Source of the DNA: Hyphomonas chukchiensis
GTDB taxonomy: Bacteria; Pseudomonadota; Alphaproteobacteria; Caulobacterales; Hyphomonadaceae
DNA length: 64,000 nucleotides
Assembly: GCF_000682695.1 (NCBI RefSeq)
Contig: NZ_AWFG01000019.1
Coordinates: 186,001-250,000, forward strand
Direction: 5' to 3'
This document shows, one piece after another, positions 1 to 64,000 of the stretch. Below the pieces are notes generated by a model. It was not told where the DNA came from. It ran no database searches and was given only the letters and a program-made list of their open reading frames with translations. Made by a program: the position numbers and the translations under genes. Positions within the stretch are counted from its first letter, which is position 1; each line of letters begins with the position of its first letter.

Positions 1-126
1 GCGCGTGGGTCAGAGATTGAATTACTGAGCCACACCAACGAACCCGTCAGCGACTTGTTCCAAAGCTGGGTCAGTGGATACACACCGCTCCGCATGGTGA
101 GGCGCGGGCTAGCGCGGCGCCCACAC
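1..126. other. Non-coding edge segment
   Basis: No start, motif or convincing coding stretch is visible in this segment before the stop codon of the first gene. It may be the 3' flank of the isomerase gene or the edge of a gene lying outside the window. Confidence 0.5.
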
Positions 127-729
127 CTATCGCGCGACCTCTTCCTCAACCTGACCCAACCGGTCCTTGCCAAAGAACATTTCGTCGCCAACAAAGAAAG
201 TCGGTATACCGAAGGTCCCGCGGGCGACGGCGGCTTCGGTATTGGCGACGAGTTTCGCTTTCACGTCCGGGTCCTGCGTCGCTTCCAGAAGCGCGGCGCC
301 GTCAAGGCCCGCCGCATTCATGGCTTCCACATAGACGGCCGGGTCGTCCATCTTCAATCCGTCTTCCCACATGGCCTTCAGGCCTGCCTCGATATAGGCA
401 GCCAGCTCACCGCGCATCTCGGCCGCCACCGCGCCGCGCATCAGCACCAGCGTGTTGACCGGGAAATGCGGGTTCATTCTGAATTTCGACAGGCCGTGCT
501 TTTTTACGAAGCGCATCATCTCCAGATTGTCATAGGCGAGCTTGCCCTTCACATTGCCGAAGGCCATCACAGGCGACTGGTTGCCGGTCGCCTTGAAGAT
601 GCCGCCCAGCAAGCACGGAATGTAGTTCACGCTGGCCCCGGTGCGCGCCACGAGGCCGGGCAGGGCCATGTGCGCGAGATAGGCATTCGGGCTGCCGAAG
701 TCGAAAATGAAGTCGATACTCTTGCTCAT
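127..729 (-). CDS. 2-hydroxychromene-2-carboxylate isomerase family protein (DsbA-like fold)
   Basis: A 200-residue protein of the HCCA isomerase / kappa-GST family. The N-terminus IDFIFDFGSPNAYLAH carries the conserved serine that takes the place of the DsbA active-site cysteine. The C-terminal block GTFGIPTFFVGDEMFFGKDRL is the thioredoxin-fold cis-proline region. The family performs glutathione-dependent isomerisation in aromatic degradation (NahD type) or related unassigned reactions. The start was set at 729 because a strong GGAGG ribosome site precedes it. It follows the SDR gene by 11 bases on the same strand, so the two are probably cotranscribed and controlled by the divergent HxlR gene. 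The substrate cannot be read from sequence. Confidence 0.88.
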   Translation of the reverse strand: MSKSIDFIFDFGSPNAYLAHMALPGLVARTGASVNYIPCLLGGIFKATGNQSPVMAFGNVKGKLAYDNLEMMRFVKKHGLSKFRMNPHFPVNTLVLMRGAVAAEMRGELAAYIEAGLKAMWEDGLKMDDPAVYVEAMNAAGLDGAALLEATQDPDVKAKLVANTEAAVARGTFGIPTFFVGDEMFFGKDRLGQVEEEVAR

Positions 730-740
730 GGGGTTTCCTC

Positions 741-1475
741 CTACCAGGTTTCTTTCCAGGGCCGCAGGTCCAGCTCGTGCGTCCAGGCCGTGCGCGGCTG
801 CTTGTGCAGCATGACGTAATTCTGCGCGATATGATCCGGGTTCAGAACAGCGTCCTCCTCGCGCAAGGCGTCGACATTCGGCACATTCTCGCGGATGAAA
901 TTGGAATCGATGGCGCCATCGATGATCGTGTGCGCCACATGGATGTTCTTCGGGCCCAGCTCGCGCGCCATGGATTGCGCCAGCGCCCGCAGCGCCGCCT
1001 TTGCCCCCGCAAATGCGGCGAGATGCTCGCGCCCGCGCGTGCTGGCCGTCGCGCCTGTGAAGATGATCGTTCCATGCCCGCGGGTCAGCATCTTCTTCGC
1101 GACTTCGCGTCCCATCAGGAAGCCCGAGAAACACGCCATCTCCCACACCTTGTGATACACGCGCGCCGTCGTCTCGGTGATCGGGAAGCGCACATTCGCG
1201 CCGATATTGAACACGGCCACGTCGATCGACGCGACATCCGCCTCGATCCGCTCGACCAGCGCAATCATCGCCTCCTCGTCGCGCGCATCCGTGGGCATGG
1301 CCACCGCTTCATGCCCGTCATCGCGGATGCTCGCCGCCAGCGCTTCCAGCGCATCGGCATGGCGAGGCCGCCGCACGAGGCAGGCGGTCATGCCCTCACG
1401 CGCAAAGGCCCGGCCAATCGCGGCGCCGGTGTCATCCCCGGCGCCAATCACGAGACAGGCAGACTTGTGGGCCAT
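741..1475 (-). CDS. SDR family oxidoreductase lacking the usual catalytic tyrosine
   Basis: A 244-residue Rossmann protein. The N-terminus has the dinucleotide loop GAGDDTGAAIG, and further on FNIGANVRF stands where the NAG motif is expected. In the active-site region IIFTGATAS is followed by FAGAK where classical SDRs have YxxxK, so the acid/base tyrosine is phenylalanine. The protein may therefore be a non-classical reductase, may use another residue, or may be non-catalytic. It is the first gene of a two-gene unit with the HCCA isomerase and is divergent from an HxlR regulator. Family assignment is certain; substrate and activity are not. Confidence 0.88.
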   Translation of the reverse strand: MAHKSACLVIGAGDDTGAAIGRAFAREGMTACLVRRPRHADALEALAASIRDDGHEAVAMPTDARDEEAMIALVERIEADVASIDVAVFNIGANVRFPITETTARVYHKVWEMACFSGFLMGREVAKKMLTRGHGTIIFTGATASTRGREHLAAFAGAKAALRALAQSMARELGPKNIHVAHTIIDGAIDSNFIRENVPNVDALREEDAVLNPDHIAQNYVMLHKQPRTAWTHELDLRPWKETW

Positions 1476-1493
1476 GAAATATCCTCCCTATTT

Positions 1494-1545
1494 ATTTGGT
1501 TGCTAAATAGGACCATTATTCATTTGGTTTTAATTTGCAACCAAT
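1494..1545. promoter_or_regulatory. Candidate HxlR operator in divergent promoter region
   Basis: The 99-base gap between the SDR and HxlR genes is AT-rich, unlike its surroundings. It contains TTGGTTGC (1497-1503 region) and its exact inverse GCAACCAA (1537-1544), plus a further ATTTGGTT at about 1522. Inverted repeats between divergent genes suit a dimeric HxlR-type regulator controlling both sides. Assignment as an operator is inference. Confidence 0.45.
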
Positions 1546-1574
1546 ATATCGTAGCTGAATAGAAGGAGCCGCTC

Positions 1575-2066
1575 ATGGCCAAACGCCACACGCACACTTG
1601 CCCGATTGCGGGTGTCCTGAACATTTTCGGCGACAACTGGACATGGCTCGTCATCCGGGAGGCCTTCTACGGCGCCACGCGTTTCAGCGAGATCCAGCGC
1701 AACACGGGCATCGCCAAGAACGTGCTGAGTGACCGCTTGGATGTGCTCGTCAATGAGGGCATCCTCGCTCGCGAAGACGTGGGCGAAAACGGCACGCGCT
1801 ATGCCTACCGGCTAACGGCAAAGGGCGAGTCCCTCCACCCGGTGCTGCTGGCGCTACACCAGTGGGGCAATGAGCATGTCTACGGCCCCGGCAACGAGCC
1901 CGTCCTGCTGCTGGAGCGCGCCACCGGCAAGCCCCTCCAGCCGCTCGCCCCCACATCCCGCAACGGCCGCCGCCTCACCCGCGCCGACATCCTCACCCGC
2001 CCCGGCCCGGGTGCAAGCAAAGCCACTGTTCGTCGCCTGGCGGAGGCCGATGCTTCGTTAGCCTAG
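1575..2066 (+). CDS. HxlR family winged-helix transcriptional regulator
   Basis: A 163-residue DNA-binding protein. Residues ~9-100 form the HxlR/YodB winged helix: CPIAGVLNIFGDNW with the family's N-terminal cysteine, then TRFSEIQRNTGIAKNVLSDRL as recognition helix, then the wing region GILAREDV. The N-terminal cysteine is the redox- or electrophile-sensing residue in several family members. A tail of about 60 residues rich in Pro and Arg has no recognised domain. Divergent orientation to the SDR/isomerase pair and the inverted repeats between them suggest local control. It converges on rsuA with a 9-base overlap. Confidence 0.92.
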   Translation: MAKRHTHTCPIAGVLNIFGDNWTWLVIREAFYGATRFSEIQRNTGIAKNVLSDRLDVLVNEGILAREDVGENGTRYAYRLTAKGESLHPVLLALHQWGNEHVYGPGNEPVLLLERATGKPLQPLAPTSRNGRRLTRADILTRPGPGASKATVRRLAEADASLA

Positions 2067-2759
2067 CTGTGCAATATCATCCGCGCCCAATATCCGCCAT
2101 TCGCCCTCGGCGAGGCCTTCGAGCGTCAGCGGGCCGAACTGGGCGCGGTGCAGCGCCTCCACATGGTTGCCGACAGCGGCGAACATGCGGCGCACCTGGT
2201 GGTAGCGGCCTTCGGTGAGCGTGACGTGCGCACTGCGCTCGCCGGTCACATCCAGTCCGGCCGGTTTCAGCGGCTTGTCCTCGCCGCGCAGCATGAGCGT
2301 GCCACTGGCAAAGGCCTCGCCCTCGTGCCCCTCCAACGGCCGGGCGAGCGTCGCCTCGTACACTTTCGGTATCTCCGATTTCGGCGAAATCAGCTTGTGC
2401 AAAAATTGTCCGTCATCGGTGAATAGCAAGACGCCCGTCGTCGCTGCATCCAGGCGCCCCACGGTCGACAGCGCTGGCGTGCGCGCCAGGTAGCGCGGCG
2501 GCAGCAATTCATAGATCAGCTGACCGCCATCGGCGCGCGAGCACGTATAGCCCGCCGGCTTGTTCATCAGGATCACCATGCCGGGCGGCGGGTCCAGCGG
2601 TTCGCCGTCAAAGGTCACGCCCTCGAAAGGCGGCGCCAGATTCTTGCCACCCGCCTCAATGCCCCCGATGCGCCCACGCCGCACGGCATTCTCAACCTCC
2701 TTGCGGCTGCCATAGCCGAGGCCGGCGAGATACTTTGTTAGCGCACGGATGTCTTTCAT
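2058..2759 (-). CDS. rsuA: RsuA-family pseudouridine synthase (rRNA)
   Basis: A 233-residue protein with an N-terminal S4-like RNA-binding region (residues ~3-45) and a pseudouridine synthase domain. VGRLDAATTGVLLFTDDG carries the catalytic aspartate of the RsuA/RluB/RluE/RluF group, and GRYHQVRRMFAAVGN is the conserved C-terminal motif. The small size fits RsuA, which modifies 16S rRNA U516, but RluE or RluB-type specificity cannot be excluded. Its ATG overlaps the stop of the upstream methyltransferase gene (ATGA), so the two rRNA-modifying enzymes are translationally coupled. Confidence 0.85.
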   Translation of the reverse strand: MKDIRALTKYLAGLGYGSRKEVENAVRRGRIGGIEAGGKNLAPPFEGVTFDGEPLDPPPGMVILMNKPAGYTCSRADGGQLIYELLPPRYLARTPALSTVGRLDAATTGVLLFTDDGQFLHKLISPKSEIPKVYEATLARPLEGHEGEAFASGTLMLRGEDKPLKPAGLDVTGERSAHVTLTEGRYHQVRRMFAAVGNHVEALHRAQFGPLTLEGLAEGEWRILGADDIAQLG

Positions 2760-3796
2760 TTCTGGCGCTTCGGCCGGTCCGCGCGGATGATCTTGTAGCC
2801 GCCGGCATCTTCGATGATCTCGAACTGCTTGAAGCAGGCCTTGATCGTCGCCTCATAGGGCAGGTGGCGGTTGGCCACCATGTAGAGACTGCCGCCCGGC
2901 TTCAGCGCGCGCGAGGCTGCCTGGATGAATGACTGGCCAAGGTTCGCCGCATCGGCACGACCCACATGGAAGGGCGGGTTCATCATCACGAAATCATAGC
3001 GCGTCTCAGACACGTCGCGTGTCACGTCGGCCCAGCTGATCGTGACATTCTCAAAGCCTTCGAGCGTTTTCTCGGCGCAGGCGATCGCGCGGTGCTCGGC
3101 CTCGTAAAGGTCAATGTGTGTCACCTTCGGGCAATGCGACAGCACTTCTTTCGAAAGGTATCCCTGGCCCGCGCCAAAGTCGGCGCCCATGCCCTTGATG
3201 TCTTCCGGAATGCACTCGGCCAGCAGTTCGGATCCTGCATCCACGCGGTCCCACGAGAAGAGGCCCGGCCGGCTCCACATCGCGCCATCGGCCACAGGTT
3301 GCGGCTGGTCAGCCGCGACCCAGGCTTCGGCAAGCGTCTTGTTGAAGGTCGCGCTGTCCTTGCGTGCCCAGAAGGCCCGGCACTTGTGCTTGCTCAGGCT
3401 CTCGGTCTCGCCGGCAATCTCGCCCAGCGTCTTCTCGGCGGTCTTCGCGCCCAGCGTGTTTGGCAGGCAGGCCAGCACGACGCCGCCCTCCGGCGCCGAC
3501 AGCATCGCGCGCGCATATAGGCCGCGGGCCTCATCCTTCTGGCGCGGCGGCAGGATCAGCGTCAGCTCAGCCGGCGTGAACGTCTCCGTGCCGGCCGGCA
3601 AAAGGGTCAGGCCCATCGCGGCCAGCGCTTCATAAGGCGGCTTGAACGTCTGCTGGCAGGTCAGCCGGTCTTTCGGCAAAAGCGGAATCGCCGGGCCGGG
3701 TTCAGCCCGCAGGAACAGCACGTCCCCCGTTTCCGGCACGGTTACACCACCGCCATCAAGGGCGAGCTTCAGGGTTTCAAGAACATCAGTATCCAT
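2756..3796 (-). CDS. rsmC: RsmC-like 16S rRNA guanine-N2 methyltransferase
   Basis: A 346-residue class I SAM-dependent methyltransferase with the two-domain RsmC/RlmG architecture: a degenerate N-terminal MTase-like half, then the catalytic half from residue ~190. Motif I is MGADFGAGQGYLS. The catalytic motif MMNPPFHVG is the NPPF signature of guanine-N2 methyltransferases. E. coli RsmC methylates G1207 of 16S rRNA. The gene overlaps rsuA by four bases, consistent with a small ribosome-maturation operon. RlmG-type specificity is the main alternative. Confidence 0.83.
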   Translation of the reverse strand: MDTDVLETLKLALDGGGVTVPETGDVLFLRAEPGPAIPLLPKDRLTCQQTFKPPYEALAAMGLTLLPAGTETFTPAELTLILPPRQKDEARGLYARAMLSAPEGGVVLACLPNTLGAKTAEKTLGEIAGETESLSKHKCRAFWARKDSATFNKTLAEAWVAADQPQPVADGAMWSRPGLFSWDRVDAGSELLAECIPEDIKGMGADFGAGQGYLSKEVLSHCPKVTHIDLYEAEHRAIACAEKTLEGFENVTISWADVTRDVSETRYDFVMMNPPFHVGRADAANLGQSFIQAASRALKPGGSLYMVANRHLPYEATIKACFKQFEIIEDAGGYKIIRADRPKRQK

Positions 3797-3841
3797 CCGT
3801 CAGCCTGTTAGGCGGAATGAAGCGCCCTGAAAAGCCCGCAC

Positions 3842-5833
3842 TTACTGCGGCGCTGACACGCCTGCTGCCCGGTTGGCCGCCGCCACGCTGAACGCCTGGC
3901 TCAGGCCGCGATAGAACGAGATGCGCTGCTCGGCCGCTTCGCTGATCACCATGCCGTTCTCGGCGCCGATCAGGCTTTCCGGCGGCTTGCCCGCATGCAC
4001 CAGTTCCATCATGTCCGACCAGAGGTCCGCCGGAAGGCCGCCGCCGGTCACGCGCTTCATCGGGCTGTCATCGTCATTGCCCACCCAGACCGCGCCGACA
4101 TAGGCCGCCGTGAAGCCAACAAACCAGGCATCGCGCCAGTCCTGCGACGTGCCCGTCTTGCCGGCCACGGTCCAGTTCTTGATCCGTGCGCGTCCGCCCG
4201 TGCCGATGGGCGCGTTCACCACGCGGGCCATCATGGCGTTCATGTCCTCTGCCAGGTCATAGGGATACACGCGCTCGCGCTCATAATCCGGGCGCTGGTA
4301 CAGCACCATGCCGCGGGAATCCTCGATCTTGTCGATCAGGTACGGGTCCATGCGCAGTCCGCCGGACTGGAAGGCGCCGAATGCGCGCACCAGTTCCCAC
4401 ATGGTCACCGCCTGGCTGCCCAGCGCGATCGACGGGAAAGGCTCCATGTCGCTGGTCATGCCGAAGCGTTTGGCCAGCGCAATCACGCGCTCTTCGCTGC
4501 TCTCCTGCGCCAGCTGCGCGGCAACCGTATTGGTCGAGCGCGTCAGCGCCTCGCTCAGCGTCATCGGGCCGAGATAGCCGCCGCCATAATTGGTCGGCTG
4601 CCACTTGTCGATCGTGACCGGCTTGTCCACCATCACGTCATAGGGCGAGAATCCGTCTTCCAGTGCGGCAGCATAAACGAAGGGCTTGAAGCTTGATCCC
4701 GGCTGGCGTTTCGCCTGAGTCACGCGGTTGAATTCGGATGTCGCATAGTCCGTGCCGCCCACCATGGCGATCACGCGGCCATCCTTGCCCATCACCAGCG
4801 CGCCCACCTGGCTTGCGCCCTGCGCCTTGCCGTCCTTGGCCATGCGCGCGATCAGCATCTTCTCGATGGCTTCCTGCATCTTGGTGTCGATGGAGACCGT
4901 CACCACAAGGTCGCCCGGCAGTTTCGGCAGCATGGCCTTCACCCGCTCGGCGGAGGCGTCGATCACATAGCCCATCTGCGGGTCATAGGTCGGCGCGTCG
5001 ATGATCTTCACATCGGCTTCGCGGGCGACTTTCGCCTGTTCCTTGGTGATGAAGCCCTGATCCAGCATTTCCGCCAGGACATATTGCTGGCGCTCGCGGG
5101 CCCCGGCGAGGTTCTCGCGCAGGTTCAGTTTCGAGGGCGCCTTGGGCAGCGTGGCGAGCAGCGCCGCCTCCTGGATTTCCAGCTTTTCCGGTGGCTTGCC
5201 GAAATAATTGCGCGCCGCCGCGTCGATCCCATAGAGGCCCGCGCCGAAATACACCCGGTTCAGGTAAAGCGACAGGATTTCGTCCTTGCTCAGCTGTTTC
5301 TCCAGTTCGCGGGCGAGCTTCATTTCCTGCGCCTTGCGCTTCAGCGTCTGGCGATTGTCGAGCACGAGATTCTTGATCAGCTGCTGCGTGATGGTCGAGG
5401 CGCCGGATACGGTCTCCCCCGCGCGCAGGTTGGAAAAGGCGGCGCGGGCAATCGCGGCATCGTCTGCGCCGTCATGCTCGTAAAAGCGCTTGTCCTCGGC
5501 GGCGATGAAGGCCTGCGGCACATAGGCGGGCAGGGCGGCGACATTGGTGGCGCGGCCATAACGGGGGCCGCGCACGGCCACCGTATTGCCATCCCGATCG
5601 ACGAATTCCATCGCGGGTTCGCGGTGCGTCTCCCACAGTTCGGCCGTGTCTGGCAGTTTCGGCATGCCGAAATACAGCGACTGCCACTTATAGAAGGCAA
5701 AACCGCCCACGGCGAGCAACACGCCCAGCACGACAAGGATGATCCAGCCGCGCACGGTCGTGGGCAGCGTGAAAATCGGAGGGCGCGGCACTTTTATCGT
5801 GCGCGGCCCGTTTGGGGCAGGGGATCTAGCCAT
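3842..5833 (-). CDS. Class A penicillin-binding protein (PBP1A-type transglycosylase/transpeptidase)
   Basis: A 663-residue bifunctional peptidoglycan synthase. A cytoplasmic N-terminus is followed by one membrane segment (~30-48). The GT51 domain has the catalytic motif AAEDKRFYEHDG (Glu113) and STITQQLIKNL. The transpeptidase domain has the SxxK motif GSSFKPF (Ser380, Lys383), RSTN as SxN, and KTGT near the C-terminus. No OB/ODD insert is visible and the protein is shorter than E. coli PBP1a (about 850), resembling compact alphaproteobacterial PBP1A proteins. It acts in the periplasm on lipid II. A LpoA-like activator is encoded nearby at 7564. Confidence 0.93.
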   Translation of the reverse strand: MARSPAPNGPRTIKVPRPPIFTLPTTVRGWIILVVLGVLLAVGGFAFYKWQSLYFGMPKLPDTAELWETHREPAMEFVDRDGNTVAVRGPRYGRATNVAALPAYVPQAFIAAEDKRFYEHDGADDAAIARAAFSNLRAGETVSGASTITQQLIKNLVLDNRQTLKRKAQEMKLARELEKQLSKDEILSLYLNRVYFGAGLYGIDAAARNYFGKPPEKLEIQEAALLATLPKAPSKLNLRENLAGARERQQYVLAEMLDQGFITKEQAKVAREADVKIIDAPTYDPQMGYVIDASAERVKAMLPKLPGDLVVTVSIDTKMQEAIEKMLIARMAKDGKAQGASQVGALVMGKDGRVIAMVGGTDYATSEFNRVTQAKRQPGSSFKPFVYAAALEDGFSPYDVMVDKPVTIDKWQPTNYGGGYLGPMTLSEALTRSTNTVAAQLAQESSEERVIALAKRFGMTSDMEPFPSIALGSQAVTMWELVRAFGAFQSGGLRMDPYLIDKIEDSRGMVLYQRPDYERERVYPYDLAEDMNAMMARVVNAPIGTGGRARIKNWTVAGKTGTSQDWRDAWFVGFTAAYVGAVWVGNDDDSPMKRVTGGGLPADLWSDMMELVHAGKPPESLIGAENGMVISEAAEQRISFYRGLSQAFSVAAANRAAGVSAPQ

Positions 5834-5935
5834 GTCAGCCTGTGGATCGAATCATGAGCGAAAGTCTACATGAAATTTGATTACGGCAGGGTGAAGGCAT
5901 TGTTCATGTGCCGCGCAGTCGGATTTTTGGCCGCC

Positions 5936-5949
5936 TTGATCAGGATCAA
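5936..5949 (+). promoter_or_regulatory. Perfect FNR/FixK-type binding site
   Basis: TTGATCAGGATCAA is an exact TTGAT-N4-ATCAA dyad, the consensus for FNR/FixK/Anr-type regulators. Its centre lies about 84 bases upstream of the cytochrome c ATG at 6027 and about 109 bases upstream of the PBP1A start on the other strand. Control of the cytochrome by low oxygen is the natural reading. Confidence 0.75.
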
Positions 5950-6026
5950 AGGTGATGACGGCACAGGTGGTCAACATGAGCAAGACGTATTCAAGATCGG
6001 CGTCCAATCAGTAAAGGCAAACCGGC

Positions 6027-6449
6027 ATGCTCCATCGACTGTTCAAGCCAGTTCTACTGGCTTCTGCCCTGATCGCCCCGCTCTTCGTGACCGCCTGCTA
6101 TGACAGCGAGAGCGGACTCCCCTTACTGGAGCCCATCGCGACAGACGCCCAGTCGATCGCCGACGGTCGCCAGATTGCAGAGGCGCAATGCTCCAATTGC
6201 CACGCGCTTGATAATGATCCGAAAATCCGCCCGGAGGACCCGCCGCCGCTGCGTTACATCCTTGCGCAGTACAATCCTTATACACTGTCCCAGGATTTTC
6301 AGGCGGGTATCCATGTCGGACACCCGATGATGCCCGATTTCGTGTTCGGCCCATTGGGGGCGGACGTGATGCTGGCCTATCTCGTGTCGATCCAGCAGGA
6401 GCCGCCCGAGGCCGACCCGGTACCGAAGCCCGAGCCGGTACCGGAATAG
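6027..6449 (+). CDS. Monohaem cytochrome c lipoprotein
   Basis: A 140-residue protein. The signal ends in a lipobox LFVTAC (lipid cysteine 24), so it should be anchored to a membrane facing the periplasm. The haem motif is CSNCH at 55-59, and a methionine within HPMMPDF around residue 100 is the likely sixth ligand. The C-terminus is a Pro/Glu-rich tail. It belongs to small class I cytochromes that shuttle electrons or form a module of an oxidase or reductase. A perfect FNR/FixK box upstream implies induction at low oxygen. It stands alone and converges on the rsmI/yraN unit. Its haem would be attached by the Ccm system encoded at 45-49 kb. Confidence 0.85.
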   Translation: MLHRLFKPVLLASALIAPLFVTACYDSESGLPLLEPIATDAQSIADGRQIAEAQCSNCHALDNDPKIRPEDPPPLRYILAQYNPYTLSQDFQAGIHVGHPMMPDFVFGPLGADVMLAYLVSIQQEPPEADPVPKPEPVPE

Positions 6450-6470
6450 CCTCTACGCCACCCGCGGCCA

Positions 6471-6654
6471 TCACGCATCACGCGTAAGCACGGGCAGGGG
6501 GCCGGGCTGCAGCGCGATCAGGTCCACTTCCGCCGACCGGCATGCGCAGCCGTGTCTCCAGAATGCGATAGCCCTTGAGGCGCAGCCACAGCGCCGCGCG
6601 CGTCTCGGCGGCGCGTCCGCGCCGTTCAGCCCGCTGCCGCGCGCCCTCAGCCAT
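6471..6654 (-). pseudogene. yraN (UPF0102) remnant, frameshifted and truncated
   Basis: Directly after rsmI, with start codon 6654 overlapping the rsmI stop by eight bases, lies the N-terminus of a YraN/UPF0102 protein: [20 protein letters not shown] then [11 protein letters not shown] and RMPVGG. The frame stops at 6478 after 58 codons. Removing one G near GGCGGAAG restores the family motif EVDLIAL, but that frame ends at 6471. The remaining ~60 residues, including VxVEVKxR, are missing and the cytochrome gene ends only 22 bases further on. The rsmI-yraN order is common in proteobacteria, so this is a decayed member of a conserved pair. Confidence 0.75.
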
Positions 6655-7582
6655 TGGCTTTCAGTTGCAGCGCCCGCTGGTAGACATCACGCTTAGGCAG
6701 GCCCAGCGCGTCGGCCACGGCATTGGCCGCGGCCTTGGTCGGCTGGTCCTTCAGCGCGTCCAGCAGGGCCGCGTCCAGGTTTTCCTGCGAGATCTCGGTG
6801 TCCAGCGGCGGCCCGACCAGCAGCACGATTTCGCCGCGCGGCGGCCCGGCCCCGGCATAATGCGCGGCCAGCTCGGCCAGCGTGCCCCGGCGCGTCTCCT
6901 CGAACAGCTTGGTCAGCTCACGCGCCACGGCGGCCTGCCGGTTGCCACCCAGCGCCACGGCCAGGTCTTCCAGCGATGCGGCGAGGCGTGGCCCGCTCTC
7001 ATAGAAGATCAATGTCCCCGGAACGGTCCTTAAAGCCTCCGCGGCGGCCCGGCGGGCGCCACTCTTGGGCGGCAGGAAGCCCGCAAACAGGAACTGGTCG
7101 CTCGGCAGGCCGCTGGCCACAAGCCCCGCCAGCATGGCCGATGCGCCCGGTATAGGGAAAACACGCACGCCTTGTTCCAGCGCATCATGCGCCAGTTTCC
7201 AGCCCGGATCGGACACAAGCGGCGTCCCCGCATCTGAAATCAGCGCGATTTTCGCCCCCGCCTGCATGCGGGAAATCAGGCCCGGTCGCCGTTCCGCCCC
7301 ATTGTGGTCATGGTACGGGCTCAGCTTCACCCTAAGCCCATAGGCAGACATCAGTTTTCCGGCCACGCGCGTGTCTTCGGCCAGCACTTCCTCGACACCA
7401 GACAGGACATCCAGCGCCCTCAGCGTGATGTCCCGCAGGTTGCCGATGGGGGTGGAGACAACATAAAGGCCGGGATGAAGTGTCTGCGCCGGTTGCCCGG
7501 CGCGGTGGCTGCCCGTAGAGTCGCCTAAGGCGTGAATCGCTTCGGGCTCAGAAGGATCAGGAGATGACATTGCTTCAACCAT
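6647..7582 (-). CDS. rsmI: 16S rRNA (cytidine(1402)-2'-O)-methyltransferase RsmI
   Basis: A 311-residue tetrapyrrole-methylase-fold enzyme. After a ~38-residue N-terminal extension come the family blocks [37 protein letters not shown] and FPIPGASA, followed by [10 protein letters not shown]. RsmI 2'-O-methylates C1402 in the decoding centre, with RsmH acting on the same base. The 5' end overlaps the divergent LpoA-like gene whichever start is used (7582, or the internal Met at 7570). The rsmI/lpoA divergence with yraN downstream is a familiar proteobacterial arrangement. Confidence 0.93.
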
Positions 7583-8862
7583 TGCTCAGGAAGCTCAAAG
7601 CGCCAAGCCTTGTTCTGGCTTCCCTCCTTCTGGCAACGGCCTGTGCCACAGCGCCGGCCCGCCCGCCAGTCCAGATCGGCACCGGCGAACCGCGCGTCGA
7701 TCCGGTCACCGGCGAGCCGATGCCATCACGCGGAATCGACGATGCCCGGCTGAATGAACTCAACCCACAGCGGCCTGTCCGTGGCGATGGGGGCCTCACG
7801 CCGCCCTTCATGGAAGGCCGCGATGTCAAACGCGCCGCCGTGCTGCTACCGTTCTCGCACCCCAATGCGCAGGTCCGCGCCGAGGCTGAAAGCATGCTGG
7901 CCGGTATCGAATTGGCCCTGTTCGAATACGCGGGCGACAATTTCCTGATCATGCCGAAAGATACCGCCGGCAAGCAGTCGGTCACCGAGGCCCGCCTCGA
8001 CGAGTCCCTGAAGGAAGGCGCCGATATCATTCTCGGGCCCCTGTTCGGCGCCAATGTGAAAGCGATCAAGCCGGAAGCCAGCAAGAAGCAGGTTCCCGTC
8101 ATTGCCTTCTCGAACGATCGCACGGCCGCTGGCGGCGGCGCCTATCTTGCCTCGATCTCTCCGGAAGAGGAGGTCACGCGCGTGATGGAATACGCTGCCT
8201 CGCGCGGCGTACGCACCTTCGTCTTCCTCGGCCCGAACAGCGAATATGGCAAGCAGGTCGAAGCCGCCATGCGCTACCAGGCAGCCCAGCAGGGCGGTGT
8301 TGTGGCCTCATCCGCCTTCTATGATCCGTCCGACGGTGGCACGTCTGCCGCTCGTCAGGTGGCCAGCGTGCTGAAAGCTCAGGGCGGCGGTGGCAAGGTC
8401 GGCGTGATGATCCCGGAACGCGGCGTGAAGCTGCTCTCCGTGGCCCCGCTGCTGCCCTACAATGGCGCCCCCATGCAGAATGTCATGCTGATGGGCACCA
8501 GCCTGTGGGACGATTCCAGCATCTGGCGCGAGCCGACCCTTGCGGGCGGTGTCTATGCCGCGCCGGATCCGTCAAACCTCGCTGGCTTCAAGCAGACCTA
8601 CAGACGCATTTACGGCCGCAACCCCACTGATCTGGCCGCTGTGGCCTATGACGCGGCGGCGCTTTCCGTCCGCCTCGCGGCAGATGACAATATCCGCTAT
8701 AATGGCGTGACCGATCCTGACGGCTTCATGGGCGTCAATGGCCTCTTCCGCTTCCGTATCGATGGCACATCGCAGCGCGGCCTGGCCGTGATGCAGATCC
8801 AGTCATCAGGCCCCTCCGTGGTCGAAAAAGGCATCACCGCCTTCGGCCCGGGGTCCAGTTAA
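7564..8862 (+). CDS. LpoA/LppC-like penicillin-binding protein activator lipoprotein
   Basis: A 432-residue lipoprotein: the signal ends in LLLATAC (lipid Cys27), followed by a Pro-rich linker and a type I periplasmic-binding-protein fold from about residue 100 (RAAVLLPFSHPNAQV, ILGPLFGANV, FVFLGPNSEYGKQ). This matches the C-terminal domain of LpoA, the outer-membrane activator of PBP1A in gammaproteobacteria. The TPR-like N-terminal domain of E. coli LpoA is absent, as is usual in alphaproteobacteria. An AAGGATCAGGAG Shine-Dalgarno lies immediately before the ATG. A class A PBP is encoded 1.7 kb away. Function in PBP activation is inferred from the family. Confidence 0.85.
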   Translation: MTLLQPLLRKLKAPSLVLASLLLATACATAPARPPVQIGTGEPRVDPVTGEPMPSRGIDDARLNELNPQRPVRGDGGLTPPFMEGRDVKRAAVLLPFSHPNAQVRAEAESMLAGIELALFEYAGDNFLIMPKDTAGKQSVTEARLDESLKEGADIILGPLFGANVKAIKPEASKKQVPVIAFSNDRTAAGGGAYLASISPEEEVTRVMEYAASRGVRTFVFLGPNSEYGKQVEAAMRYQAAQQGGVVASSAFYDPSDGGTSAARQVASVLKAQGGGGKVGVMIPERGVKLLSVAPLLPYNGAPMQNVMLMGTSLWDDSSIWREPTLAGGVYAAPDPSNLAGFKQTYRRIYGRNPTDLAAVAYDAAALSVRLAADDNIRYNGVTDPDGFMGVNGLFRFRIDGTSQRGLAVMQIQSSGPSVVEKGITAFGPGSS

Positions 8863-8886
8863 GCTACGCACAATCTGCAGCTATCC

Positions 8887-8915
8887 CTTGCGGGCAGGGC
8901 CACTTCGCCCCACAT
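8887..8915 (+). promoter_or_regulatory. Candidate heat-shock (RpoH) promoter of dnaJ
   Basis: CTTG at 8887-8890 and CCCCACAT at 8908-8915 are separated by 17 bases, close to the sigma-32 consensus (CTTGAA, then CCCCAT). The implied start of transcription is about 35 bases before the dnaJ ATG. Read by eye only. Confidence 0.4.
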
Positions 8916-8956
8916 GACTGCGCACGACAGGGAATTCGGGAAGACGGCAGTAGATC

Positions 8957-10114
8957 ATGGCAAAACGTGACTATTATGAAGTACTTGGCGTTGCACGCGA
9001 CGCAGACGAAAAACAGCTGAAATCCGCCTATCGCAAGCTGGCGATGAAGTACCACCCTGACCAGAATCAGGGGAATCCGGAAGCGGAAGCCCAGTTCAAG
9101 GAAGTGGGCGAGGCCTATGGCATCCTGTGTGATGCCAACAAGCGCGCCGCCTATGACCGCTACGGCCATGCCGCCTTCGAGAATGGCGGCCCGGGTGGAA
9201 ACCCGTTCGGCCAGGGCGGCGGCAACCCCGAAGACATTTTCCAGGACCTGTTCAGCCAGGTCTTTGGCGCGGGCGGTTTCGGCGGCGGGCGCCGCCGCGG
9301 CGGCCCCCAGCGCGGCGCAGACCTGCGCTACGATCTCGAGATCACGCTGGCCGAAGCCTATTTCGGCAAGGACGAAACCATTCACGTGCCCCAGGCCGTG
9401 CCGTGCAAGCCCTGTTCGGGCACAGGCGCTGCGCAGGGCAGCACGCCCGAACAATGCGACATGTGTGACGGCCATGGCCGCGTCCGCGCGCAGCAGGGCT
9501 TCTTCACCATGGAGCGCACCTGCCCGCGCTGTTCCGGCAAGGGCAAGGTCATCCGCAAGCCCTGCAAGGAATGCGGCGGCGCCGGCCAGGTCCGCGAAGA
9601 GCGCCAGCTCTCGGTAAAAATCCCCGCAGGCGTCGAAAGCGGCATGCGCATCCGCCTCTCGGGTGAAGGCGAAGCCGGTACGGCGGGCGGCGGCAAGGGC
9701 GACCTCTACATCTTCGTCGACGTGGTCGAACATGACATCTTCGAGCGCGACGGGCCTAACCTCTATTGCCGCGCGCCCGTGCCCATGGCCACGGCCGCCC
9801 TCGGCGGCGAAATCGAAATCCCGACCATTGATGGTGGCCGCGCCCGCGTTGCCATCCCCGAAGGTGCCCAGACCGGCCGCAAGCTGCGCCTGCGCAACAA
9901 GGGCATGCCCTCGGTGCGCTCGTCGGCCCAGACAGGCGACCTCTATGTCGAGATGTTCGTCGAGACGCCGCAGAACCTGTCAGCCCGGCAGAAAGAGATC
10001 CTGCGCGAATTCTGCGACTGTTCCGGCGCCGACTGCCACCCCGAGAGCGAAGGCTTCCTCGGCCGCATCAAACGCTTCTGGAACGGCCACGAAGACGAGA
10101 AACACCCGAACTAG
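8957..10114 (+). CDS. dnaJ: Molecular chaperone DnaJ
   Basis: A 385-residue full-length type I J-protein. The N-terminal J domain holds HPD at residues 33-35. A Gly/Phe-rich linker (residues ~75-125) follows. Four zinc-finger repeats are present: CKPCSGTG, CDMCDGHG, CPRCSGKG and CKECGGAG. Two C-terminal beta domains bind substrate. DnaJ stimulates DnaK ATPase and delivers unfolded clients. dnaK is not adjacent in this window; the gene stands alone behind a candidate RpoH promoter. A second, zinc-finger-less J-protein is at 38652. Confidence 0.97.
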   Translation: MAKRDYYEVLGVARDADEKQLKSAYRKLAMKYHPDQNQGNPEAEAQFKEVGEAYGILCDANKRAAYDRYGHAAFENGGPGGNPFGQGGGNPEDIFQDLFSQVFGAGGFGGGRRRGGPQRGADLRYDLEITLAEAYFGKDETIHVPQAVPCKPCSGTGAAQGSTPEQCDMCDGHGRVRAQQGFFTMERTCPRCSGKGKVIRKPCKECGGAGQVREERQLSVKIPAGVESGMRIRLSGEGEAGTAGGGKGDLYIFVDVVEHDIFERDGPNLYCRAPVPMATAALGGEIEIPTIDGGRARVAIPEGAQTGRKLRLRNKGMPSVRSSAQTGDLYVEMFVETPQNLSARQKEILREFCDCSGADCHPESEGFLGRIKRFWNGHEDEKHPN

Positions 10115-10117
10115 GGC

Positions 10118-10999
10118 CTAGCGGCACCCCTCCGCCCAGCCGACCACTTCGTCGATCAGTTCCTGGCGTGACCATGAAAACGAGTGGTCGCCGGAGAGGA
10201 TCATGGCTGTCAGGTCGATGCCCGGCTCGGCTTCATAGGCCGCGACCAGAGGCGCGATAACGCTGTCGACCGGGACGGACGTGTCCTTGTCGCCACCAAT
10301 AATCAGCACGGATTTGCCAACGAGCTTCGGCGCCAGCAGGCGTGTGTCGAAGGCCTCGCGGTTCGCTTTCACCTCGGCAATCGCGTTCTCCCCGGTCAGG
10401 CCCGCCAGCATTTGCATCGTGTCGGCATAGGCCGCAAAGCCGTCCGTCCGCTCCGCCGGCGCATCCGCAAGCGGCCCCATATTGGCCGGTGCGATGCCCG
10501 CCACGCAGGCAATCGTTTCGTCCCGCGCCGCCGCCTCCAGCGCCGCAAAGCCGCCCATGGAATGGCCGACAAGGATCAGCTTGTCCGGATCGGTGCGCAG
10601 CGCCCCGGCATTGGCGCGCAGGTAATCCGTCGCCGCCGCAACATCCTCGATCACATGTGTGAAACTGTACGTGCCTTCGCTGCCCCAGGCGCCGCGATAG
10701 TGGAAGAACAGGACGTTGAACCCGTCGCTGCGCAGGTCCTGCGCCAGGTCCAGGTTGCGCTCATTGCCGGGAAAGCCGTGCAGCAGCACCACGGTCGGGT
10801 GCGGCCCCGGCCCGTCGGCCAGATAGGCATGCCCGTTCAGCCGGTCGCCATGGCTTTGGAAATTCAGCTCCACGAGCGAAGGCGGGAAATCCGCATCGAA
10901 GGCAGGCGCCGGATCAGCATCAAGCGTCGGCGCGCTCGCGCAGGCAGCGACAAGTATCAGCGCGCCCAGCGACGCGGCGGTCGAGATCATTGTCTTCAT
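10118..10999 (-). CDS. Alpha/beta hydrolase, predicted lipoprotein
   Basis: A 293-residue protein with a lipobox ILVAAC (Cys20). The alpha/beta-hydrolase core shows the oxyanion region VVLLHGFPGNE (residue ~71), the nucleophile elbow LVGHSMGGFAAL (Ser147), an acidic residue in GGDKDTSVP and a catalytic histidine in SGDHSFS. The family resembles dienelactone hydrolase or prolyl-oligopeptidase-type esterases; the substrate is unknown. It converges on dnaJ with three bases between the stops and is probably monocistronic. Confidence 0.85.
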   Translation of the reverse strand: MKTMISTAASLGALILVAACASAPTLDADPAPAFDADFPPSLVELNFQSHGDRLNGHAYLADGPGPHPTVVLLHGFPGNERNLDLAQDLRSDGFNVLFFHYRGAWGSEGTYSFTHVIEDVAAATDYLRANAGALRTDPDKLILVGHSMGGFAALEAAARDETIACVAGIAPANMGPLADAPAERTDGFAAYADTMQMLAGLTGENAIAEVKANREAFDTRLLAPKLVGKSVLIIGGDKDTSVPVDSVIAPLVAAYEAEPGIDLTAMILSGDHSFSWSRQELIDEVVGWAEGCR

Positions 11000-11057
11000 G
11001 GCAGTCCCCTTTGGCTTTGCCGCACACTAGGCCGCACGGCGGAATCGGCAAGTCCGG

Positions 11058-13052
11058 CTACCTTCGCAGAATCCGGAACACCAGAATGACGCACACGAAC
11101 ACGATCAGGCCCACCGTTGCCAGCGCCGACAGGTAAAGGCCCAGATAGGTCAGCTGGTCGCCCAGTGTGTGTTCGGACTGGGCCGCGTGAAGGAACGGCG
11201 GCATGCCATCCACGGTGAATCGCGCCGGGGTTTCGCCGGAGGGCGTGAAAATATCCGCCACGCTGAACACAAGCTGCAGCAGCCCGAAAAAGCCGAGGGC
11301 GCCAAGCGCAAGGTTCACCCGGCCTTCATCCTCCTTGGTGATACGGGCCTCCAGGTCGCGGGTCTGGCTCTCCATGTTCGCGACAAGGCCCTCAAGGTAT
11401 TCGTCGCGCCGCACCGTTCCGCGCCGCTTGTCCAGCGCTTCGAATACATCGCCTTCGGTGTCGTAGCGAAAAATGTTGCGATAGCGGAACCGGCCATAAT
11501 TGGCGAAAGGCCCCGTCCGGAACCGGTAGAACGTGTCGGCCGCCTTTTTCAGGCGTCGTTTGCTGTTCAGCTTCTGGACATCCTTGATCAGGCTGAACGT
11601 CGACATTTCGTATTGCCGGGCGAGATATTCATTGTGCAGCGCCGCGACGTGAATGAGGAAGGCATAGGGACAGGTGCCGATATAGTCATTGCCGGTGTCG
11701 AGGCTGCGCGAGCGTTTGACGAACGTCACCAGCGCACGCGGATTGGCAAAGCGCACGAAGAAGCTCTCCTCGTCCTGGCGGTCATTCGTGGGGTAAACCG
11801 GGTCCAGGCTGTCCTGCACTTCGGACGCATCCTGGTTCATGAAGTCGATGATGTTCTGGCAGAAGCCCGCCATGAAAAGATAATGCAGGCAGTCGGTCCG
11901 GGCCTTGTCCTGCATGGCCGGGCGTGTCGTCTTCAGCCGATTGAACTCTTCATCCGTGTACTTGTCGCTCGCCAGCCAGTCCCAATAGTCCCTGTCCATG
12001 TCGACGCGCGGCGGATTGTGGTGGCGGCCCTTTTCGACAAGTTCCTCGATCTTGGCGGGATAGCGCACGTAGCACCGCTCCTGACACATCAGCGAACGGG
12101 GTGCGCGGGCCGTCTCCCCTTCAGAAAGCGGCGGCATCAGGCGCTCGAAAAGCGTCTCGTCATTGAAGAAGAACATGAAGCGTGCCAGCGGCATCTCCAG
12201 TCCCGGTACTTCTATGAAAGGGCTGTGTACCACCAGCGTCTCGAACTGGATGGATTCAAGGCTCAGGGGCGGGTTCAGGTATTTGTCCCAGAAAGGCGGC
12301 GCGTGCGCCGGGTCCGGCTCGACGGACTGGCCGTGCCCGGCGCGCTGCAGGCGGGGTATCAGCGCGCGCGCGTCGGCTTCGAAACGCCGTTTGACGAAGT
12401 GCCAGAAGCGGGCGTCCTTGACGTCCGTATCGCTGACCAGCATCTCGTCGAGTGGCTGGACGCCCGTCAGGCGCGCATCGGTGGGGCGCCGGCTGCGGGC
12501 CTTTCCCTTCTCGAGCGAATGGGCATTGTTGCGGGAGAATTCCTTGGGCGCTGCTGCCTTTTGCAGCAGGGAGAGGAAGTAGAAGTCAGCCGGCGTGTGC
12601 TCATAGGCGATGCGGAAGGAAAGGTGATAGCTCACCGCACCATCGAGATGGCTGTACCAGAAGCGCCGGAAGTCCACCGCTCGCGGCGTGTCGAGGCCGG
12701 GCGGCGAGGCGCAGAAGACACTGCCCTCCGTTTCCCATTCGATCTGGCCTGGCGCCGTGATCGCAATCGTTTCCCCCTGGCGCGGCGTCGAAGCTGCAAG
12801 GAGGATATCATCGACCCGGCCCTCGCGCTCGCGGTCGGCTATGTCATTGAACAGCGGCTCCATCGCGTTGCGCAGTTCCAGGCTGTCGCTGGAGGCCATC
12901 TGCACGGCGCGGTAATGCTCGGGCTGCGGATGAAATCCCAGGATGTCCTTCAGGTTGTCGCGGTCGACATAGAGCGACAGCGTCCAGTAGACCGATTGCG
13001 GCTCGTTCGCCTGGTAGCCCTTCGGCATCTGTCCAAGCGAGATCGTCGTCAT
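11058..13052 (-). CDS. Uncharacterised 664-residue protein with C-terminal membrane segments
   Basis: I do not recognise this family. The first ~570 residues look soluble, rich in aromatic and charged residues (RFMFFFNDETLF, SLMCQERCYVRYPAKIEELV). They are followed by a charged helical stretch (residues ~560-590) and two hydrophobic segments, LALGALGFFGLLQLVFSV and the final ~22 residues LYLSALATVGLIVFVCVILV before a basic tail. A long cytoplasmic domain, a helix and two C-terminal membrane spans superficially recall CorA-type topology, but no GMN motif is present. It overlaps the upstream GNAT gene by ATGA, so the two are coupled and probably form one functional unit. Confidence 0.75.
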   Translation of the reverse strand: MTTISLGQMPKGYQANEPQSVYWTLSLYVDRDNLKDILGFHPQPEHYRAVQMASSDSLELRNAMEPLFNDIADREREGRVDDILLAASTPRQGETIAITAPGQIEWETEGSVFCASPPGLDTPRAVDFRRFWYSHLDGAVSYHLSFRIAYEHTPADFYFLSLLQKAAAPKEFSRNNAHSLEKGKARSRRPTDARLTGVQPLDEMLVSDTDVKDARFWHFVKRRFEADARALIPRLQRAGHGQSVEPDPAHAPPFWDKYLNPPLSLESIQFETLVVHSPFIEVPGLEMPLARFMFFFNDETLFERLMPPLSEGETARAPRSLMCQERCYVRYPAKIEELVEKGRHHNPPRVDMDRDYWDWLASDKYTDEEFNRLKTTRPAMQDKARTDCLHYLFMAGFCQNIIDFMNQDASEVQDSLDPVYPTNDRQDEESFFVRFANPRALVTFVKRSRSLDTGNDYIGTCPYAFLIHVAALHNEYLARQYEMSTFSLIKDVQKLNSKRRLKKAADTFYRFRTGPFANYGRFRYRNIFRYDTEGDVFEALDKRRGTVRRDEYLEGLVANMESQTRDLEARITKEDEGRVNLALGALGFFGLLQLVFSVADIFTPSGETPARFTVDGMPPFLHAAQSEHTLGDQLTYLGLYLSALATVGLIVFVCVILVFRILRR

Positions 13053-13984
13053 CGTTCGCTCGCGGCCGACGCGGCCGCCCGGCGGGCAAGGTCAAGAAAG
13101 GACTGGTCGGTTCGCCCCGGCGCGCCCTGCGCAAGTGCTGCGCCGGGGTCGATCAGCGCGATACGTTCGCCGCGCTGGCAACGCGCATCGAGCGCCGACA
13201 CCTGTCGAAGGGCGTCGGCGTCATCTTCAATCTTGCGGCCCTTGAGGACGGAAATGCCGAAGAACTGTCTCAAGTGCCGCGCCAGCAGGCAGGCCGGCAG
13301 GCTGTTGCCCGATGCGCCGAGCACGCCATAGAGGAGGCCCGTGTCGGGCTCCTGATCGGGCGAAAGGGCCGGTTGCAGATAGTCCAGGTCCACCAGCCGC
13401 GCGCCGAGGTGGCGCCAGATGCGCAGACGGTCATACTGGTCGAGGCCCGAATGGGCGCTGTCGAGCGCATAGCTCTCCGGGTCAAGGCGAAGCGGGTCAT
13501 TCTGCTCGATGAAGATCAGAACCGGCAGCGACGCCGGCGCCACGAAGGCCGCGCGCGCTTCGCGCTCCACCAGCGCCATCAGCCGCCGAAAATGGCCGGC
13601 GCCCCGCGCCTCCCGGGCAACAAAGATATAGTTCAGGTTGACCGTGATCGCGTCCGCCCCGCTCAGCGCGATGAAATTCGCGCCGCCGAGCACCTTGCCA
13701 TCGCCCTGCTGCAGCAGGATGACCAGCTCGCGGAACGCGCCGTAGCGCTTCTCCAGCCGCTGGTAGGGTGCCCTGCCATTCAGCGCCAGGCAGTCGCGGA
13801 AGCCCTCCAGGTCTTCCTTTTCCGAGGGCAACACGAAGGCCGCGTCATAGGCTGTGTAGAAGGTTTCGAGCGCGGGCGCCTGCGGATCGGTCGTCACCAG
13901 CGCGCTTAGTCCGGCGGCCGTCTCCGTTTCCCATGTCTGGTACCCGGCACAGCGCGGTTGCAGGGCGTGAGAGGAGTGGGACAT
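13049..13984 (-). CDS. GNAT-fold acetyltransferase-like protein coupled to the membrane protein gene
   Basis: A 311-residue protein. Residues ~90-180 resemble a GNAT core: VNLNYIFVAREARGAGHFRRLMALVEREAR matches the beta4-alpha3 acetyl-CoA-binding region, with RGAGHF in place of the usual Q/RxxGxG/A. The rest is less typical, with a ~100-residue C-terminal part (LKGRKIEDDADALRQ) lacking known motifs. The start at 13984 was preferred because upstream frame extension runs into a terminator. The stop overlaps the start of the 664-residue gene. Acceptor substrate and purpose are unknown. Confidence 0.75.
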   Translation of the reverse strand: MSHSSHALQPRCAGYQTWETETAAGLSALVTTDPQAPALETFYTAYDAAFVLPSEKEDLEGFRDCLALNGRAPYQRLEKRYGAFRELVILLQQGDGKVLGGANFIALSGADAITVNLNYIFVAREARGAGHFRRLMALVEREARAAFVAPASLPVLIFIEQNDPLRLDPESYALDSAHSGLDQYDRLRIWRHLGARLVDLDYLQPALSPDQEPDTGLLYGVLGASGNSLPACLLARHLRQFFGISVLKGRKIEDDADALRQVSALDARCQRGERIALIDPGAALAQGAPGRTDQSFLDLARRAAASAASER

Positions 13985-14065
13985 GGATGGACCTGCGGCT
14001 GGCACCGTCAAATTGTGGCAGGTGGCTGCACCGTTGGCAATCGGCCCCGGCAAACAGCGCGCACG

Positions 14066-14098
14066 AAAAAGCCCGCCCCCGGTGGCCGGGAGCGGGCT
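14066..14098 (-). terminator. Rho-independent terminator of the thiolase gene
   Basis: Read on the minus strand, AGCCCGCTCCCGG and CCGGGGGCGGGCT form a long GC-rich stem with a short loop and are followed by TTTTT. It lies 24 bases past the thiolase stop and separates it from the GNAT unit. Confidence 0.85.
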
Positions 14099-14121
14099 CA
14101 AATTCAGTCCGGCGTAAAAGC

Positions 14122-15366
14122 CTAGATGCGTTCGATGATGATGGCCGGGGCCATGCCGCCAGCGGCACACATCGTGATCAGGCCATAACGGCCGCCGGAG
14201 CGCTCAAGCTCGTCCAGCGCGGTGCCGATGAGGATCGAACCGGTTGCGCCGATCGGGTGGCCAAGGGCCATGGCGCCGCCATTGATGTTCACTTTCTCAC
14301 GGTCAAGGTCGAGATCGCGGATGAACTTCTCGGCAACGACCGAGAAGGCCTCGTTGATTTCGTAGACGTCGATGTCGTCCTTGGTCAGGCCGGCTTTCTC
14401 GAGCACTTTCTTCGCCGCAGGCACCGGTGCGTTGAGCATCAGGGTCGGGTCGTCGCCCATGTTCGCCGTAGCGACGATGCGGGCACGTGGCTTCAGGCCA
14501 TGTGCATCCGCATATTCCTTCGACGTGATCAGCAGGCAGGCTGCACCGTCGACAACACCGGACGAGTTACCGGCATGGTGAACATGGTTCATCTTGCCTT
14601 CGAGCTGCGGGTATTTCCGTGTCAGGAGGTTACCATACGTGTTGCCCTGGTCGTCGACCGGGATGTCCATGTACATGTTGAACACGGTTTTCAGGCCGCC
14701 CAGCGTTTCCATCGTGGTCGACGGACGCGGGAATTCTTCATGGTCGAGGGCGAGTGTGCCGTCTTCATTGTAAACCGGCACGACAGACTTGTCGAAACGG
14801 CCTTCCTCGATGGCGCGGGCCGCGCGCTGCTGGCTGACATAGGCCAGGCGGTCGAGCGCTTCGCGGTCGATGCCTTCCAGCGTGGCGATCGCATCGGCGC
14901 AAACGCCTTGCTGGGTCTGCGGGTGGCTGGCGCGCAGGCGCGTGTTGCCGGCATCCATGACAGGCGGTGTTTTCGGGTCGGCAGAGGCAGCCGTGTAGCT
15001 CATCATCTCCGTGCCGCCTGCGATGACGCAGTCTTCCATGCCCGACATGACCTGCGCAGCGGCCAGCGAGACAGACGTGATGCCCGAGCCGCAGAAACGG
15101 TCGAGCGTGACGCCGGAGGCCTTCACGTCATAACCGGCATCGAGTGCAGCCATGCGGCCAAGGTCGGCGCCTTGTGCGCCGCGCTGGCTCGATGTGCCCC
15201 AGATGATGTCGTCCACGGTGGCCGTGTCGAGCTTGTTGCGCTCGGCGAGGGCTTTCAGCACGGTGGCTGCCAGCTGCTGCGGGTGGATGTGAGCAAGGGC
15301 GCCCTTGCCAACTTTGCCAATGCCGCGCGGTGTGCGGCAGGCGTCGATAATATAGGCTTCAGCCAT
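14122..15366 (-). CDS. Acetyl-CoA C-acyltransferase (thiolase)
   Basis: A 414-residue thiolase. The nucleophilic cysteine lies in [17 protein letters not shown], the catalytic histidine in [15 protein letters not shown], and the second cysteine in [13 protein letters not shown]. An NEAF motif ([13 protein letters not shown]) is also present. The enzyme condenses or cleaves acyl-CoA units. The sequence is of the FadI/FadA-like degradative or acetoacetyl-CoA type, and the direction of use cannot be read from sequence. No hydratase or dehydrogenase partner is adjacent. A strong terminator follows. Confidence 0.94.
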
Positions 15367-15583
15367 GTGGGTTTCTCCCGGTTTGCATCAATATTGATTG
15401 CTTGGCGCAGGTTTACGCGCACGTAAGCGTCAATGGAAGGGATGACGTTAGGAGAGGGTGTGAAGATGTCACGTCGCGCCGCTGCGTAAGGGTAGACCCG
15501 CCATGCCGGGGGGACCATCCCGGCATGACGGGCCCTCGCCGCCAGGGAGGGAGGAAACGACGGCGGCGGTTCCGGGGAGTCCC

Positions 15584-15958
15584 TTAGCGGGACACGATCT
15601 TGATGCGCGAAGGCTGGGCGTGGCTCTGGCCGGGCTGCGCGGGCGGCAGCTGGTAATAGCCGCCAAAGCCGACATAGACGATCGACGAGCCGGTATAGAT
15701 GCGCGGGCCGTCCTTGAACTTTTCGTCCTTTGAGGGCGTGTAGGTCCAGGCCGAGGCCGGGCAATTCACCTGCCGCATATGGTCAATGTCATCCGGCCTG
15801 TCCGGCCGGGCGGAAGACACGCGCTCGTCGAGCCGTTCCTTCACGATGTCCGGGCAGAGTTTCGGATTGAGCCGCCAGTCGCCTGCCGAGGCATTAGCGG
15901 CGCCAGCGAGCGCCAGCGCGCCGAGGCAGGCGGCCTTGAGGATAAGGGATGGGGCCAT
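15584..15958 (-). CDS. Small secreted protein of unknown function
   Basis: A 124-residue protein with a Sec signal (LKAACLGALALAGAANASA). The mature part has two cysteines (KLCPDIV and VNCPASAW) that could pair in the periplasm, and a C-terminal GFGGYYQLPPAQPGQS segment. I do not recognise a family. It is monocistronic between the thiolase and the PEPC-like gene. A TGTACTGTACA palindrome lies 12 bases before its start. Confidence 0.65.
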   Translation of the reverse strand: MAPSLILKAACLGALALAGAANASAGDWRLNPKLCPDIVKERLDERVSSARPDRPDDIDHMRQVNCPASAWTYTPSKDEKFKDGPRIYTGSSIVYVGFGGYYQLPPAQPGQSHAQPSRIKIVSR

Positions 15959-15969
15959 GGCGTGTCTCC

Positions 15970-15980
15970 TGTACTGTACA
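15970..15980. promoter_or_regulatory. TGTACTGTACA palindrome upstream of the small secreted protein
   Basis: An 11-base perfect dyad TGTAC-T-GTACA lies directly before the 15958 start, and another TGTACA is at 16025-16030. Possible operator; the regulator is unknown. Confidence 0.3.
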
Positions 15981-16053
15981 ACACACCTCTAACGAGCGCG
16001 GCCGCCGCGTCCGTCGCGACTATCTGTACAATGACGGGAGTTTAATGCAGCGC

Positions 16054-18876
16054 CTAGCCGAACGCCCGGTACGCATGGGTGATCGCAAGGCTGATGCCGT
16101 GCAGGGCGCGGTCGATCTCGCCAAGCGGGCCGATGATGTTGCGATGGATGCGGTCATAGCCATAGGCGTTTGACTTCGCCTCGCTGCCCGGCTCGGTCAG
16201 CTCCTTGAACGGCGTATCCTCGTCCCGCCCGCGCGGGAAGATCTTCACCAGCATGTCCACCGCATCGCCGATCTGCATGTCCAGAACCATGCGCAGCAGG
16301 TCGCGCGTACTGGCATCGTGGCGCTCGGAAATGCGAGGCAATTGCCCCACCAGAACGAAAGCGTGCATCATCAGCGCCTGCCGGATGGCATGCAGCGCGT
16401 GCAGGTCGAGCCGGCCCTCATGGCGCTCCTCTGGCGAGGGCGCATCGTCGAGCTGGGCCAGAAGGCGGTCGAAACGGCCAAGGTCGATCGACAGGAGGTT
16501 GGCAATCCGGTTGATCGAGATCGCCGTCTCGTCATCGCGCAGGCCGTAATAGACGGCGCGATAGGCGCCGGCCCGTTCCGGATCGACCATGCGTGAATTG
16601 GCAATCCAGACCGACGGGTCAAACACATTGGCATAGGCCCGCAGCGCCGGCAGGCTGGTCACCACGCGGGCATTCAGCGCCAGCAGGATGAGGCTGTGCA
16701 TGCGCGGGCTCGTATTGATCAGCTCCACCAGCCGGTCATTCTCGCGCTGCAGCGACGAGCCGATGCCTGCCGCCGTATTCGCCGGAATGCCGAGCTGCTG
16801 CAGCGTCGCATTGTGCGAGATCGCCCGCAGCGCGCGCGGACCGGTCGGCCCGCCCGTGCGGCGCTTCTGCCGCGACCCGGCTTTCACCACCAGCCCGGCG
16901 GCAAAGTCGCCCAGAAGTCGGCCATAGTCAGGATTAACGAACAGGCGCTCATGCCAGGCCCTGAGGGACCGGTAGAAATCCCACACAAGGTCGGTGCGCG
17001 TATAGAAAGGGTCTTTCGACGTGTCCGGCGGCAGCGACAGCGAGCGCCGGCACCAGGCCGCATAGGTCGTCTCGGCCATCACCGGATTGGCAAAGTGCAG
17101 GAAGCCATCCCCGCCCTGGAAGCTGACCTCGTGCATCAGGGGCAGCTTGCGCGCCGCTGCGCCATTGCGCGTCCACGGCGTCAGCACATGGTCAAACCGC
17201 TGGCCGAAGGTGCCGGGCCAGGCGCCGCGTCCCATGGACTCGCCATGCGTGTTGAAGATCAGTAGCGCCACGTCGGCCTTCTTCGCGGCCAGCGCGCGGG
17301 CGATCAGGTTATGGATGCGCTCGATCGCCATGTCGGCGGCGACCTGCCCGATGAAACGCCCGGCATCGGAAAAGCCAAGCTGGATCGACAGATAGCCGCG
17401 CTCCTTCACATAGCGCAGGAATTCCGGCTCCTCGAGCAGGCGCTCGATGAAGCGGCCGCCTGTCTCCAGCGCCTCCGGCGTCTCGAACAGCGGCGAGATG
17501 TCGAGCTTGTCGGCCACACCATATTGCCGGGCGAGGTAGAGCGCACCCATCACGGTGGCCGGGTTCTCGCTCTCGGCGATGAGGAAGCGGATCACCGAAC
17601 CGGAATCGATATGCTTCAGGATCTGCGCGCACATCATGAACTGGCGCCGCGCGGTCGACTGCTCAAGGAAGAGGTCGGCGAAGTTCACGTCCACCGGCTT
17701 GGAATTGCGTGCCTTCTGCGACAGCTGCGCGAGCGCGAGACGGCCAAGCTGGCGGTCCTCGGTCTCAAGCCCAAGGTCGCGGTTGATGACGGTACGCACC
17801 TGCGCAGCATTGACCCGCAAGTGAATGCGCGCCGTGCCGAGCTGGAGCGACTCCACTTCCGCCCGGAAGGCGATAAGGTTCGCGGCCAGCGCGTCATCGG
17901 CGTCCGGGATCACGTCATCCAGCACGGCGGTGATCTCGGTCGCATCGAGGATCATGCGCTTGCTGTGATTGCTTAGCGCATTGGCAGCAGCGACCAGTTT
18001 CTCCGGATCGGTCAGGTCCTGGTCAAACAGCTTGGCGTCGCCGGCCGTCTCCTTGGCCGCCCCGCGCAGGCGCACGATCAGGCGCGCGAGCGGCCCGATC
18101 TTGGCGCTGCCCGACATGGTCTCCAGCCGCTCGCCATAGCGGGCGAGCTGGTCGGCCTTCTCGCGCAGGCGGAAGGTCAGCGATTGCGACCAGTGAATAT
18201 CGGTGCGCCCGTCAAGATCATAGCCGACCCAGCTTGCCAGCGTCGGCAGGAAGGGCCGCAACGCGCGCCACTGGTCCGGGAAGGCCGTACGCGCGACATC
18301 AAGAATGACGCTCGCGTACACTTGCTGCGCTCCGGCGGCGTTCAGCAGGGCCTCCTGCACTTCGTCATGCTCGCCGTTCAGGTTGATGCCCTTGTTCCAC
18401 TCGCGGCTATCCTCGCGGATATGTTTCAGCAGCGCCGCGCGGGTGGACTTGTTGGGCCGCGTCACATGCGCGGTGAAGGCCTGCCGAAGGGCCCGGGAAA
18501 GGGCAAAGGTCGGGTGGGCGGTGAACACGATGCCGCCGGTATTCTGCTCGACGCTGGCCTTGAACGCGTCAAAGCCCTCTTCGGCCAGCACTTCCAGCAT
18601 GCCGCGCACATCGGCCCAGGCCGCCTTGGCGTCGGCGTCATAATGCTGCTCGCGGAACCGGTCCGCGCGCTCGCTGATCAGCGTCAGGTGCAGGTCGCCG
18701 GCAAAGCGCGACAGCTCATTGATACTGGTGCGGCCTGCCTCGATATCCTGGAACAGCGACTGGGCCAGCGCGAAGACCGAATTGGTCATCGGATCGACGG
18801 CAATACGGGCCGATTGGGCCCGCAGGAAGTCCTGCGCAGCGGCGAGTGTGAGCGGTGTCTCGGTTGTGTTCGTCAT
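16054..18876 (-). CDS. Divergent phosphoenolpyruvate carboxylase-like protein
   Basis: A 940-residue protein recognisably of the PEPC fold but with substituted signatures. TAHPTF stands for TAHPTE (catalytic His kept). GYDLDGRTDIHW stands for the GGDRDGNP region. LGFSDAGRFIG replaces GYSDSNKDGG, so the catalytic lysine is arginine. FNTHGESMGRGAWPG replaces FHGRGGSVGRGGGP, keeping only the second arginine. GSRQKRR...LRAIS matches GSRPAKR...LRAIPW. True PEPCs conserve all of these. The protein may be a subfamily with altered chemistry or a non-PEPC lyase. It is monocistronic and the only PEPC-like gene in the window. Fold assignment is firm, activity is not. Confidence 0.75.
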   Translation of the reverse strand: MTNTTETPLTLAAAQDFLRAQSARIAVDPMTNSVFALAQSLFQDIEAGRTSINELSRFAGDLHLTLISERADRFREQHYDADAKAAWADVRGMLEVLAEEGFDAFKASVEQNTGGIVFTAHPTFALSRALRQAFTAHVTRPNKSTRAALLKHIREDSREWNKGINLNGEHDEVQEALLNAAGAQQVYASVILDVARTAFPDQWRALRPFLPTLASWVGYDLDGRTDIHWSQSLTFRLREKADQLARYGERLETMSGSAKIGPLARLIVRLRGAAKETAGDAKLFDQDLTDPEKLVAAANALSNHSKRMILDATEITAVLDDVIPDADDALAANLIAFRAEVESLQLGTARIHLRVNAAQVRTVINRDLGLETEDRQLGRLALAQLSQKARNSKPVDVNFADLFLEQSTARRQFMMCAQILKHIDSGSVIRFLIAESENPATVMGALYLARQYGVADKLDISPLFETPEALETGGRFIERLLEEPEFLRYVKERGYLSIQLGFSDAGRFIGQVAADMAIERIHNLIARALAAKKADVALLIFNTHGESMGRGAWPGTFGQRFDHVLTPWTRNGAAARKLPLMHEVSFQGGDGFLHFANPVMAETTYAAWCRRSLSLPPDTSKDPFYTRTDLVWDFYRSLRAWHERLFVNPDYGRLLGDFAAGLVVKAGSRQKRRTGGPTGPRALRAISHNATLQQLGIPANTAAGIGSSLQRENDRLVELINTSPRMHSLILLALNARVVTSLPALRAYANVFDPSVWIANSRMVDPERAGAYRAVYYGLRDDETAISINRIANLLSIDLGRFDRLLAQLDDAPSPEERHEGRLDLHALHAIRQALMMHAFVLVGQLPRISERHDASTRDLLRMVLDMQIGDAVDMLVKIFPRGRDEDTPFKELTEPGSEAKSNAYGYDRIHRNIIGPLGEIDRALHGISLAITHAYRAFG

Positions 18877-19047
18877 GTATTCACCACAAAGCCTCCTTTG
18901 AGACCGATGTCAAAGCGCCCCGACGTCAGACTAGCCCTGCATTTCAGCAAGGCATCGAATGCTATTCCCCGCGAGATTGTCCTTATGGAGTGGTACATGA
19001 AAACGATATGTCGTATCAGTAATGTGCCGTTACAGGGGCAAGTGTAG

Positions 19048-19461
19048 ATGCAGATTCGCGCAACAGGGATGATCCTGGCAAGCGTGGCCAGCCTTGGCTT
19101 GGCCATGCTGCCTGCTATTGCGCAGCCAGCGGTCGGCAGCACGGACAAGGTGCTCATTCCGGCGTCGGAAACGTCCCGCGTCGTCGAACCTGCGCCTGCG
19201 CCCCTCACCAGCCAGGTGCCTGCCGCCAATCATAATATCATCACGCAGCCAGAGGTTTGCCGCATCCGCACGGGCGACGAATGCGTGCACACCGCCGCAG
19301 CCTGCCTGAAGGCACGCGCCATCGGCCATCTCTACGGAGTCGAATGGCGCTCCGGGGCCCCGGTCGTCGTGCGCGTGCAGGACGGCATGTCCGATGCGCA
19401 GGAAAAAGGCGCCCGCGGCTGTGCCTCGGATCTCCAGCAATGCCTTGCGGGCAAGTGCTGA
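19048..19461 (+). CDS. Small secreted cysteine-rich protein
   Basis: A 137-residue protein with a Sec signal (GMILASVASLGLAMLPAIAQ). The mature domain has six cysteines (VCRIRTG, ECVHTAA, ACLKARA, GCASDLQ, QCLAGKC), enough for three disulfides in the periplasm. A GEECV-like pattern resembles small exported domains of unknown role. No named family recognised. It converges on the 340-residue membrane protein with four bases between them. Confidence 0.6.
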   Translation: MQIRATGMILASVASLGLAMLPAIAQPAVGSTDKVLIPASETSRVVEPAPAPLTSQVPAANHNIITQPEVCRIRTGDECVHTAAACLKARAIGHLYGVEWRSGAPVVVRVQDGMSDAQEKGARGCASDLQQCLAGKC

Positions 19462-19465
19462 GCGC

Positions 19466-20488
19466 CTAGCGCCGCCCGAAGAATTTCACCGCGCCAAGCA
19501 GGCCGGCAATGGCTGAGCCGAGACCGCCCAGCAGCACGAACAGCGGGTTGGCCTGGTCGGCAAAGGCAATCGCCCGGTTGAGGCCCGACACCTGCACCGT
19601 CACCGTGTCGCGGAACGTGCGCAGCGGCACCACCGAATCCTGATCTATGGCATAGATCTCGAACACGAGGTCATGGTCGCCGGCCGACAGCGGCATCACC
19701 GACCAGCGCCACACATTCTCGGTCAGCGGCGACAGTTTCTGGATGCCGGGCGACATTTCGACAATCTCGAAATTCGCGCCACTGAGGCGGGCTTCGACCC
19801 GCTCGGACACCTTGGCCTCGCCGGTCACGATATTGCCGCCCCGGTTCGGCAGGGCATCGACCGCCGTGTCGTCGCCCGTCGCATCAAGGGCGAGGGTCAC
19901 ATCAAAGGCGCGCTTGTATTCGGCCGTCCTGGGGGTCTCGTGCGCCACCGGAACGGTCTGCAGGCTCTCCATGAAAGCCTCGGCATGGGACTTCGAAGGC
20001 GGCGGCGGGGCCGCAACGCCAGCGGCTTCAGCCACCGCATCGGCCGCGTCGCCTATGTCGGCGAAAGCCTCCTCGGCCACGTCGCCCGCCTCGTCGAACG
20101 CATCCTGAACGGAGGCGACACTGGCCGTCTCGTCATCGGCGGTGATCGGCGGCGACAGCGAACGCGAAGTCGACATGGAGCGCGTTTCGGGGGCGGGGGC
20201 CGATGCCATCGGCGCGTCGTCCATGGCCTCGGGCGCGGCTTTCGCCATCGCTTCCGGCGCCGCTTCCATAGCCTCAGGTTCGGGTTCCATGGCCAGTTCG
20301 GGCGCCGGCGCCGCCTCAACCGCTTCCGGCATGGGCGCTTCGGCCATCTCCTCCATGGTGGCCGGCGCGCTCTCGGTCGCCATGTCCATGCTCTGAGGCG
20401 GGCCATATTTGTTCATGACAGCGGCGCCGCCAAACACAGCGGCCGCTATGCCACCCAGCAGAAGGAGAATGGAGATAAGTCTAAGCAT
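19466..20488 (-). CDS. Membrane-anchored protein with Ala/Pro/Glu/Met-rich linker and beta domain
   Basis: A 340-residue protein: an N-terminal hydrophobic helix (ISILLLLGGIAAAVFGGAAV), then about 140 residues of low-complexity Ala/Glu/Met/Pro sequence with repeated EAMEAAPEAM-like units, then a C-terminal globular part (residues ~190-305) that looks beta-rich (VWRWSVMPLSAGDHDLVFEIYAI), and a final hydrophobic segment LFVLLGGLGSAIAGLLGAV with a basic end. W-x-V-x-P-L-x-x-G-x-H sequences occur in beta-sandwich domains of several membrane-associated proteins. The linker suggests a spacer across the periplasm. Function unknown. Confidence 0.65.
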   Translation of the reverse strand: MLRLISILLLLGGIAAAVFGGAAVMNKYGPPQSMDMATESAPATMEEMAEAPMPEAVEAAPAPELAMEPEPEAMEAAPEAMAKAAPEAMDDAPMASAPAPETRSMSTSRSLSPPITADDETASVASVQDAFDEAGDVAEEAFADIGDAADAVAEAAGVAAPPPPSKSHAEAFMESLQTVPVAHETPRTAEYKRAFDVTLALDATGDDTAVDALPNRGGNIVTGEAKVSERVEARLSGANFEIVEMSPGIQKLSPLTENVWRWSVMPLSAGDHDLVFEIYAIDQDSVVPLRTFRDTVTVQVSGLNRAIAFADQANPLFVLLGGLGSAIAGLLGAVKFFGRR

Positions 20489-20534
20489 CGCGCGCTCCCG
20501 ATTGGCGATTCATCGCGTTAACCCTAGCAGAGTG

Positions 20535-21353
20535 TCACGCGGCTGGGAAACGATCCCGACTCGCTTCGTAAAATGCAATTGCGGCAGCATTGGACACGTT
20601 CAGGCTTTCCATTTCCGGGGCAATCGGGATGCGCGCCAGCTCGGCGCAGGCCTTGGCCACGGCCGGGCGCAGGCCCGATCCCTCGGCGCCCATCACGATG
20701 GCGAGCTTTGCCGTGCCCGCGACCGCATCGGCGAGGCTGCGGCGGCCTTCCCCGGCAAGGCCCACCGTGTGATAGCCCGCGTCGGCCAGCTGCTCCAGCG
20801 CCCGGGCAATATTGACCACCCGCGCCTCGGCCACGGTTTCCACAGCCCCCGCCGCGCTCTTGGCCACAACACCGGTCACCGGCGGCGCATGGCGGGTCTG
20901 CAAAACAAGGCCCTGAAACCCGAAAGCGGCCGCAGAACGGTAAATCGCGCCCAGGTTATGGGGGTCTGACACCTGGTCGAGCACGCAGATATGGCTGATG
21001 CCCCGGTCAATCAGGTCTTCCAGGCTCGCCGGGTTCAGCGGCGCGGCCTTCAGCGCCAGGCCCTGATGCACCGCGCCAGCGGGCAGGCGGTTGTCGAGGT
21101 CCTTGCCGAGGATGATTTCCGGCGTGATTCGGGCCGCGCCCAGCCGCGCCGCCGCGTTTTCGGTCGCCAGCAGCTTGTGCAGCGTGCGCGACGGATTGGC
21201 CAGCGCAGCGGTCACCGCATGGGTGCCCCACAGCCAGCCTTCGCCGTCCCCGCCGCCACTGCGCTCGCGCGGGCGGTCCTGCCGTGGGCGCGGCGATCCG
21301 TCCGCTCCGGCAGGCGCTTGTGTGTTTCGGCGTTTTGGATGGTTGCGCGCCAT
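20535..21353 (-). CDS. rlmB: RlmB-type 23S rRNA 2'-O-ribose methyltransferase (SpoU/TrmH family)
   Basis: A 272-residue SPOUT enzyme. A short basic N-terminus leads into the substrate-binding domain (GWLWGTHAVTAALANP). The SpoU blocks are LDQVSDPHNLGAIYRSAAAFG (motif 1, with the catalytic Asn/Arg), IVMGAEGSGLRP (motif 2) and IPIAPEMESLNVSNAAAI (motif 3). RlmB methylates G2251 in the peptidyl-transferase loop. The ATG at 21353 with AGGGA upstream was preferred over a GTG at 21398. It is divergent from two tRNA genes. Confidence 0.9.
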   Translation of the reverse strand: MARNHPKRRNTQAPAGADGSPRPRQDRPRERSGGGDGEGWLWGTHAVTAALANPSRTLHKLLATENAAARLGAARITPEIILGKDLDNRLPAGAVHQGLALKAAPLNPASLEDLIDRGISHICVLDQVSDPHNLGAIYRSAAAFGFQGLVLQTRHAPPVTGVVAKSAAGAVETVAEARVVNIARALEQLADAGYHTVGLAGEGRRSLADAVAGTAKLAIVMGAEGSGLRPAVAKACAELARIPIAPEMESLNVSNAAAIAFYEASRDRFPAA

Positions 21354-21465
21354 TTCGTTCGTCCCTATAAGGCCGTCTCCTGAAGCGGATGAGGGCACGT
21401 AATTGACGTGCCTTTAGGCGGTTCGGGGCGACGGCGTCAATTATCGTAAGTCGCAGGCAGCCCTT

Positions 21466-21550
21466 GGAGGGGTGGCCGAGTGGTTAAAGGCAGCAGACTG
21501 TAAATCTGCCCGCATAGCGTACACAGGTTCGAATCCTGTCCCCTCCACCA
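21466..21550 (+). tRNA. tRNA-Tyr (anticodon GUA)
   Basis: An 85-base tRNA with a GGAGGGG/CCCCTCC acceptor stem, a long class II variable arm, the anticodon loop CTGTAAATC (GTA) and T-loop GGTTCGAATCC, ending in an encoded CCA. Confidence 0.95.
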
Positions 21551-21583
21551 CTGTTTGTGTTATGGTCGAGCGACGCGTCAGGC

Positions 21584-21657
21584 GCGGGTATAGCATAATG
21601 GTAATGCACTAGCCTTCCAAGCTAGCTATCTCGGTTCGATCCCGTGTACCCGCTCCA
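21584..21657 (+). tRNA. tRNA-Gly (anticodon UCC)
   Basis: A 74-base tRNA with a GCGGGTA/TACCCGC acceptor stem, anticodon loop CCTTCCAAG (TCC) and T-loop GGTTCGATCCC, ending in an encoded CCA. It lies 33 bases after tRNA-Tyr and is likely cotranscribed with it. Confidence 0.95.
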
Positions 21658-21833
21658 GAATCGTCCCCGTTTCATTACAACCCGGCCATGAATCGCGCCA
21701 CCGAAGCCTTTGTTTTAACTTAGGTTATGGCTTTGCCGATTTTCCCATGAAGCGTGCAACGAAAGCCTTGGGGCGGCGTAGCTGAGAGATGCGGCCCGCC
21801 CTGCGCCGCCTTTTCCAGCGAAAGGATTTCCCC

Positions 21834-23903
21834 ATGCCGATGAAGCCCGGAGCCCCCCTCGACAAGGGCGGTGCGCCCCATCAGACCACCAAGGACGGCT
21901 ACGAAGCCATGACGACCCAGCAGGGTGTGCCTGTCCGCGACGACCAGAACCATTTGAAGGCCGGAACGCCCGGCCCGATGCTGATGGACGACTTCCACTT
22001 CCGCGAAAAGATGTTCCACTTCGACCATGAGCGCATCCCGGAGCGCGTGGTCCACGCACGCGGCTATGCGGCCCATGGCTTCTTCGAGCTGACCGACAGC
22101 CTTGAGGAATTCACCAGCGCCAAGGTGCTGACCGAAACCGGCAAGAAAGTGCCGCTGTTCACGCGCTTCTCCACCGTCGCCGGCAACAAGGGCTCGCCGG
22201 ACCTTGCGCGCGACGTGCGCGGCTTTGCGGTCAAATTCTACACCGATGAAGGCAACTGGGATCTCGTCGGCAACAATATCCCCGTCTTCTTCATCCAGGA
22301 CGCGATGAAATTCCCGGACCTGATCCACTCCGCCAAGGCCGAGCCGGATCGCGGCTTCCCGCAGGCGCAGACGGCGCATGACAATTTCTGGGACTTCATC
22401 TCCCTCTCGCCCGAAGCGATGCACATGGTCATGTGGATCATGTCGGACCGGACCATCCCGCGCTCGCTGCGCTTCATGGAAGGCTTCGGCGTCCACACGT
22501 TCCGCCTGATCAACTCAAAGGGCAAATCCTCGTTCGTGAAGTTCCACTGGAAGCCCAAGATGGGCATGCAGTCGGTCGTCTGGAACGAGGCGGTCAAGAT
22601 CAACGGCGCCGACCCGGACTTCCACCGCCGCGACCTCTGGAACGCCATCGAGATGGGCGACTTCCCGGAATGGGAACTCGGCGTCCAGATTTTCGACGAT
22701 GCCTTTGCCGACAAGTTTGCCTTCGACGTGCGCGATGCAACCAAGCTGATCCCCGAAGAGGAAATTCCCGTCCGTATCATCGGCCGGATGGTGCTCGACC
22801 GCCGCGTCGACAATTTCTTCGCCGAGACCGAGCAGGTCGCCTTCTGCACGGGCAACGTGGTGCCGGGCATCGGCTTTTCCGACGACCCGCTGCTGCAGGG
22901 GCGCAACTTCTCCTATCTCGATACGCAGATCAAACGCCTCGGCGGACCGAACTTCACGCATATCCCGATCAACGCCCCCAAATGCCCCATGCGCACCTTC
23001 CAGCAGGACGGCCACATGGCCATGAAGAACCCTGTCGGTCGCGCCAATTACGAGCCGAATAGCTGGGGCACCAAGGATGGCGGCCCGCGCGAAGATCCGG
23101 ACAATGGCTACCAGCATTTCGCCGAGCCCATCGACGGCAAGAAGGAGGCCTTGCGGCCTGAATCCTTCGCTGACCATTACAGTCAGGCGCGCCAGTTCTA
23201 TATCAGCCAGACCGAGGTCGAGCAGGCCCATATGGGCGACGCGCTCGTGTTCGAGCTGAGCAAGGTCGAGAAGGCCGAAATCCGTGAGCGGATGGTGGCT
23301 CACCTTGTCAACATTGACAAGGGCCTCGCCGATACGGTGGCCGAGGGCCTCGGCATCAAGACGCCCATGGCCATGAAGGCCGCCCGTCCGACGATGCAGG
23401 ACCTGCCTGCCTCCGACGCGCTCAGCATGCTCAAGAACCCGCCGAAGAGCTTTGCAGGCCGCAAGCTTGGCGTGTTCCTGTGCGATGACGCATCGGCGGA
23501 CTCGTTCAATGCGCTCAAAGACGCGGTCGAGAAGGCCGGCGGCATGGTGGCCGTCGTGGCGCCGACCATCAATGGCGTGGACCTTGATGACGGCACGCAC
23601 GTTCCCGCCGACGAGAAGATCGATGGCGGGCCATCGGTCCTGTTCGACGCGGTGGCACTGATGCTGACCGAGGAGTGTGCCGACGACATGGCGACGAAGC
23701 CACTGGCCAAGGACTTCCTCAATGATGCCTTCGCACACTACAAATATATCGGCTACACACCGGATTCTATGAAGCTCTTCGAAGCCATCGGCATGGCCGA
23801 CCATATGGATGACGGCTGTGTCGAGCTGGGCACGGCCGCAAGCATCAAGGGCTTCGCCTCCGAGATCGCCAAGCTGCGCTTCTGGGATCGCGACGGCGCC
23901 TGA
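21834..23903 (+). CDS. katE: Large-subunit catalase (HPII/KatE type)
   Basis: A 689-residue clade 2 catalase degrading hydrogen peroxide. The catalytic histidine lies in [17 protein letters not shown] and the distal asparagine region in [13 protein letters not shown]. The haem-ligating tyrosine lies in [19 protein letters not shown]. The last ~150 residues ([29 protein letters not shown]) form the DJ-1/PfpI-like flavodoxin domain that only large catalases have. The start at 21834 has AAAGGA upstream. A strong terminator follows. Neither an OxyR gene nor an obvious site is adjacent. Confidence 0.95.
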
Positions 23904-23928
23904 ACCGGAAGGGCTTGAACACCAACAA

Positions 23929-23963
23929 GACCCGCCAGCCTGACAGCTGGCGGGTCTTTCTGT
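23929..23963 (+). terminator. Rho-independent terminator of katE
   Basis: GACCCGCCAGC and GCTGGCGGGTC form a perfect 11-base stem with a six-base loop, followed by TTTCTGTTTC. It also faces the end of the convergent SMP-30 gene. Confidence 0.88.
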
Positions 23964-23964
23964 T

Positions 23965-24810
23965 TCAGTACGTCGGCGTTCCGGGCACTTTCACCTGCAC
24001 CGTTTCGATGCGCGCCGAGCGCAGGGCTTGGCACTTCACGCGATGCGTGGTTTCGGCGGTCGACAGGTAGAGTGTCGTGCCGTCAGGCCCACCGAGCGCG
24101 CAGGCGATGGTCTGGCGACCCGTCGTGACGGTCTGCAGGACTGCGCCGCCTTCCTCCAGCCGAATGCAGGTGCCGGTCGTGGGCGAAGCCGCCCAGACTG
24201 CGCCTTCCGCATCGAGGCATATGCCATCCGGCACCGCCCCTTCCGGCAGTGCGGCCCAGTCGCGTTTGTTGGAGAGTGTATTGTCGCTTCCAATATCGAA
24301 GGCGGTGAGCTTCGCGCCAAACGTCTCAGCCACGATAAGTGTCTTGCCATCCGGCGTGATCACCATGCCGTTCGGAAAGAGCAGCCCCTCGGCAGCCTTT
24401 GTCACCGTGCCGTCCGGCGCGATGCCCGCGAGCGCGGCCGGGGCCGGCGCTTCGCCCGTGTCGAAATCGAACCCGAAATTGCCGACCCAGGCATGGCCCG
24501 TGGAGGAGACGACCATGTCATTGGTGCGCCGGGCGGCAATAGCGGAAAGGTCTGCGAACGGCACCAGTGCGCCGCTGGCCTCCTGCCGCAACACCTGCTT
24601 GTCCATCATCGAAACCACCAGCAAACGCCCATCCGGCAGCCAGCCGAGGCCTGAGGGATAGGCCGGAACATCCGCCATCTTCTCCGGCGCCTTGCCGGGC
24701 GCGGCGCTCCAGACGCTGTCATCATGCATGTCGGAAAACCAGAGCGCGCCATCGTGCCAGCGCGGGCCTTCGATAAAGGCAAAGCCGTCGTAAAGTGTGG
24801 TGGGTGTCAT
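23965..24810 (-). CDS. SMP-30/gluconolactonase/LRE family lactonase
   Basis: A 281-residue six-bladed beta-propeller. The N-terminal YDGFAFIEGPRWHDGALWFSD includes the metal-binding glutamate. GNFGFDFDTGE and FPNGMVITPDGKTLIVAET contain the conserved Asn/Asp metal ligands, and VPDGICLDAEGAVWAA the third. The family hydrolyses sugar or aldono-lactones. No sugar-catabolic neighbours point to a substrate. The gene converges on katE and follows the sortase gene on the same strand by an interval of 27 bases upstream. Confidence 0.9.
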   Translation of the reverse strand: MTPTTLYDGFAFIEGPRWHDGALWFSDMHDDSVWSAAPGKAPEKMADVPAYPSGLGWLPDGRLLVVSMMDKQVLRQEASGALVPFADLSAIAARRTNDMVVSSTGHAWVGNFGFDFDTGEAPAPAALAGIAPDGTVTKAAEGLLFPNGMVITPDGKTLIVAETFGAKLTAFDIGSDNTLSNKRDWAALPEGAVPDGICLDAEGAVWAASPTTGTCIRLEEGGAVLQTVTTGRQTIACALGGPDGTTLYLSTAETTHRVKCQALRSARIETVQVKVPGTPTY

Positions 24811-24837
24811 TGCCGTTTCCTCGTCTTTTTGGCGAGG

Positions 24838-25425
24838 CTAGTGCGGAAGCGCGCCCGAGTCATCCAGCGTAGCGATGGCAACGAAGCGCTGCCGCGTGGG
24901 TGTCATTCCGCCGAAGGGATAGCAGGTGGTCAGGGCGAGTGTGGCCGTGCCGGTGCCCCCGGGGGTAAGGAAGCTGGCATCCTCGTCGACGATGCGGGTT
25001 TCAGTCAGCGTGTAGGTATAAGGCGTGCCGTCCGGCCCTGTGAGGCTTATCGCGTCGCCGATGCGGGCGTGCTGCAGGAAGGCGAAATGGCTGTCGCGGT
25101 GGCCCGCAAGCAGCGTCAGGCCCGGCTGGCCCGGCGCGGCTGAGCCGGCCATCAGGCCGGGGCCGAAGGCGAGCGCCTCGCCGCTGGTGCCTGTGAGGAC
25201 CATGGCTGAGGCGTGCAGCCGCGGGAGTTGCAGCTTCGCGACGACCGTCACATCGGCCCACGGCCACGGGCGGGCATCGGCTGAGCCTTGCAGCGTCTTC
25301 TCCCATGCGTGGCTGAGCAGCACCTGGCTGAGCTGCGCCTTGGCCTTCATGTACATGCCGTTCCCCAACAGGAAGAGGCCGGTGAGGAGGAGGGCCGAGG
25401 TGAGGGAAAACCGCATCCAGTTCAT
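24838..25425 (-). CDS. Class GN (marine proteobacterial) sortase
   Basis: A 195-residue sortase of the type found in Gram-negative bacteria. An N-terminal membrane anchor (LTSALLLTGLFLLGNGMYM) precedes the catalytic domain. The active-site histidine is in LLAGHRDSHFAFL, the cysteine in ALTTCYPF and the arginine in TPTRQRFVAI. It should cleave LPxTG-type signals at the inner membrane. The cognate target with LPNTG is at 26060-28288 on the same strand, but a DUF559 gene and repeats lie between them. The start at 25425 leaves one 86-bp repeat just 12 bases upstream. An in-frame start at 25524 would include repeat-encoded residues and was rejected. Confidence 0.9.
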   Translation of the reverse strand: MNWMRFSLTSALLLTGLFLLGNGMYMKAKAQLSQVLLSHAWEKTLQGSADARPWPWADVTVVAKLQLPRLHASAMVLTGTSGEALAFGPGLMAGSAAPGQPGLTLLAGHRDSHFAFLQHARIGDAISLTGPDGTPYTYTLTETRIVDEDASFLTPGGTGTATLALTTCYPFGGMTPTRQRFVAIATLDDSGALPH

Positions 25426-25436
25426 GGCGCCAGACC

Positions 25437-25522
25437 CCGCTCTGTTTTGAGAGATCGGTGCCCGGGAAAGGGACTCCTCCCCCTGCAAGGGGGAGGTTGG
25501 GTGGGGGTCAATCCGGACTCGC
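25437..25522 (+). repeat. 86-bp direct repeat, copy 1
   Basis: Matches copy 2 at 25951-26036 with five mismatches in 86 bases, in direct orientation and exactly 514 bases apart. The core is a hairpin, CTCCCCCTGCAAGGGGGAG. The two copies bracket the DUF559 gene. Confidence 0.95.
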
Positions 25523-25553
25523 AACCTGAATGTGATGACGATAATCTCGCGTC

Positions 25554-26666
25554 ATGCCCAAGTTCGCTCGCACTCCGAGGAAAACAGAGCGCGCCCGTAT
25601 GCTTCGGCGCGAAGTGAGCGCGACCGAGTACAAGCTCTGGCTCTATCTGCGCGCTGGCAAATTGGGCGCATCGTTCAGGCGGCAACATCCCGTCGGGCCT
25701 TATTTTCTCGACTATTATTGCGCGGCACTGAAGTTCGCTGTGGAAGTAGATGGGCCTTGGCATGATGCGCACAGTGATGAGGTGCGGGATGCATTCCTGA
25801 TGGCGCGGGGCATCTCGGTGTTGCGGATTCCGGTGTCCGACATTGATGAGTCCCGTGAGGCAGTGGCAGAGCGAATCTGGACGGAAGTTGCATTGCTGAA
25901 AGCGCAGCGGACCCCCCCTCTAACTCCCCCCTTTCAGGGGGGAGAACAGCCCGCTCTGTTTGGAGAGATCGGTGTACGGGAAGGGGACTCCTCCCCCTGC
26001 AAGGGGGAGGCTGGGTGGGGGTCAATCCGGACTCGCCGACGGAGCAAGTCATCAAAGCCTCACATGGCATGGCGCAACCGAATGCGGCGGAAGACGAGTT
26101 TCACCATGAAGCCGAGCAGGACGAGGATGATACCGGCGAGCAGTTTCAGGTCTGACAGTGTGCCCGTGTTCGGCAGCGGAACGCCGCGGTCGACCTGCAT
26201 GGGGGCATTCATCTTCTGTGGGTCGGGCTTGCGGATGGCAAGGGCGTCGATGGGGATCATCGGGGCGTCGGAGCGGATGCCCTCATGGCCGAAGACCTTG
26301 CCGAAATCCCATCCTGCGGGGAGGTTCAGCGGCACCTCAGCGCTTCCGAGCTCAGCCCCATCCGGGCGGCTCGGCGTTACGTCCACAGCCACAAGGCTGG
26401 TGAGGCGCGAGACGAGATGGTGGGCCAAGGCGACGCTGAGAATCTGGTCGTCGATCAGGTCCGGAAACGTGTCGGCGCGGGCGCGGTCGAGTTCCAGCGA
26501 GGCGATTTTCTTGCGGGCCCAGAGTTTCGAAATGCCTTCGCGCTGGGCCGCCTGTTTCAACGGCAGGCCGACTTTCCAGGGCTGGTCGCCATTGACGCCG
26601 GACACCCAGACCAAGCCGTCTTTCGCGGCGGCGTGGGCAGCGATGACGAGCGTCTCGCCGGAATAG
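25554..26666 (+). CDS. DUF559 (Vsr-like endonuclease fold) protein; frame runs on into antisense of the next gene
   Basis: Residues ~10-118 are a complete DUF559 domain of the restriction-endonuclease-like superfamily: ARMLRREVSATEYKLWLYLR, FRRQHPVGPYFLDYYC, KFAVEVDGPWH (the VEVDG acidic residue) and FLMARGISVLRIP. After about 25910 the frame reads through a Pro/Gly-rich stretch coded by copy 2 of the repeat and then 607 bases antisense to the sortase-target gene before a stop at 26666. The biologically meaningful part is probably only the first ~120 codons, so the 3' end is unsure. It is flanked by two 86-bp repeats, as a mobile cassette would be. The cellular role of DUF559 proteins is unknown. 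Confidence 0.6.
   Translation: MPKFARTPRKTERARMLRREVSATEYKLWLYLRAGKLGASFRRQHPVGPYFLDYYCAALKFAVEVDGPWHDAHSDEVRDAFLMARGISVLRIPVSDIDESREAVAERIWTEVALLKAQRTPPLTPPFQGGEQPALFGEIGVREGDSSPCKGEAGWGSIRTRRRSKSSKPHMAWRNRMRRKTSFTMKPSRTRMIPASSFRSDSVPVFGSGTPRSTCMGAFIFCGSGLRMARASMGIIGASERMPSWPKTLPKSHPAGRFSGTSALPSSAPSGRLGVTSTATRLVRRETRWWAKATLRIWSSIRSGNVSARARSSSSEAIFLRAQSFEMPSRWAACFNGRPTFQGWSPLTPDTQTKPSFAAAWAAMTSVSPE
25924..25944. repeat. CTCCCCCC hairpin next to repeat copy 2
   Basis: CTCCCCCC-TTTCA-GGGGGGAG forms a perfect eight-base stem. It resembles the core hairpin of the 86-bp repeats, and a third relative is at 37572-37593. Confidence 0.7.
25951..26036 (+). repeat. 86-bp direct repeat, copy 2
   Basis: Second copy, 94 percent identical to 25437-25522. 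It ends 24 bases before the stop codon of the sortase target gene and is read through by the DUF559 frame. Confidence 0.95.
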
Positions 26667-28288
26667 ACATCCGGCAGCGGCGAGGGCCAGGCCTCGACCT
26701 GTGTGCCGTCCGGCCATGTGGCCGCGAGGCTGGTGATCGCAGGGCTTTCAAGCTTGGTGAAGAGGGCGCCCATGCGGGCGGCGACTTCGTCGATATCGCC
26801 AATGTATGTGTAGCTGCCCTGGCCAAGTTCGGCGGCGCGGGACATGAAGAAACTGTTGGGGGCCGAGCCGATGCCGACGGTGAAGATGCGGGCGTCGGCG
26901 CGGTATTGGGTGATGGTCTCGAACAGCTGCTGCTCGTTGCCTATGGCGCCATCTGTCAGGAAGATGACCTGCCGCAGGCGGCCGTCGCCGGTGCCATGGT
27001 CAGCGAGGGCTTCGCGCAGGGCGGGCAGCATTTCGGTGCCGCCATTGGCCTCCAGATTGTTCACCCAGCGTGTGGCGCGGGCGCGGTTGGTCGTGCTGGC
27101 CTCAAGGGGGTGGTCGAACAGGGCGTGGGTCACGGAATTGAACTCGATGACGTTGAAGCGGTCCTCTGGCTTCAGGCGGGCAATGGCGAGGGCGAGGCTG
27201 TCGCGGGCTTGCCTTATGGACTCGCCGCCCATGGAGCCGGATGTGTCGATGATGAAGGTGATCTCGCGGGGTGGTGGCGGCGCGGACTGGGCGGCGACAG
27301 GGGGCGTGACCATGAGGAGGTAATAGGGCTCTCCTGCAATGGTTTCAGTGAAAAGCGCGGCGCTGGGGGCCCTGGAGGCCTTGGGGGTCCAGGTCAGTTC
27401 GAAGTCGCGATTGGCATAGATGCTGCCGGAGGACAGGGTGAGGTTTGCCGCGCCGTTGACGGACCATTCCGTGTCCATTGGATGGTAGGTCGACTCGAGC
27501 TTGCCGACCGGGAAGCCGGCATTGAGGGAGACGTTCAGCGTGAGCGGGTTGGTATTGCCAAGTTCCGGGTTGAGGACGGGCGGGGAGATGCGGGCCCGGT
27601 CCGGCACGGGGTCGCTGACGGCCCAGCCGTCCTCGCCGAGGGAGGCGGTGAGGATTTCAGGGGCCGGCATGTAGCGCGGGGCGACGACCATCGGGAAGCG
27701 GAGGGAGAATGTGTCGTCGGCGAGGTGGACGGTTTCCTGATACTCGATCTGGACGATGATCGTCTCGCCGGGGCCGATATTGGCGACGGAATTGGTGAAG
27801 AGGTTGGGTCGTTCCTGTTCAAGCAGGGCGGTCTTTTTCCCTTCGGCCTTGGCCTGCTCGTAGATGGCTTTCGCCTTCTTCTTCTCTTCGATCATGCCTT
27901 CGATGAAGCGGTCGCCGATTTGCATGCGGAGCGTATCGACGGCGCTTTCGTCGGGCAGGGGGAAGACATAGACGCCTTCGACCCAGCCATCGGATGTGTT
28001 CTCGAAACGCTGGGTGACGCGGGTGCGGGCGATGGGGCCGGAAATGTCGATCTGCACATCCGTCAACAAAGACGGGGCCTGAACGTATTTTCCGGGGGTG
28101 GATGACTTGAAGAGCAGCGTGCCGGTTGTGGCATCATTCGGCGTGACGAGGCGGGGTTCCTGATCGGCCCAGGCGGCACCGGCGGCAAATGCCGCCGCCG
28201 TCAGGGTCGCGCCGAGCCACTGACCTGAACGGGAGAACAGGGGACTCCAGTCTGAGACACGGGCACGGATCCTGACGGCGGCGAACAT
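26060..28288 (-). CDS. Marine proteobacterial sortase target protein (VIT + VWA, LPNTG)
   Basis: A 742-residue exported protein. The signal region (LGATLTAAAFAAGAAWA) is followed by a VIT domain (residues ~50-170) and a von Willebrand A domain whose MIDAS begins FIIDTSGSMGG, with the conserved Thr and Asp further on (IFLTDGAIGNEQ). The C-terminus is a textbook sorting signal: LPNTG, a hydrophobic stretch KLLAGIILVLLGFMVKLVF and a basic tail RRIRLRHAM. The class GN sortase nearby should process it. Start 28288 was chosen over 28303 because AAAGGAG sits correctly before it. Inter-alpha-trypsin-inhibitor-like proteins of this type are thought to be surface adhesins; the role is unproven. Confidence 0.92.
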   Translation of the reverse strand: MFAAVRIRARVSDWSPLFSRSGQWLGATLTAAAFAAGAAWADQEPRLVTPNDATTGTLLFKSSTPGKYVQAPSLLTDVQIDISGPIARTRVTQRFENTSDGWVEGVYVFPLPDESAVDTLRMQIGDRFIEGMIEEKKKAKAIYEQAKAEGKKTALLEQERPNLFTNSVANIGPGETIIVQIEYQETVHLADDTFSLRFPMVVAPRYMPAPEILTASLGEDGWAVSDPVPDRARISPPVLNPELGNTNPLTLNVSLNAGFPVGKLESTYHPMDTEWSVNGAANLTLSSGSIYANRDFELTWTPKASRAPSAALFTETIAGEPYYLLMVTPPVAAQSAPPPPREITFIIDTSGSMGGESIRQARDSLALAIARLKPEDRFNVIEFNSVTHALFDHPLEASTTNRARATRWVNNLEANGGTEMLPALREALADHGTGDGRLRQVIFLTDGAIGNEQQLFETITQYRADARIFTVGIGSAPNSFFMSRAAELGQGSYTYIGDIDEVAARMGALFTKLESPAITSLAATWPDGTQVEAWPSPLPDVYSGETLVIAAHAAAKDGLVWVSGVNGDQPWKVGLPLKQAAQREGISKLWARKKIASLELDRARADTFPDLIDDQILSVALAHHLVSRLTSLVAVDVTPSRPDGAELGSAEVPLNLPAGWDFGKVFGHEGIRSDAPMIPIDALAIRKPDPQKMNAPMQVDRGVPLPNTGTLSDLKLLAGIILVLLGFMVKLVFRRIRLRHAM

Positions 28289-28479
28289 GGGGGCTCCTTT
28301 CATTGCGTGTTTGCAATGATTGGAAGCTGCGCCCCGAATAAGGCAGGAAAGGTCTCGCTTTCAGGCAGGCCCGGTACGTGTTCTGGGCCATTTCCCGATG
28401 GGATTGCGGCAGGCCTGTGCCCCAATCGACGGCCTTCCCCATAATGTGAGGTGGGAGAAGGCCGCTGGAGGTGTCGGGA

Positions 28480-31056
28480 TTAGTAGGTCAGGCGGATGCC
28501 GAACTTGCCGGTCCAGGAATAGGTTTCGTACTGAAGGAGACGATCCCCGTTCGGACCTTTCTGGAAGGCGACATAGGGCTCGTCACCCATGTTCACGAAT
28601 TCGACGAAGCCCTGGACCCGGTCGGTGAAGCGATACTTGGCCGAGGCGTCGATCTGGAGGTGATCCTTCACGAAGCGGTCGGTCTCGGCATCGGAGCCCA
28701 GTTCGTCGAGATACTCGTCGCGATAGGCGGCGGTGAGGCGAAGGGAGAGGCCGCCCTTCTCGTAACCGAGCATGGCGTTGTAGGTGTTCTCTGCGGCGGC
28801 CGGCAGCGAGATGGAGCGGAAGCCGCCGTCGCCGTCCGGTACGTCGCCTTCGGCATCGGTATAGGTGTAGTTGAGGCCGACGAGGACGCCGTCGAGCAGG
28901 CCGGGGAGGAAGTCCAGCGCCTGCTGGTAGTTCAGCTCAAGGCCTTTCACTTTTGCCGTGTCGCCGTTCACGGCGATTGTGGCTTCGGAGAATTCAATGC
29001 CCTGGAAGACGCCATTATAAGGAGCGACGTCATCTTCGAAGGTCTGCTCGACGATGAAGTCCTTGATATCCTTGTAGAAGACGCCGGCCTGAAGGACGGT
29101 GCCGGGGTTCGGATAGTATTCGATGCTGAGATCGCCGTTCCAGGCCTTGTAGGGATCAAGGTCGGGGTTGCCGAACGAGGCTTCGAGGTCTTCGTTGATC
29201 GTGGAGTGCGGGGCCATCTGGCCGATGCCGGGACGCACCACGCTGGCGAAGACACCGGCGCGGAGGACGAGGTTTTCCATCGCTTCATACTTCACGTTCA
29301 GGCTGGGCAGGACGTTGGTATAATCGTTGGAGAAGTTGAGCGGCGTGGCCGTGACAGCATCTTCGTCGACGAGGTTGCCGCCGAGATCGTCCTTGGTCTG
29401 TTCGACGCGCACACCGCCGATGACGGTGAGCCGGTCGGTCGAATACTTGCCCTGGGCATAGCCGGCATAGATGTCTTCCTGGACGTCATAGGCGCCGGAG
29501 ATGGAGTCGAGGAAGGAGTCATCTTCGTTGAGGACAAAGAGGTTCTTGTTCGCGGCATAGAAGGCGCGGACCTTGCCGAGATCGGGCAGGACGCCGAGGT
29601 CTGCGAGGTCGTAGGTCTGCTGTCCCGTCACGTCGGCGAGCGTGTAGCCGTCGGCGCCGTCGAAATCATCATAGATGAGGTTGTTGGCGGAATAGGTCTT
29701 CTCTCTCAGACGGACCTTGAGGCCGGTCTTGAATTCGAATTCGCCGCTGTCGAGGTCGAACGTACGGGCGATGTCACCCTTGGCCGACCATTCCTTGTCC
29801 TTGGACATGCCGTCATTGACCGACAATTCCTTGAACTTGTAGGTCGATGGATCGTTGAATTCTTCCGCGCCGTTCAGGATGGTGAAGACGGGCTTTTCAA
29901 GATTGCTGTAATTCACGTTGACGCCGAGCTCGCCGGCATCCTTGAACTTCTTCTCGAAGCGGGTCGGGTCCTGCGTGTCGTATTCGTGTTCCTGGGCTTC
30001 GGAATAGGCCAGCTTGTAGTCGAACTTCCAGGGGCCTGTCTCGGTTTCGCCGCCGACCTGGTAGGACTGGATGATCTGGCTTTCGAAACGATCCTTCAGG
30101 CCGCGGCGGACACGGATCTCGTTGCCGGAATCGAAGGTGGCGGAAGTCGCGTCGGCGCTGACCGGCTCGTCGAAGGTGAAGACGAGGCGCTGGCGCTTTT
30201 CCGTATCGTCGAATTTGGAATAGATGGCGCGGGCATAAAGCGTGGTGGTGTCGGTGGCTTTCCAGTCAAAGGAGAGCGAGCCGCCGATGCGTTCGCGCTC
30301 GACATCATAGTCGCGATACTCAAGGTCTTCAGCGTAGGTGAAGCCATCGTCGGTGGTGTTCCAGCCGCCCATCTCGATATTGTCTGTCGAGGTCTTGCGG
30401 TTGGAGAAGGAGAGGCCGCCGGCGACGCCGAACGTGTCGGTGATCGGCACGGAGAAATCGACGGAGGCTTTTGGCGAATATTCGCCGTTGAGGTCGTTAT
30501 AGGAGCCTTCGAGCTTGGTGCTGAGGAAGAGGTCGTCGCGGTCGAACGCCTTGGTCGTGTTGATTTCGATGGAGGCACCGATCGTGTCGGCGTCCATGTC
30601 GGGCGTCAGCGTCTTCTTGACTTCAATCGATTCAACGAGTTCGGAGGCGACGACGTCAAGCGCAACGGCGCGTGTGTCGGCTTCCGGCGAGGGCAGGCGG
30701 ACGCCGTTGATGGAGGAGGCGTTGAGCGTCGGGTCAAGGCCGCGGACCGAGATGAAGCGGCCTTCGCCCTGGTCGTCGAGGATGTTGATGCCGGTGAGGC
30801 GGCGGGTCGATTCAGCGACGTTCTGGTCGGGGAACTGGCCAAGGGCATCGCGGGTGATGACGCTCTGGATCGTGTCGGAGGCGCGCTGGCGGGCGATGGC
30901 GCTTTCCATCATGGCGCGCTGGCCGACGACGGTGACGGTGTCGAGGCGCGCGTCGGCGTCAACTTCCGTAACCTGAGCATTGGCGGGTGCGGAAAGGCAC
31001 AGGCTGGCCGAAGCGAGCGCTGTGGTGAGGAGAAGCGTTTTGTATCGTAGTTTCAT
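28480..31056 (-). CDS. TonB-dependent receptor (Xanthomonas/Caulobacter type)
   Basis: An 858-residue outer-membrane receptor. Signal peptide (LLLTTALASASLCLSAPANAQ), TonB-box-like DTVTVVGQR, plug domain (residues ~45-170: QSVITRDALGQFPDQNVAES, RFISVRGLDPTLNASSING, ESIEVKKTLTPDMDADTIG) and a beta-barrel ending in an aromatic residue pattern SWTGKFGIRLTY. The plug motifs match the TonB-Xanth-Caul family, often linked to carbohydrate or phytate uptake. No transporter, regulator or hydrolase adjoins it, so the substrate is unknown. It is monocistronic, with ~290 bases of upstream non-coding DNA. Confidence 0.95.
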   Translation of the reverse strand: MKLRYKTLLLTTALASASLCLSAPANAQVTEVDADARLDTVTVVGQRAMMESAIARQRASDTIQSVITRDALGQFPDQNVAESTRRLTGINILDDQGEGRFISVRGLDPTLNASSINGVRLPSPEADTRAVALDVVASELVESIEVKKTLTPDMDADTIGASIEINTTKAFDRDDLFLSTKLEGSYNDLNGEYSPKASVDFSVPITDTFGVAGGLSFSNRKTSTDNIEMGGWNTTDDGFTYAEDLEYRDYDVERERIGGSLSFDWKATDTTTLYARAIYSKFDDTEKRQRLVFTFDEPVSADATSATFDSGNEIRVRRGLKDRFESQIIQSYQVGGETETGPWKFDYKLAYSEAQEHEYDTQDPTRFEKKFKDAGELGVNVNYSNLEKPVFTILNGAEEFNDPSTYKFKELSVNDGMSKDKEWSAKGDIARTFDLDSGEFEFKTGLKVRLREKTYSANNLIYDDFDGADGYTLADVTGQQTYDLADLGVLPDLGKVRAFYAANKNLFVLNEDDSFLDSISGAYDVQEDIYAGYAQGKYSTDRLTVIGGVRVEQTKDDLGGNLVDEDAVTATPLNFSNDYTNVLPSLNVKYEAMENLVLRAGVFASVVRPGIGQMAPHSTINEDLEASFGNPDLDPYKAWNGDLSIEYYPNPGTVLQAGVFYKDIKDFIVEQTFEDDVAPYNGVFQGIEFSEATIAVNGDTAKVKGLELNYQQALDFLPGLLDGVLVGLNYTYTDAEGDVPDGDGGFRSISLPAAAENTYNAMLGYEKGGLSLRLTAAYRDEYLDELGSDAETDRFVKDHLQIDASAKYRFTDRVQGFVEFVNMGDEPYVAFQKGPNGDRLLQYETYSWTGKFGIRLTY

Positions 31057-31347
31057 GAGTATTACCTGTCAGGCCCCTGAGAAGAATTGGGGCCCAATTA
31101 GGCGGCGAACGTGACAGTCACGCGACACTTCTTCTGCTGAAATACGACAATTTTGCCTCGGGAAACTTAACTCAGGTTAAGTGTGGTTGCGCGGCAACAG
31201 GCTGGCGCGTTTTGTCAAAAAAGGTTCATGTTATCATCGCAAATGCGACACGCCGGAGGGCGTTTCCGGCGCCGTTGCGGCGTGGGCGGACGGTGGAGAG
31301 ACGCGATCGTCTCCGACCGCGATTCGGGTGGGCGTATAGTTTGCCCC

Positions 31348-31785
31348 ATGAAGACGACCCGATACCGAAGACACATGAACGAGCGGGAGGCGCGGGACAT
31401 CCGGTTTCTTGTCTTGCTAGGGATGAGCCATGGCGAGATTGCCGAATGGCTGGGGCGCAACCGGAAGGCGGTTGATCGCATCATCCGCGAGAAGGGGCTC
31501 TTGGCGCCGGAGCGGCCGCTGGAACTGGCCTGGCTGACGCTGCGCCACGCCTATGAAGAGCTGGCCGAGGCCATGGCGGACGGCCGCGAATGGGACGTGG
31601 GCAAGCTGGCAAAACTGAACAGCGAGATGCGGCTGACGGAAGCGGCGATGTGGGCGGCGGGCGTGGCGCGCCGAAGAAGGATATGGGGGATGCAGGTGAG
31701 CCGGATGAGGATGCTGTCTGGGAAAGACTTGAAGCCGTTGAGCGCCAGCGTGGGATGGACTGCGCTGGACTATCGGGTGCGGGCG
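31348..31785 (+). pseudogene. Gene transfer agent small-terminase (TerS-like) relic
   Basis: MNEREARDIRFLVLLGMSHG followed by EIAEWLGRNRKAVDRIIREKG is a helix-turn-helix N-terminus like the small terminase gene before terL in alphaproteobacterial GTAs. The frame holds to about 31668 (MRLTEAAMWAAGVAR) and then reads RRRIWGMQ. Shifting frame by one base gives the more protein-like PKKDMGDAGEPDEDAVWERL, so a one-base change has probably broken the gene. It is directly upstream of the terminase relic. The HTH domain alone might still be made. Confidence 0.55.
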
Positions 31786-32145
31786 ATGGCGATGTGGGAG
31801 AGGCTGAACAATCTTCCGGAGGAGCTTCAGGCCCATCTGAGACAAAATCCGTTCGTGTTCGCGGCACGGGATACACAGGTTCCGCCGCGGGGCCCCTGGC
31901 GGACATGGGTGTTCATGGGCGGACGTGGCGCTGGCAAGACGCGGGCGGCGACGAGCGGGCGCGGGCGATGCCGGTGGCGCTGCTGTACGAGCAGGGGAAG
32001 GTCGCGCATCTCGGCATGCTGCCGACGCTGGAAGACCAGATGTGCCGGTTCGGGGCGGTGAGCTTTACCGGGTCGTCGGACCGGGTGGACCCGCTGGTGT
32101 GGGCGTTGATGCTGGAGCGAACGGGCGGGCCGCTGTGCGCGCGCT
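31786..32145 (+). pseudogene. GTA large terminase (TerL) relic with internal deletion
   Basis: The N-terminal part MWERLNNLPEELQAHL leads into PWRTWVFMGGRGAGKTRA, the Walker A region typical of Rhodobacter/Caulobacter GTA large terminases. Immediately after (junction ~31947-31950), in another frame, come RARAMPVALLYEQGKVAHLG, LEDQMCRF and SSDRVDPLVWAL, which are the last ~60 residues of the same protein. The intervening ~300 residues (Walker B and nuclease aspartates) are missing. The gene is dead. The end overlaps the convergent MarR stop. A fragment of a later GTA gene survives at 38148. Confidence 0.8.
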
Positions 32146-32592
32146 CTAGGCGAGGGCGGCGAGGCCGGTGCGCAGGGCCTTGATGGAAGAATCCGGGAGG
32201 CCTGCGTCGATCTCGGCATGCATCTGGTGCCAGATGGGGACGGCGGCGGCGAGCGTGCGGCGGCCTTCGTAGGTGAGGGCGAGGCGGCGGCTGCGCCTGT
32301 CGGCGGGATCGGGCGTCGAGGTGAGAAGGCCGCGTTTTTCGAGCGGCTTCAGGTTGGCGGTGAGCGTGGTGCGATCCATGGCGAGGAGGCCCGCGACAGC
32401 GCCGATGCTGGGCGGCTGCGGCCGGTTCAGCGACATGAGGAGCGAGTACTGGCCTGACGTGATGCCGAGGGGGCGGAAAGCCTCGTCAAAGCGGCGGGAG
32501 AGGGCGCGGGCGGCCCGCTGCGCGGCGAGGCAGAGGCAATGGTCGCGGACGTGGAGCGTGGTTTCGAAGGGGACGGTCTGGCTGTTTGACAT
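32146..32592 (-). CDS. MarR family transcriptional regulator
   Basis: A 148-residue winged-helix protein. The N-terminus CLCLAAQRAARALSRRFDEA is the dimerisation helix. The recognition region is IGAVAGLLAMDRTTLTANLK and the wing is LLTSTPDPADRRSRRLALTYEG, with the DxRxR signature. It is divergent from a glutathione S-transferase gene with a palindrome in the shared promoter, the usual layout of a MarR repressor and its detoxification target. Residues CLC near the N-terminus could sense oxidants, but this is a guess. Confidence 0.92.
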   Translation of the reverse strand: MSNSQTVPFETTLHVRDHCLCLAAQRAARALSRRFDEAFRPLGITSGQYSLLMSLNRPQPPSIGAVAGLLAMDRTTLTANLKPLEKRGLLTSTPDPADRRSRRLALTYEGRRTLAAAVPIWHQMHAEIDAGLPDSSIKALRTGLAALA

Positions 32593-32603
32593 GGTTTATA
32601 TAT

Positions 32604-32615
32604 GTTGATATCAAC
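32604..32615. promoter_or_regulatory. GTTGATATCAAC palindrome between marR and GST
   Basis: A perfect 12-base palindrome in an AT-rich gap, flanked by a wider inverted pair TGACAT (32587-32592) and ATGTCA (32620-32625). The size and form fit a MarR dimer operator controlling both divergent genes. Confidence 0.65.
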
Positions 32616-32652
32616 GTAAATGTCAAGACCGGGGACGCAAGAGGAGACACCC

Positions 32653-33327
32653 ATGCCCGAGACCGCCACTGCCGCTATCGAGCTTACGGGCTACAACTGG
32701 GTGCCGGACTTTGCGAAGGGCAATGTGCGCGATATCCGCGCGCGCTGGGCACTGGAAGAGGCGGGCGTGGATTACCGGATGCGGCTGTTCAATGCGTCCG
32801 AGGACAAGCCCGAGGCCTATCTGAAGGAACAGCCTTTCGCGCAGGTGCCGACGCTGAAAGAGGGCGATATCCAGATGTTCGAGTCCGGCGCAATCCTGCT
32901 CTACATTGCCGGCAAGAGCGAGACGCTGATGCCGCGCGACCCGGTTGCGCAGGCGCGGGTGACGAGCTGGGTCTTTGCCGCGCTGAACAGTATCGAGGTG
33001 TTCAGCATGGAACTGGTGATCATCAACCTGTTCGAGCCGGATGCCGAATGGGCGAAACTGCGACGGCCGGGGTCGGAAGCTCTGGTGCGCCAGAAGCTGA
33101 AGCGGCTGGCGGCCTGGCTGGGGGACAAGGACTATCTCGAGGGCGCGTTCTCTGTGGGGGATATCGCAATGGCGAGCGTATTGCGCGACCTCACGCGCAC
33201 ACCGCTGGTGGCGGAACATGCCAACCTTTCAGCTTATGTGGAGCGGTGCCTGGCACGGCCAGCCTTCAAGCGCGCGCTGGCGGCGCAGATGGCGGGCTTT
33301 ACCGAAGGGCCGGTGGTGGCTGCTTAG
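32653..33327 (+). CDS. Glutathione S-transferase
   Basis: A 224-residue soluble GST. The N-terminal thioredoxin-like domain contains RDIRARWALEEAGVDYRMRL, the cis-proline segment FAQVPTLKEG and the gamma-glutamyl-binding ESGAILLYIA. The all-helical C-terminal half contains LEGAFSVGDIAMASVL, the N-capping box. It conjugates glutathione to electrophiles or acts on related thiols; the substrate is unknown. Start 32653 follows GAGGAG; an upstream in-frame start at 32620 would run into the operator region. Likely repressed by the divergent MarR protein. Confidence 0.92.
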   Translation: MPETATAAIELTGYNWVPDFAKGNVRDIRARWALEEAGVDYRMRLFNASEDKPEAYLKEQPFAQVPTLKEGDIQMFESGAILLYIAGKSETLMPRDPVAQARVTSWVFAALNSIEVFSMELVIINLFEPDAEWAKLRRPGSEALVRQKLKRLAAWLGDKDYLEGAFSVGDIAMASVLRDLTRTPLVAEHANLSAYVERCLARPAFKRALAAQMAGFTEGPVVAA

Positions 33328-33423
33328 GCAGGTGGGGCGTCCGCGCAGGCGGGTGGCGGAAACGGCTTGATCTCCTGAACAGGGCGGCGGAGTTTGCCTG
33401 AGTTGAATCAGGAGAGACGGGCG

Positions 33424-34542
33424 ATGACACAGCTGACACGGCGGACATTTGCGGCGACGGGGCTGGCGGCGGTGGCGACGGCCTGTGCGGGCGTCCCGGC
33501 ATCGCGCGGGCCGGGCGTGGCGATGAAGCAGGTGCCGCCGGTGATCGTGGATCCGGGCCGGGTGGCGCGGGTTGTGGTGGGCCTGCGGCCCTACCGACCG
33601 ACGGGTTTCCGCGTGGAGCGGGAGATGCTGGGCGAGACGGCCGTTATCCATAATTATGGCCATGGCGGCGGCGGGATCACGCTGTCCTGGGGCACGGCAC
33701 ATCTCGCTGTGGAGGAGGGCTGGGACCCGAACGTGAAGGACTATGCCGTGATGGGCGCGGGGATTGTCGGCCTGTCCACGGCGATGCTGCTGCTGGAGCG
33801 CGGGGCGAACGTGACGATCTATGCCAAGGCGCTGTCGCCGGAGACGACGTCGAACATTGCGGGCGGGCAGTGGTGGCCGGCGTCCGTGTATCAGGAGAGC
33901 ATGGTCGATGATGCCTACCGCGCGACACATGTGGCGGCGTCGCGCTTTGCCTTCCAGCGCTTCCAGCTGCTGACGGGGCCGGAATATGGCGTCACATGGG
34001 AAGTGAACTATGTGCTGTCGGATGAGGCGAAGCGGGACACGCCGGCGCCCAAGGGCAGCCCGATGCATGAGTTTGTCGTCAACGAGCGGGAGTATGAACC
34101 CGGCGAGCTGAGCTTTAACGCGCCGTTCGCGAAGAGTTTCGACACGATGATGGTGGATACGCCCTATTATTTGCGGGTGCTGGAGCGGGACATAAGGCTG
34201 CGCGGCGGGAAGATTGTCGTGCAGTCATTCGATGACGTGGCGCAGGTGGCGGCGTTGCCTGAGTCGGTCGTGTTCAATTGTACGGGGCTCGGCGCGGGCG
34301 CGCTGTTCGGGGACGCAGGGATCATGCCGGCGCGGGGGCAGCTGGTGATCCTGCAGCCGCAGGAGGAGGTCGACTATAACATCATCACCGGGAAGCATGC
34401 CTACATGTTCGGGCGGCGCGACGGGATTGTGCTGGGCGGCACGTTCCAGAAAGGCAACTGGTCGCTGGAGCCGAGCGCGGAAGACACGGCGATGATCCTG
34501 GCGGAGAACCGGGCGCTGTTCGAGCGGCCGATGCAGGCCTAG
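33424..34542 (+). CDS. Circularly permuted D-amino-acid oxidase-like FAD protein (Tat lipoprotein)
   Basis: A 372-residue protein. The twin-arginine start LTRRTFAATGLAAVATAC suggests Tat export and lipidation at Cys21. Residues 53-96 (GLRPYRPTGFRVER, VIHNYGHGGGGITLSWG) correspond to the extreme C-terminus of D-amino-acid oxidases, including the substrate-carboxylate arginine and the FAD-contacting HNYGHGG loop. The FAD-binding Rossmann motif VMGAGIVGLSTAMLLLERG, normally N-terminal, begins only at residue 109. The protein ends at GGTFQKGNWSLEP, exactly where a normal enzyme would continue into that C-terminal block. So the order is permuted rather than truncated. Predicted to oxidise D-amino acids or a related amine outside the cytoplasm, with folded FAD exported by Tat. 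Confidence 0.85.
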   Translation: MTQLTRRTFAATGLAAVATACAGVPASRGPGVAMKQVPPVIVDPGRVARVVVGLRPYRPTGFRVEREMLGETAVIHNYGHGGGGITLSWGTAHLAVEEGWDPNVKDYAVMGAGIVGLSTAMLLLERGANVTIYAKALSPETTSNIAGGQWWPASVYQESMVDDAYRATHVAASRFAFQRFQLLTGPEYGVTWEVNYVLSDEAKRDTPAPKGSPMHEFVVNEREYEPGELSFNAPFAKSFDTMMVDTPYYLRVLERDIRLRGGKIVVQSFDDVAQVAALPESVVFNCTGLGAGALFGDAGIMPARGQLVILQPQEEVDYNIITGKHAYMFGRRDGIVLGGTFQKGNWSLEPSAEDTAMILAENRALFERPMQA

Positions 34543-34589
34543 ACGCGGCATCTGCGTCAGGACGCTTGGCAGGCCATTTCGAGGGCTCT

Positions 34590-34613
34590 ATACGATTTAT
34601 ATATGAATCGTAT
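34590..34613. promoter_or_regulatory. ATACGATT-N8-AATCGTAT operator of the parD-like/map unit
   Basis: A perfect eight-base inverted repeat with an eight-base AT spacer (TATATATG), 12 bases before the ParD-like ATG. Arms of this kind are typical autoregulatory operators of ribbon-helix-helix antitoxins. Confidence 0.7.
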
Positions 34614-34625
34614 ATGGAGGCCTGA

Positions 34626-34850
34626 ATGGGCATCGTGAATATAGATGACGAACTGCACGACCAGCTGCGCCGGGCGAGCAAGGTGTCGTGCCGGTCGATC
34701 AATGCGCAGGCGGCTTACTGGATCAAGATCGGCCTGCTGTGCGAGCGCAACCCGACGCTGAGCTTCAGCGAGGTGATCGCGCGGGAGATGGAAGCGGCAG
34801 GCGTCTTGGTGCCGGATCTGGCGGAAAGCGCGCATGACGAAGCAGCCTGA
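34626..34850 (+). CDS. ParD-like ribbon-helix-helix protein
   Basis: A 74-residue protein of the ParD-like family: MGIVNIDDELHDQLRRASK is the DNA-binding beta strand and first helix, and SINAQAAYWIKIGLL the second. The C-terminal tail (VLVPDLAESAHDEAA) could bind a partner. Annotated ParD-like proteins are described as antitoxins, but no RelE/ParE-like toxin is present here. The partner is instead the methionine aminopeptidase gene, which overlaps its last 17 bases. A perfect inverted repeat before the start points to autoregulation. Confidence 0.85.
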   Translation: MGIVNIDDELHDQLRRASKVSCRSINAQAAYWIKIGLLCERNPTLSFSEVIAREMEAAGVLVPDLAESAHDEAA

Positions 34851-35610
34851 AGAACTGGCGCTGATGGCGGAGTCCGGGCGGCTGCTGGCCTCGGTGTTCG
34901 GCCTGCTGGATCGCACGCCGCTGGCGGGTCTCACCACGCTTGAGGTCGATGCGATGGTGGAGACATTCATTGTCGAAGACCTGAAGGCGCGGCCCGCGAG
35001 CAAGGGGCAGTATGACTATGGCTTCGTGCTGAATTCATCCGTGAACCATGTGGTCTGTCATGGTGTGCCATCGGAGGCGGATGTGCTGAAGGATGGCGAT
35101 ATCGTCAATTTCGACATCACGCTGGAGAAGAACGGCTTCATCGCGGATTCCAGCAAGACCTACCTGATCGGCGAGGTGAACCCGGCGGCGAAGCGTCTGG
35201 TGAAGACGACCTATGAGGCCATGTGGAAAGGCATCAAGGCGGTACGCCCCGGCGCCCGGCTCGGCGATATCGGCTGGGCCATCGAGCGGCATGCCAAGAA
35301 GAACGGCTATAGTGTTGTGCGCGAATATTGCGGCCATGGCATTGGCCGCGAGATGCATGAGGACCCGCAGGTGCTGCACTATGGCAAGCCGGGCACGGGA
35401 CTGGTGCTGCGCGAGGGCATGGTGTTCACGATCGAGCCGATGATCAATCAGGGGCGCCGCTATGTGCGCACGGAGGATGACGGCTGGACGGTGGTGACGA
35501 AGGACGGCGCGCTGTCTGCCCAGTTCGAGCATACGGTGGCGGTCACGTCGGATGGTGTGTCAGTGCTGACACTGCGCACGGAGGAAATGGTACGGGGCGC
35601 GGCAGCCTAA
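34834..35610 (+). CDS. map: Type I methionine aminopeptidase
   Basis: A 258-residue enzyme removing N-terminal methionine from new proteins. Metal ligands are visible in the expected order: Asp in IVNFDITLEKNG, Asp in FIADSSKT, His in CGHGIGREMHED, Glu in FTIEPMI and Glu in FEHTVAVT. The substrate-side His is in NHVVCHGVP. Length and motifs are those of a complete housekeeping-type enzyme. Its start overlaps the ParD-like gene by 17 bases, and the two probably form one transcript. Whether this is the essential Map or an accessory copy cannot be told from the window. Confidence 0.95.
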   Translation: MTKQPEELALMAESGRLLASVFGLLDRTPLAGLTTLEVDAMVETFIVEDLKARPASKGQYDYGFVLNSSVNHVVCHGVPSEADVLKDGDIVNFDITLEKNGFIADSSKTYLIGEVNPAAKRLVKTTYEAMWKGIKAVRPGARLGDIGWAIERHAKKNGYSVVREYCGHGIGREMHEDPQVLHYGKPGTGLVLREGMVFTIEPMINQGRRYVRTEDDGWTVVTKDGALSAQFEHTVAVTSDGVSVLTLRTEEMVRGAAA

Positions 35611-36083
35611 TTGCCGGCGCGGAAGGACTTGCGGCCGAAATAGGCGTTCTTGGGGGCGTCGTCGCTGCCGGTGGGGGGCGTGTCGTCTGCGGGCGGCGTC
35701 TCTTCCGGGGCGGCTTCCTGCGCGGTGGCATCGCTGGCCTCGGCGGGCGCGAGGGTGCCGTTGAGGAGCTGGCGGATGTGCGCGGCGGCGGCGGCGGCGG
35801 TCGAGACCTCGAAATCGTCGACATGCTTGTCGAGGCGGCGGGCGAGGAGGCGGGCCTGGTGGGCCGTGAGGCGCTTCAGCTCGGTTTCGAAGAGATCATT
35901 GCCGACAGTCTCGCGCAGGAGGACCATGTCTTCCGTCGTCTGGCCGGCGGAAATCATGAGCTTACGCACGAGGAGGCCCGCAGCGGCAGTGAAGTCCTTG
36001 TCGCCAAGCTTGGCAAAACGGTCGCGATTGTCGAGCAGGGCTGCCAGCACGCCGGCCCCTCCGGTGGCTGTCAGGGCGCTCAT
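35607..36083 (-). CDS. Uncharacterised helical partner of the ParA ATPase
   Basis: A 158-residue protein with no family I recognise. Residues 1-110 are strongly helical and Ala/Leu/Arg-rich (LTAHQARLLARRLDKHVDDF). A Pro/Glu/Asp/Thr-rich disordered stretch (~112-145) follows, and a basic C-terminal patch NAYFGRKSFRAGN ends the protein. The start overlaps the ParA stop (ATGA), so the two are translationally coupled. By position it is where a ParB or adaptor protein would be, but no ParB/KorB or HTH motif is visible. The gene overlaps the end of map by four bases, convergent. Confidence 0.7.
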   Translation of the reverse strand: MSALTATGGAGVLAALLDNRDRFAKLGDKDFTAAAGLLVRKLMISAGQTTEDMVLLRETVGNDLFETELKRLTAHQARLLARRLDKHVDDFEVSTAAAAAAHIRQLLNGTLAPAEASDATAQEAAPEETPPADDTPPTGSDDAPKNAYFGRKSFRAGN

Positions 36084-36964
36084 TTCAATAGCTCCAGGAT
36101 TTCCTTCATGAGGGCGTCGATAATGCCGAGGGCCTCACCGGGCCATTTGGCCGAGAGGGTCGGGTCCGGGCCAAGTTCGATCGGGTTGGTCGCAAAGCCG
36201 GTCTTGAGCGGGACGACGGTCTTGAACATCCGGAATTCGGCTTCCTTCGAATTGGCGGCATCGCGCATGGCTTGCAGCACGACCTGCTGGTGGGGCGTGT
36301 TGTCAAAGCGGGTGGCGAGGACAACGGGCAGGTTCTCGATATCACGATCGCGCAGGTTTTTCATGATGTCGCCGGTGAAAAGATCGAGGCCGAGCGTGGA
36401 CATGAAATCCGGGATCGTGGGGACGATGATGAGGTGGCTGGCCGCGAGCACGCTTTCGGTCATGACCGAAATGCCGGGCGGGCAGTCGCAGATGATGATG
36501 TCGAACTCGCTTTTGAGCAGGTCAAAGTCATCGCGCAAGCGGCGGCCGACCTGGCCTTCGAGGGCCTGCATGGAATATTTCTTGGCGGTGAGTTCGTAGA
36601 TCAGCTCGCGCTCTGTCTTGCGCAGGCGCGGGGACGAGGGAATCAGGTCGAGCGGCAGCGGCTTGCCCTCATGCGTGACGTCGCTGGCATTGGTAACGAC
36701 GAATTCGCCGAGGCGCTTCTGCTCATTGGCGAAGAAATTCTCAAGCAGCCAGTCGGAAATTGTGGCGTAATCATTGATCGCCTGGAAGAGATGTTCGTCG
36801 CCCTCATGGCCGTAGACGAGCAGGGATGCGTTGGCCTGCGTATCCAGATCGACGACCAGTGTTCGTCGGCCTGAGGCCGCGAAGGCCTCGGCCAGCATGA
36901 CGCAGGTGGTGGTCTTGCCGACGCCGCCTTTCGAGTTGGCGATCGAGATGACACGTGCCGACAT
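36080..36964 (-). CDS. ParA family ATPase (orphan)
   Basis: A 294-residue deviant-Walker ATPase. The Walker A motif is SKGGVGKTTTCVMLAEAF (residues ~11-28), Walker A' is VVDLDTQANASLL and Walker B is IIICDCPPGIS. FMSTLGLDLFTGDI resembles the region that binds partners in partition ATPases. ParA-like proteins position plasmids, chromosomes or large complexes by dynamic DNA binding. No parB, parS-like repeat or flagellar/chemotaxis gene adjoins it; the coupled 158-residue protein is the only candidate partner. The start at 36964 was set by alignment of the Walker A motif to the N-terminus. Confidence 0.9.
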   Translation of the reverse strand: MSARVISIANSKGGVGKTTTCVMLAEAFAASGRRTLVVDLDTQANASLLVYGHEGDEHLFQAINDYATISDWLLENFFANEQKRLGEFVVTNASDVTHEGKPLPLDLIPSSPRLRKTERELIYELTAKKYSMQALEGQVGRRLRDDFDLLKSEFDIIICDCPPGISVMTESVLAASHLIIVPTIPDFMSTLGLDLFTGDIMKNLRDRDIENLPVVLATRFDNTPHQQVVLQAMRDAANSKEAEFRMFKTVVPLKTGFATNPIELGPDPTLSAKWPGEALGIIDALMKEILELLK

Positions 36965-37266
36965 TCTGCTAGCTCCTCTTCCCCTGTCACAAGCGCGGCA
37001 CAAAGCAGATTTGGGTCTGCATGGCTATTGCCTGTCTGGCTAAAAAAGCAGGGCAGGACACCCTGTTTCTCTCAACTTTTCAGCCTAGTGCCCGGGGAAC
37101 GCTCAGGAAATTTATCTTCCGTCCGACCGCCATGCTGGCGTCGGTAAATTTGAGCCATCGGATGAAGTTCCATGGAGGCAAGGCGAAGCATGAACTGGGG
37201 GTGGCCATTTACAGGCGCGCGGCGCGAATCGAAAGCGGCGGCACCTCTGATTGCACTGTCGCAATT

Positions 37267-37443
37267 GGGGTTAGCGGCGCTGAACCGTTCATCTCCAAAG
37301 TCCTTACCGGTGAGCGGTTGGGCATCTTCCGGACAGGCGAAGATCACTACCAAGTCTACTTCGGTCCCATCCTGTTCGGACACATCGACCGAAAGAAACG
37401 CATGAACCGTATCAAGCCTACCCACCCACGGAACACACCATGA
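37267..37443 (+). pseudogene. Probable C-terminal fragment of an integrase-type transposase
   Basis: The frame reads FISKVLTGERLGIFRTGEDH then YQVYFGPILFGHIDRKKRMN. The pattern GExxGxxxxGxxxYxVYFGxxxxGxID is the beta-rich tail found at the end of IS481/Mu-type transposases. Nothing matching the DDE core precedes it. No terminal inverted repeats were found. Confidence 0.4.
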
Positions 37444-37464
37444 AACACGGAACACATCATGAAA
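37427..37464 (+). repeat. Tandem 19-bp direct repeat
   Basis: CACGGAACACACCATGAAA is followed at once by CACGGAACACATCATGAAA, differing at one base. It lies at the end of the transposase-like fragment. Confidence 0.85.
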
Positions 37465-37571
37465 ACTGTAACCCATCTGCCCGGTCTGAAACGTTACCTA
37501 TGTTCCCGGTTGCACACCGGGGCCGGAGGGGGGAGGCCCTCTTCGAACCGGTCGCTGGCGCGTCAGGCCCA

Positions 37572-37593
37572 CTTCCCCCGCAATCGGGGGAAG
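37572..37593. repeat. CTTCCCCCG-CAAT-CGGGGGAAG hairpin
   Basis: A perfect nine-base stem with a four-base loop, nine bases before the stop codon of the gene at 37602 on the minus strand. It resembles the C-rich hairpins of the DUF559 repeats, and could also act as a bidirectional terminator, although no T-run is present. Confidence 0.6.
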
Positions 37594-37601
37594 ATAAGGG
37601 G

Positions 37602-38045
37602 CTACTCAAATGTGAGATGGCAGGCGCCGAGGACGCGGAACATGTGGTAGCGGTCACGTGCGTCGGGGGCGGTGCGCAGGTCTGAATAGGCCTGCAGGGC
37701 AATGGGGGTGGCGACGTCGACTTCTTCTTCGAAGCGGGCACTGTCGCCGGTATCATCCTCCAGGAGGTCCGAGGCCATCTGGGCCCAGTAGCCGGCGGCG
37801 AGTTCGCTTTCGGCGGGACGCAGGTCCGGGCTGAGGCGCTCCATGAAGGCGGCGTCCCAGTCCTGGCCAGCGCTTTGTGACCAGACGGCCCAATAGGAGG
37901 CGCAGCGGACCATGTCTGACGGGTTTTCGGGCGTGACGCCGGATTCCACACCGCGCTGGTAGTAGCCGTTCATATAGTCCGTGCTCTGCGCGGCGGCGGG
38001 CAGGGCGATGAGCGCGGAGGCGAGGACGATGACGCGCAGGGACAC
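37602..38045 (-). CDS. Small secreted protein of unknown function (GTG start)
   Basis: A 147-residue protein with a Sec signal (RVIVLASALIALPAAAQS). The mature part has two cysteines (VRCASYWAVW and LGACHLTFE at the C-terminus) and helical character (MASDLLEDDTGDSARFEEEV). GTG at 38045 places the signal correctly; longer in-frame starts run into the non-coding gap. No family recognised. The gene ends close to a hairpin and has no cotranscribed neighbour. Confidence 0.6.
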   Translation of the reverse strand: MSLRVIVLASALIALPAAAQSTDYMNGYYQRGVESGVTPENPSDMVRCASYWAVWSQSAGQDWDAAFMERLSPDLRPAESELAAGYWAQMASDLLEDDTGDSARFEEEVDVATPIALQAYSDLRTAPDARDRYHMFRVLGACHLTFE

Positions 38046-38147
38046 GGGGTGGCTCCGGAGTGAAGAACTGGACGGAAGTATAGACTGCAAGTGCTGAACC
38101 AAAAGCAAACGGGCCGCTAGAGGCGGGCTATATAAAAGGAATTTCAA

Positions 38148-38252
38148 ATGACACTGACGGTGATGACACCGCCGTACGGGGAAGCTTTGTCCCTTGATGT
38201 GGCGAAGGACTATCTGCGCATCGGGACGGATGGCGAGGATGCGCTGGACTGA
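38148..38252 (+). pseudogene. GTA head-tail connector (gp6-like) relic
   Basis: A 34-codon frame reads MTLTVMTPPYGEALSLDVAK then DYLRIGTDGEDALD and stops. This is the N-terminus of the phage/GTA head-tail connector family (S/T-L-x-V-x-P-P-x-x-E-x-x-S-L-x-x-A-K-x-x-L-R-v-x), which normally continues for ~150 residues. A plausible AAGGA site precedes it. With the terminase relics at 31.3-32.1 kb it is the only visible trace of a GTA cluster. Confidence 0.65.
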
Positions 38253-38324
38253 GTGCGGCGCGGGGGATGTGATTGACTCCTGTGCCTGCCGGTCGCGTTC
38301 ACGCGGACGTGGCTGGGGAGAGAC

Positions 38325-38645
38325 ATGCATATCGAGGCACGCAGCGGGTTTCCGTATGATGTGATCGTAACGGTGGCCACTGGATACTTGCTGGGCGTTG
38401 TCGGCGGAAAAGGCCTGATGATGGACAGTAACTGGGGCATGTATCCCCTGTCGGCTGGCGCTCTCGTCATTCTGGTGAGAACCGTGTTGACGGCCCGCGA
38501 ATTGCTATTTGGCCGGGTTCGCGCGCCGGACCCGGACACAAGCGATATGGCCGAAGCGGCTGGCAATCACAGGGATGGGTTTCAATCGGCGCCGGAACAT
38601 CCTAACTCTGTCGCGACAGTGATTTCACCCTTTTCAGAGGAATAA
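38325..38645 (+). CDS. Small predicted membrane protein
   Basis: A 106-residue protein with two hydrophobic stretches (DVIVTVATGYLLGVVGG and YPLSAGALVILVRTVL) and a polar C-terminal tail. GGGGAG precedes the ATG at a good distance. It ends six bases before the J-domain gene on the same strand and may be cotranscribed with it. No family recognised; whether it is expressed is uncertain. Confidence 0.5.
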   Translation: MHIEARSGFPYDVIVTVATGYLLGVVGGKGLMMDSNWGMYPLSAGALVILVRTVLTARELLFGRVRAPDPDTSDMAEAAGNHRDGFQSAPEHPNSVATVISPFSEE

Positions 38646-38651
38646 CCGCCC

Positions 38652-39548
38652 TTGGCCCTAGATCCCTATAGCGTGCTCGGCGTTCCCCGCACAGCGAGCG
38701 AGGCCGAGATCAAAAAAGCCTATCGCAACAAGGCGAAAGCCCTGCACCCTGACCTGCATCCCGATGACAATGCCAAGATGGAGGAATTCAAGCGGGTGTC
38801 GCAGGCCTGGGATATCCTTGGCGACAAGGAGAAGAAGGCGAAATTCGACCGCGGCGAGATCGACGGCGACGGCAATCCGGCAGGCTTTGCTGGCGGCTAT
38901 CCCGGTGGTGGGGGTGGCGGCTTTCCGGGCGGTGGCGGAGCGCGCTGGCAGACGCGCGGCGGCGGCAATCCGTTTGACGGCGCACAGGGCGACCCCTTCG
39001 AGGACATATTGGGCGGCATGTTTGGCGGCGGCGGGCGCCGGCGCAATCCGGGGCCGCAAAAGGGCCGCGATATCCGCTACCGCGTGGAGATATCGTTCGA
39101 GGATGCCGTGGCCGGCGCGCGTCGCCGCATGACCATGGCGGACGGCACAGCGCTGGATGTGAACATTCCGGCGGGCATTGATTCCGGCCAGACTTTGCGG
39201 CTGAAAAGCCAGGGTCAGCCATCGCCGAATGGCGGGGCGCCCGGCGATGCGCTGCTGGAAGTGGAAGTGCGCCCGAGCAATGTGTGGGAGCGTGACGGCA
39301 AGGATCTGCGCATGAGCGTGCCGATCAGCCTGAAGACGGCGATTCTGGGTGGCAGTGTGGAAGTGAAGACGCCGTCGGGCCCGGTGACGCTGAAAGTGCC
39401 AGCGGGATCGAACACGGATGCGACCCTGAGGCTGCGCGGCAAGGGTGTTCAGACCAGCACGCCGGGCAACCTCTATGCCAAGCTTAAGATTATGCTGGAC
39501 GACCCGGCAGACCCCGGCCTGAGGAAATGGGCCGAAGGCAAGGCTTGA
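38652..39548 (+). CDS. CbpA-like type II J-domain co-chaperone (TTG start)
   Basis: A 298-residue protein. The J domain (residues 4-68) contains YRNKAKALHPDLHPDD with HPD, followed by a long Gly-rich linker (residues ~80-130: PGGGGGGFPGGGG). Two C-terminal substrate-binding domains (PAGIDSGQTLRLKSQGQPS, VPAGSNTDATLRLRGKG) follow. The cysteine-rich zinc finger of DnaJ is absent, so this is the CbpA/DjlB class. Translation appears to begin at TTG 38652. It should stimulate DnaK for a subset of clients. Confidence 0.88.
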   Translation: MALDPYSVLGVPRTASEAEIKKAYRNKAKALHPDLHPDDNAKMEEFKRVSQAWDILGDKEKKAKFDRGEIDGDGNPAGFAGGYPGGGGGGFPGGGGARWQTRGGGNPFDGAQGDPFEDILGGMFGGGGRRRNPGPQKGRDIRYRVEISFEDAVAGARRRMTMADGTALDVNIPAGIDSGQTLRLKSQGQPSPNGGAPGDALLEVEVRPSNVWERDGKDLRMSVPISLKTAILGGSVEVKTPSGPVTLKVPAGSNTDATLRLRGKGVQTSTPGNLYAKLKIMLDDPADPGLRKWAEGKA

Positions 39549-39559
39549 GCCCTGTCAGG

Positions 39560-41956
39560 TCAGGCGGCTGAGAGCGCGGCGTGGGCCTTGTCGGATTTCG
39601 GCTCGGCCTGGTCTGGCGATGTGAACGGCTCCGGGCGGGCGATCAGGAAGCCCTGAAGCTCCTCACACAGAAGGCTGCGCAGCAGGCTGGCCTGTTCCTC
39701 CGTCTCGACGCCTTCGGCAACGACCGGGATGTCGAGCGAATGGGCGAGGCTGATGATCGCTTCGACAATCGCGCGCGACTTGCGGTCGCCATTCATGGCG
39801 GCCACGAAGGAGCGGTCGATCTTGAGCCGGTCGAACGGGAAGGACTGGACATAGCTCATGGATGAGTAGCCAGTGCCGAAATCGTCCAGGGCGATCTTGA
39901 TGCCCAGCGCTTTCAGTTCCATCAGGATGGTCGCGGCGAGCTGCTTGTTGAGGATGAGCGCCGTTTCGGTAATCTCGAGTTCGAGGCGTGCGGGATTCAG
40001 GCCCGTCTCGCGCAGCACGTCTCGCACATCTGCCACCAGATCCGGATCGAGGAACTGGCGGGCGGAGAGGTTGACTGCGACGGTCTCGGTTGCATCCCAT
40101 TTGACGGCGGCTTCGCAGGCGGCGCGGATGGTCCAGCGACCGATGTCGTTGATGAGCAGGCTTTGCTCTGCCACCGGAATGAATGTGTCGGGATAGACCA
40201 TGCCGCGGCCCGGCCGGTTCCAGCGGATCAGCGCTTCGCGGCCGACAATGGCGCGGGTATGGCTGCACACTTTCGGCTGGAAGTGGAGCACGAACTGATC
40301 GCCTTCAATTGCCTCGTGAAGGGCTGCTTCCAGGTCACGCTTCTGCTCATGCACTTCGTGCAGGGCGGCGTCATAGACACGGTAGCAGCCGCGCCCGGCC
40401 TCCTTGGCGGCATAGAGAGCGCGGTCGGCCGCGGTGAGCACACGCGCGGTGCCGGTGGCCTCGGGCTCGGCCATGGCGATACCGATGCTGGCCCCCATGG
40501 ACAGGGTGCGCGTGCCGAGCGTTATCGGCGTGGCAAAGGCCTTGAGAATCTTGTTGGCTGTCCATTTGATCTGATGGATGCTGGCGCGGCCGCGCAGGAT
40601 GATGGCAAATTCATCGCCGCCGAGGCGGGCGACCATGTCGCTCGGCGACAGGCAGGACGAAATCCGGCGCCCGGCGACCTTCAGCAGGCTGTCGCCCGTG
40701 GCGTGGCCGAACTGGTCGTTCACTTCCTTGAATTCATCGACATCGATGATGAGGACGGCGAGGTCTGAACAGGCATAGGGTTTGTCCCGGATGGCGGTTT
40801 CGAGAGTCATGTTGAAGGCGGTCCGGTTGGGAAGGCCGGTGAGGGTGTCGCGATAGGCGAGGGCGCGGACCTTGGCTTCCTGACGCAGGCGGCGTGTGAG
40901 GTCGCGGACGGCGAATACCGTGAAACGGGCCTCGGAATTCTGCATGGCGCGGATGGTGATTTCCACGGTCACATCATGGCCGCCGGGCATGTGGAGCACA
41001 TGCTCGCCGAGGAGCCTGTCTTCGCCATCGGTGAAGTTTCCCAGATCGCCGAGCTGGAGGATGTCGACAATGTCGGCGCCCGGCATGTCGTCGCGCGGGA
41101 TGCCGATCATGGTTTCGGCTGCCATGTTCGCCTGGATCACCTTGCCGCGTGCAGACACCATGAACAGGGCCTCCTGCGAGGAGTCCGCGAGGGCCGACAG
41201 TTTGAGCGATTCAATGCTGCGCATCTGCACGACAAGTGAATCGAGGCCCGCAGCGAGCGCGGAAAACATCAGGATCAGACAGATGCTGGTGGCGATGACA
41301 GCGCTCAGGGCGCCAGCGCCAAGGAGCCAGCCGCTCTCGGGCATGGTGGCGAGCGGCGTCATGGTCATTGCGGCTGTGCCGAGGAAATGCACGCCGAGAA
41401 TGGCAAGCATGGCGCACGCCCAGCTCGTCAAATTGCGGACGAGGGCAATGGTGCTGATGCGGCAGGCATAGGCGAGGCCATAGAAGCCGACGCACACGAT
41501 GATGGACAGGAGAACGAGACCGGCATCATAGGTGATGCGGACGCTGTCCTTCATCGCGGTCATGCCGAAATAGTGCATCACGATCACGGTGCCTGAGGCC
41601 ACCAATGCTGCAAAAAACTTGCGCAGGGTCGCGTTGCCATTGCTCGCGATGGCCGTGGCGACCGTCAGGCCGATCACGGCAATAAGCGCGGACATGAGGG
41701 TCACGAAAGCATCGAACTTGACGGGAAAGCCCGGCTGGTAGCCGAGCATCGCGATGAAATGCGTGGCCCACACGCCAAGCCCGGTCACGATGCCTGCGGC
41801 GATGACCCAGCGGCGACTGCCTGTCTCGCTGCGGCCGATCATGCTGCGCTGGAATACCAACAGGGCGCAGACGAGGCTGAAGCCGAGCACGAGCACGGCA
41901 ATCACGATATGCATAAAATCGTGATGCATTGTTAACGAATTGAAAACTATGGACAT
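39560..41956 (-). CDS. MHYT-PAS-GGDEF-EAL cyclic-di-GMP signalling protein
   Basis: A 798-residue membrane protein. The N-terminal seven-helix MHYT sensor shows three copies of the motif (THFIAMLGY, MHYFGMTAM, VHFLGTAAM), thought to bind metal and sense small gases. A PAS domain (residues ~255-360, LSALADSSQEALFMV) follows. The GGDEF domain has RLGGDEFAIIL, intact for cyclase activity. The EAL domain has GREALIRWNR plus DDFGTGYSS and FVAAMNG, also intact. Both synthesis and hydrolysis of c-di-GMP are possible. ATG 41956 was chosen because the first MHYT helix begins directly after it; the frame is open for a further 816 bases without coding character. Confidence 0.93.
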   Translation of the reverse strand: MSIVFNSLTMHHDFMHIVIAVLVLGFSLVCALLVFQRSMIGRSETGSRRWVIAAGIVTGLGVWATHFIAMLGYQPGFPVKFDAFVTLMSALIAVIGLTVATAIASNGNATLRKFFAALVASGTVIVMHYFGMTAMKDSVRITYDAGLVLLSIIVCVGFYGLAYACRISTIALVRNLTSWACAMLAILGVHFLGTAAMTMTPLATMPESGWLLGAGALSAVIATSICLILMFSALAAGLDSLVVQMRSIESLKLSALADSSQEALFMVSARGKVIQANMAAETMIGIPRDDMPGADIVDILQLGDLGNFTDGEDRLLGEHVLHMPGGHDVTVEITIRAMQNSEARFTVFAVRDLTRRLRQEAKVRALAYRDTLTGLPNRTAFNMTLETAIRDKPYACSDLAVLIIDVDEFKEVNDQFGHATGDSLLKVAGRRISSCLSPSDMVARLGGDEFAIILRGRASIHQIKWTANKILKAFATPITLGTRTLSMGASIGIAMAEPEATGTARVLTAADRALYAAKEAGRGCYRVYDAALHEVHEQKRDLEAALHEAIEGDQFVLHFQPKVCSHTRAIVGREALIRWNRPGRGMVYPDTFIPVAEQSLLINDIGRWTIRAACEAAVKWDATETVAVNLSARQFLDPDLVADVRDVLRETGLNPARLELEITETALILNKQLAATILMELKALGIKIALDDFGTGYSSMSYVQSFPFDRLKIDRSFVAAMNGDRKSRAIVEAIISLAHSLDIPVVAEGVETEEQASLLRSLLCEELQGFLIARPEPFTSPDQAEPKSDKAHAALSAA

Positions 41957-42163
41957 TTCTTGCTTTACCTCGCCTGCGTGACCTATGCGCGGGCCCGTGT
42001 TTTCGTTCCACCACAGCGGGTTTTCTCTTCGTGCAAACCCATTTTCAGGGAAAGAGGCTACGGGTAAGGCCGGGCGCAGTGGCCCGCACCCCCCTCCAGG
42101 GGGATGCATGCAGGGCAGGCCGGCCTTAGTGTGGTGGCTGAAATGCAGACCTATGGGGATAAG

Positions 42164-42760
42164 ATGAAAAGATACCTGTTCTTGCTGCCGCTGGCAGCGC
42201 TGGCCGCATGCGGACAAGGCGAAACGACCGAGTTGAAAGATCCCTGCGCCGAGATTTCCACGATCGTGACAGCGCGCGGCGAGGATGAGCCGTTCACCAG
42301 CCTGCGGGGCGAACAACGTATGCTGGGGGACAGCCCGCTGCCGGATGCCTGGGAATCCAACGCGACCTTTGACGATAGTGCCTGCCGGGTGAGTGTCATG
42401 CGCGGATTCTTTGGTGGCGACACGAATATCCATATCTATACCTGCGACCTGTTCGAGGCGGGCACCATGGACAAGGATGCCGACGGCAAGCTGGCCGAAG
42501 CGGCCTATGAGGGGGCTGTCAGCAACGTGAAGGCCTGTCTGGGGGATGGGTGGACGTCTGAGGCCGACACCGAGAGCTCGCAATACGAGGTGTATGGCAA
42601 GACGGTCTTCAAGCCGGTCGAGCCGGAGGAACAGGTGGGCGATTTCGCGGCCGACCCGCTCTATGTCGAGATGCGCTATGCCGGGTTTGGTGGCGGGCGG
42701 AACAGCACGCCGGGCTGGCTGGTGACGCTGCAGGCGCAGAAACAGACCAGCGCAGATTGA
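42164..42760 (+). CDS. Lipoprotein of unknown function
   Basis: A 198-residue lipoprotein: MKRYLFLLPLAALAACGQG has a lipobox LAAC (Cys16). The mature domain has four further cysteines (DPCAEIST, ACRVSV, YTCDLFE, KACLGDG), possibly two disulfides. It is polar and contains no recognised family motif. The ATG at 42164 sits behind GGGGATA; an in-frame ATG at 42143 is possible. It is flanked by a divergent c-di-GMP gene and a PepSY gene and is probably monocistronic. Confidence 0.65.
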   Translation: MKRYLFLLPLAALAACGQGETTELKDPCAEISTIVTARGEDEPFTSLRGEQRMLGDSPLPDAWESNATFDDSACRVSVMRGFFGGDTNIHIYTCDLFEAGTMDKDADGKLAEAAYEGAVSNVKACLGDGWTSEADTESSQYEVYGKTVFKPVEPEEQVGDFAADPLYVEMRYAGFGGGRNSTPGWLVTLQAQKQTSAD

Positions 42761-42895
42761 CCTGCGGCCCATGGCCCCGGCGGGCGCGAGTCGCGCGTGA
42801 GGCGATTAGCGGCCCGGACGGGGCCCCTATCCTGAACAAAACTGATTGTACGCGTTCACTTCACATTCAGGGCTTTCGACCTATACGCTGGGCCC

Positions 42896-43210
42896 ATGAA
42901 GCGGATTCTTGCCTCTCTTGCAGCCATTGCACTCCTGACGACCGGCCCTGCCACCGCGCAGGGCTGGGGCGATTCCTTTTCGCCCAATCAGGCGCGCGAC
43001 GCCGTGCGCAATGGCAAGACGGTGCCGCTGAGCCGGATATTCGGCATGCTGAAGCAGCAATATGGCGGCTACCAGCTGGGCGCAGACCTTGTGTCCAAGC
43101 AGGGTGGCGGCGCCGAATATCACATTGACTGGATGACCGAAGACGGGCGCAAAATGCGCTTTATCGTGGACGCCCAGTCGGGCGCGATCACGGATCGTCG
43201 CGGCGGCTGA
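42896..43210 (+). CDS. PepSY-domain periplasmic protein
   Basis: A 104-residue protein with a Sec signal (ILASLAAIALLTTGPATAQ). The mature part is one PepSY domain: SPNQARDAVRNGKTVPLSRI and YHIDWMTEDGRKMRFIVDAQ, ending in GAITD. PepSY proteins often sit beside OmpR-type two-component genes, as here, and are thought to modulate sensors or proteases. It ends 34 bases before the response-regulator gene, probably in the same operon. Confidence 0.85.
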   Translation: MKRILASLAAIALLTTGPATAQGWGDSFSPNQARDAVRNGKTVPLSRIFGMLKQQYGGYQLGADLVSKQGGGAEYHIDWMTEDGRKMRFIVDAQSGAITDRRGG

Positions 43211-43244
43211 ATCGTGTTAACCCGTTCTACGGAAGGTATTTTTC

Positions 43245-43928
43245 ATGCGTATCCTGGTAGTTGAAGACGATAACGACCTGCGCCGCCAGCTGGCAGATGT
43301 GCTGTCGCAATCGGGCTATGCGGTCGATCTGGCAGCGGATGGCGAGGACGGCCACTTCCTTGGCGATACCGAACCTTATGATGCGGTGATCCTGGACCTC
43401 GGCCTGCCCAAGATGGACGGCGTCAGCATCCTGAAGAAATGGCGCGCGGACGGGAAATCCTTCCCCGTGCTGATCCTGACCGCCCGCGACCAGTGGAGTG
43501 AGAAGGTGGCAGGCTTCGATGCCGGCGCCGACGATTACCTGTCAAAACCCTTCGTGACCGAGGAATTGCTGGCGCGCCTGCGGGCGCTGCTGCGCCGGGC
43601 GGCGGGCCATTCGGCAGCGACGCTGGAAGCCGGCAAGCTGATGGTGGATACCCGCGCCGCTCGGGCCATGGTCAATGGCGAGCCAATCAAGCTGACCGCG
43701 CATGAATACCGCGTGCTGTCCTATCTGATGCATCATCAGGGCCGGGTCGTGCCGCGCACGGAACTGGTCGAGCATATTTACGACCAGGATTTCGACCGCG
43801 ACTCGAACACGATCGAGGTGTTCATCGGGCGCCTCCGCCGCAAGATCGGCGTTGACCGGATTCAGACCGAGCGCGGCCTTGGCTATCGCCTGATCGTGCC
43901 GGAAAACGAGGCGCGCGTTGCAGGATAG
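43245..43928 (+). CDS. feuP: OmpR-family response regulator, FeuP-like
   Basis: A 227-residue regulator. The receiver domain has the acidic pair VVEDDND, phosphoacceptor Asp in DAVILDLGLPKMDG, Thr in LTARD and Lys in YLSKPF. The winged-helix DNA-binding domain contains NTIEVFIGRLRRKIG. Its position before a sensor kinase and cycHJKL matches the rhizobial feuPQ locus, which governs osmoadaptation or iron-related functions; the name rests on this synteny and family similarity, so PhoP is an equally fair family label. The kinase gene follows by 25 bases. Confidence 0.88.
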   Translation: MRILVVEDDNDLRRQLADVLSQSGYAVDLAADGEDGHFLGDTEPYDAVILDLGLPKMDGVSILKKWRADGKSFPVLILTARDQWSEKVAGFDAGADDYLSKPFVTEELLARLRALLRRAAGHSAATLEAGKLMVDTRAARAMVNGEPIKLTAHEYRVLSYLMHHQGRVVPRTELVEHIYDQDFDRDSNTIEVFIGRLRRKIGVDRIQTERGLGYRLIVPENEARVAG

Positions 43929-43953
43929 GTGCCTGCGGTGCCAGACCGTTTGA

Positions 43954-45381
43954 ATGGACGCAGCCGACACATCCAGATCCCGTTTCATTGACCGCTGGTC
44001 GAGCGTTTCGCTCGCCCGGAGGATCATGATTGCGGCGGCGATCTGGGGTTTCGTTGTGCTGATCGGCGGGGCGCTGGCCCTGTCAGCGCTTTACCGGGCG
44101 CAGACGCTGACCCTGCTGGAAGAAGACCTCGACCAGACACTGGTGACGCTGACGCGCGAGATGACGCGCGAGGAGGCCTTCCTGGCAGATGGCCGCGTGA
44201 CCGATACCGAGCGCCAGTTCCTGACCAGCGATGCGCGTTTCCAGACGCAGTATTCCGGCCAGTACTGGGCCGTTGTCGGGCTGAAGCCGGATCTGACAAT
44301 CTCCGGCGACTTTCGCTCCAAGAGCCTCTGGGACGAGCCGGTTCCCGTGACCGAGGCGCAGATACGGCGCGCCGTGGCTGACCCCGGCACAACACAGTTT
44401 GATGATTATGCCGGACCGGCGGACCAGAAGGTGCGCTCCGGCGCCAAGGCGATTCTTGTGGAGAATCGCGAGACGCCGCTGATCCTTGTGGCGGCAGCCG
44501 ATCGGACGCCGAATGATGCGGCCGCAACCCGCTTCCGCAACCTGCTGTTCGGCACGATGATTGCCCTCTTCGGCGGCGTGTTTGCGGCCATGGTGGCGGG
44601 CATTCGCTTTTCGCTGCAGCCGCTGAAGCGGATCGAGCGCGACATTGCAGACATCCGCGAAGGCAATCGCCAGACGCTGCGCGACGGCTACCCGATCGAG
44701 GTGCGCCCGCTGACCGAGGAGCTGAACAAGCTGATCGGGCATAACCGTGTCGTGGTGGAGCGCGCGCGGACGCATGTGGGCAACCTGGCGCATGCGCTGA
44801 AAACGCCGCTGGCGGTGTTGCGCAATGAGGCGAAGGGCGAGACGCAGCTGGACGATGTCGTGCGGCGCCAGACCGAGTCCATGCACGCCAATGTCGAACA
44901 TTACCTGAAGCGGGCGCGGATGGCGGCGCGGGCCGAGACGCTGGGCGCACGCACCGATGTGACGCAGGTGGTTGAGGCCCTGGCGCGCTTGCTGAACCGG
45001 CTCTTCGATGCGAAGGGCGTGAATGTCAGCGTCGAGGATGGCGCAGGCGCAGTGTTCCGCGGCGAGAAGCAGGATTTCGAGGAAATGATCGGCAACCTGA
45101 TGGACAATGCCTGCAAGTGGGCGAAGGCGGAGGTGTGCGTGCGCATTTCCGACAGCGCCGAGGCATTGGTCATTGATGTCGAGGATGACGGCCCCGGCCT
45201 GCCGCCCGAAGCACGCGAAGGCGCCATGAAACGCGGCGTGCGGCTGGACGAGACGACGCCGGGCACGGGCCTTGGCCTGTCCATCGTGGCGGAGCTGGCA
45301 GAGTTGCACAAGGGCAGCCTTGAACTGGGCGAGAGCCAAATGGGCGGCCTGCAGGCAAGGTTGAGGTTTCCGAAATCATGA
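43954..45381 (+). CDS. feuQ: Sensor histidine kinase, FeuQ-like
   Basis: A 475-residue membrane kinase. Two transmembrane segments (WGFVVLIGGALALSALY, and LLFGTMIALFGGVFAAMVAG) enclose a ~140-residue periplasmic sensor. A HAMP-like linker follows. The phosphoacceptor is in VGNLAHALKTPLAVLRNEAK; the kinase has the N box DNACKWAK, G1 VEDDGPGLP and G2 TGTGLGLSIV. It forms a pair with the preceding regulator and overlaps the TPR gene by four bases, linking the sensor to cytochrome c maturation as in rhizobia. Confidence 0.9.
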   Translation: MDAADTSRSRFIDRWSSVSLARRIMIAAAIWGFVVLIGGALALSALYRAQTLTLLEEDLDQTLVTLTREMTREEAFLADGRVTDTERQFLTSDARFQTQYSGQYWAVVGLKPDLTISGDFRSKSLWDEPVPVTEAQIRRAVADPGTTQFDDYAGPADQKVRSGAKAILVENRETPLILVAAADRTPNDAAATRFRNLLFGTMIALFGGVFAAMVAGIRFSLQPLKRIERDIADIREGNRQTLRDGYPIEVRPLTEELNKLIGHNRVVVERARTHVGNLAHALKTPLAVLRNEAKGETQLDDVVRRQTESMHANVEHYLKRARMAARAETLGARTDVTQVVEALARLLNRLFDAKGVNVSVEDGAGAVFRGEKQDFEEMIGNLMDNACKWAKAEVCVRISDSAEALVIDVEDDGPGLPPEAREGAMKRGVRLDETTPGTGLGLSIVAELAELHKGSLELGESQMGGLQARLRFPKS

Positions 45382-45971
45382 CACGTTTGCAGGCGATTAT
45401 CGTTGGCGTTTGCCTCGTGCTGGGCGTCGCAGGCTATGCCGTGTTCGGGCGGCCGGGCATGGGCGACCTGCCCATGAAGGAACGCCAGGCCGAGATCATG
45501 GAGAAGATCCGCACGGCGCCTGAAACGCTGACGCCCGCCGAGACGCTGGCGCGGCTGGAGCAGACCTCCATCGACCAGCCGGACGCGCCGGAGCCGCAAT
45601 ATTATATCGGCGTGATCATGCGGCAGCAGAACCGGCCGGACGATGCGGCGCGGGCCTTCCAGTCGGCGCTGCGGCGCGACGGCACCTATGTGCCGGCGCT
45701 GATCGGCCTCGCCGATGTGCTGGTGGAACTGGATGGCGGCGGCGTCAGCAAGGATGCGGCGCGGCTTTATGCGCGGGCCTACGAGCTGGACCCGACCGAA
45801 GTGCGGGCCGGCATGTGGGCGGCCATGGGCGCGGCACAGGCGGGCGATCAGGACAAGGCCGCGGAGATGATGCGCGCCGTGTTTGCCAACCTGCCGGAGG
45901 ATGACCCGCGCCGGGAACGCTTTGCACCGATGCTGGATGCGATTGGCCGGGAGGCCCCTGCGGAGGAGTAG
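45378..45971 (+). CDS. ccmI: CcmI/CycH-like TPR protein of cytochrome c maturation
   Basis: A 197-residue protein with one N-terminal membrane segment (IIVGVCLVLGVAGYAVF) followed by about three tetratricopeptide repeats (PQYYIGVIMRQQNRPDDAAR, ALIGLADVLVELDGG, GMWAAMGAAQAGDQDKA). CcmI/CycH delivers apocytochrome c to the haem ligation complex. The order before ccmE-ccmF-ccmH is the cycHJKL order of rhizobia. At 197 residues it is about half the length of CycH (~370), lacking the second membrane segment and one domain. Confidence 0.82.
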   Translation: MTRLQAIIVGVCLVLGVAGYAVFGRPGMGDLPMKERQAEIMEKIRTAPETLTPAETLARLEQTSIDQPDAPEPQYYIGVIMRQQNRPDDAARAFQSALRRDGTYVPALIGLADVLVELDGGGVSKDAARLYARAYELDPTEVRAGMWAAMGAAQAGDQDKAAEMMRAVFANLPEDDPRRERFAPMLDAIGREAPAEE

Positions 45972-46025
45972 GCCCTAGCCTTGCTGTATCTGCCGCACTG
46001 TCAAATCGGGCGGTTCCCAGTATAG

Positions 46026-46475
46026 ATGGCCGTCATGAGAGCCCGGACCCGCAGATTGTGGACATTTGGTGTGGCGGCTGCCCTGTTGCTGGCGGCGGCG
46101 GCGCTTGCATTCTTTGCCCTGCGGCAGAATGCGAACCTGTTTTACACGCCCGAAGTGCTGGCCGAAAAAGGCCTGCCTGCGCCCGGCAAGGACGTGAAAG
46201 TGGGCGGCTGGGTCGAGCCCGGCTCGCTGACCTATCCCGGCGATGGCAGCGAGATGGTGTTCACCATTATCGACAATAGCCCCGAAACGATCACCGTGAG
46301 CTTTACCGGCATTGCGCCGGACCTGTTCCGCGAGGGTCAGGGCGTTGTGGCGATCGGCTCGTTTGATGCGGCGGGCCTCTTCACCGCGCGCCAGTTGCTG
46401 GCCAAGCATGACGAGAATTACCAGCCGCGCGAGCTGCGCCCGCTGGGCGCTGGCCCGGACCAGAACGCCAGCTAG
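46026..46475 (+). CDS. ccmE: Cytochrome c maturation haem chaperone CcmE
   Basis: A 149-residue OB-fold protein anchored by one N-terminal membrane segment (VAAALLLAAAALAFFAL). LRQNANLFYTPEVLAEKG is the family start. The covalent haem-binding histidine and the neighbouring tyrosine are in LAKHDENYQP near the C-terminus, and GIAPDLFREGQGVVAIG is the conserved core loop. It receives haem from CcmC/D and hands it to CcmF/H. It is followed immediately by ccmF with no gap. ccmA-D are not in this window. Confidence 0.95.
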   Translation: MAVMRARTRRLWTFGVAAALLLAAAALAFFALRQNANLFYTPEVLAEKGLPAPGKDVKVGGWVEPGSLTYPGDGSEMVFTIIDNSPETITVSFTGIAPDLFREGQGVVAIGSFDAAGLFTARQLLAKHDENYQPRELRPLGAGPDQNAS

Positions 46476-48365
46476 ATGATCGAGCTTGGCCACCTTGCCG
46501 CGTTCCTGGCGCTGGCCGCTTCGCTGGCGCAGGGCGTGCTGGGCCTGATGGGCGCACGCGCGCTGGCCGGACGCGCGGCGCTGGTGGCGTTTGGCGTGAT
46601 GTCGCTGTCCTTCCTGACGCTGGTTGTGGCCTTTGCGCGGTCGGACTTCTCGCTGGCGCTGGTGGCGAACAATTCCCACACGCTGAAGCCGATGCTCTAC
46701 AAGATCGCCGGCACATGGGGAAACCATGAGGGCTCGATGGCGCTCTGGTGCCTCGTGACGCTGGGCTTTGGCGGGGCGGGCGCGCTGTGGATGCGCACGG
46801 GGCGCGACGTGTTCGAGGCGCGGACGCTAGGCGTGCAGGGCTGGCTGGCGACGGGCGCGCTGTCGTACCTCCTCTTTGCCTCCTCACCCTATTTGCGGCT
46901 GGACCCGGCGCCGCTGCAGGGGGCGGGGCTGAACCCGATCCTTCAGGACCCGGCGCTCGCCTTCCATCCGCCCATGCTTTACCTCGGCTATGTCGGCTTT
47001 TCGTTTGTCTTCGCACTGGCGGCGGCGGGCCTCATGGAGGCGCGGATTGACCGCGTGTGGGCCAGGGAGGCGCGGCGCTGGGCGCTGGCAGCCTTCGTGC
47101 CGCTGACTATCGGCATCGCGCTCGGCTCCTACTGGGCCTATTACGAGCTTGGCTGGGGCGGCTGGTGGTTCTGGGACCCGGTGGAAAATGCCTCGCTGAT
47201 GCCGTGGCTGATCGGTGCGGCGCTGCTGCACTCGGTGGCGGTGACGGAGAAGCGCGGGAATTTTGCGGCCTGGACGGCGCTGCTGGCGGTGCTGGCCTTC
47301 CTGTTCTCGGTGATGGGGGCGTTCCTTGTGCGCTCCGGCGTGCTGACCTCCGTGCATGCATTCGCGGTGGACCCGAAGCGGGGCATGGTGCTGCTGACCG
47401 GGCTGGTGGTTTACGGCACGTTTGCGCTCGGCCTGTTTGCGCTGCGGGCGCCGAAGCTGGAAGGTGGCAAGCCGTGGCAAATGCTGAGCCGCGAGGGCGC
47501 GCTGGCGGTGAACAATGTGGTGCTTGTGGTGGCGGCTTTGACCGTTCTGCTGGGCACGCTGTTCCCGCTGATGGCCGAAGCGGCGGGCCGCACGATTTCA
47601 GTTGGCGAACCCTATTTCCGGCTGACCTTCGTGCCGATGCTGGCCGCGTTGCTGGCGATCCTGCCGGTGGTTCAGGTGTGGAGCTGGGGCAAGGCTGACC
47701 TCTCGATGCTGTGGAAATGGGCGGCGGGCGGTGTGGCGCTTGTGGCTGTGTTCCTGGCGCTGGGTGTGGGCCTTTGGGACATTCCGCTGGGCGCGGCTTT
47801 CGGGCTGGCGCTGGGCGTGTGGCTGCTGTTCGGGTCTGTGGGGGAATTGCGGCGCCGGGCAGTGACCTGGGGCCGGGTGTTCAGGATGCCGCTGCGCGTG
47901 TGGGGCATGACGCTGGCGCATATCGGGCTTGGCGTATTCGTGATCGGCGCGGTTGTGGAAACCACGCAGCGCTATGAGGCGACGCTGGCCCTGCCGGCGG
48001 GCGGCTCGGGCACGGTTGCCGGCTGGAACATCACGCTGAAGGATGTGCACGCGATCGAGGGCCCGAACTGGTATGCCGACAAGGCGGACATCACCGCGCG
48101 CCGTGGCAGCGCCAAGGCCGAGATGGCGCCGACCAAGCGCTATTATCCCGCGGCGCGCATGCCGACGACCGAAACGGCGATCCACAAGACCGGCACGGGT
48201 GATCTCTATGTGGCGCTGGGTGACCGGCGCGATGTGGATGGCGAGACGCGCTGGGTGTTCCGGGTCTACTTCAATCCGCTGATTGATTTTGTGTATCTTG
48301 GTGTTCTGTTGATGGGGCTGGGCGCGTTTTTCAGCCTGCTGCCTGTTCGGAGGAAGCCTGCATGA
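46476..48365 (+). CDS. ccmF: Cytochrome c haem lyase subunit CcmF
   Basis: A 629-residue polytopic membrane protein with about 14-15 transmembrane helices. The haem-handling WWD motif is GWGGWWFWDPVENASLMPWL (residues ~226-245). The conserved histidines appear in NNSHTLKPMLYKIAGTWGNHEG, AFHPPMLYLGY and SVHAFAVDP. The large periplasmic loop before the last helix (YPAARMPTTETAIH) is typical. CcmF with CcmH performs haem ligation to CXXCH motifs. The ccmH gene overlaps its stop by four bases. Confidence 0.96.
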   Translation: MIELGHLAAFLALAASLAQGVLGLMGARALAGRAALVAFGVMSLSFLTLVVAFARSDFSLALVANNSHTLKPMLYKIAGTWGNHEGSMALWCLVTLGFGGAGALWMRTGRDVFEARTLGVQGWLATGALSYLLFASSPYLRLDPAPLQGAGLNPILQDPALAFHPPMLYLGYVGFSFVFALAAAGLMEARIDRVWAREARRWALAAFVPLTIGIALGSYWAYYELGWGGWWFWDPVENASLMPWLIGAALLHSVAVTEKRGNFAAWTALLAVLAFLFSVMGAFLVRSGVLTSVHAFAVDPKRGMVLLTGLVVYGTFALGLFALRAPKLEGGKPWQMLSREGALAVNNVVLVVAALTVLLGTLFPLMAEAAGRTISVGEPYFRLTFVPMLAALLAILPVVQVWSWGKADLSMLWKWAAGGVALVAVFLALGVGLWDIPLGAAFGLALGVWLLFGSVGELRRRAVTWGRVFRMPLRVWGMTLAHIGLGVFVIGAVVETTQRYEATLALPAGGSGTVAGWNITLKDVHAIEGPNWYADKADITARRGSAKAEMAPTKRYYPAARMPTTETAIHKTGTGDLYVALGDRRDVDGETRWVFRVYFNPLIDFVYLGVLLMGLGAFFSLLPVRRKPA

Positions 48366-48790
48366 TTTTGCTGCGTGGCATGTTCCTGAGTATCGCCGCC
48401 TGTGCGCTGGCGCTGACGTGCATGGCGCAGGCGCTAGAAGACCCCGCCGAAGAGGCGCGGGCGCAGGCCTTGATGCGGGAGCTGCGCTGCGTGGCGTGCG
48501 AGAACGAGCCGATTTCGCAATCGTCGGCGTCGATTGCCGAGGACATGCGAGCGCGGGTGCGCACGATGGTCGGCGAGGGTGCGAGCGACGATGAGGTGCG
48601 CGACTGGTTCGAGAGCCGCTATGGCGAGTTCGTGCTGTTCCGGCCGACGGGCAAGGGGCTGAGCGGTCTGCTTCTCTGGGGCGCGCCGTTTGGCCTGTTG
48701 ATCGTCGGGGGGCTGATTGCGTTCGGCGTCGCACGGCGGCGGCAAGCGGGCGCAAGCGAAGTCGAGCCGGTGGCACCGGAAGACGTCTAA
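48362..48790 (+). CDS. ccmH: Cytochrome c maturation thiol-reductase subunit CcmH (CycL)
   Basis: A 142-residue protein: signal (SIAACALALTCMAQA), a short periplasmic three-helix domain and a C-terminal membrane segment (LLLWGAPFGLLIVGGLIAFG). The redox motif is RCVACENEPI, the family's LRCxxCxN, holding apocytochrome c cysteines reduced for haem attachment. EFVLFRPTGKG is the conserved end of the domain. No ccmG gene follows, so a thioredoxin partner must be encoded elsewhere. It converges on the peptidase gene with a four-base overlap. Confidence 0.93.
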   Translation: MILLRGMFLSIAACALALTCMAQALEDPAEEARAQALMRELRCVACENEPISQSSASIAEDMRARVRTMVGEGASDDEVRDWFESRYGEFVLFRPTGKGLSGLLLWGAPFGLLIVGGLIAFGVARRRQAGASEVEPVAPEDV

Positions 48791-49338
48791 TAAAGCTGCA
48801 GAAGCCCCAGATGCGGGCTGGCGAGCCACACAATCCATCCTGCCAGCGCAATGAAGGGCCCGAAGGCGATGGCCGTGTCGGAGGCCATGGGACGCTTGCC
48901 TGCAAGGCCGGCAATCAGCGCGGCCACAAGCCCAGTCATGGACGCCACGAGCAGGACCGGCGCGAGGCCCGGCCACGCGACCCACATGCCGATGGCGCCC
49001 AGAAGCTTGGCATCGCCCCGGCCGAGACCGTCACGTCCGCGCAGGCGTTTGTAGGCAAGCTCCAAAGCGACCAGTGCGCCATAGCCGAGGGCGGCACCGA
49101 TGAAATGATGGGGCCACATGTCTGGCCGCGTCAGGGCAACCATGATGACGCCGAAGATGAGGACGGTGAAGTTCAGGGCATCGGGCAGGCGCAGCGTGAC
49201 CATGTCCACAGCTGCGAGGGCGATCAGCAGGGCGCCCAGGCTGAGCGACAGTAGGATGGTGCCGGGAGGCGCCAGCAGCCAGGCGCTGACGACCATCAGC
49301 GGCAGGGAAATCGCGACGAGAAAATGGACGGGCTTCAT
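48787..49338 (-). CDS. A24 family prepilin peptidase-like protein (CpaA type)
   Basis: A 183-residue polytopic membrane protein with about six hydrophobic segments. The aspartyl protease residues are in AAVDMVTLRLPD and the GxGDxK-type motif GLGRGDAKLLGAIGMW. It lacks the N-methyltransferase domain of PilD, as CpaA-like peptidases do. It would process type IV or Flp-type prepilins, but no pilus gene is present here, so its substrates must be encoded elsewhere. The start at 49338 was preferred because the upstream frame is not protein-like. Confidence 0.88.
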   Translation of the reverse strand: MKPVHFLVAISLPLMVVSAWLLAPPGTILLSLSLGALLIALAAVDMVTLRLPDALNFTVLIFGVIMVALTRPDMWPHHFIGAALGYGALVALELAYKRLRGRDGLGRGDAKLLGAIGMWVAWPGLAPVLLVASMTGLVAALIAGLAGKRPMASDTAIAFGPFIALAGWIVWLASPHLGLLQLY

Positions 49339-49511
49339 ATTGTGTTTCGAAGGGTTTCCGCGCGATTGGGTCTGTGTGTCACGAACGGCATGCGGGGCGG
49401 GCAAGTCAAGCCTGTGACGCGTGTTTCGGGAGCAGGGCGCGCCCGGCCCGGCCTTGCGCCGGGCGCCGGACTCCCGCAGTTCTGGTAGCTGCAGACTTTC
49501 AGGGAGCTGAC

Positions 49512-50747
49512 ATGGGCCAATCCTATCGCGTCGAATTTCCCGGCTATGACGGCAGCATGCTGGCCGCACGGCTGGATGTGCCGGTCTTCACGCCGCACGC
49601 CTGGGCGCTGTTTGCGCACTGTTTCACCTGTTCGAAGGACATCTATGCTGCGCGGGAGATTACGGCTGCGCTGGTGGAGCAGGGGATCGGCGTGCTGCGC
49701 TTTGATTTTACCGGGCTCGGCCATTCGGAAGGCGATTTTTCGAATACGAACTTTTCGAGCAATGTGCAGGATCTGGTCGCGGCGGCCGGTTGGCTGGAGC
49801 AGGCGCATGGCGGCCCGCAATTGCTGATCGGGCATTCGCTGGGCGGCGCTGCAGTAGTGGTTGCGGCGCATGAGATTCCGCAGGTGAAGGCAGTGGCCAC
49901 GATAGGGGCGCCGTCGGATGCGGCGCATGTGATCCATTCGATCCGCACCTATGTCGAGGAAATCGAGACGGAAGGCGGAGCCGAGGTTCAGCTGGACGGA
50001 CGCCCGTTCCGCCTGAAACGTCAGTTCCTGGAGGATGTGCGCGGGGCGAAGGTGACCGGAGCCGCGGCGGACCTGAAGCGGCCGCTTCTGGTGCTGCATG
50101 CGCCGCTGGACGAAACGGTCGGTATCGAGAATGCGACCGGCCTGTTCGTGGCGGCGCGCCATCCGAAATCCTTTATCAGCCTCGACAAGGCGGATCATCT
50201 GCTGACCTCCCAGGCGGACGCCAGACGGGCCGGGAAAATGATCGCAGCCTGGGCCGAGCCCTATATTTACGAGGGCGGCGTGGCGATGCCCGCGCAGGAG
50301 ACGGGCGGCACGCGCGACGTATTCGTGCGGGAAACAGGGCGCGGAAAGTATGAAAACGCAATTGTGATTGGCGATTTTGTGGGGATTGCGGACGAGCCGA
50401 TTGACGTGGGCGGCGGCGGACGGGGCGCGGACCCGTATGAATACCTGGCCGCCGGGCTGGGCGCCTGTACCTCGATGACGCTGCGCATGTATGCCGACAG
50501 GAAGGGCTGGCCGCTGGACCGTGTGAGCGTATCGATCACCCGTACCAAGGACTATCCGGACGATTGCGAGCATTGCGAGGAGGGCCGCAAGATTGATGTG
50601 TTCCACCGCGCGATCACAATTGAGGGAGCTCTGGACCCGGACCAGCGTGCCCGGATGATGGACATCGCTGACAAATGCCCGGTCCATCAGACACTTGAGG
50701 CCGGTGCGCGGGTGCGAACGGTAGAAAACCCAATGAAATCTACCTAA
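49512..50747 (+). CDS. Alpha/beta hydrolase-OsmC fusion protein
   Basis: A 411-residue two-domain protein. Residues ~1-255 form an alpha/beta hydrolase with the nucleophile elbow LLIGHSLGGAAVV and a His in LDKADHLLTS. Residues ~275-405 form an OsmC/Ohr-like domain with the two redox cysteines in LGACTSMTLRMYAD and KCPVHQTLEA, which reduce organic peroxides. Fusions of this kind are a recognised family, but the joint function is not known. GGAG precedes the ATG. It is monocistronic between the prepilin peptidase and degP. Confidence 0.9.
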   Translation: MGQSYRVEFPGYDGSMLAARLDVPVFTPHAWALFAHCFTCSKDIYAAREITAALVEQGIGVLRFDFTGLGHSEGDFSNTNFSSNVQDLVAAAGWLEQAHGGPQLLIGHSLGGAAVVVAAHEIPQVKAVATIGAPSDAAHVIHSIRTYVEEIETEGGAEVQLDGRPFRLKRQFLEDVRGAKVTGAAADLKRPLLVLHAPLDETVGIENATGLFVAARHPKSFISLDKADHLLTSQADARRAGKMIAAWAEPYIYEGGVAMPAQETGGTRDVFVRETGRGKYENAIVIGDFVGIADEPIDVGGGGRGADPYEYLAAGLGACTSMTLRMYADRKGWPLDRVSVSITRTKDYPDDCEHCEEGRKIDVFHRAITIEGALDPDQRARMMDIADKCPVHQTLEAGARVRTVENPMKST

Positions 50748-50835
50748 CTGTCTTTTAATGACCACATTGCCCCGGACATGTTTATCTAGGCAGTGTTCGG
50801 CTAACCGACACAATTTCAGTGACTTGGAGAGACTA

Positions 50836-52371
<1,536 letters not shown>

Positions 52372-52376
52372 GATAG

Positions 52377-53093
52377 ATGATGCAGGACACCTTGGTGGAG
52401 AATACAGCGGTGGGAGACACTATGCGCGTACTGGTCATTGAAGATGATGCCGAGATGGCGAACTTCATCGAAAAGGTGCTGCTGGAAGCAGGCCACAGCG
52501 TCGACAAGGCGATTGATGGCGAGCGCGGTCTCGAACTGGCCCGCTCGGCCGATTTCGATGCGCTGGTTGTGGATCGCATGCTGCCCGCCAAGGATGGCCT
52601 GACCCTGCTGAAGGAATACCGGGAGGCCGGCGGCACCACGCCGGCCCTCTTCCTCTCGGCGCTGGGCGATGTCCAGAACCGGGTCCAGGGCCTGAAGGCC
52701 GGGGCAGACGACTACCTATCCAAGCCCTTTGCCCCGTCGGAACTGGCTGCGCGTGTCGAAGCCCTTGGCCGTCGTCAGGCTGGTGAGCCACAGGTCACTG
52801 CGCTGAAAGCCGGCGACCTGGAGATGAACCTGCTCAGCCGCAAGGTGACCCGTGCCGGCAAGAAGATCGACCTTCAGCCGCGCGAATTCCGCCTGCTGGA
52901 ATACCTGATGCGCCACGCCGGACAGGTCGTGACCCGCACGATGCTGCTCGAAAAGGTCTGGGACTATAATTTCGACCCCCAGACCAACGTGATCGACGTG
53001 CACATCTCGCGCCTGCGCGCGAAGATCGACAAGGAGTTCGATGAGCCCCTGTTGCACACCGTTCGCGGCGCTGGCTATCGTTTGCAGGGCTAG
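52377..53093 (+). CDS. OmpR-family response regulator
   Basis: A 238-residue regulator. Receiver: VIEDDAEM, phosphoacceptor DALVVDRMLPAKDG, FLSALGD and YLSKPF. The C-terminal winged helix contains NVIDVHISRLRAKIDKEFDE and the end GAGYRLQG. The frame opens at 52377, but a second ATG at 52422 (MRVLVIEDD) has a good GGGAG site and fits the family N-terminus better, so either may be used. It resembles CopR/CzcR-like regulators. It follows degP closely and precedes a kinase gene. Confidence 0.9.
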   Translation: MMQDTLVENTAVGDTMRVLVIEDDAEMANFIEKVLLEAGHSVDKAIDGERGLELARSADFDALVVDRMLPAKDGLTLLKEYREAGGTTPALFLSALGDVQNRVQGLKAGADDYLSKPFAPSELAARVEALGRRQAGEPQVTALKAGDLEMNLLSRKVTRAGKKIDLQPREFRLLEYLMRHAGQVVTRTMLLEKVWDYNFDPQTNVIDVHISRLRAKIDKEFDEPLLHTVRGAGYRLQG

Positions 53094-53126
53094 ACGGCCC
53101 GCCCACAGACTGGCACGAGGCGAGTC

Positions 53127-54527
53127 ATGAAACTCGGCCTGCCGACCTTCCTGCGGACGACAACGTTCAAACTGGCGCTGCTTTACAGCGCCATGTTTGC
53201 GGCGTTCTCGGCCGCATTGCTGGTCTATCTCTATTATTCGACGGTGTACTATATCCGGAACGAATCCGACCGGCGGCTCGACCTTGAGTTCGAGCAGCTG
53301 GGCAACGCGTATTTTACCGGCGGCATGGAACGGCTGAGCCAGTCCGTTCTGGAACGCATGACGCGCACGGGCTCGACCTATTTCTATTATCTAGAAGATT
53401 CCTCCGGCCGGAAGATTGCCGGGCATTTCGGGCGCATGCCCGTGGCGCCGCCGGAAGCCGATTCCAAGACGGTCTATTTCGATTTTGACCAGCCGGAGCC
53501 GGATGGCTCTGTCATCGTGCGCTCGGCGGCCGGCAAGTTCGTTCGCCTGCGTGACAATGGCGGGGCGCTGCTGGTGGCCTTCGATACGGCGCAGCAGACC
53601 GCCATTGTGGGGCGCATCCAGCGGGCCATCTTCATTGCGGCGCCCATCGGCCTGTTCCTGTCGCTGCTGGGCGGCGTGCTGAGTTCGCGTGGCGCGGCGA
53701 GCCGGGCGGACGAACTCGCACGCACGGCGGAAGCGGTGATGGGCGGCGAGCTGGGACGGCGCGTGCCGGTGCGCGGATCAGGCGACGAGTTCGACCGGCT
53801 GGGCCAGCGTATCAATGCCATGCTCGACCAGATCGAGAAGCTGGTGGACGCCACCCGCAACACGGGCAACGCGATCGCGCACGACCTGCGCTCGCCGCTG
53901 TCGCGCCTGCGCAACCGGCTGGAAATCGCGCTGTCGCAGCCGCTGTCGCAGGACGCTGCGAATGCGACGCTCAGCGAGACGGTTGAGGAAGTCGACCGCG
54001 TGCTGGCCACGTTCAACGCCATCCTGCGTCTGGCGCGCCTCGAAGCGGGCGCCGAGGGCGAGCGGGTGCGCATGGATGTCAGCGAACTGGCCGAAGAGCT
54101 GGCGGAACTGTTCGACCCGGCGTGCGAGGAGGCCGAGCTGTCGTTCAAGAGCCAGATCGCGCGGCACATGATGATCCTGGGTGACCGCGACCTGATCGGG
54201 CAGGCGCTGGCCAATATGCTCGACAATGCCGTGAAATATACGCCTGCGGGCGGGGCGATCTCGTTCACCGTTCAGCGCGGGCCGGACGGGACAATTGACC
54301 TGACCGTGGTGGATTCCGGGCCGGGCGTGCCGGAGGCATCGCGGGCGCTTGTCGTGCAGCGCTTCCAGCGGCTGGATTCGGCGCGGACACAGCCGGGCTC
54401 GGGCCTTGGACTGTCGCTGGTCGATTCCGTGGCTGACATGCATGGCGGCCGGTTGATGCTGCAGGACGCGGGCGGCCCGCCTGACCGTCCCGGCCTGAAG
54501 GCGACGCTGCGTCTGCCGAGGGCCTGA
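53127..54527 (+). CDS. Membrane sensor histidine kinase
   Basis: A 466-residue kinase with two transmembrane segments (LALLYSAMFAAFSAALLVYLY and IFIAAPIGLFLSLLGGVLSS) flanking a ~150-residue periplasmic domain, then HAMP. The phosphoacceptor is in NAIAHDLRSPLSRLRNRLE. The kinase has DNAVKYTPAGG, VDSGPGVPEA and GSGLGLSLVDSV. It pairs with the preceding regulator. Its placement behind degP suggests an envelope-stress input, but the signal is unknown. glnE starts four bases after its stop. Confidence 0.92.
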   Translation: MKLGLPTFLRTTTFKLALLYSAMFAAFSAALLVYLYYSTVYYIRNESDRRLDLEFEQLGNAYFTGGMERLSQSVLERMTRTGSTYFYYLEDSSGRKIAGHFGRMPVAPPEADSKTVYFDFDQPEPDGSVIVRSAAGKFVRLRDNGGALLVAFDTAQQTAIVGRIQRAIFIAAPIGLFLSLLGGVLSSRGAASRADELARTAEAVMGGELGRRVPVRGSGDEFDRLGQRINAMLDQIEKLVDATRNTGNAIAHDLRSPLSRLRNRLEIALSQPLSQDAANATLSETVEEVDRVLATFNAILRLARLEAGAEGERVRMDVSELAEELAELFDPACEEAELSFKSQIARHMMILGDRDLIGQALANMLDNAVKYTPAGGAISFTVQRGPDGTIDLTVVDSGPGVPEASRALVVQRFQRLDSARTQPGSGLGLSLVDSVADMHGGRLMLQDAGGPPDRPGLKATLRLPRA

Positions 54528-54530
54528 TCC

Positions 54531-57218
54531 ATGCTGAATATACGCCCTCTCGCCGCCACGCCTGAGGCTGCGCTGGCAACGGCGCTGCCGAACGCGCCCT
54601 ACTTGCGGCGCCTGTCCGAGCGGACTGAGGCGCGCAGTTTCGAGGCGGCATTAGCGGATGTGACAGGCCTACCGGCCGATACGCCGATCGAGGACGCCAT
54701 GCGTGTGCTGCGCAAGGCCAAGGCGGCGGTGCACCTGTCGCTGGCGGCGGACGACCTGTCGGGCCAGCGGGATGTGATGCAGGTGACGGCGGCGCTGACA
54801 GAGCTGGCGACCGCGGCGGTGCAGGCCGCCTTGCGTGTGGCGCTGGGGAGCCGGGGCCTGACGGATACAGGCATCTTCATCTTCGCGCTCGGCAAGATGG
54901 GCGCGTTTGAACTCAATTATTCAAGCGATATCGACATCGCGGCCTTCTATGAGGCGGACAGCTTTGACGGCGGTGACCGCACGCCTGGCGAGACGGCCCA
55001 GCGTGTGATGAAGGATGTGGTCAGGCTGCTCGATGAGACCACGGCAGATGGCTATGTCTTCCGCACGGACCTGCGCCTGAGGCCGGACCCGTCTTCGACA
55101 CCGCTCGCCGTGTCGACCCATATGGCGGACCTCTATTATGAGAGCGTCGGCCAGAACTGGGAGCGGATGGTCTGGATCAAGGCGCGTGCGGCGGCAGGCG
55201 ACAGCGCGGCGGCGGCGCGCTTCATCCAGCGGATGAGCCATTATGTGTGGCGGCGCAATCTCGACTATTGGGCGATTGACGACATCCAGGCGATCAAGCG
55301 CATGATCAATACCAAGATCGGCGCCAAGGGGCTGGAGAACCCGGCGCCGGACATCAAGCTTGGCCCCGGCGGCATTCGCGAGATCGAATTCTTCGTGCAG
55401 ACGCAGCAGCTGATCCTTGGTGGCCGCAACCCGGCCCTGCGGGACAATTCCACACTGGGCGCCATGGCAGCGCTGCGCGATGCGGGCATCGTTACGGGCG
55501 GCACGGCCGAGGCCCTGTCAGTGGCCTACAAGGCGCTGCGCAATGTCGAACACCGCATCCAGATGCGCCATGACGAGCAGACGCATACAATCCCGGCGGA
55601 TGCGGCTGAACGTGAAGGCGTTGCGGCGCTTTGCGGCTATGCCTCACTTGCCGAATTCGACCGTGACCTGCTGCAGACACGGCAGCTGGTTCAGGAAGCC
55701 TATGACGGCCTCTTCGCGCATGAGGGCCAGCAGGATGATGCCAACGACATTGGCAACCTTGTGTTCACGGGCGTGGATGATGACCCGGAGACGGTCCGCA
55801 CGCTGGATGGCCTCGGCTTTACCGACCCAAGCCGCGCCATCGGCACGATCCGCAACTGGCACCGGGGCAATGTGCCAGCGACACGCACGGTACGCGGGCG
55901 CGAATTGCTGACGGCAATCCTGCCGCGCATGCTGACCGCGATGGGCGAGACAGGCGAACCGGACGAGGCGTTCCGCTGGTTCTCGCGCTTTTTCAGCGGT
56001 CTTTCCTCGGGCGTGCAGACGCTGTCCATGTTGCTGGCGAAGCCCGACCTGCTGGACGACCTTGTGGCGACGCTGGCACTGGCGCCGCGCCTCGCGGAGA
56101 TCCTGTCACGCCGGCCGGACCTGCTCGAAGCGCTGGTGAGCGGCGATGCGCCTGTGCCACCGCGCGCGGATGCGGCGACGAATTTCGATGCCGCACTTGA
56201 TGACTGGCGCCGGTATCATCGCGAGCAGAGTTTCCTGATCGGGCACCGCCTGCTGCACGGGCTGATCAACGCCTCTGATGCGGCCGTGCACTGGTCGCGT
56301 CTGGCCGATGAGACGATCCGGCAGATGGCCTCGGCCGCCGAAGCAGAGACCGTGCGCCGCTATGGCGAGGTGCCCGGCACTTGGGGCGTGTTTGCGATGG
56401 GCAAGCTGGGTGGGTCCGAGCTGACGGCCGGATCGGATCTCGACATTATCGTGATCTACGATGCCCCGTCGCTGGAGGCGCAGAGCTGGTTCACGCGCGT
56501 GACCCAGCGCCTGATAACGGCGCTGACGGCACCAACGGCGGAGGGCGCGCTCTATGAGGTGGACATGCGCCTCAGGCCTTCAGGCCGGGGCGGGCCGGTG
56601 GCCGTGAGCCTTTCGGCCTTCGAGCGCTATCAGAATGACGAGGCCTGGACCTGGGAACATATGGCGCTGACGCGGCTGCGCTTCGTGGCGGGGGATGCCG
56701 GGCTGGGCGCAAGCGTGCTGACGGTGGCGAAGGCGGCGATTGCGGCGCGGGCGGAGAAGGATTCCGGGCAGATTGCGCAGGATGTCTCCGACATGCGGAT
56801 GCGGCTCTACAAGGAAAAGCCGGGCAAGGGCCTTTGGGATCTGAAAACGGAACAGGGCGGGTTGATCGATATCGAGTTCATCGTGCAGGAAGCCATGCTG
56901 CTGGCCGGCAAGCCGGAGTGTATCTGGCCGAATGTCGCGGATGCCCTGAAGGGCATTCCAGCCAGCACCGCCGAGCCTGATCCGGATTATGGTGTGCTGG
57001 AGGAAGCGCTGACCTACCTGCAGGCACTGCAGCAGGTTCAGCGTCTTGCCATAGGCAGCGACATGGAAGCGGACGAGATTCCGGACGGGCTGAAAGACAG
57101 GCTGTGCCGCGCTGTTGGCGCCGAGGATTTCGCATCACTGGAGGCCCGTCTCGCCGACCTGAAAGCCAAGGTTCATGAGATTGCTGTAAGGAAACTGCAC
57201 CTGGTCGCGACGGATTAG
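54531..57218 (+). CDS. glnE: Bifunctional glutamine synthetase adenylyltransferase/deadenylylase GlnE
   Basis: An 895-residue protein with two nucleotidyltransferase domains. The N-terminal one (deadenylylase) contains YSSDIDIAAFYE and the C-terminal one (adenylyltransferase) contains LGGSELTAGSDLDIIVIYD, each with the DxD metal motif. GGIREIEFFVQTQQLILGG and GGLIDIEFIVQEAMLL are the partner motifs of the two halves. GlnE controls glutamine synthetase activity in response to PII. E. coli GlnE is ~945 residues, so the length is normal to slightly short. It appears to be cotranscribed with degP and the two-component pair. Confidence 0.96.
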   Translation: MLNIRPLAATPEAALATALPNAPYLRRLSERTEARSFEAALADVTGLPADTPIEDAMRVLRKAKAAVHLSLAADDLSGQRDVMQVTAALTELATAAVQAALRVALGSRGLTDTGIFIFALGKMGAFELNYSSDIDIAAFYEADSFDGGDRTPGETAQRVMKDVVRLLDETTADGYVFRTDLRLRPDPSSTPLAVSTHMADLYYESVGQNWERMVWIKARAAAGDSAAAARFIQRMSHYVWRRNLDYWAIDDIQAIKRMINTKIGAKGLENPAPDIKLGPGGIREIEFFVQTQQLILGGRNPALRDNSTLGAMAALRDAGIVTGGTAEALSVAYKALRNVEHRIQMRHDEQTHTIPADAAEREGVAALCGYASLAEFDRDLLQTRQLVQEAYDGLFAHEGQQDDANDIGNLVFTGVDDDPETVRTLDGLGFTDPSRAIGTIRNWHRGNVPATRTVRGRELLTAILPRMLTAMGETGEPDEAFRWFSRFFSGLSSGVQTLSMLLAKPDLLDDLVATLALAPRLAEILSRRPDLLEALVSGDAPVPPRADAATNFDAALDDWRRYHREQSFLIGHRLLHGLINASDAAVHWSRLADETIRQMASAAEAETVRRYGEVPGTWGVFAMGKLGGSELTAGSDLDIIVIYDAPSLEAQSWFTRVTQRLITALTAPTAEGALYEVDMRLRPSGRGGPVAVSLSAFERYQNDEAWTWEHMALTRLRFVAGDAGLGASVLTVAKAAIAARAEKDSGQIAQDVSDMRMRLYKEKPGKGLWDLKTEQGGLIDIEFIVQEAMLLAGKPECIWPNVADALKGIPASTAEPDPDYGVLEEALTYLQALQQVQRLAIGSDMEADEIPDGLKDRLCRAVGAEDFASLEARLADLKAKVHEIAVRKLHLVATD

Positions 57219-57274
57219 CGACCGACCTTCGTTGAACCTGTGATGGGTTTATAATGATAACGGAGGAATACCTC

Positions 57275-57784
57275 ATGAAACGTATAACACTCGCAGCACT
57301 TCTCGGATCAGCCGCACTGGTTGTTGCCCTGCCGATGGCGGCACAGGCCGAACGCGGTGGTGACCGTCATGGCGGCATGCGCGGCGAACATATGAAAGCC
57401 GTGGATGCCAATGGCGATGGCGACATTTCCAAAGCGGAAGTCGAGGCCTTCCAGGCCAAGATCTTTGCCGAGGCCGACGCCAACAAGGATGGCTCGCTGA
57501 CACTGGCCGAAATGAATGCGCACCATGAAGCCATGGAAGCCAAGCGCAAGGCAGAACGCCAGCAAGCCATGTTTGCCAAGCTCGACACCGACGGCAATGG
57601 CAAGATCAGCCAGGCTGAATTCGAGAGCCGGCCCATGCGCGGAATGGAACGCATGGACACCGATGGTGACGGCACAGTGACCGAGGAAGAACGTGAAGCG
57701 GCCCGTGCCAAGATGAAAGAACATCGTGGCAAATGGGGTCATCGCGGAGACGGCCCACCGCCTGAAGCGCCAGACGCTGAATAG
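57275..57784 (+). CDS. Exported EF-hand calcium-binding protein
   Basis: A 169-residue protein with a Sec signal (LAALLGSAALVVALPMAAQA) and four EF-hand loops: DANGDGDISKAE, DANKDGSLTLAE, DTDGNGKISQAE and DTDGDGTVTEEE. A His/Gly-rich C-terminal stretch (HRGKWGHRGDG) could also bind metal. Start 57275 follows GGAGGA. It lies just upstream of the ECF sigma operon on the same strand, separated by 164 bases, and may share its metal- or stress-related regulation. Function is unknown beyond calcium binding. Confidence 0.88.
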   Translation: MKRITLAALLGSAALVVALPMAAQAERGGDRHGGMRGEHMKAVDANGDGDISKAEVEAFQAKIFAEADANKDGSLTLAEMNAHHEAMEAKRKAERQQAMFAKLDTDGNGKISQAEFESRPMRGMERMDTDGDGTVTEEEREAARAKMKEHRGKWGHRGDGPPPEAPDAE

Positions 57785-57948
57785 GCCGGGCTAACGGAAA
57801 GCCAGGCGGGCCGGAGGCATGATATGCGAATTCCTTTCCTTGCATCGCAGACTCACTTGCGTCCGGCGCGCCTGGCAACCCGCTTTTCATTGCCGACCTG
57901 TGGTGAAGGCGTTTCCACTTTGCCCCATCGCAGGATAGACACGGTTTC

Positions 57949-58491
57949 GTGGCGTTCTCATCAGACCTCGACCAGATCACGCGTGCGGCTGCCGGCGAAC
58001 GGCAGGCGGTTTCCGCGCTGGTCAATCGCTACAGCCCCGGTGTGCTGGCGCTCGCCACACGCATGCTGGGCGACCGCGGGGAGGCCGAGGACGTGACGCA
58101 GGAAACATTCATCCGCGCCTGGAAGGCCCTTCCGGACTGGGAGCCACGGGCGAAGTTTTCGACCTGGCTGCACAGGGTGGCGCTGAACCTTTGCTATGAC
58201 CGGCTGCGCAAGCGCCGCGAAGCGACCATGGCCGAACCGCCCGAGCAGGTCGACATGGCCTTGCGGCCAGACGATGCGCTTGACCAGGCAGAGCGGGTGA
58301 AAGCGGTGGAAGCCGCTATCGCCGCATTACCCGAACGCCAGGCCGCTGCCTTGACGCTGTGTGCACTGCAGGACCATTCTCAGGCTGAAGCGGCGGACAT
58401 TATGGAAATCAGCGTGGAAGCGCTGGAGAGCTTGTTGGCACGCGCGCGCCGAGCGCTGCGGGCCGTATTGATGGAAAGGAGTGAGGCATGA
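57949..58491 (+). CDS. ECF-type RNA polymerase sigma factor (GTG start)
   Basis: A 180-residue sigma factor. Region 2 has ALATRMLGDRGEAEDVTQET and FIRAWKAL; region 4 has ALPERQAAALTLCALQDHSQ and EALESLLARARRAL as the helix-turn-helix. Residues before ~20 are unlike group 1 sigmas. The gene overlaps the anti-sigma-like gene by four bases, then a CnrX/ZraP-like sensor follows, resembling the CnrYXH arrangement in which metal release frees the sigma factor. Promoter targets are unknown; the upstream EF-hand gene is a candidate. Confidence 0.9.
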   Translation: MAFSSDLDQITRAAAGERQAVSALVNRYSPGVLALATRMLGDRGEAEDVTQETFIRAWKALPDWEPRAKFSTWLHRVALNLCYDRLRKRREATMAEPPEQVDMALRPDDALDQAERVKAVEAAIAALPERQAAALTLCALQDHSQAEAADIMEISVEALESLLARARRALRAVLMERSEA

Positions 58492-58928
58492 CGCAGACAA
58501 TGACCGATGCACGGCTGATCGAACTGATCGAAGCCTGGGGCGCGGATGCGACTGCCTATCCGGAAAGCGAGCGCGATGCTGCCAAGGCGCTTCTGATGAA
58601 GGCCCCTGAGCGCTTCGCAGCGGAACTGAAGGCGGCGCGGGACATGGATGCGCTGCTGGGCGGCGTGCCGGACGTGATGCCCTCGCCCGCGCTGACAGCC
58701 GCGCTGATCGGCAGCGCGCCGCGTGCGCGGGCCCAGCGCCGCAGCTGGTTTGCCGCAATGCCGCGCTGGTCGGCTGTCGGCGCGCTGGCATCGCTCGCCA
58801 TTGGGCTGGCGATCGGACTCGGAACAACCCAAACTGCCCCGACAAATACCACTGAAGAGGCCGTCGATACGCTCATCTATGCCGCACTGGGCTTTGACAC
58901 GACTTACACGCAGGAGGCCGCTCAATGA
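58488..58928 (+). CDS. Putative anti-sigma factor with one membrane segment
   Basis: A 146-residue protein. The N-terminal part (residues 1-70) is soluble and helical (ARLIELIEAWGADATAYPES). One transmembrane segment, WSAVGALASLAIGLAIGLGT (residues ~95-115), separates it from a short periplasmic tail. No zinc-binding HxxxCxxC motif is visible. Its overlap with the sigma gene and with the next sensor gene supports an anti-sigma role. This is inferred from context; no family motif was recognised. Confidence 0.7.
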   Translation: MTQTMTDARLIELIEAWGADATAYPESERDAAKALLMKAPERFAAELKAARDMDALLGGVPDVMPSPALTAALIGSAPRARAQRRSWFAAMPRWSAVGALASLAIGLAIGLGTTQTAPTNTTEEAVDTLIYAALGFDTTYTQEAAQ

Positions 58929-59452
58929 GCGAGACCCGTCCAACCCGCCGGATCCCTTTCTGGCTGACCCTTTCGGTGATGGCGAACCTGTTGCTGGTCG
59001 GCCTGCTGATCGGCATGGCGCTGCGCGCGCCTGGATATGGGCGAGGGCCTGGCGGCATGGACGGACGTCGTCCACCGATGATGGAAGGCGCGAGTCAGGA
59101 AGACCGAATGGTCGTTCGCAAGATGATGATGGAATCTTTCCAGTCTGCCGAGAAAGAAGTGGAAAACCGGCGCGCCGTTCGCCAGACACTGGGCGAGGCG
59201 CTGCAGATTGACCCCTATGACCCGGAAGCGGTGCGACGGGCTTTTGCCAGCCTGCGGATTGCGGACGAGACGGTGCATTCCAAGATCCAGGAGGCGCTGG
59301 TCCATAGGATGGGCGACCTGACCCTCGCGCAGCGCAAGTCGCTGGCTGAAATGTTGTCACGGGAACCGGGGGAGGATCGTGGTCGCCGCAGGTTGCGAAT
59401 GGGCGATGATGATGACGGCCCGCATGGCCCGCCACCGCCTGACGAGGAGTGA
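58925..59452 (+). CDS. Periplasmic heavy-metal sensor-like protein (CnrX/ZraP type)
   Basis: A 175-residue protein with one N-terminal membrane segment (WLTLSVMANLLLVGLLIGMAL). The periplasmic part is helical and Met/Glu/Arg-rich (MVVRKMMMESFQSAEKEVEN, TLAQRKSLAEMLSREP), like CnrX/ZraP/Spy relatives, and ends in an acidic, His/Pro-rich tail (DDDDGPHGPPPP). It overlaps the anti-sigma-like gene (ATGA). Sigma factor, membrane anti-sigma and periplasmic sensor together suggest a trans-envelope relay for metal or envelope stress. The ligand is unknown. Confidence 0.8.
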   Translation: MSETRPTRRIPFWLTLSVMANLLLVGLLIGMALRAPGYGRGPGGMDGRRPPMMEGASQEDRMVVRKMMMESFQSAEKEVENRRAVRQTLGEALQIDPYDPEAVRRAFASLRIADETVHSKIQEALVHRMGDLTLAQRKSLAEMLSREPGEDRGRRRLRMGDDDDGPHGPPPPDEE

Positions 59453-59462
59453 GCTGGGCGCT

Positions 59463-59855
59463 TCAGCCTAGTGACTTGTGCGCAAGTGCATCTGCATTGG
59501 CTTCCCAGTTCTGGCCATCGAACTTGTTGATGGTCACGTCCAGCGACTGCCAGTCATCCAGACAGCGCCATGTCACGGCAAACCCGTCCTGATTGGAGCG
59601 CGGCACGTAGAAGCTCTTGATGCCGCACTTGCTGCAGAAGAGATGCTTCGCGCCGCCAGTGTTGAATGTGTACTCGGTCAACATGTCCTGGCCGCTCAGC
59701 AGCCGGAAACGACTGGCGGGAACAATGACATGGATATTGCCGCTCATGGCGCAGATCGAGCAATTGCAATCCTCGACCTCGAAGGCATCCGGCAGGTCGA
59801 CCTCGAAGCGGACGGCGCCGCAATGGCAGCCACCTGCATGGCTGCGCAAAGGCAT
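59463..59855 (-). CDS. GFA family (glutathione-dependent formaldehyde-activating enzyme-like) protein
   Basis: A 130-residue zinc protein. The metal cysteines are in GGCHCGAVRFEV, CNCSICAMSGN and LFCSKCGIKSFYVPRS, the GFA signature. Members bind glutathione adducts or act as carbon-sulfur lyases; most are unassigned. Its ATG overlaps the stop of the YbjN-like gene (TGATG), so the two are coupled. The TRP-rich end (VTWRCLDDWQSLDV) is typical. Confidence 0.9.
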   Translation of the reverse strand: MPLRSHAGGCHCGAVRFEVDLPDAFEVEDCNCSICAMSGNIHVIVPASRFRLLSGQDMLTEYTFNTGGAKHLFCSKCGIKSFYVPRSNQDGFAVTWRCLDDWQSLDVTINKFDGQNWEANADALAHKSLG

Positions 59856-60334
59856 CAGCCTTCTTCCTGCATATGATCCACGAACGAGTCCAGGATGACG
59901 AAGAACAGGTTCACTTCCTCTTCGCCGAGCACGTTCTCGTCGGACGTCATGAATGTGTAGTCGACACCGACGACATAACCGTCTTCATCCGGCCCGCCGA
60001 TCAGAAAAGCCCGGCCGAACGGATAGCTGTCATTGTACTCATTGACCTTCATGTAGTCAGCGAGGGCCGGTGAGCCATCCATGTCGAACGTTGCGAAGAT
60101 CATGTTGGAAACGCAATACTTTGCTGCGTTACAATCCATCATGCGGACGGAATAATTGTAGCCATTCCGATTGGCATCAATACGGGCAATCGTATCATCC
60201 ACCCACTCGATTTCGACATTCGTGCTGTCTGTATTGCGCAGCATTTCCGCCACGGCGTCAGGATTACCGGCATCGGCGGATGCTGTGAAAGCCATGCTGG
60301 CGGCGGCAATTGCGAGGGCGAGTGGCTTCAGCAT
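59855..60334 (-). CDS. YbjN-like periplasmic protein
   Basis: A 159-residue protein with a Sec signal (ALAIAAASMAFTASADA). The mature domain fits the YbjN/bacterial sensory transduction regulator fold (CNAAKYCVSNMIFATFDMDG, ADYMKVNEYND and GRAFLIGGPDEDGYVVGVDY), usually a cytoplasmic T3SS-chaperone-like fold but here exported. Two cysteines (MDCNAAKYC) may pair. It is coupled to the downstream GFA gene. Function is unknown. Confidence 0.75.
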   Translation of the reverse strand: MLKPLALAIAAASMAFTASADAGNPDAVAEMLRNTDSTNVEIEWVDDTIARIDANRNGYNYSVRMMDCNAAKYCVSNMIFATFDMDGSPALADYMKVNEYNDSYPFGRAFLIGGPDEDGYVVGVDYTFMTSDENVLGEEEVNLFFVILDSFVDHMQEEG

Positions 60335-60416
60335 GCGGGTATCCTTTCAGGAATCAGTGGCGGGTCTTTCCGAAATGTCTCACATTTTCAGGTCTCAGAG
60401 CAATATGTGCCGTGGC

Positions 60417-61865
60417 CTAACCAAGCCAGACCGGGGGCCGGCGGTGTGCCCAGGGTGCAGCTCGTTCCAGTTGTCCGGCGAGCGCGAAGAGAAGGCTTTC
60501 CGTCCCGTAGCGACCGCCGAACATCATGCCGATGGGCAGGCCGGAAGGCGCAGTGGCTGTTGGATCTGTCCAATGGAGCGGCACCGTCATGGCGGGGGCG
60601 CCCATCTGGTTGAACACGGGGCAGTGTGGCGTGAAGCTGGCGACAGCGGCGCCCATCGTTTCACGATCAGCGGTGAGCGCCATGACGCCCAGCTTTTCGG
60701 GGGCGCGTGAGAGCGTGGCGGATAGCGTCATGTCAAAGCCGCCTTCGTCGAGGAAGCGTTCATAGGCGATGGCGGCGGCCTGGAAGGCATTGTTGGCGTT
60801 GGCAAGTTCGATCATGGGGACGGTGCGGCCGAGGTGCGCCATGGAGAAGGTGATTGGCTCCAGCTCATCCTCGCGCACGGGGCGGCCGAGCACCTTGGCG
60901 CGGTCGTCGATCATGGCGGCGATATTGGCGGAAATGGTGAAGAGGGCAGCCTTGCCGAGGGCTTCGCCATCCATCTGGGGGGCTGCTTCGACGACGGTGT
61001 GGCCAAGGCTTTCCAGCAGGTTGGCTGTGTATTTGAGGCCGCCTTCAGCGTCAGCGTCAGGCTTTGTGCCGTTCGGCGCGGTGCGCCAGAGGGCGATCTT
61101 CAATGGCTTGGGATCATGGTCCAGCTCTGCCAGGAAGGGCCGGGCCGGGGGCGGAGCATGGTAGCGGCTGCCCGTTTCAGGACCGTGCGTGGCGTCCATC
61201 AGGGCGGCATTGTCGCGTACGCTGCGGCTGAGTGCGTGGACCGTTGAGAGTCCGTTCCAGCCCTCCGTGCGGCCAGGGCCCATGGGGATGCGCCCGCGCG
61301 AGGGCTTCATGCCGAACAGGCCGCAGCATGCTGCCGGAATGCGGATTGAGCCGCCGCCATCGCTGGCCTGCGCAAGCGGCAGGACACCGGACGCGACGGC
61401 CACAGCGGCGCCGCCGGAGGAGCCGCCGGACGTGCGGGTGGTGTCCCATGGGTTGCGTGTCTGGCCGTAGAGGGTGGACTCCGTGGTCGTTGTCAGGCCG
61501 AACTCGGGGGATGTTGTGGCACCGAAGAAGACAAGGCCCGCCTTGCGGTAACGCGCGGCGAGCGTGCTGTCCTCCGTCGCGACATGGCCTTTCCAGGCGA
61601 CCGAGCCCTGCGTGATGGGGGCGCCCTTGATGTCTACCGCGAGATCCTTGGTGACGAAGGGTACGCCGGCGAAGGGGCCGTCACCCAGCTGCTGGTCCAG
61701 CTGTTCACGGGCGATTTCAGGAAAGAGGGCGGAGAAGCAGTTGAGTTCTTCCTGGGCGGCCTCTGCACGGGAGAGGGAGGCGTCCAGCAATTCCGATGGC
61801 TTGACCTGTTTTGTGCGAACCAGTTGGGCGAGGCCCAGCGCGTCATAATCGGTATAGTCATCCAT
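60417..61865 (-). CDS. Amidase signature family hydrolase
   Basis: A 482-residue amidase. The Ser-cisSer-Lys triad is visible: Lys in GVPFVTKDLAVD, and the serines in TSGGSSGGAAVAVASGVLPL with GSDGGGSIRIPAACCG-like sequence following. The family hydrolyses amides, ureas or nitrile-derived amides; it is not GatA, having no gatB/C neighbours. Start 61865 gives the normal family N-terminus (LGLAQLVRTKQVKPSELLDA); an upstream in-frame ATG at 61988 lies within the neighbouring kinase gene and was rejected. Substrate unknown. Confidence 0.9.
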   Translation of the reverse strand: MDDYTDYDALGLAQLVRTKQVKPSELLDASLSRAEAAQEELNCFSALFPEIAREQLDQQLGDGPFAGVPFVTKDLAVDIKGAPITQGSVAWKGHVATEDSTLAARYRKAGLVFFGATTSPEFGLTTTTESTLYGQTRNPWDTTRTSGGSSGGAAVAVASGVLPLAQASDGGGSIRIPAACCGLFGMKPSRGRIPMGPGRTEGWNGLSTVHALSRSVRDNAALMDATHGPETGSRYHAPPPARPFLAELDHDPKPLKIALWRTAPNGTKPDADAEGGLKYTANLLESLGHTVVEAAPQMDGEALGKAALFTISANIAAMIDDRAKVLGRPVREDELEPITFSMAHLGRTVPMIELANANNAFQAAAIAYERFLDEGGFDMTLSATLSRAPEKLGVMALTADRETMGAAVASFTPHCPVFNQMGAPAMTVPLHWTDPTATAPSGLPIGMMFGGRYGTESLLFALAGQLERAAPWAHRRPPVWLG

Positions 61866-61924
61866 TGCCTTGCGTCCTCCGGTTTTTTGCCAGTCTGGGA
61901 CGTCAGGCCGCGAAAGGGAAGAGA

Positions 61925-62971
61925 CTAGGTGTCGTCGAAGGCTTCGGCAGACTGCGTGAGGCTGACGCGGGTACCCTTGCCGGGCCACTCGGTGCGCAGC
62001 TCGCCGCCAGCCTTGCGGGCAAAGGCATCGATGAGACGCGCGCCGAGCCCGCTGCTGCGGCTGGCGGGCTTGGCATTCCCGGGCGTACCGCGTCCGTCAT
62101 CCGTGATGGTGAGGCACCATGGCTGGTGCTCGCCGGACCGGAAGGTGACGTGGATGGTTCCCGTATCACCTTCAGCAAAGGCATGCTTGGCGGCGTTGGT
62201 GACGACTTCATTGGTGACGAGACCGATGGCAACGGCTGTATCTCGCGGAAGGTCTGCCGGATCGCAGTCAAGGGTGATGGAGACCGTATCGCTAAGGAAG
62301 AGGGCGCCTGACAGCTGGCGGATCAATGCCGACAGATAGTCGCGCATGTTGATTTCCTCGACATAGTCACCGCCGCTGTAAATGGCATTGTGAATCGCGG
62401 CGAAGCTGTGGACCCGCGAACCGGCCACCGCCAATGCTTCCTGGACGTCCTCGGAGGGATGATGGCGGCGCTGCATTTCCAGCAGGCTGGCGACCATGGA
62501 GAAATTGTTCTTGGTACGGTGGTCCAGCTCGCGCAGGAGCAATTCATGCGTCCGGATCTGTGCATTGCGCTCGAGCACGGCGCGCCGGACTGCTGCGCGA
62601 AAGAGTTCGGCAAAGACGACGATGACCAGCGCGGCCGCGCCATTCACGATTGTCCGGGCGCCGTCGGCAGGATCAGCGAATTCGAATGAATAGTGATATG
62701 GCAGCACGGCATACCAGGCATAGGCAAAGGCGCCAACAAACGTGACGAGCCCGGATTGCCAACGGCCAAAGAGCGTGGAGATCAGGATGGCCGGATAAAT
62801 AAGGGAATAGGGGCCGGCCGACGCGGCAAACAGGTTGACGAACATGCGGGCGCCGACAGCCGCGAGCACGCAGATAAATCCAAAACCGATCTGGATGATG
62901 ATGGGGGGTATGAAGCGGGGCAGACGATCGACCAGATCGAGTTCACCCAGTCTCGATCTGCGTGTCGTCAT
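61925..62971 (-). CDS. Membrane-bound HWE/HisKA_2-type sensor histidine kinase
   Basis: A 348-residue kinase with four or so N-terminal membrane helices (IIIQIGFGFICVLAAVGARM, GLVTFVGAFAYAWYAVL, VNGAAALVIVVFAELF), similar to DUF4118-type sensors. The phosphoacceptor is in LRELDHRTKNNFSMVASLLE, the HisKA_2/HWE signature. The ATPase has NEVVTNAAKHAFAEGD, TDDGRGTPG and GLGARLIDAFARKAGG. Such kinases in alphaproteobacteria often feed the general stress response (PhyR-NepR-EcfG). No response regulator adjoins it. ATG 62971 with GAGGAG is preferred to a GTG at 62995. Confidence 0.9.
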   Translation of the reverse strand: MTTRRSRLGELDLVDRLPRFIPPIIIQIGFGFICVLAAVGARMFVNLFAASAGPYSLIYPAILISTLFGRWQSGLVTFVGAFAYAWYAVLPYHYSFEFADPADGARTIVNGAAALVIVVFAELFRAAVRRAVLERNAQIRTHELLLRELDHRTKNNFSMVASLLEMQRRHHPSEDVQEALAVAGSRVHSFAAIHNAIYSGGDYVEEINMRDYLSALIRQLSGALFLSDTVSITLDCDPADLPRDTAVAIGLVTNEVVTNAAKHAFAEGDTGTIHVTFRSGEHQPWCLTITDDGRGTPGNAKPASRSSGLGARLIDAFARKAGGELRTEWPGKGTRVSLTQSAEAFDDT

Positions 62972-63051
62972 GGACACTTGCTCCTCACCCGTCACATATA
63001 TTCTATGCGAGGCGCGCGCGGGCTGTACATAACATTTGTTATGACGGGTGC

Positions 63052-63372
63052 TTAATCCAGAATGACCGCCGTGCCGGACACGGCGACCATCATCATGGAG
63101 CCTGACTGGCCGATGACCTGGTAGTCGAACTTGACGCCGACAATGGCGTTGGCGCCGAGACGCTCGGCATCGCGCATCATTTCATCCAAGGCGCCATCAC
63201 GCGTCTCGCGGATGGTCTTCTCGTAGGCATCCGACCGGCCGCCAACAATGTTGGTGAAGCTGGCGAGGATATCCTTTCCGATATGCGCGCCAATAATCAC
63301 TTCGCCGCAGACGATGCCCTTATAGGCGCTGATGGTGCGGTTCTGGATAGTGGGTGTGGTGGAGACGATCAT
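63052..63372 (-). CDS. YbjQ/UPF0145 family protein
   Basis: A 106-residue protein matching the UPF0145 (heavy-metal-binding-like) family along its whole length: [40 protein letters not shown] and [16 protein letters not shown]. The fold assembles into pentamers; the function is unknown. It lies just downstream (5 bases) of the methylmalonyl-CoA mutase gene, on the same strand, and could be cotranscribed with it. Confidence 0.9.
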
Positions 63373-63377
63373 GGCCG

Positions 63378-64000
63378 CTACTCCGCTGCCACGTCTGCAC
63401 CATCACCTTCCAGAACTTCCAGCATCTTGATGGCGCTGTCGGCGATGACGGAGCCGGGGGGGAAGATGGCGGTGGCGCCAGCGGCGTAGAGGGCATCGAA
63501 ATCCTGTGGCGGGATGACGCCGCCGACGATGATGCGGGCGTTGGCCGCGCCTTCATTGCCGAGCGCGCGCTTCAGTTCCGGCACCAGCGAGAGGTGGCCA
63601 GCGGCGAGCGAGGACGCGGCAACGATGTCTACACCGGCCTTGCGGGCGTCGGCGGCGGCTTCTTCCGGCGTCTGGAAGAGCGGGCCGATCTCGACATCCC
63701 AGCCAAGGTCCATCAGGGCCGAGGCGACGACCTTCTGGCCCCGGTCGTGACCGTCCTGACCCATCTTGGCGATGTAGATTTTCGGGCGGCGGCCGTGTTT
63801 CTTTTCGAAGACAGCGGCGAGGGACTTGGCGTCCTCTGCGCGCGGGTTGCCTTTGACGCCGCCGCCATAGACACCCTTGATCGAGCGGATGACGGCGCTG
63901 TGGCGGCCCTGGCTGCGTTCGACGGCTTCGGAGATTTCGCCGACAGTGGCCTTGGCGCGGGCAGCGTCGACGGCAAGGGCGAGCAGGTTGCCCTCTGTGC
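63378..64000 (-). CDS. scpA: Methylmalonyl-CoA mutase, large subunit, C-terminal part (truncated by window edge)
   Basis: The last ~207 residues of the mutase; the 5' end lies beyond 64000. The frame is open to the edge, ending the catalytic-domain linker ([16 protein letters not shown]) and then the B12-binding domain. The cobalamin motif is [17 protein letters not shown], the DxHxxG lower-ligand loop, with [19 protein letters not shown] and [17 protein letters not shown]. It interconverts methylmalonyl- and succinyl-CoA in propionate metabolism using adenosylcobalamin. Confidence 0.95.

Follow-up and report, generated by a model that had tools for sequence, protein, structure and literature searches.

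Does a gene that reads as a D-amino-acid oxidase (DAAO) with its two ends exchanged represent a natural rearrangement, and if so, what might the protein do and how often has such a rearrangement arisen? DAAO, with its many solved structures and its uses in biotechnology, is a model among flavoenzymes. In the 64,000-nucleotide stretch of DNA analysed here (the window), an open reading frame at 33424..34542, on the plus strand like all features of the gene described below, translates into a DAAO-family protein of 372 aa, with a Shine-Dalgarno-like AGGAGA (33410..33415) 8 nt upstream of its ATG at 33424. The protein scores 119.2 bits against the Pfam DAO profile (PF01266, cut-off 27.9), its best stretch covering only profile positions 1-298 of 353. 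A diverse set of 14 permuted members all matched DAO at E ≤ 0.001. We consider it very probable that the gene encodes a protein of the DAAO/D-aspartate oxidase branch that has undergone natural circular permutation; its fold, twin-arginine (Tat) export and lipid anchor are predicted, and the oxidation of D-amino acids is inferred.

Residues 39-103 (33538..33732), which include the stretches matching pig DAAO (39-92) and the D-aspartate oxidase 6rkf (49-93), are equivalent to the C terminus of DAAO. This block contains GLRPYRPTGFRVER (residues 53-66), with Arg55 (33586..33588) as the equivalent of pig Arg283 on the site map, invariant in alignments A1 and A2, and HNYGHGG, read in the translation at residues 76-82 (33649..33669); GLRPYRP to HNYGHGG spans residues 53-82. 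According to the predicted secondary structure and the spacing, a new linker (residues 100-105, 33721..33738) leads from the old C-terminal helix to Rossmann strand 1, and the Rossmann and substrate-domain core follows (residues 106-367, 33739..34524, equivalent to pig DAAO 1-268). Within the core lie the GxGxxG FAD-binding motif (residues 111-116, 33754..33771), the equivalent of pig Tyr228 (Tyr327, 34402..34404, from the site map and invariant in alignment A1) and FQKGNW (residues 341-346), after which the chain runs for 26 residues and stops. Two details of a previous sequence-only reading need amending. It put the start of the Rossmann motif at about residue 109, where the glycines start at 111, and it ended the protein at GGTFQKGNWSLEP, beyond which the chain extends for 22 residues, through a helix ending near the equivalent of pig 268. 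In the model this final helix comprises residues 352-364 (34477..34515), and the chain ends shortly after.

That reading had also claimed that the C-terminal block of DAAO stands here ahead of the Rossmann motif, and comparison with solved structures bears this out. When the protein was compared with PDB sequences (phmmer), the best match was 6rkf (8.1e-36), and pig DAAO 1an9 was matched at 9.7e-27. Both matches came in two swapped stretches: query residues 107-363 align to 15-268 of the 6rkf chain and 49-93 to 281-328, and query residues 108-350 align to 4-251 of pig DAAO and 39-92 to 268-323. The halves of the window protein join at pig residue 268, and coverage reaches pig 323. As a control, the canonical DAAO of Rubrobacter xylanophilus (P0171) aligned to those PDB chains as one stretch. 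Judged from the matched ranges, all 18 PDB sequences with a match are unpermuted.

A permutation-aware alignment, proposed earlier as a check, likewise came out in favour of the swap, as relocating the block restored the score. For this rotation test, rotated sequences were aligned by single-path local alignment to a profile of 98 canonical proteins. The window protein gained 47 bits, and only with the cut between the block and the Rossmann motif. Rotation took P0001 from 161.7 to 209.2 bits, with only cuts after residues 92-107 lying within 0.5 bit of the best. All 14 permuted proteins scanned had their best cut between the block and the Rossmann motif, whereas 5 of 5 canonical proteins scored best unrotated. 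Moving the block to the end gained 34.6-76.5 bits against the canonical profile in 252 of 252 permuted sequences (246 distinct, many closely related and so not independent), and moving it to the front cost every one of 117 canonical rows 67.9 bits or more. The 252 are a set of 254 minus P0121 (292 aa, too short) and P0093, which carries HNDGHGG, was missed by the pattern and is likewise permuted on reading. As the sign of the rotation score is the same throughout the permuted set and throughout the canonical set, the swapped order is not a matter of chance. An hmmsearch rotation scan with multi-domain scoring did not separate canonical and permuted orders, and is uninformative because HMMER splits the match at any rotation.

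The mammalian DAAOs (pig 1an9 and 1kif, human 2du8) and D-aspartate oxidase 6rkf have the same blocks, FAD motif and active-site equivalents as the window protein, which differs from them in its swapped blocks, its export signal and its shorter loop at pig 216-228, the active-site lid according to excerpts of PMC6697736. The window protein has the GxGxxG motif and Rossmann core of the DAAO/D-aspartate oxidase family and does not have its linear order, in which the Rossmann motif comes first and the HNYGHGG block last; we therefore speak of a permuted branch and not of an ordinary DAAO member.

The whole chain was modelled with a pLDDT of 85.0 and a pTM of 0.84, and 34 of its 372 residues fell below pLDDT 50. 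With sequential aligners, which cover the core only, the part equivalent to pig DAAO 1-268 superposes on 1an9 at 2.1 A. Block residues 41-100 have pLDDT 78-98 in this model; folded alone (with 34 relatives), the block reached pLDDT 64.7 and lost the strand at 47-57. As this strand appears only in the whole chain, its partner in the model probably lies in the core, and a block left unplaced would hardly allow a pTM of 0.84. The strand with the substrate-binding Arg, the HNYGHGG loop and the last helix would then make up a unit that now heads the chain, tied by the short linker to Rossmann strand 1, with the chain opened at a loop near pig 268. So arranged, the permuted chain would adopt the ordinary DAAO fold and be loaded with FAD in the cytoplasm.

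Both Arg283, the substrate carboxylate ligand of pig DAAO, and Tyr228 are residues of known role. The window protein keeps the equivalents of both, the HNYGHGG equivalent and the FAD motif. Across 20 permuted rows aligned, the Arg283 equivalent is always Arg, the Tyr228 equivalent is Tyr in 17 (the exceptions being L006, L011 and L132) and the HNYGHGG equivalent is retained on the site map with small changes. With the Tyr missing in three rows, substrates may differ among members. We also observed a permuted subfamily (L006, L011, L015, L045 and L047) with the motif [HN]YGHGG[SA]GWSLSWG; in its two mapped members the Tyr228 site holds Ser (L006) or Phe (L011), and the substrate of this subfamily may therefore differ. 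D-aspartate oxidase, which gave the top PDB score, was considered as the closest function and rejected, since the His and Arg that 6rkf has at pig positions 55 and 215, which we take to be its His56 and Arg216 with their role, are Ala and Ile in the window protein.

Our best reading is that the window protein would be a flavin oxidase located outside the cytoplasm, probably anchored by lipid, and acting on D-amino acids or similar amines. There, oxidation of D-amino acids or of small amines related to them would yield a 2-oxo acid along with ammonia and H2O2. Somewhat unlikely, in our estimate, is that it is a true permutant of the DAAO fold with another function, such as a dehydrogenase, an oxidase of other amines or a catalytically altered periplasmic flavoprotein. 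Such a change would fit the Trp that replaces pig Gln at position 53, the loss of the Tyr228 equivalent in some rows and the absence of conserved pathway genes nearby, but it sits poorly with the retention of the Arg283, Tyr228 and HNYGHGG equivalents in the window protein, with an Arg283 equivalent in every row, and with D-aspartate and D-amino-acid oxidases being the nearest solved relatives by both sequence and fold.

Placement of this putative oxidase outside the cytoplasm rests on its N terminus. This carries the putative twin-arginine lipoprotein signal noted earlier, with TRRTF at R6-R7 followed by a likely lipidated Cys21 (33424..33486). In alignment A1 (37 sequences), R6-R7 is nearly invariant and Cys21 invariant. 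Among 121 close relatives, 94 have RR within the first 25 residues and 117 have [AGS]C within the first 40. In 80 named loci, for which starts were not fixed, RR precedes the block in 79, where shuffles gave 37.0 and other parts of the same proteins 35; RR..[AGS]C occurs in 70, where the corresponding numbers are 6.4 and 0. At position -3 of its lipobox the window protein has Ala, which is atypical relative to the known consensus. Among the exceptions, L045 has RR but lacks the Cys, L017 has a Sec-like start and L048 has no visible signal; L197, a divergent relative of L017, has both RR and Cys. Given L048 and L017, Tat export is not universal among permutants.

For a protein that has to be folded around its FAD before it is exported, Tat is a sensible route. 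The folded, FAD-loaded protein would leave by this system, and a lipid on Cys21 would probably anchor it. Canonical proteins have at most 24 residues before strand 1 (119 of 119 measurable among 120 matches listed). The DAAO of R. xylanophilus belongs to the same branch and is also bacterial, but it has the canonical order and no room for a signal; it is described, in excerpts of PMC6697736, as narrow in specificity, acting on branched-chain D-amino acids. In a permuted chain the N terminus would no longer be at strand 1, buried in the FAD domain, but would lie at the edge of the substrate domain. It is conceivable, albeit rather unlikely, that an ancient permutation in this way gave rise to a class of exported DAAOs, since a Tat signal and a lipid anchor could then be attached while FAD binding stayed intact. 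If true, permuted DAAOs in bacteria would be extracytoplasmic and canonical ones cytoplasmic.

To place the permutation on a phylogeny, we compared three trees, their rows thinned by similarity. The outgroup was the glycine oxidase ThiO (TIGR02352; 4ysh, 1ryi), which has the canonical order; the host genome has a ThiO-like gene of its own (L160) that, at 245.9 bits, falls just below the TIGR02352 cut-off of 250.8. The first tree held 77 rows, with L017 and without L197. The second, rooted on ThiO, held 73 rows, without L017, OUT_L159 and 11 of 24 canonical rows and with 9 canonical rows added; the third (74 rows) added L017 and L197 to the second and dropped L182. L017 (from G134, Alphaproteobacteria) and L197 (from G1049, Bacteroidota) are a very divergent permuted pair with long insertions. 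The clade that holds the window protein is stable in all three trees: this main permuted clade of 43 rows has support of 98/91, 98/92 and 96/86 in the first, second and third. That canonical order is ancestral follows not from the trees but from the wider DAO family (ThiO, MnmC and others), in which the Rossmann motif comes first. The likely route would be that a canonical gene was duplicated, fused and trimmed, once for the main clade.

Outside the main clade the trees differ. All permuted rows of the first tree lie on one side of a branch, weakly supported (62/5), with the very long L017 basal. The second tree unites 45 permuted rows in one clade (95/83) nested among canonical rows and sister (98/98) to the canonical Bacteroidota proteins L177 and L178, a position that does not recur in the third tree. 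These two proteins (about 380 aa) share the terminal motif HNYGHGGAGVTLSWG with the permuted proteins but have the canonical order, with no signal sequence seen. We withdrew a single nested permuted clade, which came from the second tree alone, as inclusion of L017 and L197 in the third breaks the grouping. There, L017 and L197 adjoin the outgroup on a branch of 2.67, L043 and L048 group with canonical rows (86/73), and all permuted rows stand together in 4% of 200 bootstrap trees.

The third tree makes a single origin less sure, and between one and three origins are possible. We incline away from two or three independent permutations, in each of which the chain would have been opened at nearly the same place, while granting that they would explain why the third tree and its bootstraps separate L043/L048 and L017/L197 from the main clade. 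Junction spacing also differs in these proteins, being 24 in L043 and L048 and 26 in L017, as against 20. On the other hand, one clade is recovered without L017, and weakly with L017 but without L197; the tree tool warned of possible long-branch attraction between the L017/L197 branch and the outgroup; and in an AU test, uniting all 47 permuted rows cost 4.06 log-likelihood units and was not rejected (p-AU 0.186).

Permuted relatives are widespread. Of 7993 homologues found, 120 were listed, and in every one of these the block comes ahead of the Rossmann motif, as recognised by pattern in 119 and on reading in P0093. Searches with permuted queries returned at least 584 named relatives, and all of the best 80 are permuted; since likeness to permuted proteins was the basis of their selection, they speak for breadth and not for frequency. 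By record names, and with many loci coming from metagenome-assembled genomes, the best 80 of at least 584 cover eight phyla: Pseudomonadota (46), Acidobacteriota (14), Gemmatimonadota (8), Verrucomicrobiota (5), Bacteroidota (4), and Zixiibacteriota, Myxococcota and Cyanobacteriota (1 each). The earlier belief that permuted relatives occur in other proteobacteria is supported. WG and GxGxxG are 20 residues apart in 74 of the 80 named loci. The nearest named relative among the matches listed is from Hyphomonas sp. BRH_c22 (87%).

Genome samples gave a complementary view. Among 101 genomes of the family to which the window belongs, 54 encode a homologue (E ≤ 1e-20), and in 24 of 24 of these that were fetched (the window genome excluded) the homologues are permuted. 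In the class sample, 13 of 289 genomes matched the junction query over its whole length (46 had any match, and G134 is a further permuted case on reading); in the phylum sample, 20 of 398 did. In four samples that each hold one genome chosen as positive, it was spanned end to end in 10 of 149 Acidobacteriota (5 others being canonical), 1 of 146 Cyanobacteria and 29 of 150 Gemmatimonadota, with 2 clear spans in 198 Bacteroidota besides G1049 on reading. Of 120 matches listed for a canonical alphaproteobacterial query (L016), 117 are canonical, none is permuted and 3 could not be assigned by pattern. Both orders therefore occur in bacteria, side by side within Acidobacteriota and Bacteroidota.

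Some candidates were rejected, and some copies are unusual. Weak Bacteroidota matches (1e-11 to 1e-16) had looked like a divergent permuted group, but five of the six read out are canonical (L177-L179, L194 and L195) and one, L197, is permuted. Matches through stop codons in G1044 and G959, considered as a two-block intermediate, are both ordinary canonical genes. Five permuted copies occur in G751 (the Acidobacteriota genome of L098) and four in G798, which suggests an expansion in Acidobacteriota. The permuted homologue L046 (G478) has an in-frame TAG just before the block, with no intervening start codon, and is perhaps a decaying copy. In a thirtieth Gemmatimonadota genome (G1264), the permuted block of L196 runs into unrelated sequence and not into the Rossmann core, the copy being interrupted by another element. 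A cyanobacterial genome (G1227) encodes, at 208-2655 on the minus strand of L182, a canonical DAAO domain (DAO, 115.4 bits) and a C-terminal ATP-grasp_3 domain (1e-07) in one frame of 816 residues, by sequence a possible bifunctional D-amino-acid enzyme; L181 of G1153 reads like the same fusion.

Substitution patterns were estimated from orthologue pairs. With NG86, the window gene and its orthologue L049 gave dN 0.035 and dS 0.356; against two orthologues 94% identical to it, dN is 0.035 and dS about 0.36, and two remoter orthologues gave dN and dS of 0.21 and 0.77, and of 0.24 and 0.80. YN00, for one pair only, gave dN 0.029 and dS 1.30. It is vanishingly improbable that the gene is an artefact of sequencing, assembly or annotation, that it encodes a truncated DAAO, or that it is an intact gene with a stray C-terminal fragment fused to it: a fragment fused before a normal DAAO would give an identical N-terminal appearance, and nothing else was found in its favour, but 201 of 201 permuted proteins lack a second HNYGHG-type block and have no RPxR motif in their last 70 residues, dN is well under dS for the window gene, and the swapped order is conserved in independent, unrelated genomes of eight phyla, which refutes this reading. 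The earlier proposal of a natural circular permutation, neither truncation nor fusion, agrees with parts that are present once and in conserved order across those phyla.

The permuted branch of this well-studied family is real and apparently undescribed. The open PMC full text searched, a scope largely outside subscription papers, yielded no permuted DAAO and no paper on a permuted DAO fold, and term searches found none in the portions covered of PMC12667903, PMC11757225, PMC2395249 (on circular permutation) and PMC6697736. The cpRAS GTPases, as described in excerpts of PMC2430557, are likewise natural circular permutants with a scattered phylogeny, but have another fold. Natural DAAO permutants in at least eight phyla offer a ready set of alternative topologies for a two-domain enzyme. 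They also give a case of permutation that trees can locate, and make it possible to test whether permutation and protein export are linked. The labels 'FAD-dependent oxidoreductase' and 'D-amino-acid oxidase' conceal this rearranged, exported class.

In the window, the gene is flanked by a glutathione S-transferase gene upstream and by a ParD_like/M24 peptidase pair downstream. These flanks are not conserved in relatives: when open reading frames around the 80 named loci and the window were clustered, the gene itself aside, a single cluster was present in more than 6 loci, and this one, on the minus strand in 16 loci, is probably made up of antisense frames of the permuted gene. The ParD_like antitoxin-type gene (PF11903, 69.3 bits; 34626-34826) lies immediately before the M24-family peptidase gene (34834-35610), whose product is methionine-aminopeptidase-like; the pairing of ParD_like and M24 genes is a familiar one. 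Elsewhere in the window, two overlapping open reading frames at 31183-32183 have no Pfam match and show weak similarity to a phage HTH protein (phrog_517, 6e-4) and to a terminase large subunit (phrog_38, 7e-4), the latter in another frame; from its sequence, this stretch looks as if a phage-like or gene-transfer-agent packaging gene had been broken.
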